Assembly (NCBI RefSeq): GCF_029338295.1
Contig: NZ_CP119791.1
Location: forward strand, 2,852,001 to 2,916,000
Origin: Haladaptatus sp. QDMS2
GTDB taxonomy: Archaea > Halobacteriota > Halobacteria > Halobacteriales > Halococcaceae
Direction: 5' to 3'
DNA length: 64,000 bases
The notes under the pieces are model-generated. The model was given only the letters and a program-made list of their open reading frames with translations. It was not told where the DNA came from and made no database searches. Shown one piece after another: positions 1 through 64,000 of the stretch (position 1 is the first letter of the stretch; each line of letters starts with the position of its first letter). The position numbers and the translations under genes are program-made.

Positions 1-1607
1 ATCGGCGCGCCGGTACTGAACAGCTGTTTCTTGTCGTCCCAGTTAGCCAGCCACAGGGTCGCTGCGAGCAGCGCGAGCGCGGCGAGCGTCTGGTTCGCGC
101 CACCGAACAGCGGCCAGAGGCTCGACCACGTCCCACTCGAGACGAGCACGTAGCCACCGACACACTGGATACCGGCGTTGACGTAGCGGTTCGTCGCCGT
201 CTTCTCGACCGAGGTTTCGGGGACGCCGACGATTTCGTCGAACATGTAGCGTCCGAGACGGACCGCAGTGTCCGTACTCGTGAGCAGGAAGCTCACGAAC
301 ACGAGGCCGATGAAGGCCATGCCGATGGCGACGGGGATGCCGAAGCCAGCGGCGAGCATGACCGCACCGCCGGTCGGGAAGTTGGCGAGTGCCCCGACCA
401 GTCCCGAGTCACCGAGGAACGCCGTCGAAGCGACCAGCGAGAGGGCGGCGACGGCCGTCGTCGCGAGCAGTCCCTCGCCGAGCATCGCGCCGTAGCCGAT
501 GGCGCGGGCGTCTTTTTCGTTGTTGAGCTGTTTCGCGGTCGTGCCCGAGGAGACCAGCGCGTGGAAGCCCGAAATCGTCCCACACGCGATGGTCACGAAC
601 AGGAATGGGAAGATTGGCCCGAGGACGGGACTCACGAAGCCTTTGAACGCAGACATGCGCGTTTCGAGCGTCGTGAACGTCAGTTCCGAGCCGCCCGAGC
701 TGATGGTGACGGGGTCAAAGCCGAGGACGGTGGCGACGATGACGCCGAGCAGCATCCCGCCGACGCCGGTGTAGAGCAGGCTCGACGTGAGGAAGTCACG
801 GGGCTGGAGCAGCACCCAGACCGGCAGGACGCTCGCCACGAATCCATAGATGACGACCACAGGGACCCAGGCGGCGACGTTCGCGCCGAGGTCGGATTGG
901 GCGAGCGGGAGCCAACTCCAGGCTTCTGGACTGCCGAGCAGGACGATTGCACCAGCGTCAGCACCGCCGACGAGCATGATTGGATACTGGATGCCGACCC
1001 AGACACCGCCGAACACCATCGCGATGAAGGCGATTGCGCCGGGCAGGAACGGCAAATTGAGCTGGTACAAGTAAATCCCGAACACGATGGCGAGGCCGAT
1101 GTAAATCAGACTCGCGGTGGCCGAGGAGGGGAACGCGTTGAACACCACGGCCACCACGAGTGCGAACACCGCGATGACGAGGATGATGGTGAGAAACGCG
1201 AACCACAGCAGCATGTTCTTCCCCCGCTCGCCGACGTACTCGCCGATGATGTACCCGATTGACTTTCCGTCGTGGCGGAGACTGGCCGACAGCGACATGA
1301 AGTCGTGGACCGCGCCGAACAGCGGATTCCCGATGGCAATCCAGAGAATCGCTGGGAGCCATCCGAACGCTGCGCCGGCGGTGATTGGCCCGACAATCGG
1401 TGCGCCGCCCGCGATACTCGAATAGTGATGCCCGAGGAGGACGGGCTTTTTGGAGGGAACGTACTCCTGGCCGTCCTCGTATTGGTGCGCTGGCGTGTCG
1501 GTCGACTCATCCAGTTCGACGAACTGGGCGAGGTAGCGCGAATACGCGAGATACCCCACCGTGAACGTAATGAGTGACAAAACCACCAGCACGGCAACTT
1601 GTACCAT
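1..1607 (-). CDS. cstA: Carbon starvation protein CstA-type peptide transporter (3' end cut by window)
   Basis: Polytopic membrane protein read on the minus strand from ATG at 1607; at least 535 codons are open and the C-terminus lies beyond base 1. The N-terminus is a hydrophobic helix followed by SKKPVLLGHHYSSIAGGAPI and GPITAGAAFGW, which are hallmark stretches of the CstA family. Family members import peptides (CstA) or pyruvate (BtsT) in bacteria; the substrate here is not visible. A box reading TTTAAG on the minus strand near 1645-1650 and a perfect 7-bp inverted repeat directly after it suggest regulated transcription with a short leader. No partner gene lies upstream. Family assignment is firm, substrate is inference. 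Confidence 0.93.
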   Translation of the reverse strand, partial: MVQVAVLVVLSLITFTVGYLAYSRYLAQFVELDESTDTPAHQYEDGQEYVPSKKPVLLGHHYSSIAGGAPIVGPITAGAAFGWLPAILWIAIGNPLFGAVHDFMSLSASLRHDGKSIGYIIGEYVGERGKNMLLWFAFLTIILVIAVFALVVAVVFNAFPSSATASLIYIGLAIVFGIYLYQLNLPFLPGAIAFIAMVFGGVWVGIQYPIMLVGGADAGAIVLLGSPEAWSWLPLAQSDLGANVAAWVPVVVIYGFVASVLPVWVLLQPRDFLTSSLLYTGVGGMLLGVIVATVLGFDPVTISSGGSELTFTTLETRMSAFKGFVSPVLGPIFPFLFVTIACGTISGFHALVSSGTTAKQLNNEKDARAIGYGAMLGEGLLATTAVAALSLVASTAFLGDSGLVGALANFPTGGAVMLAAGFGIPVAIGMAFIGLVFVSFLLTSTDTAVRLGRYMFDEIVGVPETSVEKTATNRYVNAGIQCVGGYVLVSSGTWSSLWPLFGGANQTLAALALLAATLWLANWDDKKQLFSTGAP

Positions 1608-1626
1608 GTTTGTAAGCCTCACAACT

Positions 1627-1645
1627 GTGTGTGGGAAACACACAC
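1627..1645. promoter_or_regulatory. Inverted repeat between TATA-like box and start of cstA
   Basis: GTGTGTG and CACACAC face each other across the 5-nt centre GGAAA. The repeat sits just downstream of the TATA-like element (minus strand TTTAAG, about 1645-1650) and 20 bases before the cstA ATG, a place where a bound protein would block transcription start. A similar unit, TTCGTGT-GGAA-ACACGAA, occurs at 7247-7264. An operator is an inference; a leader hairpin is the alternative. Confidence 0.45.
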
Positions 1646-1789
1646 TTAAACATTAGGAAAGTTGACGGACTAATGATGGAAAAATAAGGTATGTCTGACG
1701 GCTGAGACGGCTGATTATTCCACCCTCACTGCAGATGTTAATCTATCTGAAATATGTCTGCGGGAGATATTCTTGCCGGAACCACAAAC

Positions 1790-2761
1790 TCACCGCGCCG
1801 CTGGTTCGTCCGTCACGGCGATGTCGAGGTCGACCGCGACGGCCGCGAGCAGGTCGCCCTTGATTTCAGAAATTCGGGTTTCGAGTTCGGCGACGACCGG
1901 CTGGTCGTAGGCGTCTTTCGCCTCCTGCAGACGGGTGCGCTCGGTTTCGACGCGGTCTCTGAGGAATCGTGCGCCCCGCCCCGATTCGTCCGGGTCTGGC
2001 TCCGGCGTCAGTCGGTTTGCGACGAGACCAGCGACCCACAGCCCCTTCTCTTCTAGGCCCTCGATGGCCCGGCCCGTCTCCCGAACCGAAAGCTGGTCGG
2101 GATTAAAAACGAGGTAGAATGCCGCCTCCTCGCGGAGCGTTTCTCCCGCGAATTCGAACATTTCCTTTCGCTGTTGCAGGCGGTCGATGATGGGGTCGCC
2201 GTCCATCATTCGGCGGGGTTCGTTGTTGCCGATGGCGGCGCGTTCGAACAGTTTCACGCTCTGCTTTCGTTTGAGCAGGAGGCGCTGAATCCAGCCTTCG
2301 AGGAAGTCTGGCAGCGAGAGGAGTCTGAGCGTCCCGCCGGTTGGTGAGGTGTCGAAGACGACCCGGTCGTACTCGTCTGCGTTTCGCATCACGTCCACGA
2401 AGCGGTCGAAGAGGGCGGCTTCGTACGCCCCCGGTGTCTGGTGGGCCATCTCGATTTGCCGGTCGATCTGGTTGACCATCGAGGCGCTCACCTGGTCGCC
2501 GAGAGCGCGTTTCGTCTCCATGAGGTGGCGCGAGACCTCCTCTTCCGGGTCGATTTCCATCGCCCAGAGGTTGGCTATTCCGTCGACTGCCTGTGCGTCG
2601 TCGGTGAACGCCTGGTCGAATACGTCCTGTGTCGAGTGGGCGGGGTCAGTAGAGACGAGCAGCGTGTTCAACCCGGCGTCGGCGCACTTGTAGGCGTACG
2701 CGGCGGAGACGGTGGTCTTGCCGACGCCGCCCTTGCCGCCGAAGAAGACGAATTTGCGCAT
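1790..2761 (-). CDS. ArsA/Get3-family ATPase
   Basis: 323-residue P-loop ATPase. ATG at 2761 is chosen because it gives the usual family start MRKFVFFGGKGGVGKTT and lies 2 bases after the stop of the upstream small gene; an upstream in-frame ATG at 2830 would overlap that gene. The deviant Walker A GGKGGVGKT is near residues 8-16, the switch I stretch STDPAHST near 40-47, and DTSPTGGT near 145. Family members are arsenite-efflux ATPases or Get3-like chaperones for tail-anchored membrane proteins. No ArsB, ArsD or ArsR gene is near, so a Get3-like or other targeting role is more likely than arsenite export. The specific role is unproven. Confidence 0.85.
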   Translation of the reverse strand: MRKFVFFGGKGGVGKTTVSAAYAYKCADAGLNTLLVSTDPAHSTQDVFDQAFTDDAQAVDGIANLWAMEIDPEEEVSRHLMETKRALGDQVSASMVNQIDRQIEMAHQTPGAYEAALFDRFVDVMRNADEYDRVVFDTSPTGGTLRLLSLPDFLEGWIQRLLLKRKQSVKLFERAAIGNNEPRRMMDGDPIIDRLQQRKEMFEFAGETLREEAAFYLVFNPDQLSVRETGRAIEGLEEKGLWVAGLVANRLTPEPDPDESGRGARFLRDRVETERTRLQEAKDAYDQPVVAELETRISEIKGDLLAAVAVDLDIAVTDEPAAR

Positions 2762-2763
2762 GG

Positions 2764-3060
2764 TCAGAAGTGATACTGTTCGCCCTTGCGTTCGAGAATC
2801 GAGCCGCGATTCCACATTCGGCGTTCCCACGCCTCGAACTCATTCTCCAAGTACGGCAGGAGTTCTGCGGTATAGTAGGAGATGGGACTCGGAATCCCAA
2901 AGGCGTCGGGGAAACACGCGAGCATGAAGTCGTCCTCTACGTCCTCCGCTTCCTTTTCGATGAGTTCGTAGGCGGGGTGGCTGATCATCCCGTGGTACAG
3001 CCCGGCCAGCCACTCTTCGAGGACGGCCCGGAACTCGGCGATGCGCTCTGCGAGTGTCAT
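2764..3060 (-). CDS. Small conserved acidic protein paired with ArsA-like ATPase
   Basis: 98-residue protein, rich in Glu, Asp, Trp and Tyr, with no signal or membrane segment. I do not recognise a named domain. It starts at ATG 3060, and the minus-strand box TTTTATG at 3086-3092 lies about 27 bases before it, which fits a leaderless transcript. Its stop codon is 2 bases before the start of the ArsA-like ATPase, so the two are almost certainly co-transcribed and probably translationally coupled. A helper or client-binding role for the ATPase is a guess from position only. Confidence 0.7.
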   Translation of the reverse strand: MTLAERIAEFRAVLEEWLAGLYHGMISHPAYELIEKEAEDVEDDFMLACFPDAFGIPSPISYYTAELLPYLENEFEAWERRMWNRGSILERKGEQYHF

Positions 3061-3085
3061 CTGTTCTCAACCACCTGTTCTGCCA

Positions 3086-3092
3086 CATAAAA
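3086..3092 (-). promoter_or_regulatory. TATA box for the small protein / ArsA-like operon
   Basis: Minus-strand TTTTATG, with about 27 bases to the ATG at 3060, matches the haloarchaeal leaderless promoter pattern. The site is inferred from sequence and spacing only. Confidence 0.5.
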
Positions 3093-3170
3093 CTGTGTCG
3101 TCCCGTCCGATTGGCACCCTGACACACAATCGAGGAACACTCATTACCGTGGACTCGTGACGATTGACCC

Positions 3171-4433
3171 ATGAACGCGGGCACGATTCCGGTGACGATT
3201 CTCTCCGGGCCGCTCGGGGCGGGCAAGACGACGCTCCTGAACCACCTCCTGCACAACGCCGGGGACCTCGACATCGCGGTGCTCGTAAACGACATGGGGG
3301 AAATCAACGTGGACGCCGGCCTCGTGAGCGACAACTCAGAGCTCTCGGTCGCAGACGGCGGCGTTACCGAACTCTCGAACGGGTGTATCTGCTGTGAACT
3401 ACAGGACGACCTGAACACGGCCGTCGTCCGCCTCGCCCAGAACCGCGAGTTCGACCACCTCGTCGTCGAGTCGTCGGGTATCAGCGAGCCCGAACCCGTC
3501 GCACGGCTGTTCACCACCGAGTCTCGGGCTGCCGCGCTCTACACCGTGGATTCCCTCGTCACCGTCGTTGACTCGCGGCTCTTTTTCGACACCTTCGGCG
3601 GCGAGGGCGTCCCAGAGCGCCGCGGCACCGACGACGAGGATACTCATCCGCTCTCCGACCTGCTCGTCGAACAGGTCGAGTTCTCGAATCTCGTCGTCTG
3701 CAACAAGACGGACCTCGTGAGCGATGCAGAACTCGCCGCGGTCGAGGAAATGGTCCTCGCGCTGCGCCCGGACGCCGAACTCCGGCGGACGACTCACGGG
3801 CAACTCGACCCCCACGACCTGCTCGGACAGGGGCTGTACGACCCACAGACCGCGGCGGAGCAGGCGGGGTGGAAACAGGCACTCGCCGCGGACGAGGATG
3901 CAGACCATGGCCACAACCATCGAAACACGCACGCCCACGGCGATGCGGACGAATCTGACGCCCACCACGGCCACAGCCATCCACAGGACGTGTATGGCGT
4001 CTCCTCGTTCACGTACCGCGCTCGCCGCCCGTTCCACCCGAAACGTATCGCTGACCTGCTGGCCTCGCTGCCCGCGGGCATCATCCGGTCGAAGGGAACC
4101 TGCTGGGTTGCGGGCTGTGGGGACAACATACTGACCTACGGACAGGCAGGTCCTTCCGCGCGATTCGAGGTGACTGGCCCGTGGGTCGCGAGTCTCTCGG
4201 AACTCGACCAGGAACTCTATCGGGCCAATCGTCCAAATCTCGACTGGCACGACGAGTGGGGCGACCGCCGCACGGAACTCGTCTTCATCGGGACTGACCT
4301 GCAGGAAGACCGACTACGCCAGTCACTGTCAGACTGTCTGCTCACCGACGCGGAGATGGACGCAGACTGGGAGGACTTCGAGAATCCGCTTCCCGCAGAA
4401 CTGGAGGGTGTCGCGGTCGTCGCCGAACCATAG
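3171..4433 (+). CDS. CobW/ZNG1-type G3E GTPase, metal chaperone
   Basis: 420-residue protein with Walker A GPLGAGKT at residues 13-20, the metal-binding CxCC motif GCICCEL at 71-77, a NKTD guanine-specificity motif at 178-181 and a C-terminal CobW_C domain after about residue 275. Between the GTPase and the C-terminal domain lies a His-rich segment (about 246-270: ten or more His among Asp and Gly), as seen in zinc-handling COG0523 proteins. The family inserts or delivers metals (Zn, Co, Fe or Ni) with GTP hydrolysis. No cobalamin gene is adjacent, so a zinc or other metal chaperone function is favoured over cobalamin synthesis. ATG at 3171 precedes the P-loop by the normal 12 residues. Confidence 0.88.
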   Translation: MNAGTIPVTILSGPLGAGKTTLLNHLLHNAGDLDIAVLVNDMGEINVDAGLVSDNSELSVADGGVTELSNGCICCELQDDLNTAVVRLAQNREFDHLVVESSGISEPEPVARLFTTESRAAALYTVDSLVTVVDSRLFFDTFGGEGVPERRGTDDEDTHPLSDLLVEQVEFSNLVVCNKTDLVSDAELAAVEEMVLALRPDAELRRTTHGQLDPHDLLGQGLYDPQTAAEQAGWKQALAADEDADHGHNHRNTHAHGDADESDAHHGHSHPQDVYGVSSFTYRARRPFHPKRIADLLASLPAGIIRSKGTCWVAGCGDNILTYGQAGPSARFEVTGPWVASLSELDQELYRANRPNLDWHDEWGDRRTELVFIGTDLQEDRLRQSLSDCLLTDAEMDADWEDFENPLPAELEGVAVVAEP

Positions 4434-4490
4434 CCACCCCCAGCGCAGATACGTATGGTTCACCCCGCGTGCCCGCGTGGGGCACCGACC

Positions 4491-4805
4491 TCAGAGAAAG
4501 GGGATGTTCACCAGTACCAACAGGAGCACGACGAGGAGGATGGCGACGAACAGCCGTCGGACCCTGAATTCGACGGGAATCTCCGCCGTGAGGTCGGGGC
4601 GGGCGGTCCACACCAGTTGGTGGTAGCAGAGCGCCGCACAGCCGAGAAAGAGGAGCGTCGAGGCGGCCACGGAGACGGCGAGCGAGTACCCGAGCGTCAG
4701 TCCGTAAACCGGCCCCGCGGAGAACACGAACAGAAACGAGGTGCAGAGGGCGACCAGAAAGGGTACCGGGTCTACGGAGTCGCCAGACCGCGTTCTGAGG
4801 CGCAT
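4491..4805 (-). CDS. Small membrane protein of unknown function
   Basis: 104 residues from ATG 4805. A longer start at 4826 is open, but a TATA-like TACTTATC about 27 bases before 4805 argues for a leaderless start there. It has about three hydrophobic segments, near residues 11-30, 35-60 and 85-104, with an Arg-rich link before the last helix. I do not recognise a family. It is convergent with cobW and divergent from the next small membrane gene. Confidence 0.6.
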   Translation of the reverse strand: MRLRTRSGDSVDPVPFLVALCTSFLFVFSAGPVYGLTLGYSLAVSVAASTLLFLGCAALCYHQLVWTARPDLTAEIPVEFRVRRLFVAILLVVLLLVLVNIPFL

Positions 4806-4862
4806 TGTCGTGCTAGAGATTCGCATGATAAGTACTTAGTCGCTCGGTCACCGAGCACTGCC

Positions 4863-5048
4863 ATGAGTCAGAAGTCACAGGGCGACCCGCGCGTCCTGTT
4901 CGTGATGAACGTCGTCCTCTCCGTGCTGTTCGCCAGTCTCGTCGTTTGGGGAGCCTCGCTCATCAGCCTCTGGGCGTTCACGCCCGTGAACGTCGCGCTC
5001 GCGACGGGTGTGCTTGTGGTGCTCACGCATTTTGTAGTGATGCGATAA
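4863..5048 (+). CDS. Small two-helix membrane protein
   Basis: 61 residues starting [13 protein letters not shown] at ATG 4863, with two predicted membrane helices (about residues 13-32 and 40-59). The short polar N-terminus and compact hairpin layout are typical of small conserved haloarchaeal membrane proteins. No function is recognised. It is separated from upp by only 59 bases that contain the upp promoter. Confidence 0.6.
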
Positions 5049-5077
5049 CGTGCCTGCCTGAGGCCATATCCGGTAAT

Positions 5078-5084
5078 TTATGGC
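5078..5084 (+). promoter_or_regulatory. TATA box of upp
   Basis: TTTATGG lies about 27 bases before the upp ATG at 5108, so transcription should begin at or one base before the start codon (leaderless). This also supports 5108 over longer upstream starts. Confidence 0.55.
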
Positions 5085-5107
5085 ACTTCGCGTTGCCCGT
5101 AATTACA

Positions 5108-5782
5108 ATGACCATCGAGGACCGCGGCGACGCGAAAGTCGTCACGCACGCACTGGCAAAGGACACCCTGTCGAAACTCAGAGACGTGAACACCTCGCAG
5201 GTAGCCTTCCGGAAGGGCCTCGTCAAACTCGGCCGCATCTGTGGCTACGAGATTATAGACGGCGTCATGGAGACTGAGTACGTCTCCATCCAGACGCCGA
5301 TGCAGGAGACGACCGGCGAGCGCGTGAAAGGCCTAGACGATGTGGTCATCATCAACGTCCTTCGCGCCGCGACACCGTTCGTCGAGGGTCTCCTGAAGGC
5401 GTTCCCCCGTGCGAAACAGGGCGTCATCAGCGCTGGGCGCGACGAGGAGGCCGGCATGGTCGACGGCGAGTTCCCCATCACCATCGACTACGTCAAACTC
5501 CCCGAAATCAAGGAGACGGACACGGTCATCGTCGCCGACCCGATGCTCGCCACCGGTTCGACGATGTGCACCGTCCTCGACCACGTCCTCGAAGACGCCC
5601 CCGACCCACAGCACCTCATCGTTCTCTCTGCCGTGAGCGCCCCGCCGGGCCTGCTCCGGGTCGCAGACCAGGTCCCCGAAGCGAATCTCCTCACCGTCGC
5701 TATCGACGACTATCTCAATGACGACGGCTACATCATTCCTGGCCTCGGCGACGCCGGCGACCGCGCGTTCCGCACCCAGTAA
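5108..5782 (+). CDS. upp: Uracil phosphoribosyltransferase
   Basis: 224-residue type I phosphoribosyltransferase that converts uracil and PRPP to UMP (pyrimidine salvage, cytosol). The PRPP-binding loop reads [12 protein letters not shown], and the uracil-site segment near the C-terminus reads [15 protein letters not shown], both diagnostic of UPRTases. Start at ATG 5108 ([10 protein letters not shown]) is set by the family N-terminus and the TATA box at 5078-5084. Length is normal. It is monocistronic in this layout; the next gene has its own signal peptide and leader. Confidence 0.95.
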
Positions 5783-5903
5783 CCGCGCAACTGGTCCATC
5801 GTCACCACTGATTTTCCTCCCGTTTCTCTCGAATTCAGCTTGCTGCTCTGCCACCGCCGGAGCCGTCAGCTACAAGTGTCACCTGTTCAATATCACAGAC
5901 TCG

Positions 5904-7067
5904 ATGAAACGAAATCGGCGTGCATTCCTCAGCGCCGTGGGCGCACTCACGGTCGGTGGGTGCGTCGGTTCCCAACACGACACTCCCTCGGCCGACGCGC
6001 CGCCCGCGACTGGGGACTCGGACACGTCAGCCCCTCCACCCTCCACCCAAGAATCGACTCAAAAGACGACGACGGAGCCGGAACCCACGACGACCATCGG
6101 TTTCGCCGGCGACACGATGGTCGGTCGCCGGTTGAACAACATCTACGGCGACGACGACGTAGACCCCGCGAGCATCTGGGGTGAGTTCCAGCCCCGGCTT
6201 CAATCGGTAGACGGCGTCCTCTGCAACCTGGAGTGCAGTCTCTCGACTCGCGGCGAACGCTACCCTGGCCGCGCCTTCTACTTCCGGGGCGACCCCGAGT
6301 GGGCGATTCCAGCCCTCGAAGCCGGCAACGTCCAGTACACGTCGCTCGCGAACAACCACGCGCTGGACTTCGGCGCGACGGCGCTCATGGACACGATAAC
6401 CCACCTCGACGACGCCGGCATCGCGAACGCGGGCACGGGCGCGAATCCGGAGGCAGCGCGTGAACCGGCCACGCTCACCGTCGGCGAGCTCGACGTCGCC
6501 GTCGTCTCGTTTTCGGACGAGTACGACTTCTACGCCGCCACCGACGACCGACCCGGCATCGCCTGGATTTCGCGGGATTACGATTCCGAGGAGACCCGAC
6601 GGAAGATGCGCGATGCCATCGACCGCGCGAAGGCGACCGACCCGGACCTGCTCGTCTTCTCGATTCACTGGGGCGAAAATTGGATCGAGCGCCCGAGCGA
6701 GAAACTCGTCGAACTGGGTCACTGGCTCGTCGACCAGGGCGTGGACGTCGTCCACGGCCACAGCGCCCACGTCGTCCAGGGGATAGAGCAGTACGAAGAT
6801 GGTATCATCCTCCACGACACGGGCGACCTCGTGGACGATTTCGGCATCAAAGACGACCTCGGGAACGACAAGAGTTTCCTCTTCGAGATGACCTTCGAGG
6901 GCGACGAACCGACGAAAATCCGGCTCGTCCCACTCCACATCGACGACGGCGTCCGTCCGCCGACCGACGACGAGGCCGAGTGGCTGAGAGAGACGATGCA
7001 CGACCGCGCTGAACCGTTCGATACGACCTATGAACGGGCTGGCGATGGTCTCGTGGTCCATCTCTGA
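5904..7067 (+). CDS. CapA-family metallophosphatase-like Tat lipoprotein
   Basis: 387-residue exported protein. The N-terminus MKRNRRAFLSAVGALTVGGC carries a twin-Arg motif and a lipobox with Cys20, so it is a Tat-exported, lipid-anchored protein. A Ser/Thr/Pro-rich linker (about 21-65) leads to the CapA/PgsA calcineurin-like domain: GFAGDTMVGRR, CNLECSLS, SLANNHALDFG, FSIHWGENW and HGHSAHVVQG give the metal-ligand set. In bacteria CapA proteins act in poly-gamma-glutamate capsule synthesis. No capBC genes are near, so the substrate at the cell surface is unknown. Start ATG 5904 is the only one that exposes the signal. Confidence 0.88.
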   Translation: MKRNRRAFLSAVGALTVGGCVGSQHDTPSADAPPATGDSDTSAPPPSTQESTQKTTTEPEPTTTIGFAGDTMVGRRLNNIYGDDDVDPASIWGEFQPRLQSVDGVLCNLECSLSTRGERYPGRAFYFRGDPEWAIPALEAGNVQYTSLANNHALDFGATALMDTITHLDDAGIANAGTGANPEAAREPATLTVGELDVAVVSFSDEYDFYAATDDRPGIAWISRDYDSEETRRKMRDAIDRAKATDPDLLVFSIHWGENWIERPSEKLVELGHWLVDQGVDVVHGHSAHVVQGIEQYEDGIILHDTGDLVDDFGIKDDLGNDKSFLFEMTFEGDEPTKIRLVPLHIDDGVRPPTDDEAEWLRETMHDRAEPFDTTYERAGDGLVVHL

Positions 7068-7246
7068 GCCGACATCGTAACCGCCGGCTTCACGGCCCTT
7101 CACAACCCTCTCATTTCGCCTGGAAACCGACGGTAGAGAGGCCAATCGAGAGCCACTTTCTGCGAACGAAACGCACCACTTTCGGGTACATAGTCATGTA
7201 TAGTCACGCTGACGGCACCCCACGGTCGCCACTCTGACCCGTCTAT

Positions 7247-7264
7247 TTCGTGTGGAAACACGAA
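7247..7264. repeat. Stem-loop downstream of CapA-like gene
   Basis: TTCGTGT and ACACGAA pair across GGAA (7-bp stem, 4-nt loop). It lies 180 bases after the CapA-like stop codon and resembles the inverted repeat before cstA (1627-1645). It may be a transcript-end hairpin or a protein site; the sequence does not decide. Confidence 0.4.
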
Positions 7265-7387
7265 TAGGGAAGCCCAATTGGAAACGAAATATCGCTCGCG
7301 AAACAGACCTTTCCTGCGTCGTTGGCGATTCGGCTTTCAGCCTATATGCGCTGATTCGGGCACGCTCTGGGACTGAAACGCCGGGTA

Positions 7388-7402
7388 TCGAATCCGATTC
7401 GA
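7388..7402. promoter_or_regulatory. Perfect 15-bp palindrome upstream of TRAP genes
   Basis: TCGAATC-C-GATTCGA, a 7+1+7 palindrome, about 250 bases before the TAXI start. The size and symmetry fit an operator for a dimeric regulator, which is an inference only. Confidence 0.35.
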
Positions 7403-7639
7403 ACTGCGTTCTGTGCCGACTCGACGTCTATATAGTTCAGATACTGGTTGTTCATCAATCAGTAAATATTGCCAGTGAGTGACACCGATTACCATTGTTC
7501 CTGATACTATCTCTTCATATATCCGACACAGTACGGGTACCGCACCGTTTCTATAGCGGCTAACATAATTATCCGTCAATCTATAGCGAAGAACAACTAG
7601 TCAGCATGATTGAATAAGTTTTTCATGCAGAGTGACCAA

Positions 7640-7646
7640 GGAGGTG
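7640..7646 (+). promoter_or_regulatory. Shine-Dalgarno sequence before TAXI start
   Basis: GGAGGTG complements the 3' end of archaeal 16S rRNA. Its distance to ATG 7649 is only 2-3 bases, which is short. It is the main reason to prefer 7649 over in-frame ATGs at 7610 and 7625, but the tight spacing leaves doubt. Confidence 0.5.
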
Positions 7647-7648
7647 GT

Positions 7649-8671
7649 ATGGTAGACAGTGACCAGACAAAAGGTTCGAACACAAGCCGCCGCACGTTCA
7701 TGCAGGTGGCTGGTGCAGCAGGACTCGCCGCGCTCGCCGGTTGTACCGGTGGCGATGGCGGGGACGGTGGCAACAACGGGACCGACGGTGGCAACGGTGA
7801 TGGCGGCGGCGACACCCGTCTCTCGTGGCACGCAGGCGGTACGGGTGGGACGTACTTCCCACTCTCCAACGAGTTCAAGAACATCATCGAGGACAACACC
7901 GACTTCACGGTAAACGTCCAGTCCACCGGCGCGTCCGTCGAAAACGTCGGGTCGCTCGCGAACGGCAACGCCGATTTCGCGCTCATCCAGAACGACGTCG
8001 CGTTCTTCGCGAAGAACGGGACGGGTATCGACGTCTTCCAGGACAACCCAATCGAAAACCTCCGTGGTGTCGCGACGCTCTACCCGGAGACCATCCACGT
8101 CATCACGCAGGCGAACTCCGGTATTAGCGCCCTCGCCGACCTCGAAGGCAAAGTCGTGAACACCGGCGACCTCGGGTCGGGGACGCAGGTCAACGCGCTG
8201 ACCATCCTCGAAACCGTCGGCATCACGACGGACGACTTCGAAGAGCAGAACACCGGGTTCTCCCAGGCGTCCGACCAACTCAAAAACGGCGACATCGACG
8301 CCGCGTTCGTCGTCGGTGGCTGGCCGGTCGGTGCCGTCGCGGACATCGCGACGACCAACGACATCTCGATCGTCCCAATCGACGGCGATACCCGCGCGAG
8401 CATCAAGGAAGCCGGTTCCTGGTTCGCAGACGACACCATCCCTGCCGGGACGTACGACGGTATCGACGAAGACACTCCAACCGTCTCCGTGCAGGCGATG
8501 ATTGCCACGGCAGCGGAGGTCGAAGCCGACACCGTCGAACAGATTACGGCCGCAATCTTCGACAACACCGACGCGCTGACCATCAAGAAGGACTTCATCA
8601 CCAAAGACACCGCCCAGGACGGCATGTCCATCGAACTCCACGAGGGGGCAGCGGCGTACTTCGGTGCGTAA
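7649..8671 (+). CDS. TAXI-family TRAP transporter solute-binding lipoprotein
   Basis: 340 residues from ATG 7649. The N-terminus has a Tat motif SRRTFMQVAGAAG and lipobox LAALAGC, then a Gly/Asp-rich linker, so the protein is tethered outside the cytoplasmic membrane. The mature part contains GGTGGTYFPLSN and TGASVENV, typical of the TAXI (TRAP-associated extracytoplasmic immunogenic) family, and GDLGSGTQVNA in the second lobe. It captures a small organic acid (in studied systems glutamate or C4-dicarboxylate-like ligands) and hands it to the fused permease encoded at 9226-11940. The next genes, DUF1850 and permease, complete the operon. The ligand is unknown. Confidence 0.92.
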   Translation: MVDSDQTKGSNTSRRTFMQVAGAAGLAALAGCTGGDGGDGGNNGTDGGNGDGGGDTRLSWHAGGTGGTYFPLSNEFKNIIEDNTDFTVNVQSTGASVENVGSLANGNADFALIQNDVAFFAKNGTGIDVFQDNPIENLRGVATLYPETIHVITQANSGISALADLEGKVVNTGDLGSGTQVNALTILETVGITTDDFEEQNTGFSQASDQLKNGDIDAAFVVGGWPVGAVADIATTNDISIVPIDGDTRASIKEAGSWFADDTIPAGTYDGIDEDTPTVSVQAMIATAAEVEADTVEQITAAIFDNTDALTIKKDFITKDTAQDGMSIELHEGAAAYFGA

Positions 8672-8728
8672 CCGAGGTCGAAACGCCTACGTAAGCACCC
8701 GACTATTTATCATTCACAAAGGCTGCAA

Positions 8729-9229
8729 ATGGTAGAGCGCAGGTCGCTCCGTATCGTGGCGGTCGTGTTGGTCCTCTTGGTTCTTCTTTCGGGAGGAGCG
8801 GCGGCCGTGCCGGTCGGCACAGAACTCGTCGTCGAGGACGCAGACACCGGGCAGGTGTACTATTCGATTCCCGTCGAGAACGGGACTGCCTTTAGCATCG
8901 AGTACACCCACAGTGTCGAGAAAACCCGCGTCCTCGACGCCTACGTCGTCGATGGCGACCGAATCGTCATGACCCACATGGAGTTCGAATCCTATGGGTG
9001 GGGACTTCCCGCCCGGGCGGACGTCCGTCAGGAAAATGGCGTGTTCGTCTTCGAACCCGAGTGGGCCGACGATGAACTTTATGTCAAGGCGGGACGAATA
9101 GCAGGTCATCGTCTGAATGTCAACAGTCATACGTATGACCTCGTTGCACCGTCTGACGCGAGCTCGGTGAAAATCACAGTCGAGAAACGATCTGCGCTGG
9201 CAGTCGCGGTAGATTCCCTGAAACTATGA
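8729..9229 (+). CDS. DUF1850 protein of TRAP-TAXI locus
   Basis: 166 residues with an N-terminal hydrophobic segment (about 8-28) that is a signal peptide or anchor, followed by a beta-rich domain with FSIEYTHSVEKT, the characteristic DUF1850 stretch, and FESYGWGLPA. DUF1850 genes are habitually found beside TAXI and fused TRAP permease genes, as here, but their role in transport is not established. Its stop codon overlaps the permease start (ATGA at 9226-9229), so translation is coupled. It probably sits on the outer face of the membrane with the binding protein. Confidence 0.85.
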   Translation: MVERRSLRIVAVVLVLLVLLSGGAAAVPVGTELVVEDADTGQVYYSIPVENGTAFSIEYTHSVEKTRVLDAYVVDGDRIVMTHMEFESYGWGLPARADVRQENGVFVFEPEWADDELYVKAGRIAGHRLNVNSHTYDLVAPSDASSVKITVEKRSALAVAVDSLKL

Positions 9230-11940
9230 CAGAAAATCCAACCCCCGGAACTGCGACGCCTCCGGATGACGACGACGTCATCTCGGAAGAAGAGCAGCAG
9301 GAACTCCTGCAGAAGCTCGAACGGCGTCGCACCGTCAGAGGCACAGCAGCGATACTCGTATCGGCCGTGGCCATCCTCTTTTCCGCATTCCAGATGTGGA
9401 TTGCCGCACGCGGATTCGCGTTCGCCATCCCACTCCCCTTCGTCGGTGAAATCAACCTCGGAGCACTCCAATTGCTCACGGTGAACGCCGTCCACGTGAC
9501 GTTCGCTCTCGTGCTGGCGTTCTTGCTATTCCCGCCGTCGACAGGCGAGGGATTCCTCTCGAATCGATTTGCCAAGATAGAACGCGCCGTCATTCGCTCG
9601 TCGGGTGACGGCAGTCCGCTCGCCCGTGTCGTCTCTCGCACTGGTGGTTTCTTCCACTGGTTTGCGGTAGACGACACGCGCGACCGAATCACTCCTCTCG
9701 ACCTCCTGATGATTATCTTCGCACTGCTGGCAGGTCTTTACCACCTGACGCAGTTCGACGAAATCCGTCGAATGCGCGCACTCGGCCTCAATTCTGGTCG
9801 AACCATCGGTGACGTGCTTCCCTTCCTCGAAGGCCCTGCGCAGGCACTCGGCGCGATTGGGATTCCGTTCGACTCGATGTCCATCGCGTTCATCCTCGGT
9901 GTCATCGGCGTCCTGCTCGTTTTAGACGCGACTCGACGGGCACTCGGCATTTACTTGATGCTCATCGTATCCGCGTTCATCGTCTACGCCCGCTTCGGGT
10001 TCCTCATCCCGCAGAACGCAGAGCTCATCGGTATCCTGTCTATCGAGCAACTCGGCTGGGACGTCATCATCCAGAACCTCTGGTACAACACCGAAAACGG
10101 TGTGTTCGGGATTCCAGTCACCGTCTCTGTGCAGTTCATCTACATCTTCATCCTGTTTGGGGCGTTCCTCGAGATGTCCGGGGCGGGCCAGTGGTTCATC
10201 GACCTCGCGTACTCCGCAACTGGGACGCGAAAAGGTGGCCCTGCGAAGGCGTCCATCCTGGCGTCCGGGTTCATGGGAACCATCAGCGGGTCGTCGATTG
10301 CAAACACGGTGACGACCGGTGCGTTCACCATCCCGCTGATGAAGCGCTCCGGGTATCGTTCTGAATTCGCCGGTGCAGTCGAAGCGTCCGCGTCCTCCGG
10401 CGGCCAGATTCTCCCGCCGGTCATGGGTGCGGCGGCGTTCCTCATCGTCGAGTACACGCTGACGCCGTTCGCGGACGTCATCGTTGCCGCCGCCATCCCG
10501 GCTATCGTGTTCTTCTTCGGCGTCTGGGTGATGGTCCACCTCGAAGCCTCGCGCGTGGACATCGGTGGCTTAGACCCATCCGAAATCGTGAACACCCGAA
10601 AGCACATGGGACGTGGCTGGTTCTACCTCGTGCCGCTCGCACTGTTGCTCTACTACCTCATCATCGCGCGCCTCTCCGTGGCCCGCTCTGCGTGGTTCAC
10701 GCTCGTCGCTATCATGGCGCTCGTCGCGTTTATCGCGGCGTACAACGAAAAGACGCGCATCCCGCTCATCGGCGTGATTCTCGCGCTCTTCGTCGCCGAA
10801 TTCGCGGCGTACTTCGTCGCAGGCGTCGGCGTCACGTCCGCCATCACCGGCGCGGGTAGCGCCGGACTGCCAGCAACCGAGGCGTTCTCGGCCGCCGCCG
10901 GCGTCCTCGGCTGGATTATCATGGGCGTGAGCATCGCCACGTTACTCCTCCGCCCGCGCAACGAATCGCCGTTGCTCAACTACGACGACGAAATCGACGA
11001 AACTGCAGAACGCACCGCAGCGGGTCTCGGCCGGCCGTCGCTTGCGACCAATCAGGTGTACCGCTTCGGAACGTTCGTCCTCCGGTCGATGGACTCCGGG
11101 GCACGCACGGCGACGACCGTGGTCATCGCCGTCGCCGCTGCGGGTATCATCCCCGGCGTCATCAGCGCGACCGGTCTCGGACCGAACCTGACGCGCCTCA
11201 TCCTGACCGTCGCCGGGAGTTCGCTCGTCTTGCTGTTGTTGCTCACCGCCGTCTCTTCGATTATCCTGGGGATGGGGATGCCGACCACCGTCACCTACAT
11301 CATTCTGGTGTCGATGCTCGGGCCGGCAATCGCCGAATTCGGGATTCCGATTCTGGCAGCCCACCTGTTCATCCTCTACTTCGGCGTCATCGCGGACATC
11401 ACGCCACCGGTGGCCGTGGCCGCGTACGCCGCATCCGGGATTGCAAAGTCCGACCAGTTCGAGACGGGTGTCCAAGCCTTCTCGCTCTCGCTGAACAAGG
11501 CCATCGTGCCGTTCGCGTTCGTCCTCACGCCAGGTATCCTGCTCATTCGCGGGGTCGGCACGGGTGAGGATGTTCGCGTCATCAACGCCGCGGACGTGCT
11601 CGACGTTGGCTGGTTCATCCCTGAAGTCGTCTTGCCGATTCTCGCCGTATTCGTCGGCGTCGTCGGTCTCGGCGCGACGGTCATCGGCTACCTCTACACC
11701 GACGTGAGCCGGATGAACCGCGGCTTGTTCGCCATCTCTGCGCTGTTACTCATGGCACCGGGAATGGTCACGGACATCGCCAACACACTGGCTGGCACGG
11801 GCGAACTCGAAACGGTACAACTCGCCCTCCGTGGCGTTGGTCTCGCATTGTTCGTCCTGCTCGTCGTCGCGAACCGCCGCGCTGCTGGTCCTCGCGCCGA
11901 GGGCACTGGGACGGTTGCCGACACCGACACGACGGCATAA
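9226..11940 (+). CDS. Fused TRAP transporter permease (4TM/12TM)
   Basis: 904-residue integral membrane protein in which the small (DctQ-like) and large (DctM-like) TRAP subunits are joined, as usual for TAXI systems. The soluble N-terminus is acidic (DDDDVISEEEQQ), followed by more than 15 predicted membrane segments. The DctM-type core is visible as GFMGTISGSSIANTVTTG and EASASSGGQILPPVMGAAAF in the first half and GMGMPTTVTYIILV and ADITPPVAVAAYAASGIA in the second half, two inverted-repeat hairpins that bind Na+ and solute. It imports the ligand delivered by the TAXI lipoprotein, driven by a sodium gradient. ATG at 9226 overlaps the DUF1850 stop. Confidence 0.93.
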   Translation: MTENPTPGTATPPDDDDVISEEEQQELLQKLERRRTVRGTAAILVSAVAILFSAFQMWIAARGFAFAIPLPFVGEINLGALQLLTVNAVHVTFALVLAFLLFPPSTGEGFLSNRFAKIERAVIRSSGDGSPLARVVSRTGGFFHWFAVDDTRDRITPLDLLMIIFALLAGLYHLTQFDEIRRMRALGLNSGRTIGDVLPFLEGPAQALGAIGIPFDSMSIAFILGVIGVLLVLDATRRALGIYLMLIVSAFIVYARFGFLIPQNAELIGILSIEQLGWDVIIQNLWYNTENGVFGIPVTVSVQFIYIFILFGAFLEMSGAGQWFIDLAYSATGTRKGGPAKASILASGFMGTISGSSIANTVTTGAFTIPLMKRSGYRSEFAGAVEASASSGGQILPPVMGAAAFLIVEYTLTPFADVIVAAAIPAIVFFFGVWVMVHLEASRVDIGGLDPSEIVNTRKHMGRGWFYLVPLALLLYYLIIARLSVARSAWFTLVAIMALVAFIAAYNEKTRIPLIGVILALFVAEFAAYFVAGVGVTSAITGAGSAGLPATEAFSAAAGVLGWIIMGVSIATLLLRPRNESPLLNYDDEIDETAERTAAGLGRPSLATNQVYRFGTFVLRSMDSGARTATTVVIAVAAAGIIPGVISATGLGPNLTRLILTVAGSSLVLLLLLTAVSSIILGMGMPTTVTYIILVSMLGPAIAEFGIPILAAHLFILYFGVIADITPPVAVAAYAASGIAKSDQFETGVQAFSLSLNKAIVPFAFVLTPGILLIRGVGTGEDVRVINAADVLDVGWFIPEVVLPILAVFVGVVGLGATVIGYLYTDVSRMNRGLFAISALLLMAPGMVTDIANTLAGTGELETVQLALRGVGLALFVLLVVANRRAAGPRAEGTGTVADTDTTA

Positions 11941-11942
11941 TC

Positions 11943-12545
11943 TCACTCCTCGATTTTTGCTCGCCCGCTCGTCGCACTTCGAATTCTGTCCTTGAGCGAC
12001 GCCGACTGCGCGACGGGAATGCGGACCGAGAAAGAGACGTCAGCGTCGTAGGATGCGTCGAACTCCGCGCCGGTCGATTCGATGATGCCGCGCACGGTGC
12101 CCGAGTCGTCGTACTCGACGGTGACCGACACCTGTTCGTGTGGCACCTCTTCGACGATACCCGCAGCCGCAACAGCCTCCTTCGCAGCCTTCGAGTAGGC
12201 GCGAACGAGGCCACCGACGCCGAGGTTCGTCCCGCCGTAGTACCGCGTAATCACGACGGCGACGTTTTCGAGTTCCTCGTGAGTGAGCACCGACAGGGCA
12301 GGTTTACCCGCAGAGTTCGACGGTTCGCCGTCGTCGCTCGACCACTCGCGCAGCGGGTCGGCCCGCACGCGGTATGCGGGGACATTGTGCGTGGCGTCTG
12401 CGAACTCCTGCGAAATCTCGTCGATGAACTGCTCCGCCGCCTCGACGGAGGTCACGGGCAGGGCGTGGCCGATGAATTCGGACCCTCGCACGGTGAAGCG
12501 CGCCTCGCCGCGGCCGCGAATCGTTCGGTAGGGGTCCGGTGTCAT
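11943..12545 (-). CDS. IMPACT/YigZ family protein
   Basis: 200 residues. The N-terminal UPF0029 (Impact_N) domain shows RGSEFIGHALPVTSVEAAEQF and the signature DDGEPSNSAGKP, followed by YYGGTNLGVGGLVRAYS, all diagnostic. The C-terminal part (about 130-195) is an EF-G domain V-like or DUF1949 fold. Eukaryotic IMPACT regulates Gcn2, and the bacterial YigZ role is unclear; cytosolic, function unknown. It is tail-to-tail with the TRAP permease, with only 2 bases between the stops. Confidence 0.9.
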   Translation of the reverse strand: MTPDPYRTIRGRGEARFTVRGSEFIGHALPVTSVEAAEQFIDEISQEFADATHNVPAYRVRADPLREWSSDDGEPSNSAGKPALSVLTHEELENVAVVITRYYGGTNLGVGGLVRAYSKAAKEAVAAAGIVEEVPHEQVSVTVEYDDSGTVRGIIESTGAEFDASYDADVSFSVRIPVAQSASLKDRIRSATSGRAKIEE

Positions 12546-12780
12546 TACTCGAAGGTTCGAGAGCCGCGCCTAAACAGGTTACGAGCGCCGAGAGAAACGA
12601 GGGCAGGGGCGCGCCCTCTTCGGGAGAGAATGTGGTTCGATGAGTGCCTCTGACTGCGACGGTGGGAAATGGGCGTAACGCCGCTACATCTCAGTCCGTC
12701 GCCATGTGAACCTTCACGGGGCCGCTAATCAATCCATCGACCGAAAGTACGATACGTTGACAGCTAGCCGTCGTGTACTG
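12546..12780. other. Intergenic region without a supported gene
   Basis: 235 bases between the IMPACT start (minus strand) and the end of pyrE (minus strand). No open frame with a domain, RNA-like fold or repeat stands out. It should contain the promoter for the IMPACT gene and the transcript end of the his-pyrE run. Confidence 0.4.
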
Positions 12781-13311
12781 TCATTTGGTTACGTCGATGT
12801 CCTTGCCGATGCGGACGATGGCCTCCAGGTCGAAGCCACCGTCTTGGAGATTTTCGACCGCACCCTGATTTCGGTCCACGACCACGATGAGACGGGAGAT
12901 GGTTGCGCCGAGGTCGTTTTCGACGAACTGTGCGGTCTCTAAGATGGTGCCGCCGGTCGTCGTCACGTCTTCGAGCAGGGCCACCTTGTCGCCCTCATCG
13001 ATGGTACCTTCGACGCGGGTATCCGTGCCGTAGCCCTTCGCCTCCTTGCGGATGAACGCCCCGCGGATGCCCGTCTTCATCGTCACGGCGGCGACGAGCG
13101 GAACCGCACCCAGTTCCGGTCCCGCAATCACGTCGATGTCGCTGCCTTCGAGTCGCGCTGCGATTTCCTCGGCGATGGCTTCGAGCACCTTCGGCTGGGT
13201 CTCGAAGACGTACTTGTCCACGTAGTACGACGAGGTTTCGCCGCTCGCGAGTTCGAACTCTCCGTACTTCACGGCGCCACACTCCTCGATGAGCGAAGCA
13301 ATGTCAGCCAT
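12781..13311 (-). CDS. pyrE: Orotate phosphoribosyltransferase (PyrE2-like)
   Basis: 176 residues from ATG 13311 (MADIASLIEECGAVKYGEF). Type I PRTase fold with GETSSYYVDKY for orotate and the PRPP loop VALLEDVTTTGGTILE. It makes orotidine monophosphate from orotate and PRPP in de novo pyrimidine synthesis. Haloarchaea usually carry two pyrE copies, and the N-terminal SYYVDKYVFET stretch matches the functional pyrE2 type. It is the last gene of a minus-strand run hisA-hisB-ACT-pyrE with small gaps, so co-transcription is likely. An upstream in-frame start at 13338 is possible but less fitting. Confidence 0.88.
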   Translation of the reverse strand: MADIASLIEECGAVKYGEFELASGETSSYYVDKYVFETQPKVLEAIAEEIAARLEGSDIDVIAGPELGAVPLVAAVTMKTGIRGAFIRKEAKGYGTDTRVEGTIDEGDKVALLEDVTTTGGTILETAQFVENDLGATISRLIVVVDRNQGAVENLQDGGFDLEAIVRIGKDIDVTK

Positions 13312-13347
13312 TGGCCAATCGACTGCGAGAGGCGGCAAAAACGTTGT

Positions 13348-13851
13348 CTATTCCAGTTCGATTTTTCGGACGAACGGCAGGCGCCGAATCTCGTTTATCA
13401 AGTCCCCCGGTAACTCGTCGTCCATGATGATGTAGAGGCGCGGTTCGTCGGTGAACTCGGGGTCCTCGCTGATGGTCTGGCGAATCGAGATGCCGTTGTC
13501 CGCGAGGAGGCCCGTGACCTTCGCGACGATGCCCGGTTCGTCAGCGTCAGCGACTTCGACGGTCAGCACGGTCAAATCGAGCACCGGCGCGAGGTCGCGC
13601 AGACTCGGAATCGCCGAGATGTTCTGGAAGATGCGCTTTAACTCCTCGTCCGCGAGAATCGCGTCCGTCGTCGCGTCCACGACACGCCGGTCCACGTCGA
13701 TTTCGCGGGCGATGCCCGTATTCGGAATCTCGATGCCGCCCGACACCACGCGTCCCTGTTCGTTCACCGAAAAGCCGCGTTCGAGCAGGAGGCGGATGAC
13801 GGCCTGCTGGCTCGGGCTTCCCTCGAACTTCTGCATGATTTCGTCGAACAT
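13348..13851 (-). CDS. ACT-domain regulatory protein
   Basis: 167 residues. The N-terminal half (1-85) looks like a winged-helix-type segment (SPSQQAVIRLLLERGFSV), and the C-terminal half (about 90-165) is an ACT domain with EPGIVAKVTGLLADNGISI. ACT domains bind amino acids and regulate metabolic enzymes or transcription. Its start ATG (13849-13851) directly abuts the hisB stop, and pyrE follows 36 bases later, so it probably senses an amino acid or controls this biosynthetic run. Members of this family are common in haloarchaea; the ligand is unknown. Confidence 0.8.
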   Translation of the reverse strand: MFDEIMQKFEGSPSQQAVIRLLLERGFSVNEQGRVVSGGIEIPNTGIAREIDVDRRVVDATTDAILADEELKRIFQNISAIPSLRDLAPVLDLTVLTVEVADADEPGIVAKVTGLLADNGISIRQTISEDPEFTDEPRLYIIMDDELPGDLINEIRRLPFVRKIELE

Positions 13852-14439
13852 TCAGAGCGCTCCCTTCGTGCTCGGGGTGTCCGTCCGGCGCTCGTCGATT
13901 CGGGTGGCGTCGTCGAGACTCCGGGCGAGACACTTGAACAGCGCCTCCACTTCGTGGTGGGCGTTGTCGCCCTTGACGCTCGCGTGGAGCGTGAGGCCGG
14001 CGTTCATCGCGAGCGACATGGCAAAGTGCTCTGCCATGTGACTCGTGAAGTCACCGATGTGGTCCTGCGAGAAGTCGCCCTCGAACTCGAAGTACGGGCG
14101 TCCGGAGATGTCCACGACGACCGAGGCGACGGCCTCGTCCAGTGGCACTTTGCGGTCGGCGTAGCGGACGATTCCGCGCTTGTCCCCGAGTGCCTCCGTG
14201 AAGGCCTCTCCGAGGGTGATGGCCACGTCCTCGACCGTGTGGTGGTCGTCGATTTCTACGTCCCCGTCACAGCGCACCGTCAGGTCGAACAGGCCGTGGG
14301 TGGCGAATGCGTCGAGCATGTGGTCGAAAAAGCCGATGCCCGTGTCCACGACGGACTCGCCCTCGCCGTCTACGTCGAGGATGACTTCGATGTCCGTCTC
14401 GGCCGTCTCGCGGGTCACGGCCGCCGAGCGCTCACTCAT
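13852..14439 (-). CDS. hisB: Imidazoleglycerol-phosphate dehydratase
   Basis: 195 residues from ATG 14439 ([19 protein letters not shown]). The metal-binding motifs [27 protein letters not shown] and [15 protein letters not shown] are complete. It dehydrates imidazole glycerol phosphate to imidazole acetol phosphate (histidine pathway). Length matches monofunctional archaeal HisB. It follows hisA after 48 bases that contain a short hairpin (CCACC and GGTGG around 14457-14471) and abuts the ACT gene. An alternative start at 14460 adds seven residues. Confidence 0.95.
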
Positions 14440-14487
14440 AGGATATGAGAGAGGGGCCACCTACATGGTGGTTCCGCTTGTGGGAAT

Positions 14488-15216
14488 TTAGTCGAGGGCC
14501 GCCTGCGCTTCTTCGAGCGAGAATCGCCCCTCGTACAGCGCACTCCCGACCACGACGGCGTCAGCACCCCCATCGCGCAGGGCCACGACGTCCTCGATGG
14601 TCGCCACGCCCCCACTCGCCACAATCGGAATCTCGACTGCTTCCGCAAGCCGTTTCACCGGCTCTGTCTGCACGCCCTCAAGCCGCCCTTCTACGTCCAC
14701 GTCAGTAAAGAGAATCGCGCCAGCACCCAACTCCTCGTAGCGTTTGGCCGCCTCCGCGGGGTCGAGGCCCGTGCCCTCGGTCCATCCCGACACCACGACT
14801 TCGCCGCCTTTCGCGTCGAGCGAGACCATCACGCTGCCCGGATAGCGTTCGCTAATCTCCTCGACAATCTCCGGGTTCTCGATGGCCGCCGTCCCGAGAA
14901 TCACCCGATTGACGCCCCGCGAGAGCAGGTCGAAGGCGTCTTCTGCGGTGCGAATCCCGCCGCCCAGTTGCACGTCCACGTCCACGGCGTCGAGGATGGC
15001 TTCCACGGCGTTCGCGTTCTGCCGTTCGCCCTCGAACGCGCCGTCTAAGTCCACGAGGTGGAGCGTCGTCGCGCCCGCCGCAATCCACTTCTGGGCTGCC
15101 TCTACCGGGTCGCCATAGGTCTTTTCGGTGCCGCGCTCGCCGCCGACGAGTTGGACGACTTGCCCGTCTTGCATATCGACCGCCGGAATCACCCGAAACT
15201 CGGGAAATGCGCTCAT
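14488..15216 (-). CDS. hisA: ProFAR isomerase HisA
   Basis: 242-residue (beta/alpha)8 barrel. The N-terminal phosphate half-barrel starts FRVIPAVDMQDGQVVQLVGG with catalytic Asp in PAVDMQ, continues LGGGIRTAEDA, and the second half has FTDVDVEGRLEG (catalytic Asp) and IVASGGVATIEDV. It converts ProFAR to PRFAR in histidine synthesis. VDMQ at the start and the two phosphate motifs distinguish it from HisF. First gene of the minus-strand run with hisB, ACT and pyrE. Confidence 0.95.
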   Translation of the reverse strand: MSAFPEFRVIPAVDMQDGQVVQLVGGERGTEKTYGDPVEAAQKWIAAGATTLHLVDLDGAFEGERQNANAVEAILDAVDVDVQLGGGIRTAEDAFDLLSRGVNRVILGTAAIENPEIVEEISERYPGSVMVSLDAKGGEVVVSGWTEGTGLDPAEAAKRYEELGAGAILFTDVDVEGRLEGVQTEPVKRLAEAVEIPIVASGGVATIEDVVALRDGGADAVVVGSALYEGRFSLEEAQAALD

Positions 15217-15270
15217 TGCCCGCAGTTGGTGGCGACTTCGCCTAAAGGACTCGGCTTCGGCAGGTACTGC

Positions 15271-15684
15271 TCAGTCGATTGGCTCGTCGGGTTCGACGAG
15301 CAGCAGCGGGTTGCCGTAGAGGTCCTCGATGACTGCTTCCAGCCCGAACCGGCGCTCGACCGGTCGCTGGCGGATTGTCACGTTGCCCTTCGCGAGTCGC
15401 TCGACCGTGCCCCGGCAGTCGTGGACGGTGTAGGCCCACGGCGTGCCGTTCCCGATTTGTTGGCGCATTCGCGCGGCCGTCTCCGGCCCGTGAAAGTTGT
15501 CGTTCGGTTGTTCGAGTGCGATTGCGACCTCCTGCTGTGCCCATGGTGTGACCGTCACCCAGCGGACGCCCGGTGCGACTTCCACGTCCTCGCGCGGGAC
15601 GAACCCGAGCGTGTTAGTGTAGAAGTCGAGCGCGTCGTCCTGGTCTTCGACGTAGACCGTGACGAACGCGAGCCGTTCTATCAT
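15271..15684 (-). CDS. VOC/glyoxalase-family protein
   Basis: 137 residues from ATG 15684 (MIERLAFVTVYVEDQDDALD), a vicinal-oxygen-chelate fold with paired beta-alpha-beta-beta-beta modules: FYTNTLGFVPREDVE in the first and VIEDLYGNPLLLVEP at the end, where the last metal-ligand-type Glu sits. Proteins of this type are dioxygenases, glyoxalases or antibiotic-binding proteins; the substrate cannot be told. The start is fixed by TATA sequence TCTATATC on the minus strand (about 15710-15717). It is divergent from the phosphate permease. Confidence 0.82.
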   Translation of the reverse strand: MIERLAFVTVYVEDQDDALDFYTNTLGFVPREDVEVAPGVRWVTVTPWAQQEVAIALEQPNDNFHGPETAARMRQQIGNGTPWAYTVHDCRGTVERLAKGNVTIRQRPVERRFGLEAVIEDLYGNPLLLVEPDEPID

Positions 15685-15709
15685 GCGAGCGCTAGCGACT
15701 TCGCCGATA

Positions 15710-15747
15710 TAGATGCGTTGGCCGATTCGGAGGCCGACACCGTTTAA
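15710..15747. promoter_or_regulatory. Divergent leaderless promoter pair (VOC protein / phosphate permease)
   Basis: Minus-strand TCTATATC at about 15710-15717 lies about 26 bases before ATG 15684; plus-strand TTTAA at 15743-15747 lies about 26 bases before GTG 15772. The two boxes are only about 30 bases apart, so the genes share a control region. Confidence 0.55.
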
Positions 15748-15771
15748 CCGACTCGTCCCGTGGTTCGGGAC

Positions 15772-16968
15772 GTGTTCAGCGCGCTGCTCATCGTCGGCTT
15801 GCTCGTCGCCGCCTTCGTCGGATTCAACATCGGGGGCTCCTCTACGGGCGTGGCCTTCGGCCCGGCCGTCGGCAGCCGCGTCGTCTCGAAACTCGCCGCC
15901 GCCGGGCTGATGACGGGCTTTGCCCTGCTCGGGGGCTGGACCGTCGGGCGCAACGTCGTGGAGACGATGGGCGGGCAAATCGTCCCCCAGGACTACTTCA
16001 CCCTCGCTGCGAGCGTCGCCATCTTGTTCTTCATCGGCCTCGCGCTCCTCATCTCGAACCTCTTTGGCGTGCCCGCTTCCACCTCGATGACCGCCGTCGG
16101 AGCTATCGCCGGCCTCGGCGTCGCCACCGGAAGCATCGACTGGGCGGTGATGGGCCGCATCGTGAGTTGGTGGCTCGTCTCCCCCATCCTCGCTTTCTGG
16201 GTGTGTGCGGTCATCGGCCGCTACCTCTACCCGTATCTCGACCACTGGTTCGCCTTAGACCGCAGTGACGGGGCGTTCATCGAACTCGACCGCTCCGGTA
16301 CGTTCCCCTGGCCCCGCCTCGGCGAGAACGTGAGCAGGCGAAATCTCATCGGCGGTCTGCTCGTCATCGCCATCGGCTGTTACATGGCCTTCTCTGCGGG
16401 CGCGTCGAACGTCGCGAACGCCATCGCGCCGCTGTACGGCAATGGCGCTATCACGATGAATCAGGGCATCCTGCTCGCGGGCGCGGCCATCGGTCTCGGT
16501 GCGTTCACCATCGCCCGGCGCACCCTCGACACGGTCGGCAACGACCTCACGGACCTCCCGATTCTCGCCGCGCTCATCGTCGAAGTCGTGAGCGCGAGTC
16601 TCATCACCGGCCTCTCGTATCTCGGCATTCCGGCCAGTCTGGCCGTGAGCGCGACGATGTGCATCATCGGCCTCGGCTGGGGGCGAGCGACCCGGACGGT
16701 GACGATTTCGAAGGTGGCGAGTGCGGCGGTTCGCGGCACGTCGAAGACGCCTACCGCCGAGGACGGCGGCGTCTCGGTGAACGCCCTCGCGGCGCGTCGT
16801 GAACGCCGTTCGGTTCCACGAATCGGAGAGGAACAACCCGGCGAAATCTCCGCGAGCGAGCTGTTCGACCCCCAGGCGACGGGGAAGGTGATGATGCTCT
16901 GGCTGTTGACGCCGACGCTCGCTGGCGTCGCCTCTTACCTGCTGTTCCGGTTCGCGCCGTTCGTCTGA
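15772..16968 (+). CDS. Inorganic phosphate transporter, PiT family
   Basis: 398 residues from GTG 15772, chosen because the TATA box at 15743-15747 predicts a transcript starting there; GTG 15760 would add four residues. About ten membrane segments, with the PiT repeat units FVGFNIGGSSTGVAFGPAVG and FSAGASNVANAIAPLYGNG (GANDVANA-like phosphate/Na or H sites) in the two halves. A cytosolic loop near residues 315-355 is charged. It imports phosphate using an ion gradient. No phoU gene is adjacent, unlike many PiT loci. Confidence 0.9.
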   Translation: MFSALLIVGLLVAAFVGFNIGGSSTGVAFGPAVGSRVVSKLAAAGLMTGFALLGGWTVGRNVVETMGGQIVPQDYFTLAASVAILFFIGLALLISNLFGVPASTSMTAVGAIAGLGVATGSIDWAVMGRIVSWWLVSPILAFWVCAVIGRYLYPYLDHWFALDRSDGAFIELDRSGTFPWPRLGENVSRRNLIGGLLVIAIGCYMAFSAGASNVANAIAPLYGNGAITMNQGILLAGAAIGLGAFTIARRTLDTVGNDLTDLPILAALIVEVVSASLITGLSYLGIPASLAVSATMCIIGLGWGRATRTVTISKVASAAVRGTSKTPTAEDGGVSVNALAARRERRSVPRIGEEQPGEISASELFDPQATGKVMMLWLLTPTLAGVASYLLFRFAPFV

Positions 16969-17041
16969 GGCGAACGTTCCCGATTTTTGATGACCGCCGA
17001 AACAGCAAGGTCTAACAAGCAGGCCACCCAACCGAGGCTTG

Positions 17042-17431
17042 ATGCCCACGGTAGAATACCTCAATTACGAAGTACTGGACGACCAGGGCTGGGACATTGA
17101 CGACGACGATCTCTTCGAGAACGCCGCAGACGCCGGTCTCGACGCAGAGGACTACGGCACCCTCGACGTAAACGAAGGCGAGTACGTCCTCGAGGCTGCT
17201 GAGGCCCAGGGCTACGACTGGCCATTCTCGTGCCGCGCTGGTGCCTGTGCAAACTGCGCAGCAATCATCATGGAAGGCGAAATCGAGATGGACATGCAGC
17301 AGATTCTCTCCGACGAAGAAGTCGAAGAGAAAGGCGTCCGCCTGACCTGCATCGGCAGCCCAGCTGCTGACGACATCAAAATCGTCTACAACGCAAAGCA
17401 CCTCGACTACCTGCAGAACCGCGTCATTTAA
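17042..17431 (+). CDS. fdx: Haloarchaeal 2Fe-2S ferredoxin
   Basis: 129 residues from ATG 17042. Plant-type ferredoxin fold with cluster ligands Cys64, Cys69, Cys72 and Cys103 (CRAGACANC and LTCIGS). The acidic N-terminal insertion [15 protein letters not shown] is typical of halophilic ferredoxins and adds negative surface charge. It serves as electron carrier for 2-oxoacid:ferredoxin oxidoreductases and other cytosolic redox enzymes. A TATA-like TCTAACA sits about 27 bases before the ATG. It is a single gene, not in an operon. Confidence 0.95.
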
Positions 17432-17533
17432 ACGCCCCTCTGCAACCTTTTCGCGACGCTGCTGCCGTGAGCGCCAGCTACCCCACCTCGCTGACCGGAA
17501 CTGCTAACTCGTTTCAGTGAGCGTTTCCTGTCA

Positions 17534-18517
17534 GTGTTTGCTTCGACTCCAGACCTCCTGCGACTTCTCATCATCCCGATTCTCGGGTGGGCGGCGTGGC
17601 GCGACATCAAGACGCGCCGGGTGCCAAACGAGACGTGGATTCCGCTCGCGATTCTCGCGGTCTCGCTGTTCGCGTGGGACGCCTCCGTCGCTTACACGGC
17701 CAGCGAATTCGCCCGCCAACTGTTCACGATTCGGGCCGGACTCAGCGTCGGCATCGTCATCCCACTCAGCTACCTGTTCTGGCGCATTGGCGGCTTTGGC
17801 GGCGCGGACGCGAAGGCGCTGTTCGTTATCGCCGTGTTGTTCCCGACGTTCCCCGTCTACCGCATCGCCGACACCGTACTCCCGTCCGTCTGGACGCCAC
17901 TCGGCGTGTTCTCGCTCACGATTCTCACGAACGCCGTCCTCATCGGTATCGCCTACCCAGTCGTCCTGACGCTCAGCAACGCCCTCTCCGGGGACATCTC
18001 GAAGGTGATGTTCGTCGGCAAGCGCATCACTTGGGACGAGGTCACGCGCTCGTACGGTCGCATTCTCGAAACCTCGTCGGGATTCACCCGCGGTGGCCTC
18101 GACATCGACGCCCTTCGGATGTACCTGCGCTATCGCGGCCTCACCCTCGAAGAACTCAGAGCGAACCCGAACGCCTTCCGCGACCCGGCGACGCTCCCCG
18201 CGGAACCGAATCATCCGGGTGACGGCGCGCTCGCAGACGGCGGTGTCGAACTCGAACAGTCGCCGAAACCCGACCCGGCAGACCCCGCCGCCGCCGACCC
18301 CTGGGGCGCACAGGCCTTCCTCGACGACATCGACCACTGGGCGTATGGAACCACGCCACAGCAACTCCGCGAAGGGCTCGACTTGCTCGTCACCGCAGAG
18401 AACGTCTGGATTTCGCCTGGCATCCCGTTCATCGTCCCGCTGTTCGTCGGCCTGCTCGTCGCGCTCTCCTACGGCGACGTGCTGTTCGCCATCCTCGAAG
18501 CGATTGGCCTCGCGTGA
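17534..18517 (+). CDS. Prepilin/prearchaellin peptidase (A24 family, PibD-like)
   Basis: 327 residues from GTG 17534. Membrane aspartyl protease with about six helices: the first catalytic Asp lies in [15 protein letters not shown] and the second in [12 protein letters not shown] (GxGD-like). It cleaves class III signal peptides of archaellins and type IV pilins on the cytoplasmic face. A large soluble region (about residues 160-290, Asp/Pro-rich, including [19 protein letters not shown]) and a last membrane segment extend the core, as in other haloarchaeal members. A TATA-like GCTAACTC lies about 27 bases before the start. Confidence 0.88.
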
Positions 18518-18552
18518 AAAGACTCAAAGCCACCTCCTCCCTTCTCCCGACT

Positions 18553-18915
18553 ATGACGATTGCCCTCGCGTTCGACGAACAGGACCTGCTGCCGGCCATC
18601 GCGCAGGACGACGAGACGGGCGAAGTGCTGATGCTCGCCTACGTCACCGAAGAAGCAGTCGAGCAGACCAAAGAGACGGGCCTCGCCCACTACTACTCGC
18701 GCTCTCGTGACGAACTCTGGAAGAAAGGAGGAACCAGTGGTCACGTCCAGCACGTCTCGGAAATTCGCGTCGATTGCGACGGCGACACCCTCCTCTACCT
18801 CGTCCAGCAGGAGGGCGGCGGCGCGTGCCACACGGGCTACCGGTCGTGTTTCTACCGGACGATAGACGGCGAGGTGGTCGACGAAAAAGCGTTCGACCCG
18901 GACGACGTGTACTGA
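18553..18915 (+). CDS. hisI: Phosphoribosyl-AMP cyclohydrolase
   Basis: 120 residues from ATG 18553 ([16 protein letters not shown]). Contains [18 protein letters not shown], the VRVDCDGD-like metal site ([16 protein letters not shown]) and [11 protein letters not shown], with the conserved Cys residues for zinc. It opens the purine ring of phosphoribosyl-AMP in histidine synthesis. It is a stand-alone HisI without a HisE domain, normal for archaea. It is separate from the hisA-hisB run 3 kb away and is tail-to-tail with the GlmM-like gene with no gap. Confidence 0.95.
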
Positions 18916-20301
18916 CTACTCCTCTTCTGCTTCGCTCGTGGCTTCCAGTTTTGCCTCCACGAGCGCCTCGTACATTCCGTCGACGAGTTCCTGGGCGCGG
19001 TGTTTGCCGTGGGCCTCGGCGTAGATGCGGATGAGCGGTTCGGTCCCACTCGGGCGGACGAGCACCCACGCGTCGCCGTGGTCGAGGCGGAAGCCGTCGA
19101 TGGTCGAGAGTTCCGCGGACGCCTTCTCTGCGTGCTGTTCTGCGGCAAATAACATCGCGTCGTACTCGGCGTCGGTGTCGTAGTGAATCTTCGTCCGGAT
19201 GTTCTCGTACCCCTCGAACTGCTTGACCACCTCGCTCGCCTGTCGGTCTGCGAGGAGTTCGAGGAACTTCGCGGCGGTGTAGGCCCCGTCGCGGGCGAGG
19301 CGGTAGTCGGGGAACAGTACCCCACCGTTGCCCTCCCCGGCGATTGGGACGTGGACGTCCCCGCGCTGGAGTTCCTCGATGCGGGTGATGATGTTCGTAC
19401 TTCCCACAGGCGTGAGTTCGAGCGATGCGCCCACCTCGGCGGTCAAGTCGACGAGGCGCTGGGAGACGTTCACCGCGGAGACGGTGGCGTCCTCGGGTTT
19501 GAGTTCGGCCGCAGCAAGAGCGGCGAGCGTCGCGTCACCCTCGATGTAGCGCCCGTTCTCGTCGTAGAAGATGGCCCGGTCTGCGTCGCCGTCGTGGGCG
19601 ATGCCGATGTCGGCGTCCGCCGCCCGGACGAGTCGCCCGAGGTCAGCGAGGTTCTCTGGAATCGGTTCGGGGTCTCGACCCGGGAAGTGGCCGTCCGGTT
19701 GGGCGTTGACCGTCACGACGTCGCAGCCGAGTTCGCGGAAGAAGTCGGGGCTGGTGAGCGACCCTGCGCCGTGGCCGGGGTCGAGGGCGACGGTCAGGTT
19801 CGCGTCGGCGATTTTCTCGCGGTCGACGGCTTCGAGGAGTTCTTCGACGTACGCTTTCCGTGCCCCCTCGACGATGCGGGTGTTTCCCGTCTCGTCCCAC
19901 GGGATTTTGTCGAACTTCTCACCGAGGATGGTGCCTTCGACGCGTTCGAGCTGGTGTTTCGAGAGTTCGACGCCGTCGTCGCCGACGAGTTTGATGCCGT
20001 TGTACTCGGGCGGGTTGTGGCTCGCCGTAATCATGAGCGCAGGGATGCACTCGCGTTCTGCGTATGCCTGGAGGCCCGGCGTTGGGATGACGCCGATGCG
20101 GTCTACGTCTGCGCCCGTACTCGCGAGGCCGCTCGCGGCGGCGTCGGCCAGCATTCGCCCGGTGGTTCGTGTGTCGCGCCCGACCGCGACGCGGTCTGCG
20201 TTCCAGACCGTTCCAGCGGCCGCCGCGACGCGCAGGGCGAACGACGGCGTGAGTTCGATGTTCGCCACACCGCGGGTGCCACTCGACCCGAATACTTTCA
20301 T
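18916..20301 (-). CDS. glmM: Phosphoglucosamine mutase / phosphohexomutase (GlmM-like)
   Basis: 461 residues, alpha-D-phosphohexomutase family. The start MKVFGSSGTRGVAN carries the substrate-binding GTRG, ITASHNPPEYNGIK holds the phospho-Ser (about residue 94), AHDGDADRAIF is the metal loop, EGNGGVLF is the sugar loop, and VRPSGTEPLIRIYAEA is the phosphate-binding C-terminal motif. It moves phosphate between C6 and C1 of glucosamine or hexose, feeding UDP-GlcNAc and glycan synthesis. The GSSGTRGVAN start is typical of archaeal GlmM-like rather than phosphoglucomutase enzymes, but exact sugar specificity is not certain. Confidence 0.9.
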   Translation of the reverse strand: MKVFGSSGTRGVANIELTPSFALRVAAAAGTVWNADRVAVGRDTRTTGRMLADAAASGLASTGADVDRIGVIPTPGLQAYAERECIPALMITASHNPPEYNGIKLVGDDGVELSKHQLERVEGTILGEKFDKIPWDETGNTRIVEGARKAYVEELLEAVDREKIADANLTVALDPGHGAGSLTSPDFFRELGCDVVTVNAQPDGHFPGRDPEPIPENLADLGRLVRAADADIGIAHDGDADRAIFYDENGRYIEGDATLAALAAAELKPEDATVSAVNVSQRLVDLTAEVGASLELTPVGSTNIITRIEELQRGDVHVPIAGEGNGGVLFPDYRLARDGAYTAAKFLELLADRQASEVVKQFEGYENIRTKIHYDTDAEYDAMLFAAEQHAEKASAELSTIDGFRLDHGDAWVLVRPSGTEPLIRIYAEAHGKHRAQELVDGMYEALVEAKLEATSEAEEE

Positions 20302-20510
20302 TAACAGAAATGTAGCGCGGGTTGATTGAAAGCCTTCCGACGTTCTCCGGCGGGTGTGTGGCAGTCTCGGGCAGGATTGCTGGATTTGTTGAGTATGGGT
20401 TCCAGGTATGAGCAGTATGCTGGTATATATGTTTGGTCATTAATATTCAAAATTGGTTTAATAAAACTATCTAAATCCAAACCAAAAACAATCTATATAA
20501 TTTGGTTAAT
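20302..20510. other. AT-rich spacer, part of a low-GC islet
   Basis: Sharply lower GC than the flanks, with stretches such as ATTGGTTTAAT and TTTGGTTAATT (imperfect direct repeats) and CCAAACCAAA. No gene is supported. Together with the lipoprotein gene (20511-21035) it forms a low-GC islet between two ordinary high-GC genes, which fits foreign or degrading DNA. Confidence 0.45.
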
Positions 20511-21035
20511 TCAATCATCAACTGGCGTATTAAGTCCTAAACGCCCATCTTCGTGAATATCAACCAAAATGAACCCCCCAGTGACCTGTTCTCCGCTTGG
20601 CCCTCCTGGTCCGAGTCCAAGCCATGTACTTGCGTTTATTCCTATCTCTAATTGAACTACTATATGGAATGCACCTGTTTCGGAGATGAAGGTTGATTTA
20701 CGCACTCGGCCGCCTGCTGCCACGTCAAATTCATCCGTTCGATCCCAAATTGATGGAGCTTCGGGTGGCTGGGTGTCATCTCTGAAGGGGGCATCATTGT
20801 CGTCTTCACTCGTTTTTGAGACAGTTACTGTGACTGTATGCGGTTGGTCGTGGTCGTTCGCAATGACCAGCGTTCCTGATTGGATTGGATCTTGGTCAAG
20901 GGTGCATCCGCTCAATGGCACAGTTATTGTGGTAATCGCTCCAAAAATAAACGCCCGTCTACGAAGTTGAACCCTGGCAATTTTATGTTCTATTCTGTCA
21001 TACGTTTTATGGAATTGTCCATTGGGGGAAGTCAT
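20511..21035 (-). CDS. Putative small lipoprotein in low-GC islet
   Basis: 174 residues from ATG 21035; a GTG at 21077 is an alternative. A signal-like segment LRRRAFIFGAITTITVPLSGC has a twin-Arg start and a lipobox ending in Cys, so export and lipid anchoring are likely, though an unusual 25-residue polar lead precedes it. The remainder is beta-rich (TLVIANDHDQPHTVTVTVS, FDVAAGGRVRKSTFIS), resembling an immunoglobulin-like extracellular domain. I do not recognise a family. Codon choice and GC content differ from neighbours, suggesting acquisition by transfer. Confidence 0.6.
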   Translation of the reverse strand: MTSPNGQFHKTYDRIEHKIARVQLRRRAFIFGAITTITVPLSGCTLDQDPIQSGTLVIANDHDQPHTVTVTVSKTSEDDNDAPFRDDTQPPEAPSIWDRTDEFDVAAGGRVRKSTFISETGAFHIVVQLEIGINASTWLGLGPGGPSGEQVTGGFILVDIHEDGRLGLNTPVDD

Positions 21036-21101
21036 TAGTAAGCAAAGAGTTTCCTCAATGAGTTCCAATAAATCCACCGTAAAAAATTAGCTTCTTCCTT
21101 T

Positions 21102-22430
21102 TTAGTCGTCCGCGCTCACCGACTCATTCCTCCCACTCCCTAATGCCTCACCAACCGTACCCCTCGTCTGCTTCAAGATGCCCCGGAACGCCTTCCGGCG
21201 GGTGAAGAACAGAAGCGCGCCGATGACGATGTAGAGCACCGAGTAGGCGAGAAGGAGTTCGTAGCTCGAAATCGCGAGCGAGATGTACTCGCGGATGAGC
21301 AGGAACTCGATGACGACCTGCGAGACGAACAGCGTGAGCAGGACGACCGCTTCGCGGGCGGAGATTTCGAAGTTCACCAGAATCGAGATGGCGAAGAAGG
21401 ACTGGGCTGCGGTGAGCCAGATTTCGCCGGATTGCTTCTGGTCGAACGGGAGCGCACCGTAGGTGCCAAGTGCGATGGAGTAGACCACCACGAGCGTCCC
21501 GATGAGGAGCGTCCACTGGTTGAGTTTCGAGGAGATGAGCGCGTTGAATCCGGCGGTCGAGCGCGCCTTGTTCACCAGGTAGGCGACGACGATGAGTTCC
21601 GGCGACTCGGAGGCCAGCGGCGCGACCCACTGAATCATGAAGAACGACGGAATGCCAACATTCTTGCCGAGTTCTTCGAGGCCATGTGCGAAGGGTTCGA
21701 CGGCGGTGAAAATCATCAGTCCGGAGAAGGCGAACAGCGCGATGACGGTGGCAATCCGCTTGCCTTTTGGAAATCGCTGGAGGTAGGCGGGAACGCCCAC
21801 GTTGTGTTCTTCGTGTTCGATGTCGCCCTTGAGAATGATGGCGATGTAGGCGACGTAGAGGCCGACGAGGAACAGCATGTCGAGGATGTCGATGCCGCCA
21901 CCGAGTGGGACGAGGAACGCCCACAGCGTGGCGACGAGCAAGAAGACGATCTCGAGACCGATATCGCGGTCGAGTTTGACCACGTCTGCGAGGAAACCAG
22001 TCCGTCGCTCGACGGAGGAGTCTTTCGACGACCCGGAACGATAGAGGGTGAACAGCGTGATGCCGGCCCAGCCGATGCCGATGAGGATGCGGTTCGCGCC
22101 GGTCATGTTCGCGATGGCGAGGTTACCGGCTTCGACGCCGCGTTCTGTGCCGGCGAAGACCCCTGCGTTCCAGGCGTAGAGTGCGTCAACCGCATATTCG
22201 GGTGCAACGGCGAGCACCGCCAAAACAGCGATGGCGAACGCTCGCGGCACGTCCTTCTCTGCGGTCTCTGCCCCCCACGCGAGCAAGAACGACGCGCCGA
22301 GAACGGCGAGACCGCTCACGACGACCGTCGCGCCCGTCGAGAGCGACGGCACGAGGCCAAGCCACACGGCAATCCACGGCAGCGTCAGCACGACCGTTGC
22401 CGCGATTGCGCCGAGCGATTTTTGTCTCAT
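21102..22430 (-). CDS. Sodium/calcium exchanger family membrane protein
   Basis: 442 residues with about eleven membrane helices. Two inverted alpha-repeat motifs of the CaCA superfamily are visible: GNLAIANMTGANRILIGIGW in the first half (with the acidic residue region AVAPEYAVDALYAW before it) and APLASESPELIVVAYLV followed by FNALISSKLNQWTLLIG in the second. These Glu/Asp and Asn/Ser residues coordinate Ca2+ and Na+. It probably exports calcium in exchange for sodium. Sequence of the first repeat deviates from the canonical GNSIPE form, so ion choice is open. Confidence 0.82.
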   Translation of the reverse strand: MRQKSLGAIAATVVLTLPWIAVWLGLVPSLSTGATVVVSGLAVLGASFLLAWGAETAEKDVPRAFAIAVLAVLAVAPEYAVDALYAWNAGVFAGTERGVEAGNLAIANMTGANRILIGIGWAGITLFTLYRSGSSKDSSVERRTGFLADVVKLDRDIGLEIVFLLVATLWAFLVPLGGGIDILDMLFLVGLYVAYIAIILKGDIEHEEHNVGVPAYLQRFPKGKRIATVIALFAFSGLMIFTAVEPFAHGLEELGKNVGIPSFFMIQWVAPLASESPELIVVAYLVNKARSTAGFNALISSKLNQWTLLIGTLVVVYSIALGTYGALPFDQKQSGEIWLTAAQSFFAISILVNFEISAREAVVLLTLFVSQVVIEFLLIREYISLAISSYELLLAYSVLYIVIGALLFFTRRKAFRGILKQTRGTVGEALGSGRNESVSADD

Positions 22431-22558
22431 CTGTCGATTCGCCCCTCCGTCAAGTGGCCCGTCGATACGCGGGCCGGTGATAGGTCGTCCATGTGTACGA
22501 ACTGCTCGTTCACGTAGGCAAACGAGGGACGGATATTTAATTCACAAGCTATCGTCTC

Positions 22559-22699
22559 ATGCGCGGAATTCTCGGGGTAGACGGCGTGAAGGGCACGAAA
22601 ACGCGTTCGAGCGGGTCTGTGGGAATTCAACTCGCAGACCGGCTGAAGACGCCGAAATCGGCTCTTTCGGGGTTAGATAGCTCTCGCTCGCCACCGTGA
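22559..22699 (+). CDS. Possible leaderless small ORF (46 codons)
   Basis: ATG 22559 to TGA 22699. A good TATA-like sequence GATATTTAA (about 22531-22539) lies 24-27 bases upstream, which would give a leaderless transcript. The product is basic and Ser/Gly rich (MRGILGVDGVKG at the start), unlike the acidic proteome, and has no recognised domain. It ends 3 bases before the end of the DUF1508 gene. The same AT-rich patch could instead drive the exchanger gene on the other strand. Confidence 0.25.
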   Translation: MRGILGVDGVKGTKTRSSGSVGIQLADRLKTPKSALSGLDSSRSPP

Positions 22700-22702
22700 C
22701 GG

Positions 22703-22891
22703 TCAGTCGAGGAACTCGACGGTCGCGCTGGCGGCGTTCTTTTTGACGCTCTCGATGCCGCGCTCGACGCCCTGTTTGGTCTGGTAGCCTTCGCCGCTGT
22801 CTGCGATGATGTTGCCGTTCGAGGCGACGAGTCGCCAGCGCCACTGGTCTGCGTTGTCCTGGAACACTTCGAACGTTGCGCGCGTTGCCAT
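22703..22891 (-). CDS. DUF1508/YegP-family protein
   Basis: 62 residues from ATG 22891 (MATRATFEVFQDNADQWRWR). One YegP/UPF0339 module: FEVFQDNADQWRWRLVASNG then GYQTKQGVERGIESVKKNA. The fold is a small beta-beta-beta-alpha unit that tends to dimerise; function is unknown although it is widespread and the halophilic member from Haloferax was used for structure work. It is complete as a single-module protein. Confidence 0.85.
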   Translation of the reverse strand: MATRATFEVFQDNADQWRWRLVASNGNIIADSGEGYQTKQGVERGIESVKKNAASATVEFLD

Positions 22892-22971
22892 ATTTGACAC
22901 CTCGCACGACCGGTACAAAGAACGCGTGGATTGTCCCGAAAGCTTATCACATCAGTGATTTGACCAGAACC

Positions 22972-23424
22972 ATGTCCCTCCGCGAACGAATCGGTGCGCT
23001 GCAGGTTCCTGTCGCCTTGCTGGCGGTGATGAGTCTCGTGAGCATCCTCGGCGAGATGCACACGCTGGTGACCGGCCCCGACCAGGGGTTTCCCGGTGGC
23101 CTCGCATTACTCCTCGCCTACGCCATCGCGTGGGTGAGTTTCGTCGCTCTCGCGTTCATCTTCGCAGTTCCGACCACGCACCCATGGGCAATCCAGTTTT
23201 CGCGGCCCCAGCGATTGCTGTTTCTCACGTCGGGAATTGCGTCGATTGCGAGTCTCCTCCTTCCGTTCTCGATGTTCACCATCGCCCTCGCGCTCGGTCT
23301 CTCCGACCTCTCGCTCGTCGGGAACGCGTGGCTGCTCGCGATGGTCGTCGCTGTGGGAACGTTTGTTGGCGGCCTGTGTTGGCGGTTGGGGGAGGCAGTC
23401 TGGCGCGTCGCTCGCCCTGCCTGA
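22972..23424 (+). CDS. Four-helix membrane protein of unknown function
   Basis: 150 residues from ATG 22972. Four hydrophobic segments (about 12-30, 40-65, 80-100, 110-140) with short polar loops (one contains HTLVTGPDQG, another FAVPTTHPWAIQFSRPQR). No recognised domain. It is separated from the beta-propeller gene by 77 bases. Confidence 0.6.
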   Translation: MSLRERIGALQVPVALLAVMSLVSILGEMHTLVTGPDQGFPGGLALLLAYAIAWVSFVALAFIFAVPTTHPWAIQFSRPQRLLFLTSGIASIASLLLPFSMFTIALALGLSDLSLVGNAWLLAMVVAVGTFVGGLCWRLGEAVWRVARPA

Positions 23425-23501
23425 CCGCTGTCATTTTTGTCCGGCACGGGTCGCCTTTCTATCCCGCAACACTTTCACCTGCCCCGTTCCGTGTGTCAGC
23501 C

Positions 23502-24281
23502 ATGCAAAGCCTCGAGGAAAAACGAGTGTTCGGCGAAAAGACGGGAAAGACCGTCGTCCTCGCGGCCACCGACGTTGGCGTCGCGGCCGTCTCGATTGCG
23601 GGAGCACAGGTCGGCCAGACTGAACTGCTCGTCCAGTGTGCGGCACGGGACGTCGCGGCGAACGACGAACAGGTCGCCGTCGCCACCGAAGAGGATGTGC
23701 TTGTCCACGACGGCGAGGAATTCGTGGAGACGGGTTTCGGCCCGGCGACGGCCGTCGAGTTCAACGACGGCGTCTTGCTCGCGGGCGGGCCAGCGGGTAC
23801 CCTTGCTCGCTATGCCACCGACTGGTCTGCGATTACGAGCCTTTCAGGGCGGGTGAATGCCATCTCCGGCAACCTCGTGGCTACCGACGACGGCGTCTGT
23901 CAGGTCACCACCGCGGACTGCATCGAGGCGGGTCTCGAATCTGTCCGCGACGTGAGTACGGCGGGGACGCCCCACGCAGCCACCGCCGACGGACTCTACT
24001 ACCTCGGCAACGGCTGGATGCAGGCACTGGAGGGCGACTTTACGATGGTCGCCACCGCCGAGGACGGCCGGGCACACGCCGCCACCGCGGACAAGTTCTA
24101 CGCTGCCGACGAGGAGTGGGACGCAGTCTCACTCCCGACCTCCGGACAGGTGGCCGACGCCGCCTACGACGCGGCCACCTACGCGGCGACGGTAGACGGC
24201 ACGTTCCTCGCGGATGCGGGCGAGAGCTGGCGGACTCACCCGCTTGGACTGCGTGACGTGCACGCACTCTGCGTGCTGTAG
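23502..24281 (+). CDS. Beta-propeller-like protein (HVO_0234 type)
   Basis: 259 residues from ATG 23502 (MQSLEEKRVFGEKTGKTVV). Repeated short beta units with alternating AT/AV dipeptides (ATDVGVAAVSIAG, VATEEDVLVHDGEEF, ATADGLYYLGNGWMQ, ATADKFYAADEEWD, ATVDGTFLADAGESW) indicate a propeller of about five to six blades. No signal peptide, so cytosolic. This family is located next to the PRPP synthetase gene in other haloarchaea too, which suggests a functional link to prs, but no activity is known. Confidence 0.75.
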   Translation: MQSLEEKRVFGEKTGKTVVLAATDVGVAAVSIAGAQVGQTELLVQCAARDVAANDEQVAVATEEDVLVHDGEEFVETGFGPATAVEFNDGVLLAGGPAGTLARYATDWSAITSLSGRVNAISGNLVATDDGVCQVTTADCIEAGLESVRDVSTAGTPHAATADGLYYLGNGWMQALEGDFTMVATAEDGRAHAATADKFYAADEEWDAVSLPTSGQVADAAYDAATYAATVDGTFLADAGESWRTHPLGLRDVHALCVL

Positions 24282-24286
24282 TGGGA

Positions 24287-24303
24287 CCGAAAATGGGTTT
24301 ACA
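24287..24303 (+). promoter_or_regulatory. Promoter of prs (BRE and TATA)
   Basis: CCGAAA followed by GTTTACA, the classic haloarchaeal BRE/TATA arrangement, about 25 bases before ATG 24325; the prs mRNA should be leaderless. Confidence 0.6.
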
Positions 24304-24324
24304 CCCTGCGTACACCGTTCTCAT

Positions 24325-25179
24325 ATGATTGTAAGTGGGTCCGCGTCGCAGGCGCTCGCGGCGGCACTCGCCGCCGAGACGGGCCACGACCTTGCGATGG
24401 CCGCGACCGAACACTTCCCGGACGGCGAACTGCTCGCGTCCGTCGGCGACTTCGACGACGACCACGCCATCGTCATCTCCTCGACCGTCTCGAGCGACGC
24501 GCACGTCGAACTCCTCCAGCTCCAAGACGCCGCCCGCGAGGCCGGCGCCGAGGAGATTACGACCGTCATTCCCTACATGGGCTACGGCCGCCAGGACCGG
24601 TCGTTCAAGCGGGGCGAACCCGTCTCCGCACGGGCGATGGCGCGGGCAATCTCCACCGGAACCGATGGGGTCGTGACGGTGAATCCTCACGAAGAACTGC
24701 TCTGTGACTTCTTCTCCGTCCCTTGCGCGTCGGTGGACGCCGCCCACCGCCTCGCGACGCCCCTTCCCGACGACCTCACCGACCCCCTCTTTCTCGCGCC
24801 CGACGAGGGAGCCATCGACCTAGCGGGAACCGTCCGCGACGCCTACGGCGCGGGCGACACCGACTTCTTCGTGAAAAAGCGTCTCTCGGGCAGCGAAGTG
24901 GAAATCACGCCGAGCGACGCTGAAGTCTCTGGGCGCGACGTGGTGCTCGTCGACGACATCATCGCCACCGGCTCGACGATGAGCGAGTCCATCCAGATTC
25001 TCCAGGGGCGTGAGCCAAACCGGGTGTTCGTCACCTGCATCCACCCGATGCTCGCGAGCAACGCCCAGACGAAACTCGCTCGTGCGGGCGTGGAAGCCAT
25101 CTACGGCACCGACACAATCGAACGTGCGGTGAGCGCGGTGAGTGTGGCCCCGGCGATTGCCGAGGCACTTGAAAACTGA
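24325..25179 (+). CDS. prs: Ribose-phosphate diphosphokinase (PRPP synthetase)
   Basis: 284 residues from ATG 24325. Family motifs: HFPDGELLASVGDFDDD at the ATP flank, YMGYGRQDRSFKRGEPVSAR (catalytic loop with Arg and Lys), VLVDDIIATGSTMSESI (PRPP loop) and CIHPMLASNAQTKLARAGV. It makes PRPP from ribose 5-phosphate and ATP, used by pyrE, upp, hisG and purine enzymes; two PRPP-using enzymes (upp, pyrE) lie in this same window. Slightly short versus bacterial Prs, as in archaeal class III enzymes. Confidence 0.95.
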   Translation: MIVSGSASQALAAALAAETGHDLAMAATEHFPDGELLASVGDFDDDHAIVISSTVSSDAHVELLQLQDAAREAGAEEITTVIPYMGYGRQDRSFKRGEPVSARAMARAISTGTDGVVTVNPHEELLCDFFSVPCASVDAAHRLATPLPDDLTDPLFLAPDEGAIDLAGTVRDAYGAGDTDFFVKKRLSGSEVEITPSDAEVSGRDVVLVDDIIATGSTMSESIQILQGREPNRVFVTCIHPMLASNAQTKLARAGVEAIYGTDTIERAVSAVSVAPAIAEALEN

Positions 25180-25350
25180 GTTTTTGGCGCTGTTGAAATC
25201 TTAGAAGTTTGCCAGCATTGGCTTGCTGAGCATCTCTCATGGTGATCATGTCAGTCGATTCAGGACAACGAATTACAGTCCGCTTTCGGATAGAAATATA
25301 ATTCAGTTTACATTTATCTTCCACCGTGGCGTCGATAACGAAGAGGAGAG
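25180..25350. other. Intergenic region, possible insertion-sequence relic
   Basis: 171 bases of lower GC. The first part (GGCGCTGTTGAAATC near 25187) resembles the terminal sequences of some transposons, but no transposase reading frame can be supported. The last part, with ATATAATTCAGTTTACA, probably contains the promoter of the cupin gene. Confidence 0.3.
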
Positions 25351-26004
25351 ATGACCAGAACCGATACAGTCGACCGAAGAAGTGAGACTCAACAGCCCGG
25401 TGGTGTGTTGCGCCGTACCGTGTTGAAGGCCAGTGCCCTGACCATCGCAGCACTCGGGACGAGTGTCCCCGTTGCCGCCGATCCGATGAATCACGACGGC
25501 GAACCGGGAGATGACCGCAAGGTCGACAGCCCCGTGGGATTCTACGTCGAAGTCCTCGCCGGGCACTCGACATTCCTCGACGGGGTCGCCGCGAAGTTTC
25601 AGATGAAGTACGACGGTGAAGGCGGAACCGTCGTTTCCAATTTGTCACGGGACGCGTCGACGACTGTCGTCGCCAAAGTGACGTGGGACCCAGAAGGGAC
25701 CTCCGGATGGCACACCCACCCTGGACCAGTAATCGTCAGCGTCGTTGAAGGCGAACTCGAACTCGTCAACGAACGGGACTGTATCGTTCGGTCCTACTCG
25801 GCGGGCGAGGCCTTCATCGACCCCGGGCAGGGAAACGTCCATATCGCGTCGAATCCGAGCCATAGCCACAGTGCCGTGGCATACGCGACGTTCCTCGGTG
25901 TGCCCGACGGCGCGCCGCCGACGGTGTTCGTTCCACCGGTGAACTGCGAATTCCCGCTCCATCGGACGGCAAAACTGGCCGAGGTAATCGACCCGAAAAC
26001 ATAG
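25351..26004 (+). CDS. Exported cupin-domain protein with Tat signal
   Basis: 217 residues. The N-terminus has VLRRTVLKASALTIAALG, a twin-Arg signal peptide with probable cleavage after VPVAA, giving a secreted protein without lipobox. The mature part has one cupin: SGWHTHPGPVIVSVVEGELEL supplies the two metal His and motif 1 Glu, and GNVHIASNPSHSHSAVAYA supplies motif 2. Related exported cupins occur in bacteria and archaea with no known reaction. It is 47 bases upstream of an HTH regulator gene, suggesting a regulator-target pair. Confidence 0.78.
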   Translation: MTRTDTVDRRSETQQPGGVLRRTVLKASALTIAALGTSVPVAADPMNHDGEPGDDRKVDSPVGFYVEVLAGHSTFLDGVAAKFQMKYDGEGGTVVSNLSRDASTTVVAKVTWDPEGTSGWHTHPGPVIVSVVEGELELVNERDCIVRSYSAGEAFIDPGQGNVHIASNPSHSHSAVAYATFLGVPDGAPPTVFVPPVNCEFPLHRTAKLAEVIDPKT

Positions 26005-26051
26005 GCCTGTTGATAATTGTTATGATTCACCGGCACCTATTGGTGTACCCT

Positions 26052-27017
26052 ATGACCTCCGACGAAGAGCAGGAACACGAACTCACGCCGGATCGGGCTT
26101 TCGCTGTACTCGGCCACGAGACGCGACTCGCCATCCTGTTCGAACTCTGGAAACAACGCCGTCCCGACGAACACGTTCCGCAGCACCCGATAGCGTTCTC
26201 AGAGTTGCGAAAGTCCCTCGGGATGCGGGACGGCTCGCAGTTCAACTACCACCTCAAGCCTCTTCTGGGCCGGTTCGTTCACCAATCAGCGGATGGGTAC
26301 ATCCTCCGACGGGAGGGTGAGCGCGTGGTCAGCGCGATCCTCGCTGGGGCATTCACCGACGAAGTCGTGTTCGAGACGGTCCCGAACGACAAGCCGTGCG
26401 AAATCTGTGGGGGACAGACCGTCTTCGAGTGCAACACCGACCTGACCCGTGGATACTTTGCGATCAGGTGCACCGAGTGCGAGGGAGCGTTCGGTGGCAC
26501 TGGGTTCGATGGGGCATTGAGCCTGACCGATTCGCTCTCGCCGGTCGGCACCCGCAGCCGGGACCCAGAGGAGTTCTACCGGGCACTGGATGTCAGGGTG
26601 AAACACCAAATCATGTCCGCAGTGGAGGGGGTCTGTCCCGACTGCACCGGAACCACGAGCGCGACGCCCCATGTCTGTGAGGACCACCATGTCGAACCGG
26701 GCCGTCGCTGTGAGTCGTGTGACACCATCTTCGAGGTTCAGTACGTCATCGTGTGTGATGTCTGTCAACAGATGTTCGGTATTCCGAGCAACCGGTGTCT
26801 ACTCACCGAACCGAGAGTGCTCGTGTTTCTCGACGATCATGGCTACGACCCCTGGTACGACTGGCTCCTGATCGAACTGGAATTGGTCCAACGCCAGACG
26901 GTTCGCTCCGAAGACCCGTTCGAATTGGAGATGGTCCTCGAGGCCGACGGGGACCGACTGGTGGCGACCCTCGACGAGAAGGGGGCTGTTTCAACCCTCA
27001 ACCGGGTGCCTCGATAG
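26052..27017 (+). CDS. ArsR-type winged-helix regulator with zinc-ribbon C-terminus
   Basis: 321 residues from ATG 26052 (MTSDEEQEHELTPDRAFAVL). An N-terminal winged helix (about 10-95): LGHETRLAILFELWKQ and FSELRKSLGMRDGSQFNYHL, then LRREGERVVSAILAG as the wing helix. The long C-terminal half has several Cys pairs (CEICGGQTVFEC, CTECEGAF, CPDCTGTT, CESCDTIF, CDVCQQMFG), i.e. two to three zinc ribbons. Such haloarchaeal HTH plus zinc-ribbon proteins are typical transcription regulators. It probably controls the adjacent cupin gene or a metal-related response, which is inference. Confidence 0.8.
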   Translation: MTSDEEQEHELTPDRAFAVLGHETRLAILFELWKQRRPDEHVPQHPIAFSELRKSLGMRDGSQFNYHLKPLLGRFVHQSADGYILRREGERVVSAILAGAFTDEVVFETVPNDKPCEICGGQTVFECNTDLTRGYFAIRCTECEGAFGGTGFDGALSLTDSLSPVGTRSRDPEEFYRALDVRVKHQIMSAVEGVCPDCTGTTSATPHVCEDHHVEPGRRCESCDTIFEVQYVIVCDVCQQMFGIPSNRCLLTEPRVLVFLDDHGYDPWYDWLLIELELVQRQTVRSEDPFELEMVLEADGDRLVATLDEKGAVSTLNRVPR

Positions 27018-27176
27018 GCGTGTAGAATGTCGTGAGGAGCCGCCCGCTTGATGCTATTCCCTGTCTGCCTTAGCCGGACGAGAGGTCCGGTGTGACCGAC
27101 TTGCGCCTTCTATTCACCAGGGCCGCAACAACCTATACGTAGAACGAGATCTTCGACAGAAGAGGGGTTTTCTGTA
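27018..27176. other. Intergenic region with two hairpins
   Basis: Convergent spacer between the HTH gene and ileS. CCGGAC and GTCCGG pair at 27074-27090 (5-nt loop), and ACAGAA and TTCTGT pair at 27156-27175 right after the ileS stop. No gene is supported. Confidence 0.45.
27156..27175 (-). terminator. Hairpin just after ileS stop
   Basis: 6-bp stem ACAGAA / TTCTGT with an 8-nt loop, starting directly after the ileS stop codon. It may mark the end of the ileS transcript. Archaeal termination usually relies on T tracts, which are weak here, so this call is tentative. Confidence 0.3.
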
Positions 27177-30100
27177 TTAGGCTGCCTTCTCGATTGCGAG
27201 CGTCATCGTGACGCCTTCGACGTCCCATTCCTTGCGGTGGCCATCTTCGACCGCACCGACGTCGGTGGCCCGAACCTCGGATGCGATGAGTTCCTCGTGC
27301 GCCGAGACGAGATCAGCCACGCGCTCGTCTGCGATGTCGTAGGCGAGGCGGATGGAGGCGTCTAAGTCGAGGTCCAGATCTTTGCGCATCTCCTGGACGC
27401 GGCGGATGACCTCGCGAGCGTAGCCCTCGCTCTCGATGTCCTCGGTGAGCGTGGTGTCCACGTAGACGGTGCCCTGTGCGCCACCTTCGAGCGAGAACGA
27501 GGCAGCACTCGTCCCCTCCGGCGTCTTCGTGACGAAAGTGACCATGTCCTCCTCCAGTTCGATGTCCTCGCCGAGTTGCTCGCTCACGGCGTCTTCGAGC
27601 GCGGAGAGCGACGGCGCTTCGATGCGGGCCTCGTTGAGCGCGTTCATGACTTTCCCGGCGTCACCGCCGAAGGCGGGGCCGAGCAGGCTCATGTCGGCTT
27701 CTGCGCTGTAGTAGAGTTCGCCCCACGAGTCCTCGGGGTCGATGACCTCGATGGTGCGGGCGTTGAGCCGGTCTGCGACGAGTGTGGCCTGCGACCGGAC
27801 GGCCGCTGCCACCCGGTCATCTGTGGCGTCGACGACGATGCGCGTGACCGGCCAGCGGAGTTTGCGCTCTGCCTGTTGGCGGGCGTTCGACCCGGCTTCC
27901 TCGACGGCGCGGACGACCGTCATCTCCCACTCTAACTGCTCGTTGTGGAGTGCCCGGTCGTACTCAGGCCAGTCGCACATGTGGACCGTGTCGTAGCCTG
28001 CGTCACCGGTGAGGTTCTGGTAGATTTCCTCGGTGATGAACGGTGCGAACGGCGCGAGCAGCGCGACGACTTCCGAGAGGACGTGGTAGAACGTCGTGTA
28101 CGCGGACGTCTTGGAGTCGGATTCGGCCTCCTCCCACATGCGCTCGCGGACGACCTGGATGTAGAATCGTGAGACGTCCTCAACGACGAAGTCGACGAGC
28201 GTCCCGACGGCGCGGTCGTAGCGGAAGTCGTCCATCGACGCGGTCATGGACTGCTTGACCGTCTGGAGTCGCGAGAGCAGCCAGCGGTCTTCCTGGTCGA
28301 GGGTCACGTCGTCTACGGTCTGGGCTTCGGGGTCGAAGCCGTCCATGCGCATGTACGGCAGCGGGAACCGGAAGACGTTCCAGAGGATGTTGAGGTGGCG
28401 CTGCATGGTCGCCATCTCGTCCCACGAGAAGCGCATGTCCTCACCCTGTGGGTTCACCGAGAGGAGAAACAGACGCATCGCGTCCGAACCGTGCTTGTCG
28501 ATTGCCTCGTGGGGTTCGACGACGTTGCCAACTGATTTGGACATCTTGCGACCGTCCTTGTCGTTCGCGAAGCCGTGCATGAGAACCTCCTTGTACGGAA
28601 TCTCGCCGAGTGCGGCGGTGCCCATGCCCAGTTGCGACCAGAACCACCCGCGCGTCTGGTCGTGGGCCTCGATGATGAGGTCTGCCGGCCAGAGTTCGTC
28701 GAATCGCTCTGTCTCCGATGGGTAGTCGAGCGTGCCCCACGAGGCGACCGAGGAGTCGAGCCACACGTCGAACACGTCGGGGACGCGGTGGGCGTCCGCG
28801 CCACACTCCGCACACGACATGGTGAGTGGGTCGACGGCCGGGCGGTGGAGGTCCACCTTGTTCGGGTCGACGTCCTCGTGGACGCGTGCGGCGAGTTCCT
28901 CGCGCGTGCCGACGACGTTCAGGTGGCCACAGGAGGCGTCGTCGCACATCCAGATTGGGATGGGGATGCCCCAGTAACGCTGCCGGGAGACGTTCCAGTC
29001 GCGGGCGTTCTCGACCCAGTCGCGGAAGCGGTTGTCGCGTGCCCAGTCTGGATGCCACTCGGAATTCTCGATGTTGTCGAGGAGTTCGTCTTTGATGTCG
29101 CTGACCGTGATGAACCACTGGTCGGTGGCGAGGAAGACGATGTCCGTGTCACAGCGCCAACAGTGGCCGTAGCGGTGGCGGTGTCGACCCGAGGCGAGGA
29201 GCAGGTCCTTCGCCTCTAGGTCGGCGATGACGTTCTCGTTCGCGTCGCGGACGAACTGGCCTTCGTACTTGCCACCCTGTTCGGTGAACGTTCCGTCACC
29301 GGCGACGGGGCAGAAGATGTCGAGACCGAGTTCTGTCCCGCGCTCGAAGTCCTCTTGCCCGTGGCCGGGTGCGGAGTGGACGAGGCCCGTGCGGTCTGCT
29401 TCGACGTAGTCCGCGGTGTAGACCTGTCCGGCACCCTCGAATGCGGCGTGGTCTGGCACTTCGTCTGCGAGCGGGTGGTCGTACTCCCAACCGACCATGT
29501 CCGCGCCCGTGACTTCTTCGAGGATTTCGAAGTCGTCGTAGCGCCCCTCTTTGAGCGCGCCTTCGACGCACGGTTCGGCGAGGTAGAGTACCTCGCTCTC
29601 ACCGTCTTTCGTCGCCTTCACGGCCTGATAGGTCATGTCCTCGCCGACCGCGACGAACGTGTTCGCCGGGATGGTCCACGGGGTGGTCGTCCAGATGACG
29701 AGCGAGCCCTCGCGGTCGCGGAGCGGGAACTTCACGTAGATAGATGGCGACTCGATTTCGTCGTATTCGACCTCGGCATCGGCGATGGCCGTCTCACAGC
29801 GTGGACACTGGTTGATGGAGCGTTTGCCGAGTTCGACGAGGCCGCGCTCGTGGGCCTGCTTGAAGCCCCACCACGCGGCTTCCATGTATTCGGGGGAGAC
29901 GGTTCGGTAGGGGTTTTCCCAGTCCATCCAGACGCCGAAGGACTTGAAGTCAGACTGGAGGCCCTCCAGGTTGTCGTCGGCGAACTGCTTGCACTCGTCG
30001 ATGAAGTTCTCGATGCCGAACGCCTCGATGTCCTTCTTGTTCTCGAAGCCGAGTTTCTCCTCGACTTTCGTCTCGATGGGGAGGCCGTGCATGTCGTAGC

Positions 30101-30356
30101 CCGGACGGTCGGTGACGTTCCACCCCTGCATCCGCTTGTAGCGGATGGTCGCGTCTTTCAGCGTCTTGTTCCAGGTGGTGCCCATGTGGGCGGCCCCGGA
30201 GGTGTACGGGGGGCCGTCGACGAAGAAGAACGTCTCGGCCTCCTGTCGGTGTTGTTTCGTCTGCTCGTAGGCGTCGACGTCGTCCCAGTAGTCGAACACC
30301 CGCTCCTCTACGGCGTCGGGGTCGTACTGGTCGTCGACGTCAGCAAACCTGCTCAT
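27177..30356 (-). CDS. ileS: Isoleucine-tRNA ligase
   Basis: 1059 residues, full length for archaeal IleRS. Class Ia motifs: the HIGH-type PYTSGAAHMGTTWNKTLKD near residues 51-69 and GRKMSKSVGNVVEP (KMSKS) near 600. The CP1 editing domain lies between (VIWTTTPWTIPANTF with the conserved TTPWT, about residue 224). Two zinc-type Cys clusters (CPRCETAIA in the N-terminal half and CDDASCGHL, CAECGAD in the second half) are seen. It charges tRNA-Ile and edits Val. ATG at 30356 (MSRFADVDDQYDPDAVEE) is the normal family start. Confidence 0.97.
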   Translation of the reverse strand: MSRFADVDDQYDPDAVEERVFDYWDDVDAYEQTKQHRQEAETFFFVDGPPYTSGAAHMGTTWNKTLKDATIRYKRMQGWNVTDRPGYDMHGLPIETKVEEKLGFENKKDIEAFGIENFIDECKQFADDNLEGLQSDFKSFGVWMDWENPYRTVSPEYMEAAWWGFKQAHERGLVELGKRSINQCPRCETAIADAEVEYDEIESPSIYVKFPLRDREGSLVIWTTTPWTIPANTFVAVGEDMTYQAVKATKDGESEVLYLAEPCVEGALKEGRYDDFEILEEVTGADMVGWEYDHPLADEVPDHAAFEGAGQVYTADYVEADRTGLVHSAPGHGQEDFERGTELGLDIFCPVAGDGTFTEQGGKYEGQFVRDANENVIADLEAKDLLLASGRHRHRYGHCWRCDTDIVFLATDQWFITVSDIKDELLDNIENSEWHPDWARDNRFRDWVENARDWNVSRQRYWGIPIPIWMCDDASCGHLNVVGTREELAARVHEDVDPNKVDLHRPAVDPLTMSCAECGADAHRVPDVFDVWLDSSVASWGTLDYPSETERFDELWPADLIIEAHDQTRGWFWSQLGMGTAALGEIPYKEVLMHGFANDKDGRKMSKSVGNVVEPHEAIDKHGSDAMRLFLLSVNPQGEDMRFSWDEMATMQRHLNILWNVFRFPLPYMRMDGFDPEAQTVDDVTLDQEDRWLLSRLQTVKQSMTASMDDFRYDRAVGTLVDFVVEDVSRFYIQVVRERMWEEAESDSKTSAYTTFYHVLSEVVALLAPFAPFITEEIYQNLTGDAGYDTVHMCDWPEYDRALHNEQLEWEMTVVRAVEEAGSNARQQAERKLRWPVTRIVVDATDDRVAAAVRSQATLVADRLNARTIEVIDPEDSWGELYYSAEADMSLLGPAFGGDAGKVMNALNEARIEAPSLSALEDAVSEQLGEDIELEEDMVTFVTKTPEGTSAASFSLEGGAQGTVYVDTTLTEDIESEGYAREVIRRVQEMRKDLDLDLDASIRLAYDIADERVADLVSAHEELIASEVRATDVGAVEDGHRKEWDVEGVTMTLAIEKAA

Positions 30357-30407
30357 ACAGTGGTGAACCCTCTCAGGGATTAAAGGAGAATCGGTTAGAC
30401 TGTCGGT

Positions 30408-30659
30408 TCAATTGTCGCTCGTGCCGAGGGCGAACAGTGCGGGCAGCAACTTTCCGCGGCCGATGAGAACGATGCCGAAGTAGCCGAGGACGACGCCCAT
30501 GAACGCGAACCAGAGGCCCATCGTCAGGTCGCCCGTGGCAATCGTTTCGAAGCCGGTGAGTTCGGCGGCCACACTCAGTGTGGTGAGTGCGCCAGCGCCC
30601 ACGGCGTACACGAGCACCGCGAACAGCTCCGCGCCGAGGTCGACGAGTAGTTCTCTCAT
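30408..30659 (-). CDS. Small two-helix membrane protein
   Basis: 83 residues from ATG 30659, supported by a TATA-like TAGATAAC about 27 bases upstream; ATG 30671 adds four residues. Two or three hydrophobic stretches (about 8-30 and 42-65). No recognised family. It lies back to back with the next small membrane gene, each with its own promoter. Confidence 0.6.
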   Translation of the reverse strand: MRELLVDLGAELFAVLVYAVGAGALTTLSVAAELTGFETIATGDLTMGLWFAFMGVVLGYFGIVLIGRGKLLPALFALGTSDN

Positions 30660-30726
30660 ACTCCCACTCATTTGACCGCTCGTTATCTACTTTTCGTGAT
30701 ACTGTGTCACACTCGGTCGCAGAACA

Positions 30727-30732
30727 TTTTAG
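30727..30732 (+). promoter_or_regulatory. TATA box of small gene at 30757
   Basis: TTTTAG, 27 bases before ATG 30757, leaderless geometry. Confidence 0.5.
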
Positions 30733-30756
30733 CTATCCGCCGGGAAACGACGTGTC

Positions 30757-30984
30757 ATGGGACGCTACGGAAACATCGACTACGCTGCGGTGACGAAACT
30801 GGGCTTTCTGTTGAGCCTCGGCCTGTTCGCAATCGGCGCGGGCGGTGAACTCATCGGGCACGCGCTGTACTCGTCGCTGCCCGCCTGGGAGGAAACGCTC
30901 TTTTTCGACCTCGAAGTGATCGGCGTCCTCGGGGCGCTGCTCGTGCCGCTGTTTTTCGGTATCATCCTCCCTTTGACGGAGTGA
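30757..30984 (+). CDS. Small two-helix membrane protein (haloarchaeal family)
   Basis: 75 residues from ATG 30757 (MGRYGNIDYAAVTKLGFLLS). Two membrane helices (about 14-35 and 48-70) with a short loop holding a Trp and acidic residues. The YGNIDYAAVTKLGF start is a recurrent haloarchaeal small-protein signature. Function unknown. Confidence 0.65.
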   Translation: MGRYGNIDYAAVTKLGFLLSLGLFAIGAGGELIGHALYSSLPAWEETLFFDLEVIGVLGALLVPLFFGIILPLTE

Positions 30985-31063
30985 CTCTGCCACCGCGACT
31001 ATCAGAAATCACAAATATTCCAGATACATTGATATTCTCTTGTGTTGTTATTCAGCTGGGGAA

Positions 31064-31492
31064 ATGAAGACTGAGATGGGGATTGGGGGACTTACTGAAC
31101 AGAGCGCAGCACAGGCGAAGCACGCGAACAGACACCGAGAGCGCACGCTGGAACTCGTCGAATTTCTCGGCGGGCGGGCCGGCGACGCGCTGTGCTGGGT
31201 CGCGTACTACGATGCCACCGTCTACGAGTTACTCTATACGCGGACCGACCTCGAAGGGTCCGTAGACGACGGCGATGTGACCGGTATCATCTCTCACTTA
31301 CGATTCGAAGCACCGCTTTCAGAGGAATCTATCTTCCCGTACGAGTCGCTGCGGGCGACCGTCCGGCTCTTCGACGACGCAGTCGTGATACACATGCCAC
31401 AGGGTTGTGCCTGTGGCGTCGTCGTCTCGCTCGACCAGAGCGCGGCACGAAACCTCAAATCGTTCATCACCGACTGCGAAGTCTACCTGTAG
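31064..31492 (+). CDS. Haloarchaeal DUF7522-like protein, paralogue 1 of 3
   Basis: 142 residues from ATG 31064 (MKTEMGIGGLTEQS). One alpha/beta domain: an N-terminal helix HRERTLELVEFLGGRAGDAL, then CWVAYYDATVYELLYTRTDL (strand pair), a helix ending in FPYESLRATVRLFDDA and VVIHMPQGCACGVVVSLDQ plus a C-terminal helix ending in a Cys-containing tail SFITDCEVYL. Two further copies follow at 32199 and 32672. The repeated presence of YY/FYS plus LL-L-R-DL, then a PQG or IQG loop, marks a family of unknown function. It is cytosolic. Confidence 0.7.
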   Translation: MKTEMGIGGLTEQSAAQAKHANRHRERTLELVEFLGGRAGDALCWVAYYDATVYELLYTRTDLEGSVDDGDVTGIISHLRFEAPLSEESIFPYESLRATVRLFDDAVVIHMPQGCACGVVVSLDQSAARNLKSFITDCEVYL

Positions 31493-31531
31493 CCCGCTTC
31501 GTTAAGCCGTCACCGCCGCAACACTGCGGAT

Positions 31532-32161
31532 ATGGTGCCGTTTCCTGACCCGACGACGCGCAATGAACTCGTTGCCGACTGTCGCCGCTGTCCGGCCCTG
31601 GTCGAGGCACGCGAGTGCATCGCCTGGGGGAACGGGCCGCTCGACGCGACGCTCGTCGTTATCGGCGAAGCGCCCGCTGCGGGCGACTCGACCGCGGACA
31701 CGTGGAAGGGTGGAAACTGGACGGGCATGGCCTACACGTCTCGCCACTCTGGGCGAACGGTTCGCCGGCTCATGGCAGACCTCGGGTACGGACCCGAAGA
31801 CTGCTACTACACAAACGCGGCCAAGTGCTACCCGAAAGACGGGGAGTCGAACCGCGCACCTCGAGACACCGAGCTTGCGAACTGTCGCTCGCATCTCGTA
31901 GACGAACTCTCGGCCATCCGTCCGCACGCCGTCCTCACGACCGGGAAACACGCGACGCGGTCCGTCCTCGCGATGGAATCCATCGCACTCGACGGCTTCC
32001 TCGACGCGGTCCTCACACCCATCGACTGTCCAACCCTGGAAGTCACCCTTCTGCCGCTGTTACATCCGTCCTACCAGGCGGTCTGGCTCTCGCGACTCGA
32101 TTTCACCTACGAGTCGTATCTGGAGGCGATTCGGACGCAGTTAGACGGGTTCGAAGCCTAA
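31532..32161 (+). CDS. Uracil-DNA glycosylase superfamily protein
   Basis: 209 residues from ATG 31532. UDG motif A reads VVIGEAPAAGDSTADT, followed by TNAAKCYPKDGES and the C-terminal motif B LLPLLHPSYQAVW. The N-terminal Cys cluster CRRCPAL plus later Cys (DCYYTNAAKC, ELANCRSHL) resembles the 4Fe-4S set of family 4 and 5 enzymes. It excises uracil (and possibly other deaminated bases) from DNA. It sits between the first two DUF7522-like paralogues, 39 bases from each neighbour. Confidence 0.85.
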   Translation: MVPFPDPTTRNELVADCRRCPALVEARECIAWGNGPLDATLVVIGEAPAAGDSTADTWKGGNWTGMAYTSRHSGRTVRRLMADLGYGPEDCYYTNAAKCYPKDGESNRAPRDTELANCRSHLVDELSAIRPHAVLTTGKHATRSVLAMESIALDGFLDAVLTPIDCPTLEVTLLPLLHPSYQAVWLSRLDFTYESYLEAIRTQLDGFEA

Positions 32162-32198
32162 CTCGTCGGCCACGTATTTTATATGAAATTCTTCCTAT

Positions 32199-32579
32199 AT
32201 GACAAGTGGGCCGATGTACAAGGACAATGCGAAGGAGTTGGTGTCGTTTCTCGAGCAAAGAGTAGGCGGGTCGCTCCGGGCCGTTGCCTTCTACTCGTCT
32301 GACACGATTGAACTGTTACACCTCCGCGACGACCTCGACCGCGAGCGAATCCGACGGTCTGTGGAACCCGGACTCGAAATCCTCCGACAAGAGTCTCAGC
32401 TCGAGGGCATCGGTGCCCTCCCCTTCGAGGACCTGAACGCAACTGTGCACTTGTTCGGCCAAGGTGTCCTCCTTCACTTCCCACAGGGGGTGGATCACGG
32501 CACTGTCGTGACCCTCGATAGCGGGGTGGCGCGTCAACTCAACGGATTCGTCAAAGAGTGCGCGGCGTATCTGAAATAG
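32199..32579 (+). CDS. Haloarchaeal DUF7522-like protein, paralogue 2 of 3
   Basis: 126 residues from ATG 32199, with ATG 32214 an alternative (MYKDNAKELVSFLEQRVG). Same layout as paralogue 1: helix, SLRAVAFYSSDTIELLHL, DDLDRERIRR, GALPFEDLNATVHLFGQG, LLHFPQGVDHGTVVTLDSG, and a helix with ECAAYLK. A TATA-like TTTTATAT at 32177-32184 lies about 20-35 bases before the candidate starts, so the gene has its own promoter. Function unknown. Confidence 0.7.
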   Translation: MTSGPMYKDNAKELVSFLEQRVGGSLRAVAFYSSDTIELLHLRDDLDRERIRRSVEPGLEILRQESQLEGIGALPFEDLNATVHLFGQGVLLHFPQGVDHGTVVTLDSGVARQLNGFVKECAAYLK

Positions 32580-32671
32580 TCATGCGCCAGCGCCTGCTGT
32601 CGATTATCTGTCGGGCATGACTATTCCACCCTTTTTGTTTTCATCGTCCACGAGAATTGTCAAAAGGGGCT

Positions 32672-33072
32672 ATGTCATTTCGACACGCGAAAGATCTCGT
32701 GCCGTTTCTGAAACGGAAGGCGAGAGAAAGTCTTCGAGGGGTCGTGTACTACGATGCGGAGGGGTCGCAGTTTCTGTATTTCAGAGACGACGTCGACAGA
32801 ACCAAACTCGAACAGAGATACCCACACGCGATGCGTCGGTTGCGCGAGGAGTCGACCGAATCGGAGGTTTACAACTATCCGTTTTCGAATCTCCACGCCA
32901 CAATTCGACTGTTCGAAGAGGCGACGCTCGTCCACCTCATCCAGGGTGAACAGACGGGGACCGTGTTCTCGCTCGAACCCGAGAGCACGCAGGTAGTCCG
33001 TGGCTTCGTCCACGAGTGTCTCGACCGCCTCAAACACACCAACTTTTCTTTCGGCCCTGCGTCTCGTCGACA
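32672..33072 (+). CDS. Haloarchaeal DUF7522-like domain, paralogue 3, without its own stop codon
   Basis: From ATG 32672 (MSFRHAKDLVPFLKRKAR). The family segments are intact: SLRGVVYYDAEGSQFLYF, DDVDRTKLEQRY, NYPFSNLHATIRLFEEA, LVHLIQGEQTGTVFSLE, ECLDRLK at about 33045. After that no stop codon occurs in this frame until 34720, and the frame is shared with the PaaK-like gene at 33554. The region 33073-33522 carries a different gene in another frame, so the long open frame from 33045 to 33553 is probably shadow, or the protein is really fused. The end given here is a domain boundary, not a stop codon. Confidence 0.6.
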
Positions 33073-33522
33073 ATGTCCGTCGACCGCGACGCGCTGGCCA
33101 GACTCCGTGACCAGTCCGTCACGCACACCCGCCGGTTCATCGTTGAGCGCCGCCACACGACGAATGTCTTCGGCGAGCAGGACGACCCAGCCGGGAAACC
33201 CGCCGCCGCCGACGCTTCCCCCGAGGAAGCAGTGCGCGTCCTGGGGTCGCCGTTCGTCGTCTCCTTCGCCGAGTTCACCGGCCGCGAATCGCTCCGAGGC
33301 CACCTCCCCGAGGGGACCGGGACGGTCGGCGAGTACGTCGGTCTCGACCACCGCAGCGCCGCACCGCTCGGGGCGACCGTCACCGTCGAAACCCTACTTA
33401 CCGGCGTGGAGGGGCCGAAACTCTCCCTCGAAGCCACCGTCTCGCACGACGGACGACTCGTCGGTGAGGTGGCTCTCGTGTTTCGCGTCGTCGACCGGGC
33501 GCGCTTTCGCGCCGCCCTCTGA
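33073..33522 (+). CDS. FlK-like hotdog thioesterase
   Basis: 149 residues from ATG 33073 (MSVDRDALARLRDQSVTHT). Single hotdog domain of the fluoroacetyl-CoA thioesterase-like family: RHTTNVFGE near the start (the Thr/Glu region), FAEFTGRESL as the central helix, GTVGEYVGLDHRSAAPLGA and a final RVVDRARF. It probably hydrolyses an acyl-CoA or serves as a binding-only protein. It lies in a different frame from the open frame that connects 32672 and 34720. The PaaK-like gene follows 31 bases later. Confidence 0.78.
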   Translation: MSVDRDALARLRDQSVTHTRRFIVERRHTTNVFGEQDDPAGKPAAADASPEEAVRVLGSPFVVSFAEFTGRESLRGHLPEGTGTVGEYVGLDHRSAAPLGATVTVETLLTGVEGPKLSLEATVSHDGRLVGEVALVFRVVDRARFRAAL

Positions 33523-33529
33523 TTTTATG
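33523..33529 (+). promoter_or_regulatory. TATA box of PaaK-like gene
   Basis: TTTTATG with ATG 33554 about 27 bases downstream, so this gene can be transcribed leaderless independently of the upstream open frame. Confidence 0.5.
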
Positions 33530-33553
33530 CAGTGTGGCAACACACCTCTCAGT

Positions 33554-34720
33554 ATGTACGACGACGAGACACTCGGCGCGGTTCGCGCTCAGCTCGAACG
33601 GGTCGCAGCGTACGACTTCTACGGAGCGAAGTTCGACAAAGCGGGCATCGACCCCGCGGCGATAGACTCGTGGGAGGATTTTCGCGACGTTCCGTTCACG
33701 ACCGCCGACGAACTCGAAGCCGACTTCGAGGCGAATCCACCGGAGGGCTCCTGCTACCCCGGCGAGTCGATGATTTGCTTCACCCCGATGGGCGACGACC
33801 TCAAGCCGGTCTTCGACACGCAACCGGATTTAGAACACATGGCGGCGGTGAACGCGACCGTCTTCGAACGCGCCAGCATCAGGCGCGGTGACCGGGTGCT
33901 CAACACGTTCGGCTACCACCTATTCGGGACAGGCCTGCTCATCCATCGCGGCTTAGAACAACTCGGCGCGGAGGTCATCCCGCTCGGCCCCGGCGATTCC
34001 GAGCAGGCGGCGAGCGTCATCGACGAATTCGACGTCGACGCCCTCATCGGGAATCCAAGCTACGCGCTGAAAATCGGTGCTGCGGGCGGGCACGTGAACC
34101 GCTTTGTCGGCGCGGGCGAACCGTTCACCTCGATTCCCGGCCTCCGCGAGGAAGTGAAGGAAGCACTCGGCTGTGAGACGGCGTGTGACTACTTCGGGTC
34201 GCGTCAGATTCTCCCGGTCGCCGCCGAGACCACCGCCGAGGACGGCCTGTACGTCACCACCGACTACGCGCTCGTCGAGGTCGTAGACCCGGACACGGGC
34301 GAAGTGGTCGGCCCCGGAAACCGCGGCGAACTCGTCGTCACGCACGTCAAAAAGGAGGGTGCACCGCTCGTCCGCTACCGCACCGGCGACCTCGCGGACG
34401 TGGGCGTGCGCGACGGCCGCGTCGTCCTGCCGAACGGCGTGATTGGGCGAACCGACGGCCGCCTGAAAGTGAAAGGCGTGAAGCTCTATCCCGAGGCTGT
34501 CGGCCTCGTCCTCGCTGGATTCGACGGTCTCACGGGCAACTACCGACTCACCGTCTCCCGGCCCGACGCGACCGACCACCTCGCCATCGTCTGCGAGGGG
34601 GAGGCAGACCGCGAGGAACTGCGGGACGCCCTCGCAGAGCGTCTGCTCATCAAACCGAACGAGGTCGAACTCGTCGCAGAACTCGAAGACGGTCCCTCGG
34701 TCGTGGACGAACGCTACTGA
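33554..34720 (+). CDS. PaaK-like CoA ligase (short AMP-binding enzyme)
   Basis: 388 residues from ATG 33554 (MYDDETLGAVRAQLERVAAYDFY). ANL-superfamily enzyme similar to phenylacetate-CoA ligase: FYGAKFDKAGIDPAAIDSWEDF, a phosphate-loop-like CFTPMGDDLKPVF, GYHLFGTGLLIHRG, CDYFGS, GELVVTHVKKEG and PLVRYRTGDLADVGVRDG (hinge region) and GVIGRTDGRLKVKGVKLYPE. It is about 40 residues shorter than PaaK, and the P-loop STGTTG is replaced by TPMGDD, so adenylation may be altered. Neighbours (thioesterase, SDR, enoyl-CoA hydratase) point to acyl-CoA metabolism. Confidence 0.75.
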   Translation: MYDDETLGAVRAQLERVAAYDFYGAKFDKAGIDPAAIDSWEDFRDVPFTTADELEADFEANPPEGSCYPGESMICFTPMGDDLKPVFDTQPDLEHMAAVNATVFERASIRRGDRVLNTFGYHLFGTGLLIHRGLEQLGAEVIPLGPGDSEQAASVIDEFDVDALIGNPSYALKIGAAGGHVNRFVGAGEPFTSIPGLREEVKEALGCETACDYFGSRQILPVAAETTAEDGLYVTTDYALVEVVDPDTGEVVGPGNRGELVVTHVKKEGAPLVRYRTGDLADVGVRDGRVVLPNGVIGRTDGRLKVKGVKLYPEAVGLVLAGFDGLTGNYRLTVSRPDATDHLAIVCEGEADREELRDALAERLLIKPNEVELVAELEDGPSVVDERY

Positions 34721-34756
34721 GCGACCGTCCACACCGCGAACCGTGCGACCCAGCCG

Positions 34757-35527
34757 CTACCCGTTCATCGTCAGACCGCCCGACACAGAGAGCACCTGTC
34801 CGGTGACGAATCCCGCGTCGTCAGAGGCGAAGTAGGCCACCGCCGCGGCCACGTCTTCGGGTTCGGTCATTCGCCCGAGGGGAATCTGTTTGGCCATGCT
34901 GCCGAGAATCTTTTCTGCGAGTTCTGACTCCTCGCGCATCGCTCGCGTCAGGGGCGTGTCCGCGGGACCCGGCGCGACGACGTTGCAGGTAATCCCGTCA
35001 CGGGCGAGTTCCCGGGCGAGCGTCTTCGTGAACCCGATGACGCCGCCTTTTGCCCCCGAGTAGACGGCCTCGCCGGAACTGCCGACCCGGCCTGCGTCCG
35101 AGGCGATGTTGACGATGCGCCCACCCTCGTCGCGGTCGGTCATAATTTCCGCTGCCGCTCGCGAGCAGTAGAGTTGCCCCTTCAGGTTGATGTCGATGAT
35201 GCGGTCCCAGACGCCGGGGTCCTGTTTGAGGAACCACTCCATGCGGTCCCACCCGGCGTTGTTCACGAGCACGTCGAGGCGACCTGTCTCCTCGACCGTC
35301 GCCGCCATCGCGGCCCGCACGTCTTCTAAGTCGGTCACATCTGCAACGGCGGCGAACGCCTCGTCGCCACCTTCCCGAATCGCCGCGACTGTCTCTGCGG
35401 CCCGGTCTGCGTCGATGTCGTTTACCGCCACGGTCGCCCCTTCCTCGGCGAGTCGCGTTGCGATAGCCGCGCCGATACCCCCGCCGCTGCCGGTGACGAA
35501 CGCCGTCTTTCCTGCGAGTCCGCGCAT
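34757..35527 (-). CDS. Short-chain dehydrogenase/reductase (FabG-like)
   Basis: 256 residues, classical SDR. TGSGGGIGAAIATRL is the NAD(P) glycine motif (about residues 12-26), NDIDADR is the cofactor-specificity loop (Asp, so NAD-type is likely), NNAGWDRM is the structural motif, and the catalytic YSGAKGG (Tyr, Lys) follows IASDAGRVGSSGEAV. Substrate-loop PGPADTPLTRAM. It is probably a 3-hydroxyacyl-CoA or 3-oxoacyl reductase in the acyl-CoA cluster with the adjacent enoyl-CoA hydratase gene (divergent, 55 bases away). Confidence 0.88.
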   Translation of the reverse strand: MRGLAGKTAFVTGSGGGIGAAIATRLAEEGATVAVNDIDADRAAETVAAIREGGDEAFAAVADVTDLEDVRAAMAATVEETGRLDVLVNNAGWDRMEWFLKQDPGVWDRIIDINLKGQLYCSRAAAEIMTDRDEGGRIVNIASDAGRVGSSGEAVYSGAKGGVIGFTKTLARELARDGITCNVVAPGPADTPLTRAMREESELAEKILGSMAKQIPLGRMTEPEDVAAAVAYFASDDAGFVTGQVLSVSGGLTMNG

Positions 35528-35552
35528 GGCCGAATCGACTCCCGCAGAGGAG

Positions 35553-35558
35553 TTATAC
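35553..35558 (+). promoter_or_regulatory. TATA box of enoyl-CoA hydratase gene
   Basis: TTATAC, 25-27 bases before ATG 35583, leaderless geometry. A semi-palindromic TGTTTCC-A-CGGAACA lies between it and the start. Confidence 0.45.
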
Positions 35559-35582
35559 TATTGGGGTGTGTTTCCACGGAAC

Positions 35583-36398
35583 ATGTCCTACGAGCGAATC
35601 GTCCACGAGACCCTCGCGGCAGACGACCGAATCGCCGCCGTCCGCCTCGACAACCCGGACCGACACAACGTCTTGGACGAGCGGATGGTGCTCGAACTCT
35701 ACGACGCCTTCGACCGGGCCGACCAGGATGCCGCTGTGCAGGGCATCCTCCTGACTTCGACGAGCGACACGTTTTGCGCCGGGGCTGATTTGGGCGAACT
35801 CAACGGCCTCACGTTCGAGGAAGGCGCGCGCTGGCTCACCACCTACTTCGAGGCAATCGACATGCTTCGGGACACGGGCAAACCCGCCGTCGCCGCCATC
35901 GAGGGCACCTGCGTCGCCGGCGGCAACGAACTCGTGATGGGGTGTGACCTCATCGTCGCCGGTGAGTCTGCCCGCTTTGGCCAGCCAGAGGTCGGCGTCG
36001 GCTCGACTGCCGCGGGGGGTGGGGTCCAACTGCTCCCGCTCATCGTCGGCGAGAAGCGCGCCCGGGAGATGCTTCTGACTGGCTCCCTGCTCTCTGCAGT
36101 CGAAGCAGAACGTATCGGCCTCATCAATCGGACGGTCGAGGACGGAACCGCCGAGGACGCGGCCGTCGAACTGCTCCAGACCATCGTGGACACGAAGAGT
36201 CCACAGGCCTACCGTACCATCAAGACCATCCTCAAGCCGTGGACGAACTTCGGCCTGCTCGCAGAGGAGATGGCCCGCGACATGACCGCGAACGTCTGGG
36301 CCTCAGCAGAGTTCACAGAGCGCGCCGACGCCTTCCTGAAGCGCGAGGAACTGAAACCCCGCGAGTTCACCGGCACCCAACCCCGGACGCGAGACTGA
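35583..36398 (+). CDS. Enoyl-CoA hydratase/isomerase family protein
   Basis: 271 residues from ATG 35583 (MSYERIVHETLAADDRIAAV). Crotonase fold: RLDNPDRHNVLDERMV at the CoA end, TFCAGADLGEL oxyanion hole 1, TCVAGGNELVMGCDLIVAG oxyanion hole 2, and FGQPEVGVGSTAAGGGVQLL, where the catalytic Glu position is Glu in QPEVG. The second catalytic Glu is replaced by Gly/Ser-rich residues, so it may be an isomerase or a variant hydratase. It probably acts on 2-enoyl-CoA in beta-oxidation with the divergent SDR. Own TATA box at 35553-35558. Confidence 0.88.
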   Translation: MSYERIVHETLAADDRIAAVRLDNPDRHNVLDERMVLELYDAFDRADQDAAVQGILLTSTSDTFCAGADLGELNGLTFEEGARWLTTYFEAIDMLRDTGKPAVAAIEGTCVAGGNELVMGCDLIVAGESARFGQPEVGVGSTAAGGGVQLLPLIVGEKRAREMLLTGSLLSAVEAERIGLINRTVEDGTAEDAAVELLQTIVDTKSPQAYRTIKTILKPWTNFGLLAEEMARDMTANVWASAEFTERADAFLKREELKPREFTGTQPRTRD

Positions 36399-36445
36399 CT
36401 GCGACGCAAACACTCTTCTCACTGCTCTGTGGAGGATTACTGTTG

Positions 36446-37474
36446 ATGACAGCTCTGACTTCGGTTTTCGAAACCTTAGCCACCCGGGAAGCGCGTGACT
36501 CGTCTCCACTCTACGAATCACTCGCACATTCTGTCGCCGCCGACCCCAAACTCCTCGCCCTCGCCGGACACTCACCTGCCGACCAACCAGCACCGAACCT
36601 GCTGTTCGCCGCCGTCCAGTATCTCTTGTTCAACCGGCCCGACCACCCGCTCGCGGCGTACTTTTCGAGCATCGTCGACGACCCAGCATCGCCCGCCGAG
36701 GAAGCTGACCAACTGTTCAGAGAATTCTGCCTGGAGAATCGAGCGACACTCGTCGCCCTCCTCGGGTCACGCCGGGTGCAGACGAACGTTCTCGGCCGCA
36801 GTTCGATTCTCCTCCCCGTGTTCGAACACGTCTCCCACCGAACCGACCAAACCCCGCTCGGCCTCGTCGAAATCGGCTGTAGCGCCGGCCTGAACCTGCT
36901 CTGGGACCGCTACGGCTACGAGTACGGCGGGCAGTGGCGAGTGGGCGACCCAGCCGCTCCGCTCCAGTTGTCCTGCGACGTCCGAAACGACGGCGTCCCA
37001 CCACTCCCAGAATCGCTTCCTGCGGTCGGGTCGCGTCTCGGTATCAACCTCAACACGCTCTCGGTGGAGAACGAAGCGGACGTCAAGTGGCTCCGTGCGC
37101 TCATCTGGCCGGAACATGAGTCCCGTCGCGAACGAATCGAGGCCGCCGTCTCTGTGGCTCGCGAGTCACCACCGGAACTCGTCGAAGGCGACGCGCTCGC
37201 CGACCTGAAAACGCTCTGCAACCGCGTCCCAGAAGACGAACACCTCTGCATATACAACACGCACGTCCTCTACCAGTTCACCGAAGAACAGCAAGCTGAC
37301 TTCGCGGCCCTCGTCGCCGACATCGGCCAGTCACGAGACCTGTTCTGGGCGAACTGGGAGTGGCACGGCGAGACGCCCGAAGTCCGGTACGTTGCGTACG
37401 AAAATGGCGAGAAATCGGCTGGCACGCTCGCGGCCTACGAGGCGCACGGTCGGTGGATCGACTGGCACGAATAG
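36446..37474 (+). CDS. DUF2332 family protein
   Basis: 342 residues from ATG 36446, which has GGAGG (36431-36435) upstream as a possible Shine-Dalgarno. DUF2332 landmarks: LLALAGHSPADQPAPNLLFA, VEIGCSAGLNLLWDRYGYEY, which resembles a SAM-binding loop, GINLNTLSVENEADVKWLRALIWPEH, and YNTHVLYQFTEEQ. The fold appears to be Rossmann-like and a methyltransferase activity is plausible but not shown. It lies directly before a class I methyltransferase gene. Confidence 0.82.
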   Translation: MTALTSVFETLATREARDSSPLYESLAHSVAADPKLLALAGHSPADQPAPNLLFAAVQYLLFNRPDHPLAAYFSSIVDDPASPAEEADQLFREFCLENRATLVALLGSRRVQTNVLGRSSILLPVFEHVSHRTDQTPLGLVEIGCSAGLNLLWDRYGYEYGGQWRVGDPAAPLQLSCDVRNDGVPPLPESLPAVGSRLGINLNTLSVENEADVKWLRALIWPEHESRRERIEAAVSVARESPPELVEGDALADLKTLCNRVPEDEHLCIYNTHVLYQFTEEQQADFAALVADIGQSRDLFWANWEWHGETPEVRYVAYENGEKSAGTLAAYEAHGRWIDWHE

Positions 37475-37528
37475 GCTGACGACGCTGGGCCTATACGCTT
37501 TTCACGGTACGTCGAGTCGGCCGAGACG

Positions 37529-38146
37529 ATGGACTTCGAGACCTGTGAGGCACGCTACGAACAGGAGGAGTACTACTGGGGAACCGAGCCGAACGACCTG
37601 GCTCGCAAAACTGCGTCCCTCGTTTCGACAGCGAACACGACGCCCACGGTCATCGACATCGGAGCAGGCGAAGGCCGTGACGTGGTGTACTTCGCAAAAC
37701 AGGGCTTCGACGCCTACGCTACAGACGTCTCCCCGAACGGCCTCGAAAAGGCGCGTCAACTGGCTGCCGCCCACGGTGTGGCTATCGAGACGCTCGAAGC
37801 CGACGCGAACGAACTGGCACTCCCAGAACCCGTCGACGTGGTCTATTCGTGTGGCGCGATTCAGTACATCCAGCCAGAAAATCGCGACGCACAGTTCCAG
37901 CACTTCCAGGAGATGACGAATCCCGGTGGCATCCACACGATGTTCGCGTTCGTAGACCACCCAGCCGTTCCGACGGCTCCCGACTGGACCGAGAACGAAT
38001 ATTTCTACGAACAGGGTGAATTGGAATCGTACTACTCGTCGTGGAACGTTCTCGAACGCGACACCCTCATCTTCGAGAACGAATCGGGCGGTGAATCCCA
38101 CCAACACGCCGCAGAAATCGTCATCGCGAAGAACCCGACGGCGTAA
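37529..38146 (+). CDS. Class I SAM-dependent methyltransferase
   Basis: 205 residues from ATG 37529. TehB-like: start with YYWGTEPNDLARKTA, SAM motif I VIDIGAGEGRDVVYFA, motif II ATDVSPNGLEKARQLA, motif post-II DANELALPEPVDVVYSCGA (acidic loop) and IQYIQPENRD. It transfers methyl to a small molecule, possibly a thiol or an oxyanion. Substrate unknown. It is 54 bases after the DUF2332 gene and convergent with the amidohydrolase gene 3 bases away. Confidence 0.83.
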   Translation: MDFETCEARYEQEEYYWGTEPNDLARKTASLVSTANTTPTVIDIGAGEGRDVVYFAKQGFDAYATDVSPNGLEKARQLAAAHGVAIETLEADANELALPEPVDVVYSCGAIQYIQPENRDAQFQHFQEMTNPGGIHTMFAFVDHPAVPTAPDWTENEYFYEQGELESYYSSWNVLERDTLIFENESGGESHQHAAEIVIAKNPTA

Positions 38147-38149
38147 CGC

Positions 38150-38977
38150 TTACCCGAGGAACCGCTCTGCGGCCCCCCGGAACAACTGGTCGAATGCCTC
38201 GTCAGAGAGGTCGCGTTCGAGCAACAGCGCCCGTTCGTCGTCGTAGGGATACGGGATGTTCGGGTAATCAGAGCCGTACATAATCGACCCGGCGAGGTCC
38301 TCGATCACCGAATCGGGAATCGTCGCCGGGTCGAAGTCCATGAATCGCTGGGCCCCAGCGGACATCGCGAACGTCGTGTCGAGGAACACCTGTTCGTTCT
38401 CGCGGGCGCACTCGATGAACGCCTCGTGTTCGTAGGTTCCCATGTGGGCACAGCACGCCCGCACCTCGGGATAGTTCTCCACGAACTGGGCGAACTGGTC
38501 GTAACCGACGTGTGGGTTGTCGTGGAACATCGGCGCGGTACCGGCGTGGAACATGATGGGCCGGTCGTACTCGGCGGCCAACTCGAAGGCGGGGTCGAGG
38601 CGCGGGTCGGCGGGGCCACAGCCCTGGACCGGGCACTGGAATTTGAGGCCGCGTGCGCCGTTCTCGAACGCCCGTCTGACCACCGCGTCCACCTCGTCGT
38701 CGCCGTGGACGGTTGCAAAGGGCACGGCCATCTCGGAGTCGGCACACCGGGCGAGCACCCAGTCGTTGAGGTCGTCAGCGATGCCAGGCTTGTGGGCGTA
38801 AGGCAGGGCGATGTATCGGGAGACGCCTGCCTCCGTGAGTTCTGCCTCCATCGACTCGCGGTCGGTCGGGTGGTCGAACTCCCACGCGGCGGCGTCGTGG
38901 AGCGCATCGCGGATGGCAGCCATCAGCGTGTCCGGCATCAGGTGGACGTGGCAGTCGGTTGCTGGTGCGAAGGTCAT
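38150..38977 (-). CDS. Amidohydrolase_2 family metal-dependent hydrolase
   Basis: 275 residues, TIM-barrel hydrolase. Metal motif TDCHVHLMP near the start (HxH), RGLKFQCPVQGC, PIMFHAGTAPMFHDN with the metal His, VRACCAHMGTYEHEAF, YGSDYPNIPYPYDDER with the catalytic Asp. The family includes decarboxylases (ACMSD and resorcylate decarboxylase types) and hydrolases. It is the last gene of the Liv-type operon; its start overlaps the stop of the PaaI-like thioesterase by four bases. It probably acts on a product of the imported acid. Confidence 0.82.
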   Translation of the reverse strand: MTFAPATDCHVHLMPDTLMAAIRDALHDAAAWEFDHPTDRESMEAELTEAGVSRYIALPYAHKPGIADDLNDWVLARCADSEMAVPFATVHGDDEVDAVVRRAFENGARGLKFQCPVQGCGPADPRLDPAFELAAEYDRPIMFHAGTAPMFHDNPHVGYDQFAQFVENYPEVRACCAHMGTYEHEAFIECARENEQVFLDTTFAMSAGAQRFMDFDPATIPDSVIEDLAGSIMYGSDYPNIPYPYDDERALLLERDLSDEAFDQLFRGAAERFLG

Positions 38978-39390
38978 GGCGAGAGTTTGTACGTGCCGAC
39001 CCCGGTGGCACAGAGCGTGTCTCCGGCGCGAATCTCGATGTCGGCGACGCCAATCGACCCGCCCTTTCGGCGGAGCCTCGCGTTCCCGACGAGCGTCTCT
39101 TCGCCGGCGTGGCTGAGGTAATCGACGCGCATGTCGATGGTCGGCGTGTACCGGCCCAGATTTCCGACGAACAGCGCCGCGCCGGTCAGGTCCACGAGCG
39201 CCGAGAGGACGCCGCCGTGGATGGCGGGCACGTCGGGGTTGCCGACGAGGTCCTCGTCGAACGGAATGCGCGTCGTGGCCGTGTCTTCGGTAACCTCGAC
39301 GATTTCGATGCCGTGGGATTTGTGGAACGGCAAAATATCGAGAAGAGAGCGGGCGGTTTGCGTCCGGTCCATGGGGTCAGTTGTGGCCAT
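38974..39390 (-). CDS. PaaI-type hotdog thioesterase
   Basis: 138 residues. Hotdog fold with DILPFHKSHGIEIVE, then the catalytic-helix motif PAIHGGVLSALVDLTGAAL (HGG-D), DMRVDYLSHAG and GNARLRRKGGSIGVADIEI. It cleaves acyl-CoA thioesters, often phenylacetyl or similar. Situated three bases after LivM and overlapping the amidohydrolase by four bases, it belongs to the same operon. Confidence 0.85.
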   Translation of the reverse strand: MATTDPMDRTQTARSLLDILPFHKSHGIEIVEVTEDTATTRIPFDEDLVGNPDVPAIHGGVLSALVDLTGAALFVGNLGRYTPTIDMRVDYLSHAGEETLVGNARLRRKGGSIGVADIEIRAGDTLCATGVGTYKLSP

Positions 39391-39393
39391 CCG

Positions 39394-40425
39394 CTAATAG
39401 GCGTATGGCCACTTCCTGAGATATTCCTTGAGCTGGCCGAGCGCAGCCAGCACCCCCTTTGGCTCGACGGCCAGCACGATGATGATGACCGCGCCGAAGA
39501 TGACGGGAATCAGCGCCGTCGCGTCGCCGGCGTACGCCGTGAAGAAGTTCCGCAGGTAATCGAGCAGGAACGACACGACGGCCACGCCGAGCAGCGCGCC
39601 CCAGACCCGTCCGAGGCCGCCAAACAGCAACATGACGTAGTGTTCCAGCGTCAGCTCGATGGTGAAGAAGCCGGGGTCCAAGAAGCCAATCCAGATGGCG
39701 TAGAGGCCCCCGGAGAAGCCAATCATGAACCCGCCGATGGCGAACGCGAGCAGTTTGTTCTGGAACACGTTGATGCCCAGCACGGCGGCCGCGAGGTCGT
39801 TCTCGTGGACCGCACGGAACGACCGGCCGATGCCCGTCCGACTCAGGTTGAGCGAGAGCATCGCAAAGAGAAGCATCGAGACGAGCGCGACGAAGTAGAT
39901 GTCCGTCCGCGAACTCACCGAGACGAACCCGCCGATGAGGCCGACGTCCACGGGAATCGACTGCTGGACGCCGCCGTGGATAAACGTCGCCTTGTCGTTC
40001 AGGAAGAACCACTCGGCGATGAACTGCAGGGCGAGCGTCGAAATGGCGATGTAGAAGCCCTTGACGCGGAAGGCGGGCAGGCCGAAGGCCACCGCGACGC
40101 CCGCGGCGACGAGGCCGCCAATGACCATCGAGGGCAGCAGTCCCGCCCCCGTCCCGAGCATCCGCGAGGTGCTGTACGCGCCGATCGCCATGAACGCCCC
40201 CTGCGCGAGGACGATTTCCCCGGCGTAGCCGAGGATGACGTTCAGGCCGAGCACCGCGATGGCGAAGATGTAAATCTTCGACAGCAGCGACACCGTCCCG
40301 CCGCCCAGCACGAACGGGAGCAAGAACGGAATCGGCAGGGCGAGTGCCAGCGCGATGCGCTGGGTTCGCCAGCGGAACAGGCCCATCCGTGACCCGTAGT
40401 CCGTGAAGTACTCACCGCAGGGCAT
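39394..40425 (-). CDS. livM: Branched-chain amino acid-type ABC permease LivM
   Basis: 343 residues with about nine membrane helices. Family features: LGLNVILGYAGEIVLAQGAF near 60-80 and FRAVHENDLAAAVLGINVF, the cytoplasmic loop for ATPase contact, plus GGLGRVWGALLGVAVV. It pairs with LivH. The N-terminus MPCGEYFTDYGSRMGLFRW is polar and cytosolic. It lies 54 bases after LivH. In this operon the permease may carry a carboxylic acid rather than an amino acid. Confidence 0.9.
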   Translation of the reverse strand: MPCGEYFTDYGSRMGLFRWRTQRIALALALPIPFLLPFVLGGGTVSLLSKIYIFAIAVLGLNVILGYAGEIVLAQGAFMAIGAYSTSRMLGTGAGLLPSMVIGGLVAAGVAVAFGLPAFRVKGFYIAISTLALQFIAEWFFLNDKATFIHGGVQQSIPVDVGLIGGFVSVSSRTDIYFVALVSMLLFAMLSLNLSRTGIGRSFRAVHENDLAAAVLGINVFQNKLLAFAIGGFMIGFSGGLYAIWIGFLDPGFFTIELTLEHYVMLLFGGLGRVWGALLGVAVVSFLLDYLRNFFTAYAGDATALIPVIFGAVIIIVLAVEPKGVLAALGQLKEYLRKWPYAY

Positions 40426-40479
40426 GGGACACCTCCGCGATGGAAACGAGCGACCGGTTGAGTGAAGTGCAGAACATGG

Positions 40480-41418
40480 TCAAATCCTCTCGATGCGTTC
40501 GGTGCCGAACAGGCCGTAGGGTAACACGACGATGATGAACAGCAGGAAGATGAGCGGCAGGACGGGGCCAAAGCCCGGCCCCACGATTGGCTCGACGTAG
40601 AACGTCCCCAGCTCCTGGAGGAGGCCAACGACGATTGCGCCGATGAACGCTCCCGGCACGCTGTCCAACCCGCCGAACACGACGGCGACGAAGATGATGA
40701 TGCCGGTGGTTTCGATGTTGAACCCGGCCCCACCGTTGGCCATCGCGAGCAGGATGCCGCCGATTGCGGTGATGGCAATCGACAGCGTCCACGCGATGAT
40801 GATGGTGCGCTCGATGGAGACGCCGAGGGCCATCGCGGCCTGCTGGTCTGACGCCGCCGCCCGGAGAATCGACCCCGTGACGGTGTAACGGAAGAACAGC
40901 ATGAGCGCGATGACGACGGCCAGCGAGAGCACGACGCCGATGGCGAACGGTCCGCTTATCTCCGCGCCGAGCGGGAGCGGAACGTTCCAGTCGGGTAGAA
41001 TCGAGGCGGGATACGCCCGGAAGTTCGGCCCGACGAGGAAGCGGATGAACCCGCTGAAGATGCCACCCAGCGCGAGGGTGACGATGATGACCGACAGCAC
41101 GGGTTCGCCGATGAAAAAGCGGAAGATGGCGCGTTCTAACAGGATGCCGAGCAAGATGCCGACCAGAATGGTCGCCACTAGCGCGCCAATGCCGCCAAGT
41201 CCGGCCACCGACCCCGATGGGACGAACCAGACGATGCTCGGCGCGGCGAAGATAGCGACGAAGTACGCGCCGACGAGCGCCAACTGCCCCTGGGCGAAGT
41301 TGAGCACGCCGGTCACCTTGTAGATGAGCGAAAACCCCATCGCGATGAGCGCGTAGATTGCGCCGATACCGATGCCCGCGACGATGGTCGCGAAGAGGTT
41401 GCCAGCGTCAACCATCAA
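40480..41418 (-). CDS. livH: Branched-chain amino acid-type ABC permease LivH
   Basis: 312 residues, about eight membrane helices. YALIAMGFSLIYKVTGVLNFAQG and EDxx-type coupling loop RAAASDQQAAMALGVSIERT are typical of LivH, followed by GGLDSVPGAFIGAIVVG. Its ATG overlaps the stop of the acyl-CoA ligase by four bases, so the embedded ligase and permease are translationally coupled. It forms a heterodimer with LivM. Confidence 0.9.
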   Translation of the reverse strand: MMVDAGNLFATIVAGIGIGAIYALIAMGFSLIYKVTGVLNFAQGQLALVGAYFVAIFAAPSIVWFVPSGSVAGLGGIGALVATILVGILLGILLERAIFRFFIGEPVLSVIIVTLALGGIFSGFIRFLVGPNFRAYPASILPDWNVPLPLGAEISGPFAIGVVLSLAVVIALMLFFRYTVTGSILRAAASDQQAAMALGVSIERTIIIAWTLSIAITAIGGILLAMANGGAGFNIETTGIIIFVAVVFGGLDSVPGAFIGAIVVGLLQELGTFYVEPIVGPGFGPVLPLIFLLFIIVVLPYGLFGTERIERI

Positions 41419-43442
41419 TTTTCACCTCCGTCGGTGGCGACGGCTTCGCCGGGTGATTCGAGGTCGATAATCGCCATTTCGCCGTGTTCGCGCGTCTCGC
41501 GGCCGTCCTGATACGTGATGGTGATGTCGATTTCGCATGCTTCTTTGTCGCTGTAGATGTCCTCGACGAGCGAGGCGTAGCGTTCGCCGACGACTTTGCG
41601 GCGAATCTTCCCCGTCCGCGTGAGTTCGCCGTCGTCGGGGTCGAACTCCTTGAACAGGACGATGAACTTTCGAATCTCGTTGCCTTCGAGGCGTTCGTTG
41701 GTCTCTTCGACCACCTCGGTGATGAGGTCGAGCACCTCGGGTTTCTGGGTCAGGTCGCGATAGCCGGTGTACTGGATGTCGCGCTGGTCTGCCCACTCCG
41801 CGACGTTGTCGTAGCGGATGTTGAGCACCGCAGCGAGGTAGTCGCGGCTGTCGCCGACGACCATCGCCTCCTTGATGTACGGGTTGAATTTCAGCTTCGT
41901 CTCGACGCTGATGGGTGCGATTGCCGTTCCGTCGGCGAGTTCGAGCACGTCGTCCATCCGGTCGAACACCTTCACGTGACCGTCCTCGGTGATGTCGCCG
42001 AAGTCGTCGGTGTGGAGCCAGCCGTCCTCGATGGCCGAAGCCGTCTTCTCGGGCTGGTTGTAGTAGCCGGAGGTGACCACGGGGCCGCGAACCACGAGTT
42101 CGCCACCCGGCGTGAGGCCTACTTCCACGTTCGGGAACACCTGCCCGACGGTGTCGGGTTGGATGTCGCCGTCGCGGTGCATCGTCACGAACCCACAGAC
42201 CTCGGACTGGCCCCAGATTTGCTTGAGGCGCACCCCGAGGGCGTGGTAGTACTGGAAGTGTTCTTCGCCGAGCGGGCCGCCGCCGGTGTAGACGTTCTTC
42301 GCGCGCTTCAGCCCGATTTTGTCGAGAATCGGGCGGTAGACCAGCCAGTAGGCGAGCCAGTTTTTCGCCCGCAGCGTCGCGGGTGGGTCCTGGTCTGCCT
42401 TCTCGCCGGTGACGTACTCGGCGTAGGCCCGACCCCAGTCCATCGCCTTCTCGTAGGACCACCGCTTGAGGCGGGTCGTGTTCTCGATTTTCGCCTTGAT
42501 GTCCGCGACCCACGCCTCGTAGGTGCGCGGCGAGGAGAAGATGATTTCCGGGCCGATTTCTCGCAGGTCTTCGCGCTCGGTATCGGGCTGTTCGGGGAAG
42601 TTCGCCGTCCAGCCGCCGACGAACGCGGCGGCGATGAGAATCATCTGCTCGCCGACCCACGCCATCGGCAGGTACGAGAAGTAGTCCGATTCCTTCGGAA
42701 GCGGGTCGATTTCGATGGCCGCGTTCGCGAGGTTGACGAAGTTGAAGTGCGACAGTTGCACCCGCTTTGGCGTGCCCGTCGTTCCACTCGTTGGCGAGAG
42801 CATCGCCGGCGACTGTGGGTTCACGGCGCGAATTCGCTCTTCGAGGTAGTCCCCATCGACCTCGCCGCTCTCCAGTCGTTCGCGGCCACGTGCCTCCACG
42901 TCGGCGTAGCTGACGATTTGTGGGTCGTCCTGCTCGTAGCGGAACATCCCGCGTTCGTCGCGGTAGATGATGGTCTCTAAGCCTGGGGCGTCGTCCGCGA
43001 CGGAGAGCACCTTGTCCACCATCTCCTGGTCCTCCGCGAAGACGATGCGCGGGGAAAGGAGTTCGAGTTGCTTCCCGATTTCTTCGGGCAGCATGTCCTG
43101 GTAGTTCGGCGCGGCCATCCCGCCGAGGGACATCGCGCCGAGCCACGCCCACAGCTGGTGGGGGCGGTTGTAGCCAATCGTGAACAGTACGTCACCGTCG
43201 CCGAATCCGTACTCCTCCAGGCCGAGGGCGAACCACCGGACGCGGTCGTAGTAGGCCGTCCAGGTGAACTCTTGCCAGATGCCGAACTGCTTCCAGCGAA
43301 GTGCGACGTCGTCGCCGTGTTTCGCGACGTGGTCTATCAGAATCTCGGGCAGCGACCGGTCGGAAACGATGTCGATGTCGCCCTCGGGGGCGTTCGCCAC
43401 GCGGTCTACGGTCACGCCGGTTGCCATCTCGTCCTGGGCCAT
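41415..43442 (-). CDS. Long-chain-type acyl-CoA ligase embedded in ABC operon
   Basis: 675 residues, FAA1-type ANL enzyme. The P-loop reads LSPTSGTTGTPKRVQLSHFN, the second motif is VYTGGGPLGEEHFQYYHALG followed by IWGQSEVCGFV, the hinge region is WLHTDDFGDITEDGHVKVFD and the C-terminal Lys motif is TRTGKIRRKVV. It makes acyl-CoA from a carboxylic acid, ATP and CoA. It begins one base before the LivG stop and ends in a four-base overlap with LivH, so it is transcribed and translated with the importer. This context suggests the importer brings in the ligase substrate. Confidence 0.92.
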   Translation of the reverse strand: MAQDEMATGVTVDRVANAPEGDIDIVSDRSLPEILIDHVAKHGDDVALRWKQFGIWQEFTWTAYYDRVRWFALGLEEYGFGDGDVLFTIGYNRPHQLWAWLGAMSLGGMAAPNYQDMLPEEIGKQLELLSPRIVFAEDQEMVDKVLSVADDAPGLETIIYRDERGMFRYEQDDPQIVSYADVEARGRERLESGEVDGDYLEERIRAVNPQSPAMLSPTSGTTGTPKRVQLSHFNFVNLANAAIEIDPLPKESDYFSYLPMAWVGEQMILIAAAFVGGWTANFPEQPDTEREDLREIGPEIIFSSPRTYEAWVADIKAKIENTTRLKRWSYEKAMDWGRAYAEYVTGEKADQDPPATLRAKNWLAYWLVYRPILDKIGLKRAKNVYTGGGPLGEEHFQYYHALGVRLKQIWGQSEVCGFVTMHRDGDIQPDTVGQVFPNVEVGLTPGGELVVRGPVVTSGYYNQPEKTASAIEDGWLHTDDFGDITEDGHVKVFDRMDDVLELADGTAIAPISVETKLKFNPYIKEAMVVGDSRDYLAAVLNIRYDNVAEWADQRDIQYTGYRDLTQKPEVLDLITEVVEETNERLEGNEIRKFIVLFKEFDPDDGELTRTGKIRRKVVGERYASLVEDIYSDKEACEIDITITYQDGRETREHGEMAIIDLESPGEAVATDGGEN

Positions 43443-44257
43443 CAGTCGACCCCCGTGTACACTTCCGCGACGAGTGGGTCCGCGGTAACTGCCTCGGGTG
43501 GCCCACGGGCGATAACCGCGCCCTCTTGTAAGACGATCATTCGGTCTGAGACGTCCGTGACGACTTCGAGGTCGTGTTCGATCATAACGACGGTCAGGCC
43601 TCGCTCCTCGTAGAGGTCGGTCAGGAACCGCACCATGTCGTACTTTTCCTCGAACGTGAGACCGCTCATGGCTTCGTCCAGAAGGATGACGTCGGGGTCG
43701 AGCGCGAGCGCCCGCGCGAGGTCGACACGGCGGCGAATCCCGAGCGGGAGGCTCGAAATCGGGCTATGGCGGTACTCCCAGAGTTCGAGATAGTCGATTA
43801 TCTCCTCGACCTCTCGCATATTTTTCTCCTCTATGTCTCTGCCACCCCAGTAGAACAACATCGCCTCCAGCAGGTTCGGGCGACGGCTGATGGACTTGAC
43901 CGTGATGATGTTCTCGATAACGTCCTCGCTCTCGAACAGTTCGAGACCCTGGAAGGTGCGCCCGAGACCGTTTCGCGCCCGCTGGTGGGACTTCATGGTC
44001 GTCACGTCCTGCCCGCCGAGGAACACCTGGCCGCCGGGGTCGGGTTCGTAAAAGCCGTTGATGACGTTGAGCAGGCTCGTTTTGCCAGCCCCGTTCGGGC
44101 CGACGATGGAGACCCACTCGCCTTTTTGGATGGAAATCGAAACGTCGTCGACGGCCGTCACCGCGCCGAAGGTTTTGGTGATGTTCTTACAGCCGAGGGC
44201 GGCTTCCTCCGGTGGAACCGGCGGCTCGCCCCGCACGTCGAAGGTCGATTGGCTCAC
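43442..44257 (-). CDS. livG: ABC transporter ATPase LivG
   Basis: 271 residues. Walker A IVGPNGAGKTSLLN, Q-loop near TFQGLEL, the signature region SSLPLGIRRRVDLARALALD (in place of LSGGQ, SLPLG) and Walker B VILLDEAMSGLT with H-loop VVMIEHDLE. The non-canonical signature SLPLGIRRR is typical of LivG-like and HAAT subfamily ATPases. It energises import with LivF. Start ATG 44257 follows LivF after 13 bases. Confidence 0.92.
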   Translation of the reverse strand: MSQSTFDVRGEPPVPPEEAALGCKNITKTFGAVTAVDDVSISIQKGEWVSIVGPNGAGKTSLLNVINGFYEPDPGGQVFLGGQDVTTMKSHQRARNGLGRTFQGLELFESEDVIENIITVKSISRRPNLLEAMLFYWGGRDIEEKNMREVEEIIDYLELWEYRHSPISSLPLGIRRRVDLARALALDPDVILLDEAMSGLTFEEKYDMVRFLTDLYEERGLTVVMIEHDLEVVTDVSDRMIVLQEGAVIARGPPEAVTADPLVAEVYTGVD

Positions 44258-44270
44258 AGTTCACCTCTCA

Positions 44271-45122
44271 TCAGGTCCACCGTTTGCGGATCTTGTAGTG
44301 GCGAATGTCGGTGTAGCGCCCTTCTTCACGACTCGTTCCGAGGTAGAACTCCTTGATTTCCTCGCGATTCTTGAGCTTGTCCGCGGGGTCGTGGAGTTCG
44401 ATTTGCCCGTTTTCCATGACGTAGCCGTAGTCTGCGATGTCGAGTGTGCGTTTGGCGTTCTGGTCTGCGATAATCATCGTGATATCCTCCTTGTGGTTGA
44501 TTTCGACGAGTGTCTCGAAGATGTCGCGCACCAGTTTCGGCGCGAGACCGAGCGACGGTTCGTCGAGCAACAAGAGCCGCGGCCGGTGGAGCAGGGCGCG
44601 TGCGATGACGAGCATCTGCTGTTCGCCGCCGGAGGCGTACCCCGCCTTCAGATTCATGATATCGTTGAGTTGCGGGAAGTAGGAGAACGCGAGTTCGTAG
44701 TCCTCCTCGCTGAAGTTGAGGCGACGGCCCTGTCGGTAGAGGCCACACCGGAGGTTCTCCTCGACCGTCAGGTCGCGAAACGACCGTCTGCCTTCGAGAA
44801 TGTGGGTCACGCCGCGAGAGACCATCTCGTTCGTCCCGAAGTTGGTGACGTCCTCGCCGTCGAAGTAGATGCGACCGCGAGACACCTCGCCGCGTTCGGT
44901 CCGGCCGATGCCGGAAATCATCTTGAGGATGGTACTTTTGCCCGCGCCGTTGGGGCCGAGCAGGGCGATGATATCGCCCTCGTTGGCCGCCATCGACACT
45001 CCCTGTACTGCGAGGAAGTGGCGGTCGTAGACGATTTCTGCGTTGTCGAGTTCGACAACCGGTGGGGTTTCTGGCTGGTCGCCCACTCCCGATTCAGTCG
45101 TCTGTGACTCGCTCTGGGTCAT
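44271..45122 (-). CDS. livF: ABC transporter ATPase LivF
   Basis: 283 residues. Walker A LLGPNGAGKSTILKM, Q-loop EGRRSFRDLTVEENL, signature YASGGEQQMLVIARALL, Walker B RLLLLDEPSLGLAP, H-loop region TMIIADQNAKRT with the H-loop His replaced by Gln (ADQN), as commonly found in LivF. A hydrophilic N-terminal lead of about 30 residues (TQSESQTTESG) precedes the domain. It starts 2 bases after the binding-protein stop. Confidence 0.92.
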   Translation of the reverse strand: MTQSESQTTESGVGDQPETPPVVELDNAEIVYDRHFLAVQGVSMAANEGDIIALLGPNGAGKSTILKMISGIGRTERGEVSRGRIYFDGEDVTNFGTNEMVSRGVTHILEGRRSFRDLTVEENLRCGLYRQGRRLNFSEEDYELAFSYFPQLNDIMNLKAGYASGGEQQMLVIARALLHRPRLLLLDEPSLGLAPKLVRDIFETLVEINHKEDITMIIADQNAKRTLDIADYGYVMENGQIELHDPADKLKNREEIKEFYLGTSREEGRYTDIRHYKIRKRWT

Positions 45123-45124
45123 GA

Positions 45125-46402
45125 TTAGAGCCCGATCCAGTCGTCGCGGCGGGGGAGTTCTGCCTTCGAGTCGAACTTCATCTCGCCACCTTCGACCTGG
45201 TAGATGCGGCCCGTCATGGTCGGGCGGCGGTCAGCCTCTTCGTAGCTGAACGGTTCTGCGAGGCCGAACACGTCCCAGTCTTGGGTTTCGAACAGTCCTT
45301 CGCGAATGTTCGCACCCGCCGAGGGGTCTAAGTCGAGGTTGTTTGCCTCTTGGATGCCCTTGAGCGCAAGCATCGCGTGGATGACCCCGCGGACGTAGTT
45401 CAGGTTCGCCACGCTCGGGTCGTTCATGTCACGACCCTCGCGCTCGAAGGAGGCTTCGATGGCAGCCTTGCCGTCGCCGCTTCCCTCCATGACCTCGCCG
45501 AACGTTTTGAACCCACTCACGTAGCGCACGCCCTCGAAGGTCTCCGGGGATTCCTGGACGCGCAGTTCGTCTACGGTGTAGGTCAGCCCCATGACGTTGA
45601 CCTCGGGGTAGACGTCCTGTCGGTCCTTCAGCAACACCTGCATCGGCGCGGCCGTGTTCTGGTGGATGAGGTAGTCGATGCTGTCGTCTCTCGCCTTGCG
45701 CAGCTGGCTCGTCGCGGAGTTGGCAGTGAGCGGCAGGTCGATGTCGTCGCCAACTTCGAGGCCGAGTTCCTCGGCGTAGGCCTTCCCGCCCTCGACGGGA
45801 GCCTTCCCGAACGGGTTGTTCGAGAAGATGAAGGCGATCTTGCCTGGATCGTTGTCCGCAATCCACTTGAGGTGGGCGCGGGCCTGACTCGTGTAGTCGA
45901 GGTTACCGAAGAAGTTGTACGGCGCTTCCTCCGTGAGCAGATTCGCCGAGTACGATGCAGAAATGTAGACGATTTCGTCGCGGGCGACTCGTTGGGACAG
46001 GGCCTCCGTGTCGGCGGTCCCCCAGCCAATGATGATTGGCGGCAGGTCTCCAGAGGTAAACTCGTCGTAATTCTGTTGGGCCTGTGCCACGTCGTAGGCG
46101 TAGTCCACCCCGTTGTGGTTGATTTGCTGTTCGAGCAATCCTTCCTCGTTTATCCATTTGAAGGCGTCGCGGGACCCGAGTGCCGTCGGACGGCCCACGT
46201 CTGAGGTCGCCCCACTCTGGTCGTAGAGGCCGGGAATGGTGAGTGCGTTCGCGCCGCCGTCGCCACCACCGTTGCCACCCGTACAACCGGCGACGGTGAC
46301 AAGGCCGGCCGCCGCTGCGGCCTGCATGAACCGTCGTCGGGTCTGATAGCTGTCAGATTGGTCTTGTGGGTCGGTAGTCTGTCTCATGTGACCATTCATC
46401 AT
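45125..46402 (-). CDS. Periplasmic-type substrate-binding lipoprotein of Liv/HAAT importer
   Basis: 425 residues from ATG 46402, supported by GGAG at 46408-46411 with 5-nt spacing; alternatives are 46399 and 46387. The N-terminus has TRRRFMQAAAAAGLVTVAGC, a Tat signal with lipobox, then a Gly-rich linker. The mature part is a type I periplasmic-binding fold (LTIPGLYDQSGATSDVGRP and IIGWGTADTEALSQRV, IAFIFSNNPFGKAPVE). It captures the ligand outside and delivers it to LivH/LivM. The large size and the downstream CoA ligase suggest an organic acid ligand. Confidence 0.9.
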   Translation of the reverse strand: MMNGHMRQTTDPQDQSDSYQTRRRFMQAAAAAGLVTVAGCTGGNGGGDGGANALTIPGLYDQSGATSDVGRPTALGSRDAFKWINEEGLLEQQINHNGVDYAYDVAQAQQNYDEFTSGDLPPIIIGWGTADTEALSQRVARDEIVYISASYSANLLTEEAPYNFFGNLDYTSQARAHLKWIADNDPGKIAFIFSNNPFGKAPVEGGKAYAEELGLEVGDDIDLPLTANSATSQLRKARDDSIDYLIHQNTAAPMQVLLKDRQDVYPEVNVMGLTYTVDELRVQESPETFEGVRYVSGFKTFGEVMEGSGDGKAAIEASFEREGRDMNDPSVANLNYVRGVIHAMLALKGIQEANNLDLDPSAGANIREGLFETQDWDVFGLAEPFSYEEADRRPTMTGRIYQVEGGEMKFDSKAELPRRDDWIGL

Positions 46403-46407
46403 TATTA

Positions 46408-46447
46408 CTCCTGAAGAATGTTGGAATGTGTTGTTTTATACATTTCG
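46408..46447 (-). promoter_or_regulatory. Promoter and Shine-Dalgarno of the Liv/acyl-CoA operon
   Basis: On the minus strand CGAAAT (46442-46447) then TATAAAAC (46433-46440) form BRE and TATA; transcription should start near 46410 with a leader of about 8 bases that contains GGAG (46408-46411) before the ATG at 46402. A very short leader with a Shine-Dalgarno is unusual, so the exact start is uncertain. Confidence 0.5.
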
Positions 46448-46602
46448 GTCATCCAACCCCTTCCAGTTCCGTGGATTTTAAATTCTGCCAAACTGATTGA
46501 CGGATTTACAATTTGGCTACGGAAATCTCGTGATTCGTTAGTTGCACGCCGGTGTGCGTCCACGGGAAACTTTCTTCAAAGCGCCGCGCGACACACTCTA
46601 CG

Positions 46603-47031
46603 ATGGACGACGATTGCATTTTCTGTAAGATTATTGATGGTGAAATTCCGAGTCGAACCGTCTACGAGGACGACCAAGTGCTGGCGTTCCTCGACGTGAA
46701 CCCGCTCACGCGCGGTCACACGCTAGTCATCCCGAAATCCCACCACCAGACGGTCGCAGATCTCCCCGAAGACGTCGGCGAGGCGGTGTTCACCACGCTC
46801 TACCGACTCACGCCCGCCGTGGAATCGGCCGTCTCCGCAGACGGGTCGAACATCGGTATCAACAACGGTACGGCCGCCGGTCAGGAAGTCCAGCACGTCC
46901 ACGCCCACATCGTTCCGCGCTTCGAAGGCGACGGCGGCGGTGCTATCCACTCCATCGTCAGAACGATGCCCGACCTGACCGACGACGAGTTCGACGACAT
47001 CGCGGCGGACATTCGGGCAAACGCCGACTGA
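46603..47031 (+). CDS. HIT family nucleotide-binding protein
   Basis: 142 residues from ATG 46603 (MDDDCIFCKIIDGEIPSR). Zinc-type Cys pair CIFC near the start, and the HIT triad HVHAHIVP (His-x-His-x-His, QEVQHVHAHIVP) near residues 90-100. The family hydrolyses nucleotide phosphoramidates or AMP adducts. Full length for the Hint/Fhit-like branch. It ends before a T-rich stretch (CCTTTTTTGT at 47041) that is likely both its transcription end and the promoter of the next gene. Confidence 0.93.
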   Translation: MDDDCIFCKIIDGEIPSRTVYEDDQVLAFLDVNPLTRGHTLVIPKSHHQTVADLPEDVGEAVFTTLYRLTPAVESAVSADGSNIGINNGTAAGQEVQHVHAHIVPRFEGDGGGAIHSIVRTMPDLTDDEFDDIAADIRANAD

Positions 47032-47043
47032 GCCTCCCCGCCT

Positions 47044-47052
47044 TTTTTGTAC
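47044..47052 (+). promoter_or_regulatory. T tract: HIT gene end and TATA region of MinD-like gene
   Basis: TTTTTTGTA lies about 27 bases before ATG 47075 (leaderless promoter position) and is also a typical archaeal T-rich terminator after the HIT gene. Both uses are inferred. Confidence 0.4.
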
Positions 47053-47074
47053 GATAGCCTGAATAGTTCAAAAT

Positions 47075-47824
47075 ATGGATACGAAGCCACAGTCGCTCGC
47101 CCTCGCCGGCGTCACCGGCGGGGCTGGAACGACGCGACTCACAGCCGAACTCGGGGCGACACTCGCCCGAGCAGGCCGTGACGTCGCGCTCGTCGATGCC
47201 GCCTACGCCACGCAGGGCCTCTCGAGATTCGTCGGCGGGGCGCTCGAAACCGACATCACGGACGTCGTCTCGGGTGAGGCGACCGTTCAGGAAGCCCTCA
47301 GCGACCTCCCGCTCGACCTGTCCGGTCGCCTCGCGGTGGCACCCGCACACGCCACCTTCGAGCAACTCGCCCGGGCGAAATCCGCGGCCGCCGCAGAACG
47401 CCTCGCCGACACCATCGGCGACCTGACTCGGGGGTTCGACGTCGTCATCGCCGATACGCCGCCGCTGGCCGCGAATCAGGCCGTCGCCGCCGCCACCGCC
47501 GCGGACGCCGTCGCGCTCGTCGCCCCCGCCACCCAGCGAGGCCTCGACGCCGTCCCAACCATTCGCGGCCGCCTGCAGGACGTGGGCGCGACCGACGATC
47601 ACCTCATCGCGAACCGTGCCGATGGCTCCCTGTTCGCGAGCGAAACCGACCTTGCGGTGCCCGTCTGCGAAGACCAGGAGGTCGAAACACCGACGTGTGC
47701 GACCGCAACGACTGGCACGTTCGCCCCGGCCGTCGCTGCCGTCACCGAGGGCATTTTCGACACCAACCTCGGCCTCGACTTCGAGGAACCGGGCTTCCTC
47801 AAAAAGTACACCCGGTCGCGCTAG
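47075..47824 (+). CDS. MinD/ParA-like protein with degenerate Walker A
   Basis: 249 residues from ATG 47075 (MDTKPQSLALAGVTGG). Fold resembles MinD/SIMIBI proteins: GVTGGAGTTRLTAELG at the P-loop position, VALVDAAYATQGL (Walker A' region) and VVIADTPPLAANQAV. The canonical KGGxGKT has lost both lysines (TGGAGTT), so ATP hydrolysis by the usual mechanism is unlikely. A membrane-targeting helix as in MinD is not evident. It may be a regulatory, non-hydrolysing paralogue, or a non-functional relic. Its C-terminus (EPGFLKKYTRSR) runs up to the transposon remnant. Confidence 0.7.
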   Translation: MDTKPQSLALAGVTGGAGTTRLTAELGATLARAGRDVALVDAAYATQGLSRFVGGALETDITDVVSGEATVQEALSDLPLDLSGRLAVAPAHATFEQLARAKSAAAAERLADTIGDLTRGFDVVIADTPPLAANQAVAAATAADAVALVAPATQRGLDAVPTIRGRLQDVGATDDHLIANRADGSLFASETDLAVPVCEDQEVETPTCATATTGTFAPAVAAVTEGIFDTNLGLDFEEPGFLKKYTRSR

Positions 47825-47854
47825 AAGAACTCGTCGCCGTCGCTCATCGTCTCG

Positions 47855-48183
47855 GCGAGGCACTCACGTTAGTCGAAACCGTTGCCCCGCAGTACACGTC
47901 ACAGCGGTGTAGTCACGGTGAGTGTGGGTTTACTCACGAGGACAATCGGAATGGTGACGAGTTCAAGTGTCTGAAGTGCGGGAAGGAGTTGCACGCGGAT
48001 TACAGTGGTTCGAGGAGAAAGCCCACGACTTCAGTCGTGGGAGGAAGTCAGAACGCTGCGCGGAATGTGGCGTGGCGACTTGTCCAAAACTGGCTCAAGT
48101 CTGGTTCTGGACGGGTCACCAGTCAACTGGCCTTGAAGTCAGGAACGGTGAACGCTAACGGCGATTTCAACGCCTCCGCCTAA
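47855..48183 (+). pseudogene. TnpB (IS200/IS605 family) C-terminal remnant
   Basis: The frame holds only the C-terminal third of TnpB: YTSQRCSHGECGFTHED, FKCLKCGKELHADY (zinc ribbon and the third RuvC Asp), NAARNVAWRLVQNWLKSG and NANGDFNA before the stop at 48183. The N-terminal REC/RuvC I and II parts are missing, so it cannot be active. A 48-base in-frame insertion (48004-48051) splits the ADY-NAARN motif. The RuvC catalytic Asp in ADY remains. It lies directly after the MinD-like gene, whose end it may have affected. Confidence 0.8.
48004..48051 (+). repeat. 48-base in-frame insertion with stem-loop inside TnpB remnant
   Basis: Sixteen codons (SGSRRKPTTSVVGGSQ) are inserted between Tyr of ADY and Asn of NAARN, relative to the family. 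It contains CCCACGAC (48022-48029) and GTCGTGGG (48034-48041) with loop TTCA, an 8-bp perfect stem similar to the hairpins used by IS200/IS605 transposases. It may be a second element end or a short MITE-like insert. Confidence 0.6.
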
Positions 48184-48210
48184 GTGCGGTAGAGCGGGAG
48201 TTCACTGACA

Positions 48211-48235
48211 AGCCCCGACCCTTGAGGTCGGGGTT
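48211..48235 (+). repeat. Stem-loop at presumed right end of TnpB element
   Basis: CCCCGACC (48213-48220) and GGTCGGGG (48226-48233) pair across CTTGA; A48211-T48235 and G48212-T48234 extend it. It is 28 bases after the TnpB stop, where IS200/IS605 elements carry their right-end hairpin (also the 3' region of omega RNA in active elements). Confidence 0.55.
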
Positions 48236-48351
48236 GTTGACCGTGCGCTCGACAGATGTTTCGCAATGTCTGGCGGGCTACAGTCGAGTAGGTCACGACG
48301 AGTAGCACGCTACTCGTTTCAGAAATGATTAGTGTTAAATTTATCGTCAGG

Positions 48352-48978
48352 CTACCGGGTGCGGACGGTTCGCTCGCCGTCTTCGGTGAGCGACACGTCC
48401 CCGTCGAACAGTGAGCGAATCATCGAGAGCGTCTGGTCGTCGTGTGCCCCCGGATTGATGTGGAAGTGGGCGATGGCGTCCGCGGCGAACAACCGACCCG
48501 TGAGCACGTGTAAGAATTCGTATGCCTTCTCCGGGTCTACGTACTGTAGGAGCGTCGTGAGCGAATCGAAGCAGACGACGATTTGGGCGTCCTGGTCGGC
48601 CCACCGCGTGAGCACTTCGCTGATTTTGATGCCGAGGCCGGTGAGGTCGCCGGCGCTCGCCACTGTCTGTATCGGGCCCTGTGGGTTCTCGCCGGCCGTA
48701 CTTGCCGCCGCGGCCGAACGGACGCTGTCGCCGACGTTGATGATGGCGAGATCGTTTGGTCGTCCCGCCCCATGGCGGTGCCACTGGGTGAGGCAGCTAT
48801 CGGGTGAGCGAGAATAGGCAACCCAGAGGACGTTCGTCTCTGCCGGGTTCTGCGGCGTCAATAGCTCCATGCACGCGTCGTCTGCCGCCGGTTCCATGGG
48901 CGGTGCGCACAGCAGCGTGCTCGTCGCCGTCACCAGATCGTCGTGGAGTGAGTTTCCCCGTGTATCCTTTTGGCTCAC
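48352..48978 (-). CDS. DUF7504/RecA-like haloarchaeal protein
   Basis: 208 residues from GTG 48978, supported by a TATA-like TTTTATC about 27 bases upstream on the minus strand. The domain resembles a RecA/KaiC-fold protein lacking a standard P-loop: LCAPPMEPAADDACMELL, LWVAYSRSPDSCLTQWHRH, LAIINVGDSVRSAAA, IVVCFDSLTTLLQYVDPEKAYEFLHVLTGRL, and the C-terminal FDGDVSLTEDGERTVRTR. Many haloarchaea carry this family near regulatory genes; a signal-transduction role is suspected but not shown. Confidence 0.72.
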   Translation of the reverse strand: MSQKDTRGNSLHDDLVTATSTLLCAPPMEPAADDACMELLTPQNPAETNVLWVAYSRSPDSCLTQWHRHGAGRPNDLAIINVGDSVRSAAAASTAGENPQGPIQTVASAGDLTGLGIKISEVLTRWADQDAQIVVCFDSLTTLLQYVDPEKAYEFLHVLTGRLFAADAIAHFHINPGAHDDQTLSMIRSLFDGDVSLTEDGERTVRTR

Positions 48979-49054
48979 ACTCGTTCACTCTACCATACGC
49001 GGGAACAGATAAAATCGTTGTGGTGATTCAGAGAGTCTTTATTTCTGATTCATA

Positions 49055-49335
49055 TCATGCAGGATCAACGGGCTCGACGGTAAACGAAGCCGGATTTCCG
49101 TGCAGCTCGACGATTTGCTGTCGCGCTTCCTTTCGGGAGGTTGCCACGACGATGAGGCCGTCTACCGTGCCGTCGCCGCTCGCGTGATAGGGGCGAGCGC
49201 ATCATCCGCGAACTCGGTCGCGTAGGTCTGGAGGACGCCGCGAACGCGCCGCTCCATGCTCGCGAGGTCCGTCTCACCCTGCTCAAAGGTAGCCAGCGCG
49301 TCCTCAATGTTCCGCAGGGCAGAAATCCGGTCCAT
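49055..49335 (-). pseudogene. Small DUF7854-like gene broken by frameshift
   Basis: ATG 49335 directly follows the mcm stop. The first frame reads 57 codons (MDRISALRNIEDALATFEQG and on) to a TAG at 49162-49164. A second frame continues without a break in sense: YHASGDGTVDGLIVVATSRK to a TGA at 49055-49057. One added base in the GGGG run at 49190-49193 would join them into a 93-residue protein. The length 281 is one short of a multiple of 3. It may be a true pseudogene, a sequencing error or a programmed frameshift. Confidence 0.7.
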
Positions 49336-52300
49336 CTACGTCGTCCGAAGGTGGTCGGTGCGCGGTTCGTACACCTCGCCTTTCTGTTTGAGCTTCTCGA
49401 TTTCGTGTTCGGCCTTCGAGTGGTCCATCCCGATTTCCTCCGCCCGGTCTAACACCACGTCGATTGGCGCACCGTCCTCGTATTCGTCTTCGATTTCCTT
49501 GATGAGGTTCTTGATGTTCTTCACGCGGTCGCGCTGGGTCTTCGAGCGGCCCGTCTCGACCACGTCGGCGTCGAACTGCCCGGTCTCCGGGTCGACCCCG
49601 ATGTCCTGGAGACACGACCGGACGAGTTCGATGACCCGCTCTGCGTCCTCTGTTTCGACGGTGTCAGAGAGGCGAACCCGCGCGCTCGCCTCAGAGAGCC
49701 GGACGAGCCCCTCGAGTTTACGGGCGGTCACGGGAACCGGGGCGTCCTCGTCTGCACCCTTCGACCGCAGGTCCACGTAGAAGTCACGGATGGCCTGTTT
49801 GGCCTCGTCACTCATCGTCGGATAACACGTGCGTTTGGAGAACGCGATGTACTTGCGGAGCAACTCGGCGTCGATGACGGGCGCCACCTCCTCGGTCACC
49901 TCGTTTACCTGCTGTTCGGTGAAGTTAGAGGAGTTCGTGTGCGTGCGGTGGGTGTGCAACTCGCCTGCGTAGTTCGTCCGCAGGATGTGCTCTGCGAGTT
50001 CTGTGTCCTTCTCCGCGTCCGGCTTGTCCGTCACCGTGAAGATGAGGTCGAACCGGGAGATGAGCGCCGGTTCGAGTTCGATTTGCTCCCCGATTGGCTC
50101 GTACGGGTCGAACCGGCCGTACTTCGGGTTCGCCGCACCGAGCAGCGAACACCGCGATTTGAGCGTCGCGTTGATGCCTGCCTTGGAAACCGAAATTGAG
50201 TTGTGGAGCACAACTCCCTGACTGACGAACGTATTGGTTGGCTCAACAGTCACGTCGTACACCCACGCTGTTTCGTACTCACCGGCGTTCGGAACGACCT
50301 CTACATCCGTGACACGATAGTACCGGAGTTCACATCCCGCTTCTAGTTCGCAAATTCGCTGTTCAGCTTCTTCGAGAGCTTGTTGCACAGTTGCGTGTGC
50401 ACGGTTCGTCAGTTGTTCACGCGTTTGCTCGTCATAGCCACCCGCCTCTGCGTAGTGAACAGTGCTCGTCGTCACGCCGTCCAATCGTTCGGCGAGTTGA
50501 CGGCCGGACCAGTTGATTGTCGTCCGAATCGTAGCGAGAGTAGTTGCGTTTTCGAGTTCTTGTTCGACCACTTTTACGCGATCGCGAATCTCTGCAATCT
50601 CCTCCTGCACGGTTTCCACCCGAATGCCGAATCCTTCATCGAGCGTCGGACGGAACTTCCCGGTGAGATTGAGACCGACGAGTTTCCGAAGGCTGCGAAT
50701 CTCTCGTGCCACGTCTGTTGGCAAGACGTCATGGTGTCTCGGAGTGGCGTCGCTTCGGTCTGCAAACGCGACAGCATCGTCGTATCGGTCGTCTGTTGGT
50801 TCGACTACCGCATCGACGAATTGCCGGATTGAATCGCCCATCACGTACACTTTCCACGAATTTTCGGCGATATCGTGGTGGATACGGGAGCCAACGCCTA
50901 TCTTCGCAAGCGCATCCGCGTAGTCTTCTGCGAGCCCTTCTGACGCCGTCGAAAATGACATGGCTTCACTTTCGACCCCACCGTCACCGGCGAATACACC
51001 GACCAGGAACCGGCGAATGTGTTCCTCTGACGCTCCGAGCACCTTCGCTGGAATTCGCTTGTCGCGGGCCGTGTGCATGAACTCGGGGAAGTTCGCCTCA
51101 AACCACCGGTACAGTTTGGTTGAAACCCACCGCTTTGTCACTGTTCCTGCGGCATTCACTGCGTCGGTACTTTCGATCGCAAACGTGCTTCGTGCGAGTG
51201 TCGCTGCCCGTTCGAGTAATCGTTGATCCTGATTTGAGAATCCGATTTCGTGGCTGGAGCCAGCATACGAGTGCCCCTCGGCAACAAGGAGTCCAAGAAG
51301 CTCCGCGAGGTCTGGCGTAAGTGACTCGGGAAGTCGTACATCTTTCTCATTCCCCTGTACTGGCTCGTCAACTAGCGTGACACCAGCCGCAGAGTTTGGG
51401 AGTTTTCGTGGTGCTGGGACGAAATCACCGGCCGAAATGTCTTGCGCTTCGACCGTCTCAACGTCACTTCCTGCGACGAACATTGGATGTTCCGGCGTAA
51501 CCATCACCTCTCGTCCGTTCGAAAACCGCACTCTCACGAACTCGTCGGGTGCCTCGTGGCGGCTGACTCGGTCAACAGGGTGTTTCGTCGTCTTATTCGA
51601 CTCGAAATCAACAGAATGGACTTGCGTATCGTCGACCGAAATAATCTCACAGTTAATTCCATCGACGACTGCATCTGGATTGGCTGCCATCTTGGAATCA
51701 ACAAACTCGCCGATTTTCACGCGTCGTCCATCAGCAAGCAAAATCTCTGAATTTGGGTGATATGACTGCTGTTCCAGCGCTTCGTGCATCGCAGAGCGGT
51801 CTTCCGATCGCATCTTATCGAGTTCGTCCACTGCAGCAATTCCTTTGTCTGCGAGGACGAGCGCACCTGCTTCGAGCGTCCACTGCTGGCCGTCACCGAA
51901 GTCGTCGCGCACCGCAGCGGCGGTGTTGTGCGTCACCACACCGTTCCCGATGAAGTTGTGCGTTTCAGGAACTGTGAGGTCAAACACTTCTTTCGTACCT
52001 ACATCTGCCGCTTCGACGACGCGGTCCCAGCAGAGACTGGCGTCAACGACTTCGCGGACAAGGGGTTCTGCGTGTCCGAGGTCAACGTCTTCGAGTATCG
52101 CTCTGGCGCGCTCACGGCCTGGATTGTCCCCGCGTGTCACGTTGGTGTGGTACGCACCACCAGCGCCGTCAGTAGCGACGAGTGCCGACCCCACTGGAAT
52201 CGTCTCTCCGCGTCTTGTCGCGCCGTTGGTGATCTTTTCGAGCGACGCTTGCTTTGGTGTGACCTCGAAACCGATGGTCGCGGCGTAGCGGTCGATATTC

Positions 52301-55300
52301 GAACCGTATATCTCGACGAAATGCTGCACGTGCTTGGACTCAATAGTCTGGCCATCGGCTAACGTATACGTTCCACGTCGATCGCGTTCCCGTCGTCGTG
52401 CGCGGACGCCATAGGTCTCTAGCATCAGCTGAACCTGTTCGGCCAACCCTTCGCTGATCGTTGAGAGAAGGATACTGGACCCACCGTTTTCACGGACTGA
52501 GACGGCTCCGTCCGCGTCCATCAGTCCTCGAAGGAATGCGTTGGCGTGCTCTGCTGTCGTGAGCTCAGGTGCCAGTTCGAGGTTGGCTTTTGGCGTCTCC
52601 ATCCCAGCATTGGCGAAAAGGCGTGCAATCGTTGCGCTGTTAACCCTTATACACGAAACACGGCCTTCCTGTCGTTCGATGCTTGGGTGCTTATCGAACT
52701 TCTCGGCGAAGATAGTTGCTGCCCGCTTTAGTACCTCCTCATCGCTATTAGAGAGCCGAATTAATCCCCGATTCCCGCGCCGGCGGTCCAGAGAGATATC
52801 ACCGTCGCCAAAGACGAGTCCAAGAAGATACATGAGTTCCTCGTCGAACGTTTTTGGCACGGTGATGCTGTCACCATGTCGAATCATGAGGCGATCGAAT
52901 GTGATATCTTCACGAGTCATCCCAACCGCATCGAGCATCGTGTCGAGTTTTGAAAGAGGGACGTGTCGGTTTCTGAGGGAGTCATAGATGAAGTCCTCTG
53001 AGAGGCCCAGTGTTGTCGCTGCTCCACGAAGGTGGCCAAACTCTGTGCAGAGGGCCGCACGAATCGTCTCAACTGATTCGTCGGTCAACTTCACTTTCTC
53101 GGTGGTGAGTTCGAGGAGTTTCCGAACCGGGATCTCGGTTCGCTCGAAGTCCCTGTACTTTGGAATCGCGACGTAATCTCCCGGCCCAATATCTGAAATC
53201 TTGACCCACTCCATACCGTGTTCGCCGCACGTCAAGAGTGGCGTGTTCTCGGATGCAGTAAGCGACTTTCCGTGGGCGGTTTCGATGCGTCTGCAGGGCT
53301 TTTCTGGCATCCGCCAGACGTGCGATGAAGCGCGTTCATCTACCACACCGGTTCTGCGGTCGAACGTTTGTAAACCAATAGCTTTCAGTGCGCTCGTCTC
53401 TTCTGTCACCGGTTCAGGGTGTTCGTCAATCGCAAGATTCCGAATCTCCTGGAATCCGTTTTCGGTGTGGATTCGCGTGTCACCAGTCACACAGAGACCC
53501 GCAGAGGACGAACCCTTGCCCGAGGTGTAGACCGACCGCGGTGCGATGTTTCGAATGTACTGGAGCATCGCGGAGTTGTGCGACACAATGTTGTTCGTCA
53601 GGTAGTTGTGAGTCCCCTCAATTTCCAGGTCGTACACCCATTCATAATCTGGTTCAGCAATTTCGATGGACTCGATTTGTTCCCACCGGATGTCTCCCTC
53701 GACAAGTTGCTTGAGCGCGTGTATCTCATCAGCGACTGCTATTCCGTCTTCAATTCGCTCGTTTATCACTGCACGCGCTCCGGACACATAGCCGCCGTCT
53801 GCGATGACTTCGTTTCGCTCGTGAAGGCTCACTGTCCGCTGTGAAACGCCAACGTCGTCAGCAATTGCCTGCTGTGAGATGTTCAGATCGGTGCGTGCTG
53901 TTTTGAGGCTCTCCCATTCCGGTTGGAGATTCTGCTTGAGCGCGTAGAGTTCATCTAATCGGCTTTCGAACGCCGTAATGACTGACCGGAGCGCCTCACG
54001 GGAGGGGTTTCTGTCACCGCGTTCGTAGTGCTGGTAGGTTGACCGAGGAACACCGCAGTCGAACTGTGACAGTGCTAATGCGGTACGTATCTCCTGTAGC
54101 TGCTCTCCAATATCCGGAATCACATCGACGTTGGTATTCTCTGGTACGTCGGCAAATGCCTGTGATGCAACGGTTTTTCGCTCGGTTACGAATCCAACTT
54201 GTTCAACATACTCACTGAAGTCCGAACCACTGATTCGGAGCCGGAAACTCTCGTTGTGTCGTGGTTTCAAGTGAGCGCCAATACCGATCGACGCGAGCAA
54301 CGACTTCACGCCCTCTAACAGCTTACGACTCATCGAACTGACCGTAATCTCTCGCTGCGTGGTTGAAACGTGGCCTTCGGCCTCAACATAGGCTTTCAGG
54401 AACGCTGCTTTCACTTCCGGACTTGTGCTGAACAGCGCCTGTGGAACGTGCTGTTCTGCAGATCGGTTGAGGATGGCAGGCTCCAGATTTTCGAGGAAGC
54501 TTACAAACTCACTAGCTGAACAGACAACTTCTCGCGCCTGTTCATCTGGGCGTCCTTCGCGTTCAGACCACGTCAGTCCTAATCGCTCGAACCCGTCGGC
54601 GACGTCGTCGAGAATCTCGCGGTCGTTGTTCGTGATGGTGACCGAGCCGCTGTGCTCGTCATTTCGGTACACGTGACCCTCTGCGATGATGTAGCCAATG
54701 AGCCGCGCAAGTGACGGCGTCCAGGTTTCTGGGAGGGACAGACGAACGGCATTGTTCGCTCTCGACCGTCGATAGTCGACGGAAAGTGTATCGTCCCACG
54801 TGGTTGGTATGTGCCGAGGTGTCGCGATAAATTGCCCTTCGGAGAGCGTTTCTGCCTTGCGAGCCGAGAATCTGCCATCCGACTGCACAAACAATGGGTG
54901 GGACGGAGTCACCTCTATCTCGCTTCCGCTCGCGGTTTGGATGCGATACATCCGATCAGGTGCTTCGCGCTTCCAGACTTTCGTGGCTCGCTTTTGCGTC
55001 AGGGTTCCGTCTAAATCGACCGAAGGGACTGGGAAATCAACCGCTTGGTACACACCGTCGTCAATTGGTTTCGGATCCGTGAGATTTGACTCGACCAGCT
55101 CTCGAATCGTTACCTCTGTGCCGTCTGCGAGCGTGACTTTTGTATCGCCTTTGACGCACTTCCCGGTCCCTGGGTCACCGATGAGGAGCATGTGCAGGTC
55201 GCCACGAATCCGCGACCCGTCGGGGAGGTGTTTGGTCACGCCAGAGAACAACTGGAGAATCATCGCTAACTTCTCCTGTTCGTACCCGAAGATGGAGGGT

Positions 55301-56151
55301 GCAATCGACCCCACCATCTTGTCGTAAATGTCGGGTTCCTGGGAGAGTTCGATGATGTCCTTTTTGTCCTCCTCGGTGATGTCCATCTCCTCGAACTGCT
55401 CGTCCTCGACGACGATGGAACTGCCCTCCATGAACACGTCGAACATCGGGGACTTCTCCTGGTTGTTGCCCTGTTGTTCGAGGTGGAGGACGCCCGTCAC
55501 GCGGACGTGGTCACCGGCGGTCACCTTGCCCGTGATGTCGTCTTCGATGTGGATGTCGATGCTCTGAGGTGTCTCCCCGCCGCGAAGTCCCTCGGGGCTC
55601 TCTTGGACCCGGAGCTTCTGGGCGTCGATGAACTCAGACTGGTCGAAGTTGATGCGAAACGGCCCCTGTCGTTCACAGCCCTGACACTCGTGGGGTTCCT
55701 GGAAGTCGCCGCCGGCCTGCTGGATGAAGGTCAGCGTGCCACAGCGCAGGCATTCGAAGGCGGCTTCCTGAATCTTCGGTCGAACGTCGGTGGCCTTGCG
55801 GACGATGCCCTGCACCGCGATGAGTCGGCCGCGGTGTCGTGCCCGAATCTTCCGGATGTCCGTCGCCTCCGGCAGGTTCTTGACCCGGACGTGCGCCCGG
55901 CCTAGGCCGACGTCGACCGGCAGGTCGTACATCCGCAGCGCCTCCTCTGCGTACTGTTGGAGTTGCCCGGGTTGGGACTTGTAGTCGTCTGCGAGGTCCG
56001 GGTCGAACCGATAGAGATCCTGATAATCGATGTACAGCGACCGCTGTTCGTTTGGGTACTTCTGGGCGAGTTCCCCGATTGCGTCGCGGTAGTAGTTCCG
56101 GTAGAACTCTTCGAATCGCTCGATTAGCTCTGCGTTTTCCGCGTGCGCCAT
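49336..56151 (-). CDS. mcm: MCM replicative DNA helicase precursor with three inteins
   Basis: 2271 codons from ATG 56151. The four extein pieces (residues 1-331, 860-886, 1410-1462, 1985-2271) join to a 698-residue MCM. The N-terminal domain has a zinc ribbon (Cys134, Cys137, Cys156, Cys159) and DNA-binding hairpin region; Walker A GDPGTGK is residues 325-331, Walker B is ALVLADKGIAAVDELDKM, the arginine finger is SRFD, and a C-terminal winged helix ends the protein. The hexamer unwinds DNA at the replication fork. The start is supported by a TATA-like TACTTA at 56179-56184. It is downstream of no gene and is followed by a small broken gene. All three inteins must splice for activity. Confidence 0.96.
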   Translation of the reverse strand: MAHAENAELIERFEEFYRNYYRDAIGELAQKYPNEQRSLYIDYQDLYRFDPDLADDYKSQPGQLQQYAEEALRMYDLPVDVGLGRAHVRVKNLPEATDIRKIRARHRGRLIAVQGIVRKATDVRPKIQEAAFECLRCGTLTFIQQAGGDFQEPHECQGCERQGPFRINFDQSEFIDAQKLRVQESPEGLRGGETPQSIDIHIEDDITGKVTAGDHVRVTGVLHLEQQGNNQEKSPMFDVFMEGSSIVVEDEQFEEMDITEEDKKDIIELSQEPDIYDKMVGSIAPSIFGYEQEKLAMILQLFSGVTKHLPDGSRIRGDLHMLLIGDPGTGKCVKGDTKVTLADGTEVTIRELVESNLTDPKPIDDGVYQAVDFPVPSVDLDGTLTQKRATKVWKREAPDRMYRIQTASGSEIEVTPSHPLFVQSDGRFSARKAETLSEGQFIATPRHIPTTWDDTLSVDYRRSRANNAVRLSLPETWTPSLARLIGYIIAEGHVYRNDEHSGSVTITNNDREILDDVADGFERLGLTWSEREGRPDEQAREVVCSASEFVSFLENLEPAILNRSAEQHVPQALFSTSPEVKAAFLKAYVEAEGHVSTTQREITVSSMSRKLLEGVKSLLASIGIGAHLKPRHNESFRLRISGSDFSEYVEQVGFVTERKTVASQAFADVPENTNVDVIPDIGEQLQEIRTALALSQFDCGVPRSTYQHYERGDRNPSREALRSVITAFESRLDELYALKQNLQPEWESLKTARTDLNISQQAIADDVGVSQRTVSLHERNEVIADGGYVSGARAVINERIEDGIAVADEIHALKQLVEGDIRWEQIESIEIAEPDYEWVYDLEIEGTHNYLTNNIVSHNSAMLQYIRNIAPRSVYTSGKGSSSAGLCVTGDTRIHTENGFQEIRNLAIDEHPEPVTEETSALKAIGLQTFDRRTGVVDERASSHVWRMPEKPCRRIETAHGKSLTASENTPLLTCGEHGMEWVKISDIGPGDYVAIPKYRDFERTEIPVRKLLELTTEKVKLTDESVETIRAALCTEFGHLRGAATTLGLSEDFIYDSLRNRHVPLSKLDTMLDAVGMTREDITFDRLMIRHGDSITVPKTFDEELMYLLGLVFGDGDISLDRRRGNRGLIRLSNSDEEVLKRAATIFAEKFDKHPSIERQEGRVSCIRVNSATIARLFANAGMETPKANLELAPELTTAEHANAFLRGLMDADGAVSVRENGGSSILLSTISEGLAEQVQLMLETYGVRARRRERDRRGTYTLADGQTIESKHVQHFVEIYGSNIDRYAATIGFEVTPKQASLEKITNGATRRGETIPVGSALVATDGAGGAYHTNVTRGDNPGRERARAILEDVDLGHAEPLVREVVDASLCWDRVVEAADVGTKEVFDLTVPETHNFIGNGVVTHNTAAAVRDDFGDGQQWTLEAGALVLADKGIAAVDELDKMRSEDRSAMHEALEQQSYHPNSEILLADGRRVKIGEFVDSKMAANPDAVVDGINCEIISVDDTQVHSVDFESNKTTKHPVDRVSRHEAPDEFVRVRFSNGREVMVTPEHPMFVAGSDVETVEAQDISAGDFVPAPRKLPNSAAGVTLVDEPVQGNEKDVRLPESLTPDLAELLGLLVAEGHSYAGSSHEIGFSNQDQRLLERAATLARSTFAIESTDAVNAAGTVTKRWVSTKLYRWFEANFPEFMHTARDKRIPAKVLGASEEHIRRFLVGVFAGDGGVESEAMSFSTASEGLAEDYADALAKIGVGSRIHHDIAENSWKVYVMGDSIRQFVDAVVEPTDDRYDDAVAFADRSDATPRHHDVLPTDVAREIRSLRKLVGLNLTGKFRPTLDEGFGIRVETVQEEIAEIRDRVKVVEQELENATTLATIRTTINWSGRQLAERLDGVTTSTVHYAEAGGYDEQTREQLTNRAHATVQQALEEAEQRICELEAGCELRYYRVTDVEVVPNAGEYETAWVYDVTVEPTNTFVSQGVVLHNSISVSKAGINATLKSRCSLLGAANPKYGRFDPYEPIGEQIELEPALISRFDLIFTVTDKPDAEKDTELAEHILRTNYAGELHTHRTHTNSSNFTEQQVNEVTEEVAPVIDAELLRKYIAFSKRTCYPTMSDEAKQAIRDFYVDLRSKGADEDAPVPVTARKLEGLVRLSEASARVRLSDTVETEDAERVIELVRSCLQDIGVDPETGQFDADVVETGRSKTQRDRVKNIKNLIKEIEDEYEDGAPIDVVLDRAEEIGMDHSKAEHEIEKLKQKGEVYEPRTDHLRTT
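50200..51765 (-). other. Intein 3 of MCM, 522 residues, with LAGLIDADG endonuclease
   Basis: Residues 1463-1984, between EALEQQ and SISVSKAGI near the Walker B and sensor region. It starts with Ser (SYHPNSEILLADG) instead of Cys and ends VVLHN with +1 Ser. Block B TPEHPMF keeps the TxxH motif. Block F reads VYDVTVEPTNTF where the usual His is Asn. Two endonuclease motifs are LAELLGLLVAEGHS (about 153-166) and FLVGVFAGDGGV (about 253-264). GC content is lower than the flanking exteins. It looks intact. Confidence 0.9.
51925..53493 (-). other. Intein 2 of MCM, 523 residues, with LAGLIDADG endonuclease
   Basis: Residues 887-1409, inserted after SGKGSSSAGL and before TAAAVRDD. It starts with Cys (CVTGDTRIHTENG) and ends VVTHN with +1 Thr. 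Block B is unusual: the canonical TxxH is replaced by SENT (TASENTPLL). Block F VFDLTVPETHNF is normal. Endonuclease motifs: LLGLVFGDGDI (about 223-233) and FLRGLMDADGAV (about 320-331), the latter the classic form. Also a helix-turn-helix-like stretch LSEDFIYDSLRNRHVPLSKL. Confidence 0.9.
53575..55158 (-). other. Intein 1 of MCM, 528 residues, with LAGLIDADG endonuclease and HTH segments
   Basis: Residues 332-859, inserted directly after the Walker A lysine (GDPGTGK | S). It starts CVKGDTKVTLADG and ends IVSHN with +1 Ser. Block B VTPSHPLF (TxxH) and block F VYDLEIEGTHNY are normal, so splicing is likely. Endonuclease motifs LIGYIIAEGHV (about 153-163) and FLKAYVEAEGHV (about 253-264). Two helix-turn-helix-like stretches (LALSQFDCGVPRSTYQHYER and ISQQAIADDVGVSQRTVSLH) probably help DNA recognition. 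Confidence 0.92.
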
Positions 56152-56178
56152 TCAAGGAAAATGTAATCCACCATCGGC

Positions 56179-56184
56179 TAAGTA
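56179..56184 (-). promoter_or_regulatory. TATA-like box of mcm
   Basis: Minus-strand TACTTA, 28 bases before ATG 56151, leaderless geometry. Confidence 0.45.
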
Positions 56185-56271
56185 GTTTGGCAAAGGGCAG
56201 ACTGAAAGTGAATGCCACCCGGGCGAACCCCTAAATAGGAAGCCGACATCGCCTCACTCAGTGATTCGCTG

Positions 56272-56808
56272 ATGCCCGGCCCCGTCTTTCTTCCCGGTGA
56301 GAACGTCTCCCTGCATACCGTCGCCCGCGACGACCTGCCGTTCATCCAGCGACACGCGAACGACCCCCGCGTCTGGCACTCGCTCGCCAAAGCGAACCCA
56401 GTGAACGAACTTCAGGAAGAGCAGTGGTACGAATCGTGGAGCAAAGGCGACGACGCCAAACTCCTGATTTGCGCGGACGGCGACCCCGTTGGCTTCGTCA
56501 GCCTCACGGATTTCGATACGGTTCACGGGTCGGGCCAACTCGGCTACTGGATCGCTCCCGACGAGTGGGGCAACGGCTACGCCACCGAGGCCGTTTCGCT
56601 CATCACCGACTACGGATTCGGCCACCGACGCCTCCACAAAATCATCGCTTACGTCTACGACTTCAACGAGGGGTCAAAGCGCGTCCTCGAAAAGCTCGGG
56701 TTCAGGCAGGAAGGCCTGCTCCGCGATGGCGGCTTCATCGACCACGAGTACATCGATTTACTGCTGTATGGGGTGCTCGAAGACGAGTGGCGAGCGCGCC
56801 AGGGCTGA
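56272..56808 (+). CDS. GNAT-family N-acetyltransferase (RimJ/RimL type)
   Basis: 178 residues from ATG 56272. GNAT fold: beta strand GPVFLPGENVSLHTV, GQLGYWIAPDEWGNGYATEA (motif A acetyl-CoA site with Q/RxxGxG/A-like loop), LHKIIAYVYDFNEGSKRVLEKLGFRQEG (motif B, AxN-type helix). The RimJ/RimL branch acetylates ribosomal protein N-termini or small amines. A TATA-like CCTAAATAGG is about 38 bases upstream. It is divergent from mcm and ends 3 bases before the phosphotransferase stop. Confidence 0.9.
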   Translation: MPGPVFLPGENVSLHTVARDDLPFIQRHANDPRVWHSLAKANPVNELQEEQWYESWSKGDDAKLLICADGDPVGFVSLTDFDTVHGSGQLGYWIAPDEWGNGYATEAVSLITDYGFGHRRLHKIIAYVYDFNEGSKRVLEKLGFRQEGLLRDGGFIDHEYIDLLLYGVLEDEWRARQG

Positions 56809-56811
56809 TCT

Positions 56812-57891
56812 TTAGAGATACCGCTCGACGAACGTCCGGTGCTCCGCGGCCCGCTCGTCTCGCTCCTCGCTTGACGCATCCTGATACCACAGCGGGAGGC
56901 AGGCCATCGCGCCCAGCCGAGTGGTGAGGCTGTAGACTGCCATTCGCTCTCGGGTCGCCTCGTCGAACGCCCACCCACTTCGCGCCTCGGTGTAGGCCGT
57001 CCTGAAGGTCTCGCGGAGGGTTGCCGTCTGCTCCGGTCCGTCTTCCTCCGGATGCAGCAGGTAGAATTCCGTCTGTGCGAGGTTGTACGCCGGCTCTGCC
57101 GCAGACAGATTCGCCCAGTCGAGAACCGCCTTCGTCGCGCCCGTCTCCGGATCGACGAGCAGGTTCCCAAGGCGGTAGTCCCAGTGGCAGTAGGTCGGTG
57201 CTTCGGGTTCCGACAGCGCGGGAATCGCGTCCCGGAGATACTCCCGTACGCCCGGCACGAGGTCGGCGAACCGCTCGGGTTTCTCCGCGAGGTCCGGGAA
57301 GAAACCGCCCTCGGCTAAGCTGTCGAGCGTTCCCTCACTGTCCGCCAGCACCTTTTCGCGCAAATCGTCGTAGCGAGGGTGTTCGTCAGTATCCAGGACG
57401 GCCAGTTCCTCATCCCGAACCCCGACTTTCCCCGCGCCATCGAGCGGGCCGAGCTCGTGGAGTTCCGCGAGATTTTGACCCGCCTCTCGGAGAATCTGCG
57501 TCCGGGCATCGAAGGAGAGTTGGCTCGCCTCGCCTTCGAAATTCTCCCCCTCGACGTATTCCATCAGATAGAACGGCGCGGGAAACCGCTCGTGGTCGTC
57601 ACAGTAGCCGAAAACCTCCGGGACGGGAATGGTCGTCTTCAGTCCGACCAACGCGAGCAGTCGCGGTTCTGCCCGTGCAATGACGGGGTCCACGAAATCA
57701 GCCGTCGTCGCCTTGAGTACGACCACTCGTCGCTCGAAGGACGTTTTCACGTCGAGTTTCGCGACGAAATCCGTGCCGTGGGGGCTTCGTTCGACCGATT
57801 CGGCCTCCCAGTCCGACTTGAGGTTCTCGACCATCTCCTGCACTGCCGCGTCGGAAATTTCCGCAGAATCGTTGCCCGTCGCCGTCGTCAT
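56812..57891 (-). CDS. Aminoglycoside phosphotransferase-family protein
   Basis: 359 residues from ATG 57891 (MTTATGNDSAEISDAAVQEM). Kinase-like APH fold: VVLKATTADFVD (ATP-binding Lys), FYLMEYVEGENF hinge, CHWDYRLGNLLVDPETG (the HxDxxxxN catalytic loop) and VLDWANLSAAEP (metal Asp-x-x motif). The family phosphorylates small molecules or acts in acyl-CoA metabolism (ACAD10/11-like). Which substrate is not visible. A longer frame to 58008 runs into the tRNA-tail repeat region and is rejected. Confidence 0.82.
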   Translation of the reverse strand: MTTATGNDSAEISDAAVQEMVENLKSDWEAESVERSPHGTDFVAKLDVKTSFERRVVVLKATTADFVDPVIARAEPRLLALVGLKTTIPVPEVFGYCDDHERFPAPFYLMEYVEGENFEGEASQLSFDARTQILREAGQNLAELHELGPLDGAGKVGVRDEELAVLDTDEHPRYDDLREKVLADSEGTLDSLAEGGFFPDLAEKPERFADLVPGVREYLRDAIPALSEPEAPTYCHWDYRLGNLLVDPETGATKAVLDWANLSAAEPAYNLAQTEFYLLHPEEDGPEQTATLRETFRTAYTEARSGWAFDEATRERMAVYSLTTRLGAMACLPLWYQDASSEERDERAAEHRTFVERYL

Positions 57892-57938
57892 ACGCTCACT
57901 TCTGATTGAACGTGTAGAAGTTTTGTGGTGATGGGTAC

Positions 57939-57958
57939 GGAACCACCCGGATTTGAAC
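57939..57958. repeat. Partial copy of tRNA-Pro 3' end (copy 1)
   Basis: GGAACCACCCGGATTTGAAC, one mismatch to the 3' segment of the tRNA-Pro gene (minus strand). It is followed by a perfect palindrome TCGCAACGTTGCGA at 57963-57976 and by GTGCG-TTCGT-CGCAC at 58023-58037. Confidence 0.7.
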
Positions 57959-58042
57959 TCGGTCGCAACGTTGCGAGTTGCTCTCTGCTCAAACTGGTTG
58001 CTGTCCATTTCTGCCTCCTCACGTGCGTTCGTCGCACAGAAA

Positions 58043-58064
58043 TGGGACCACCCGGATTTGAACC
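58043..58064. repeat. Partial copy of tRNA-Pro 3' end (copy 2)
   Basis: TGGGACCACCCGGATTTGAACC identical to the 3' 22 bases of the tRNA gene at 58144-58165. An inverted repeat CGGATTTGAAC (58053-58063) / GTTCAAATCCG (58085-58095) folds back on it, and CTCTCGC / GCGAGAG at 58111-58138 follows. Copies start about 105 and 101 bases apart. Confidence 0.75.
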
Positions 58065-58143
58065 CCAGTCGCTGTCGCTCCTTTGTTCAAATCCGCGGCT
58101 CGTCAGAAGGCTCTCGCTCGCCAATTTGCTCGCGAGAGAATTA

Positions 58144-58216
58144 TGGGACCACCCGGATTTGAACCAGGGTCACAGCGTCCCAAACGCTGAAGGATACCAA
58201 GCTACCCCATGGTCCC
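58144..58216 (-). tRNA. tRNA-Pro (anticodon UGG)
   Basis: 73 bases on the minus strand. Acceptor stem GGGACCA / TGGTCCC pairs perfectly with discriminator A (58144). The anticodon stem CAGCG / CGCTG holds loop TTTGGGA, so the anticodon is UGG (Pro, CCA codon). T-arm GGTTCAAATCC is standard. The 3' CCA is not encoded. No intron seen. Its 3' end is repeated twice downstream. Confidence 0.95.
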
Positions 58217-58282
58217 GCATTACTGGCTTATCGGCAGCAGTTGTAAAGGGTTTCGTTCCGCGTCTGTCGGTTTGCTACCGAC
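58217..58282. other. Short spacer between tRNA-Pro and SLC13-type gene
   Basis: 66 bases. It contains the tRNA promoter region (minus strand) and the end of the transporter gene; no other signal is supported. Confidence 0.3.
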
Positions 58283-60094
58283 CTACACGCCCCAAATCAT
58301 GTAAATGCCCACTGTCGTCACGACGGCGAACACCAGTTGCAGCGGCGTGCCTACCTTCACAAAGTCCATGAATTTGTAGCCACCCGGCCCGTAGACGAAC
58401 AGGTTGGTCTGGTAGCCAACGGGCGTCATGAACGCCGTCGAGGCGGCGAACGTCACCGCGAGGACGAACGAGAAGGCGTTCGCGTCGATGTCGGCGGCGG
58501 CCTGAATCGCCACCGGAATCATGAGCACCACGCTCGCGTTGTTGCTGATGATGTTCGTGAGCAGAGCCGTTCCGATGTAGAACACGCCGAGCACGCCGAT
58601 TGCTGGCAACACGTCCGCAGACATCACGATGAGGTTGGCGAGGAACTCTGCTGCGCCCGTGCGCTCCATCGCGATGCCGAGGGGAATCACGCCCGCGAGC
58701 AGGAAGATGACGTCCCACTGGACGGCTTCGTACACCTCTGGTGGGCGGAGACAGCCGGTTGCGACCATGGCAATCGCCCCGCCGAGTGCGGAGACGACGA
58801 TGGGCACGACGTTGAGCGCGGCGAGCGCGACGACGCCGACGACGATGCCGACGGCGATTGGAATCTTCGACTCACGATAGTCAGGGCGTTCGACTTCCTG
58901 GGCGATGATGAAGTTTCGATTCCGGCTGAGGCGGTTGATGCTTTCGGTGGTCGCCTGCACGAGCAGCGTGTCACCCGCCCGAAGCGGGGAGTTGTCCATC
59001 CGCTGGCGGATGAGTTCCCCACCACGACGCACCGCGAGGACGGTGGCGTCGTAGCGCTGGCGGAAGTTCGCCGTCGAGAGCGACTGCCCGACGAGCGCAG
59101 AAGAGGGGGCGACGACCATCTCGACCAGGTTGCGCCCTTCGCCCATCTTCTCCAGTTCCTCGTCGGTGACCTTGACTTCGGGAAGCAGGTCGAGGCCCTC
59201 CGCGTCGAGAAGTTGGACGAGCGTCCGGCGGTCGGTACGCACCGCGAAAATGTCCCCCGCCTGAATCGTCTTCGGGCCGAGTGGTTCGAGGAAGACCGCA
59301 TCGTTGCGAATCAGTTGAATCAGGTCCACGTCGAAGTCCGTCTCCTTGAGCGCTTCCTGGACGGTCTGGCCGATGATGGGCGAATCCTTGCGGACGACCA
59401 CTTCGGTCAGGTACTCGGCCATCTGATACTCCTCAGTCAGGTCCTCTTCCGGCTTGATACGCTCTGGGAGGAGGAACCGGCCGACGACGAGCAGGTAGAT
59501 GATGCCGACCACGGTCACGATGGCCCCGAGTTGCGTGAACTCGAACATCGTAAACGACCGCCCGAGCAGTCGCCCCGAGAGGTCAGACGCGAGGATGCTG
59601 GTCGAGGTTCCGATGAGCGTCAGCATCCCGCCGAACATCGAGGCGTAGGAGAGGGGAATCAGGAGTTTCGACGGCGAGGTACGTCCCTTGTGCGCGAGGT
59701 CGGTCACCATCGGCAGGAGAATCGCCACAGCTGCCGTGTTGTTGATGAACCCCGAGATGGGGCCGACGATGCCCATCGTCGCGAATAACTGTCTGCTCTC
59801 GCTTTCGCGTGTATATCGCCCCACCCACGTCCCGAGCATCTGGACCACGCCGGTTCGCTGAATGCCGTAGCTCAGAATGAACATCGCGAGGACGGTCACC
59901 GTCGCCGGACTGGCGAACCCGGAGATGCCGTCTTCGGGTGTGATGCCGGTCAGCGGCCCGAACACCATCAGCGCGACCATGATGCCGATGGCGGTGATAT
60001 CGACTGGGACGGGTTCGGTTGCAAAGAGGAACAGCGCTACGAGGATGATGGCGAAAACCACCAGGGCTCCTGGGTCAAGCGCTGTTACTACCAC
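58283..60094 (-). CDS. SLC13/DASS-type sodium transporter with two TrkA-C domains
   Basis: 603 residues from GTG 60094; ATG 60160 and GTG 60061 (with GGAG at 5-nt spacing) are alternatives. N-terminal half has membrane helices with TEPVPVDITAIGIMV, FINNTAAVAILLPMVTDLAH and SYASMFGGMLTLIGTSTSIL (Na+ and substrate sites). The centre (about 225-395) holds two RCK_C/TrkA-C cytosolic domains (EVVVRKDSPIIGQTVQEA and NLVEMVVAPSSALVGQSLS), then more helices with IISNNASVVLMIP and AASTAFMTPVGYQTN. It imports di- or tricarboxylates or sulfate; the ligand is unknown. It sits tail-first toward the tRNA. Confidence 0.88.
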   Translation of the reverse strand: MVVTALDPGALVVFAIILVALFLFATEPVPVDITAIGIMVALMVFGPLTGITPEDGISGFASPATVTVLAMFILSYGIQRTGVVQMLGTWVGRYTRESESRQLFATMGIVGPISGFINNTAAVAILLPMVTDLAHKGRTSPSKLLIPLSYASMFGGMLTLIGTSTSILASDLSGRLLGRSFTMFEFTQLGAIVTVVGIIYLLVVGRFLLPERIKPEEDLTEEYQMAEYLTEVVVRKDSPIIGQTVQEALKETDFDVDLIQLIRNDAVFLEPLGPKTIQAGDIFAVRTDRRTLVQLLDAEGLDLLPEVKVTDEELEKMGEGRNLVEMVVAPSSALVGQSLSTANFRQRYDATVLAVRRGGELIRQRMDNSPLRAGDTLLVQATTESINRLSRNRNFIIAQEVERPDYRESKIPIAVGIVVGVVALAALNVVPIVVSALGGAIAMVATGCLRPPEVYEAVQWDVIFLLAGVIPLGIAMERTGAAEFLANLIVMSADVLPAIGVLGVFYIGTALLTNIISNNASVVLMIPVAIQAAADIDANAFSFVLAVTFAASTAFMTPVGYQTNLFVYGPGGYKFMDFVKVGTPLQLVFAVVTTVGIYMIWGV

Positions 60095-60134
60095 AGCAGT
60101 ATGTATTTTGCAACTGCCAAAAAGAGTGCGGTCG

Positions 60135-62189
60135 TCAGGATTCCTCGTCGCGCAACTCAATGTTCGCCACGATTTCGTACGGGTCGAGGCCCTTCCGAAT
60201 GCCGTCTAACATGGCGAACGCCTCGGGCGGCGAGAGGAAGTGACGCGTCACCGCCCGCCCGAGGGGTGTCGGTTCGAACCCGTCGATGAACTCGTACTGG
60301 AGGAGTTTTCCGATTGCGTGTTTCGTCGAGAAATCGCCGAGCATCCGGTCATTCAGGCGCTTTGCGCCCTTCCCCGCAACGACGAGGTTCGCGAGCGTCT
60401 CCTCGATGGCGGCGTCCTCGTCGTACGGCGTCCGCACCGATTCCATCTCGTCTTTGAGCAGGGTGAAGGCCACCTCGTCCTCAGAGCGCTCCATACTGCC
60501 GTGGTAGGACCCGTCCGGCTCGACGAGCAGGTAGACGACACCCTTGTCGTGGTAGTCGGGGCGGCCCGCACGCCCGAGCATCTGGTGGAACTCCTGGACG
60601 GAGAGCCACTCGATACCCATCGCGAGCGAGTCGAAGATGACCTGCGAAGCCGGAAAGTCGACCCCAGCGGCCAGTGCGGCTGTCGTGACGACTGCCGCCA
60701 GTTCCTGCTCTGCGAACATCCTTTCGACCTTTTTCCGCCGCTTGTAGTCGAGGCCGGCGTGGTACGGCGCGGCGTTGTACTCGAGTTTTCGCGAAATCTC
60801 GTGACAGCGCCGGCGGGAGTTCGTGAAAATAATCGTCTGCCCTCGGTAGCCCTTCGAGGACTTGGTGTCGAAGGCACGTTTGACGAGTTTGTTTTCGATG
60901 CGCGGCTTCTCGGCCCCCGAGGCGAACGTGACGTGGCGCTCGATTGGCACGGGCCGCTCTTCGAACTCGATGAGCGTGGCTTCCAGCCGTTTTGCCAGCC
61001 ACTTCGGGTTGCCGACGGTTGCAGAGAGGTAAATCCACTGCGCCCCCTTGTACGACTGCTTGCGTTTTGCGCGCTGCTCGCAGTAGTGTTTCAGCCGGGC
61101 GATGAGGCCGTCGAGGCGGTGGCCTCGCCCCTCGTCTTCGAGCATGTGCACCTCGTCGATGACGACGGTGCCGATGTCACCGAGGTCCTTGCCCGTCCGC
61201 AGCGCGTGGTCAATCCCCTCGTAGGTTCCCACAATTACGTCAGCGTTCGGGTCGAAGCGGTTGCCGTTGTCCTGGACTCGGCTCGCGCCGACTCGAATCG
61301 TGACTTTGCCGAGGTGGCCGTAGCGTTTCTTGAAGTCCTCGTGTTTCTGGTTCGCGAGGGCGACGAGGGGCACGAGAAACAGCATCTTCCCCTTGTTGTT
61401 CAGGTGGTTGTTGATGCCGGCCATCTCCCCGATGAGCGTCTTGCCCGTCGCCGTCGCGCTCACGACGAGTTGGTCGTTGCCGTCGAGCAGCCCATTTCTG
61501 ACCGAGAGGCTCTGGACGGGGAGCAAGGTATCGAACCGGTCTGCGAGGAGGTCCTTGATGCCTGGGTGCATCTTGAGTTCGTCCGTCTTGACCGGGTTGA
61601 CGTCCTCGACGGTGGCCGAAATCTCGTCGAATTTCGTCAGGTCGGGGTCTAAGTTCCCCTTGAGCAGGTTCGTGATGCGCTCTAAGTTCTGGACCGAAAG
61701 CAGGAGTTCTTCGAGGCGTTCGACCGCCGTCGCGGTCAGGTCGCCCTGGAAAGAGAGTTCCCGTTCGAGTTCGCGTTTCGCACAGTCGGTACAGATGTGC
61801 TCGCGGTCGGTTTCGATGGCCGTCTTGCTCGTGAGCGGCGAGTACCGTCCTTCACCAGCACAAATCCGACAGGTGCGCACGCGAGTGGCTTCGAGTTGGT
61901 AGCCGGCGAGCATCTCTCGGAGTTCTTCTGCTGCGTGCTGGGAGGTCTGCTCTGAGATGCGGATACGCGTGGCTCGCCGGGCGATCTCGACGAACTGGTC
62001 GGGACTGCGTGGCTCCTCGCTCGACCCGCGAATCACCCGAAAGCGGGCGGGTCGCGGACCGGCGTTCGTCTCTTTGAGTTCGAGCCGGGCGCGAAAGACC
62101 CGCTCTCCGTCCCGCATGACGGATACGAGGTAGTAGTCGCCAACCTCGTGGAGGAACAGCGTGTCGACCCGGGCGAGCTGCTGTGACAC
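60135..62189 (-). CDS. Ski2-like DEAD/DEAH-box helicase with zinc finger
   Basis: 684 residues from GTG 62189, supported by a TATA-like GGCCTAAG about 27 bases upstream. An N-terminal domain (1-90) and a Cys cluster (CRICAGEG and CTDCAKRE, about 107-143) precede the helicase: Walker A SATATGKTLIGE, VIDEVHMLEDEG (DEVH), SATVGNP, and in RecA2 IIFTNSRRRCHEIS, TTAALAAGVDFPASQVIF and HQMLGRAGRPDY (motif VI). The C-terminal half is typical for COG1202-type archaeal helicases. A role in DNA repair or RNA processing is suspected. The gene ends before the SLC13-type gene start. Confidence 0.92.
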   Translation of the reverse strand: MSQQLARVDTLFLHEVGDYYLVSVMRDGERVFRARLELKETNAGPRPARFRVIRGSSEEPRSPDQFVEIARRATRIRISEQTSQHAAEELREMLAGYQLEATRVRTCRICAGEGRYSPLTSKTAIETDREHICTDCAKRELERELSFQGDLTATAVERLEELLLSVQNLERITNLLKGNLDPDLTKFDEISATVEDVNPVKTDELKMHPGIKDLLADRFDTLLPVQSLSVRNGLLDGNDQLVVSATATGKTLIGEMAGINNHLNNKGKMLFLVPLVALANQKHEDFKKRYGHLGKVTIRVGASRVQDNGNRFDPNADVIVGTYEGIDHALRTGKDLGDIGTVVIDEVHMLEDEGRGHRLDGLIARLKHYCEQRAKRKQSYKGAQWIYLSATVGNPKWLAKRLEATLIEFEERPVPIERHVTFASGAEKPRIENKLVKRAFDTKSSKGYRGQTIIFTNSRRRCHEISRKLEYNAAPYHAGLDYKRRKKVERMFAEQELAAVVTTAALAAGVDFPASQVIFDSLAMGIEWLSVQEFHQMLGRAGRPDYHDKGVVYLLVEPDGSYHGSMERSEDEVAFTLLKDEMESVRTPYDEDAAIEETLANLVVAGKGAKRLNDRMLGDFSTKHAIGKLLQYEFIDGFEPTPLGRAVTRHFLSPPEAFAMLDGIRKGLDPYEIVANIELRDEES

Positions 62190-62227
62190 GTTCGCGAATA
62201 CGCGGGCCGGGGTACTTAGGCCGCTCG

Positions 62228-62602
62228 CTACTCGACGAGTTCGATAGCGTTGTCACCGTTCGGAACCGCACAGAGGAACGACCCCTCTTCGTCGCTCTCG
62301 TTTAGGTACCAGTGGACCACGCCCGCGGGAATCAGTAGTGAGTCGCCCGCGGAGACGGTGTACTCCTCGTCGCCGATGCCGACGGTGTACTCTCCGGCGA
62401 GGACGTACTGTTCGTGTTCGACTTCGTTCGTGTGTTTCGGGACGGACGCACCGGGGTCGAGGACGAATCGTCGGATGGCGAAATGCGGAGCCCCTTGGTC
62501 CTCGCTCAGGAGGACGCCTTTTTGCATTCCCTCGGCCGCGCCGACGGGTTCGTACTCGATGTCTGCGGCGCGACGCACGAGGGGTACTGGCGTTTCGGTC
62601 AT
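62228..62602 (-). CDS. Cupin-domain protein
   Basis: 124 residues from ATG 62602, with a TATA-like ATCTTAACC about 26 bases upstream. A complete single cupin: SVPKHTNEVEHEQYVLAGEYTV gives metal His/His/Glu, and SLLIPAGVVHWYLNESDEEG gives motif 2 with His. Often oxalate decarboxylase-like or sugar-binding; here function is unknown. Cytosolic (no signal). Confidence 0.87.
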   Translation of the reverse strand: MTETPVPLVRRAADIEYEPVGAAEGMQKGVLLSEDQGAPHFAIRRFVLDPGASVPKHTNEVEHEQYVLAGEYTVGIGDEEYTVSAGDSLLIPAGVVHWYLNESDEEGSFLCAVPNGDNAIELVE

Positions 62603-62730
62603 ACGTCCTCTACCCAGCGCGTCGGGTTAAGATTTGGTCACGTCGCCCCACCAGCACATATCCCGACTGAAACGTGTAGCTTTCTGACAGAGCACGCGCT
62701 CTTAAGGCGATTGCGCGCTTACCATGGGGC

Positions 62731-63930
62731 ATGCGTAGTTTCCAGATCGGGCGGCTCTTTGGCATCCCGATCAAACTCGACCTGACATTTCTGTTGGTCC
62801 TGCCAGTGTTCGCCTGGCTCATCGGAACGCAGGTCGGGCTGTGGGCGGGGACGTTGAACGACCTCTGGGGGACGGGTATCGACCCGGCGAATCTGAACGG
62901 CAGCCAGCGACCGCTCATTCTCGGCGCGGTCAGCGCCGTTGGCCTGTTTGTCGGCGTCGTCCTCCACGAACTTGGCCACTCGCTGGTCTCGATGCGGTTT
63001 GGCTACCCCATCGCCTCCATCAAACTCTGGCTGCTCGGCGGGGTGGCCCAGCTCACCGAGATGCCCGAAAACTGGAAGCAGGAACTCCTCATCGCCATCG
63101 CCGGCCCCATCGTCAGCATCGCGCAGGGAATCATCTTCTACCTCGTGCTCATCTCGATTCCCGGCTTCAGTGACCCCATCAAGTTCGTGATTGGCTACCT
63201 GGCGCTCACCAACTTCGCGCTCGCGGCGTTCAACCTCCTGCCGGGCTTCCCGATGGACGGTGGCCGCGTGCTTCGCGCCCTGCTCGCCCGGAATCGCCCC
63301 TACGCCCAGGCCACCCGTATCGCCGCGGAAGTGGGCAAAGCGTTCGCCATCTTCCTCGCGCTCATCGGCCTGTTCGGCGGCGGTGGCATCTTCATGGTCG
63401 CCATCGCTTTCTTCATCTACATTGGAGCCTCCTCAGAGAGCCAGCAGATGACGATGAAGGCCGCCTTCGAGGGCGTTCGCGTCCGCGACATCATGACGCC
63501 AGAAGACCAGGTCGATTCGGTGAGTCCGGACAACTCGGTCACGGAACTGCTCCGGCGGATGTTCGCAGAGCGCCACACCGGCTACCCGGTCATGCGAAAC
63601 GGCGAACTCGTCGGCCTCGTGACTCTCGGCGACGCCCGCGAAGTGAAGGAAGTCGAACGCGACGCCTACACCGTCTCCGACGTGATGAGCGACGAACTCC
63701 ACACGATTTCCCCAGAGAGCAACGCGCTCGATGCCCTCCAGCGCATGCAACAGAACGGCATCGGTCGCCTGCTCGTCGTCGACGAATTCGGCGGATTCCT
63801 CGGCCTCATCTCGCGGACGGACCTTATGACCGCCTTCGACATCATCCAGTCGAGCGGGCCGACGCAGGTACGCCCGGGCCGCCCGGCGGTCGACCCACCG
63901 ACGAAGCCGTTCGACGACCCTTCTCAGTAA
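62731..63930 (+). CDS. Site-2 protease family membrane metalloprotease with CBS domains
   Basis: 399 residues from ATG 62731 (MRSFQIGRLFGIPIKLDL), 25 bases after the TATA-like CTCTTAAGG at about 62698-62707. Membrane region: zinc motif VVLHELGHSLVS (HExxH) near residue 80 and NLLPGFPMDGGRVL (NxxPxxxxDG, the third zinc ligand) near 170. After the last helix (about 230) two CBS domains follow (VRVRDIMTPEDQVDSV, YTVSDVMSDELHTISPE), which bind adenylyl nucleotides and regulate the protease. It cleaves membrane-embedded substrates; targets are unknown. Confidence 0.93.
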   Translation: MRSFQIGRLFGIPIKLDLTFLLVLPVFAWLIGTQVGLWAGTLNDLWGTGIDPANLNGSQRPLILGAVSAVGLFVGVVLHELGHSLVSMRFGYPIASIKLWLLGGVAQLTEMPENWKQELLIAIAGPIVSIAQGIIFYLVLISIPGFSDPIKFVIGYLALTNFALAAFNLLPGFPMDGGRVLRALLARNRPYAQATRIAAEVGKAFAIFLALIGLFGGGGIFMVAIAFFIYIGASSESQQMTMKAAFEGVRVRDIMTPEDQVDSVSPDNSVTELLRRMFAERHTGYPVMRNGELVGLVTLGDAREVKEVERDAYTVSDVMSDELHTISPESNALDALQRMQQNGIGRLLVVDEFGGFLGLISRTDLMTAFDIIQSSGPTQVRPGRPAVDPPTKPFDDPSQ

Positions 63931-64000
63931 TCAGACCGTCTCGATTTCGTCGCGCAACCACGTTTCTGCGGCGTCGAGTGCCGCCGCGTCCTCGCTTCTG
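63931..64000 (-). CDS. C-terminal end of a minus-strand gene (continues beyond window)
   Basis: Reading from the window edge, 22 codons end with ETWLRDEIETV and a TGA at 63931-63933. It directly abuts the protease stop. The acidic, Ala-rich sequence fits a genuine haloarchaeal CDS, but the family cannot be told from this fragment. Confidence 0.5.
   Translation of the reverse strand, partial: RSEDAAALDAAETWLRDEIETV

Follow-up and report, generated by a model that had tools for sequence, protein, structure and literature searches.

Direct copies of a tRNA 3′ end are typical att sites (PMC8371274, PMC3119063), and in archaea the tRNA attachment sites of tyrosine integrases of the SNJ2, pNOB8 and SSV types carry such copies past an intact tRNA gene, as do the arrays reported here. 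Likenesses to other described systems are also evident. In integron cassette arrays, the units are tandem and share one orientation, and each closes with an imperfect hairpin, attC, whose structure is strand-specific and better kept than its sequence. REP/BIME elements and MITEs are likewise short, dispersed, palindromic and non-coding, and occur in tandem or singly, and structured RNA families in Rfam share covarying hairpins on one strand with tandem G.A mismatches. For haloarchaea, tRNA duplications come up in the Haloquadratum genome paper solely in connection with prophages, and the paper on the Haloferax volcanii genome contains nothing on the arrays described below. No description of them was found in the open-access literature; an earlier one in subscription papers is possible.

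A tandem array behind a tRNA-Pro gene

The locus lies in a 64-kb stretch of DNA, the whole of which was analysed and is referred to here as the window. The DNA is haloarchaeal, its closest relatives and every strong match belonging to Halobacteria. Its features, all on the minus strand and given in the direction of the tRNA, are as follows.

58144..58216, minus strand: tRNA-Pro(TGG) gene, the anchor of the array (ARAGORN; Rfam RF00005, 53.9 bits)
58111..58138, minus strand: hairpin A of unit 1 (sequence; strand-specific motif scan; covariation over 18 examples)
58050..58098, minus strand: hairpin B of unit 1 (covariance model R1, 61.9 bits, E 3.3e-15 in the window)
58042..58064, minus strand: sense copy of the tRNA 3′ end in unit 1 (repeat search; 100% against the tRNA)
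58008..58042, minus strand: hairpin A of unit 2, double-GA type (sequence)
57945..58000, minus strand: hairpin B of unit 2 (covariance model R1, 31.8 bits, E 1.2e-6)
57937..57959, minus strand: sense copy of the tRNA 3′ end in unit 2 (repeat search; 87% over 23 nt)
56812..57891, minus strand: phosphotransferase-like gene downstream of the array (ORF list; comparison with locus L039)

An earlier note on this DNA had reported that the 3′ end of the tRNA-Pro gene recurs at two places downstream, and this is confirmed by the repeat search, which detects three in-register 23-nt copies: the tRNA itself at 58143-58165, a second at 58042-58064 (100%) and a third at 57937-57959 (87%). The sequence copied in each unit corresponds to the 3′ 20-22 nt of tRNA-Pro(TGG). 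The regular spacing described in the same note also holds, the two units being 101 and 105 bp long, both on the tRNA strand. All four palindromes that it listed are present, each as part of a hairpin. In unit 1, 58111-58138 forms hairpin A and 58053-58095 the hairpin B stem; in unit 2, 58023-58037 sits within hairpin A and 57963-57976 belongs to the hairpin B cap.

On the tRNA strand, each unit is laid out as hairpin A, a spacer and hairpin B. Hairpin A abuts the tRNA in unit 1 and the preceding copy in unit 2, and hairpin B runs from an antisense T-loop arm through a conserved cap to a 3′ arm that is the start of the tRNA copy. Directly past tRNA-Pro, hairpin A of unit 1 reads CTCTCGC-GA-GC-AAATTG-GC-GA-GCGAGAG, a Watson-Crick stem with internal tandem G.A mismatches. 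Hairpin B of the same unit is made up of the antisense T-loop arm GGATTTGAAC, the cap AAAGGAGCGACAGCGACTGGG and the sense arm GTTCAAATCC, and the sense copy spans the T-loop, the 3′ strand of the T-stem and the 3′ strand of the acceptor. In unit 2, hairpin A has the form TTTCTGTGC-GA-C-GA-ACGCACGT-GA-G-GA-GGCAGAAA, and hairpin B features a degenerate antisense arm (AGTTTGAGC), GCAACTCGCAACGTTGC in its cap and, again, the sense arm GTTCAAATCC.

Folding of 57937-58143 on the tRNA strand gave z = -3.6, a value equalled by none of 200 shuffles, and the sense strand of the array is more stable (-81.7 kcal/mol) than the antisense strand (-68.3 kcal/mol). Covariance model R1 represents hairpin B and was built from 40 training sequences, mostly from other loci, with unit 1 of the window included and unit 2 excluded. 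Within the 64 kb it finds both units (E 3.3e-15 and 1.2e-6) and little besides, namely the reverse strand of unit 1, which is in part self-complementary, and a single match at chance level.

The phosphotransferase-like gene lies outside the array and marks its end, since the flank CACCACAAAACTTCTACAC comes after the last unit both in the window and in a congener (comparison with L039). Its long open reading frame extends back into unit 2 (57891-58008, minus strand). Comparison with the congener suggests that the true start is at 57891, probably ATGACGACGGCG, and automatic annotation may overextend this gene. Elsewhere in the window, a 2271-aa open frame at 49336-56151 (minus strand) resembles, from its translation alone, an MCM helicase split by several inteins.

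Recurrence behind other tRNA genes

A search of 60 related genomes with the locus yielded, among others, places that resembled the region between the copies rather than the tRNA. Like units were found there behind tRNA-Val, Met, Arg, Gly, Phe, Leu, Tyr, Lys, Gln, Asp and others. The copied 3′ end is generally that of the adjoining tRNA, and the antisense arm changes along with the copy: GGATTTGAA is antisense to TTCAAATCC, and the corresponding pairs are GGATTCGAA for TTCGAATCC at tRNA-Gln and tRNA-Val, GGCTCGAA for TTCGAGCC at tRNA-Asn, and GAGAATCGAA for TTCGATTCTC at tRNA-His. At positions 8-10, antisense arms match the tRNA of their own locus, as judged by permutations in which arms were dealt between loci (no more than 1 in 1000), and weakly at position 11; positions 8-11 lie beyond the universal T-loop. 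A few sense copies are better matched to tRNA-Arg(CCT) than to their own tRNA, and an odd copy in genome G080 has no matching tRNA end elsewhere in that genome.

GTDB genomes were also searched with a pattern for the unit containing no acceptor-specific bases. The exact pattern with a fixed cap loop had no matches, and the pattern with a relaxed cap gave 95 stretches, the titled records among which are haloarchaea or halophilic or unplaced euryarchaeal bins. Most of the 86 pattern instances lie 68-490 bp 3′ of a same-strand tRNA with a matching acceptor copy, and the spacing of 90 downstream copies peaks at 60-140 bp, with 4 upstream copies and 1 on the opposite strand as exceptions; these loci were selected for holding the motif, and such counts do not give prevalence. 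No gene cassettes longer than 1 kb were seen between the copies in the pattern loci.

Prevalence was estimated with model R1, which has matches in 187 of 194 Halobacteria genomes. In a phylum-wide draw, 50 of 53 genomes of the same order were matched, as against 2 of 242 others. None of these 242 provided a convincing match: the two near-threshold matches outside Halobacteria were rejected, one having no tRNA nearby and the other lying over a tRNA gene on the opposite strand. A search for the unit near other tRNA genes, as the earlier note had proposed, located R1 matches at 20 of the 45 tRNAs of the source genome, leaving 25 of 45 with no match. There, 27 of the 29 R1 matches lie at most 308 bp downstream of a same-strand tRNA, and the remaining 2 are copies of a displaced tRNA-His end (see below). 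The best 30 R1 matches from six further genomes are all tRNA-linked (30/30). Thus, the other possibility mentioned in the earlier note, an “unrecognised repeat or RNA element”, is borne out in that units of this kind are present behind a variety of tRNAs throughout Halobacteria.

Additional peculiarities were observed at individual loci. The tRNA-Asp gene is repeatedly duplicated along with its array (L229, L160, L176, L083), the repeats of tRNA plus array in L229 being 832 bp apart. Many sense copies have an extra base in the T-loop copy (TTCACAATCC, TTCATAATCC, TTCGATATCC; L042, L044, L049, L075), and the resulting bulge in hairpin B recurs at nearly the same position from one tRNA to another. 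A further modular hairpin is found 3′ of tRNAs in L059, L066, L087 and L095 (e.g. CTCGCAAACGCGAAGCGTTTGCTCA and GATGCGGC..GCCGCATC), inserted within or after array units and even inside tRNA copies.

Structure, strand and covariation

In hairpin B, 13 of 18 pairs are altered on both sides, and the observed values were reached in none of 500 shuffles. The shared cap is GGGAGC...GCGACC, in which the two pairs outside the tandem G.A swap between GG/CC, AG/CT and TC/GA. Hairpin A shows two-sided changes in 8 of its 10 pairs, with a score of 0.558 versus 0.216 over 18 examples, several of which were picked for pairing, so that the covariation counts lean toward structure. Regions were not chosen by pairing in a separate count, in which a stem-GA-stem...stem-GA-stem motif was present in 22 of 60 hairpin A regions, whereas shuffles gave 0.085 and the opposite strand 0. 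Near tRNAs, this motif occurs 30 times in sense and 4 times in antisense orientation, and the sense RNA folds more stably than the antisense in 83% of arrays, compared to 55% of tRNAs without copies.

Only 9 of 148 pairs in hairpin A are G-U pairs, and single mismatches display no preference for G-U over A-C; RNA is therefore not favoured over single-stranded DNA, and a folded single-stranded DNA site would be strand-specific too. T-runs after array tRNAs are the same as in controls, and a role as terminator is thus unsupported here. A K-turn was also considered and dropped, as the tandem G.A pairs come without the 3-nt bulge.

Two template switches would yield the order sense, antisense, sense. 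The units could accordingly be functionless products of template switching (tandem inversion duplication), generated de novo by replication error at each tRNA, with the observed sense - loop - antisense - loop - sense order and the locus-specific arms as expected outcomes. However, the loops, i.e. hairpin A and the cap, are homologous between tRNAs, genera and families, and in Halorubrum they are conserved like the tRNA. Independent origins would need unrelated caps, whereas the cap is shared, and we regard this explanation as most unlikely.

Conservation and turnover of units

Across nine Halorubrum genomes, the locus behind tRNA-Leu(CAA) shows 99.3% identity in hairpin B and 99.5% in the tRNA, whereas its 100-bp flanks are only 52% and 34% identical. 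Hairpin A features compensatory changes in two of these genomes (L163, L171). Such conservation of hairpin B, together with compensatory changes in hairpin A, is unlike a dead scar.

The earlier note had taken presence of the three-copy array in every relative, with never a mobile element there, as evidence against its own reading, and this holds in part. Within the genus, orthologous tRNA-Pro arrays with 1-2 units occur in both other species searched, but at greater distance the distribution is patchy, with an array at tRNA-Pro in about 8 of 30 relatives. Together with the 25 source-genome tRNAs without R1 match, this patchiness indicates that no array is essential at a given tRNA. Units also appear to come and go cleanly. 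In genome G002, the flank found downstream of the array in the window comes after a single unit, compared to two in the window itself; an insertion bordered by the acceptor copy distinguishes two loci from two species of another genus (L014 and L016); and four perfect 111-bp tandem units are found behind tRNA-Lys in L227. Moreover, unit bodies are shared across tRNAs, as with unit 2 of tRNA-Pro in genome G001 and the tRNA-Val unit, which agree at 78% over 93 nt and differ at their ends.

The sharing of unit bodies between tRNAs would be compatible with a mobile DNA repeat as well. A non-autonomous mobile DNA hairpin targeting tRNA 3′ ends, either REP/MITE-like or a folded single-strand site of the integron attC kind, would duplicate about 20 bp of its target and spread between tRNAs, its arms being adapted to each tRNA either through mutation or through copying at insertion. 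The differing ends of otherwise common bodies, the fixed insertion point and orientation, the direct repeats, the clean gain and loss of units, perfect tandem amplification, patchy distribution and the few sense copies closer to tRNA-Arg(CCT) than to their own tRNA all agree with this possibility. Nevertheless, a fixed element leaves the target-specific antisense arms unexplained, and the strong conservation seen in nine genomes at a single orthologous locus argues in the other direction. We consider a mobile hairpin a possible but somewhat doubtful explanation. One may also speculate on a self-propagating folded-strand element which, on arrival, makes one antisense and one sense copy of the tRNA 3′ end. 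This would mean that every haloarchaeal tRNA can carry a custom hairpin array and that the tRNA end is the primary site, like attI in integrons; we hold this to be unlikely.

Integrases, viruses and plasmids

The earlier note regarded the duplicated tRNA ends as typical scars of integrase-driven insertion. Integrase-driven elements that repeatedly entered the tRNA 3′ end and were lost again could indeed leave direct copies of the kind typical of att sites. No match to a tyrosine-integrase gene (PF00589) was detected in the 64 kb of the window, nor, in the source genome, within about 45 kb of any array other than the displaced tRNA-His locus, where the nearest integrase match is about 22 kb away. 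Units were found in 0 of 2.9 million viral contigs and in no phage records. The plasmid search yielded one weak 39-nt match on a Haloferax plasmid with no tRNA listed nearby; the plasmid tables list no RNA genes. The lack of a linked integrase gene and the absence from viral contigs and phage records, with this one weak plasmid match, also weigh against the mobile hairpin considered above.

An apparent case of insertion into a tRNA end is nevertheless present in the source genome. About 21.5 kb downstream of the tRNA-His gene lies a displaced tRNA-His 3′ end (G000:C1:24440-46040; L225, L232, L233), which carries its own unit but no tRNA, and the intervening genes are island-like (HNH, TnpB-type domain). 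This apparently represents an insertion at the end of the tRNA for which no tyrosine integrase was detected, and it shows how an insertion of this kind looks in the source genome. Two displaced tRNA-His stretches (G000:C1:24440 and 2945775; L225, L226) are 99.97% identical over 3.5 kb and beyond, reflecting either a recent duplication near contig ends or an assembly overlap.

The displaced tRNA-His end fits the integrase-scar explanation as a real insertion. Against that explanation, units of about 100 bp with two conserved, covarying hairpins, rather than random leftovers, recur with the same anatomy at dozens of tRNAs, in narrow spacing and fixed orientation. Neither the integrase genes nor the elements that the earlier note suggested looking for near the copies were encountered, with no cassette above 1 kb seen and no integrase in the window. 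The shared anatomy largely refutes the integrase-scar explanation, which we judge decidedly unlikely.

Interpretation

The explanation that we tentatively prefer, with a confidence a little short of even, is that the arrays are structured, selected tRNA trailers, the units of which are gained and lost by recombination between the 3′-end copies. On this reading, the locus in the window is a two-unit array of a non-coding, tRNA-anchored hairpin element found throughout Halobacteria. At the sequence level, the comparisons given above establish position, anatomy, sense-strand structure, compensatory evolution, class-wide range, and gain and loss of units. As a selected trailer, the array would be transcribed as part of the pre-tRNA and act as RNA. 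Hairpin A might protect the 3′ border of the tRNA or flag it for processing or termination, and the antisense arm of hairpin B may sequester the spare 3′ end, which then could not rival the genuine one in pairing with the 5′ half of the tRNA. The direct copies would allow amplification or loss of units through recombination.

Conserved, covarying elements thus appear to stand behind a large share of the tRNA genes of nearly all haloarchaea, including culturable Haloferax and Halorubrum. If they are RNA trailers, each tRNA would have its custom-built cis element, a new layer of archaeal tRNA biogenesis; if they are DNA elements, they would represent a new kind of tRNA-targeted repeat. Either reading accounts for many tRNA 3′-end duplications that could pass for integration scars.

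Comparison with known systems

The array element fails a defining feature of each of the att scar, the integron, the REP element and the MITE. Unlike archaeal integrase attachment sites, the arrays are gene-less units of about 100 bp with two conserved hairpins, are found at about half of the tRNAs of the source genome, have no integrase nearby and were not found in viral records. In contrast to integrons, no gene cassettes were seen and no linked integrase gene was found in the PF00589 search, and the arrays have many tRNA anchors instead of one attI. An Rfam scan of the window and of sampled array loci yielded only tRNA at the gathering threshold. The general intergenic dispersal of REP elements and MITEs is not observed, as all 29 R1 matches of the source genome trace to tRNA ends. 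Unlike REP/BIME elements and MITEs, the arrays are located essentially only behind tRNA genes and in fixed orientation, and each of their units holds both sense and antisense copies of the host tRNA.
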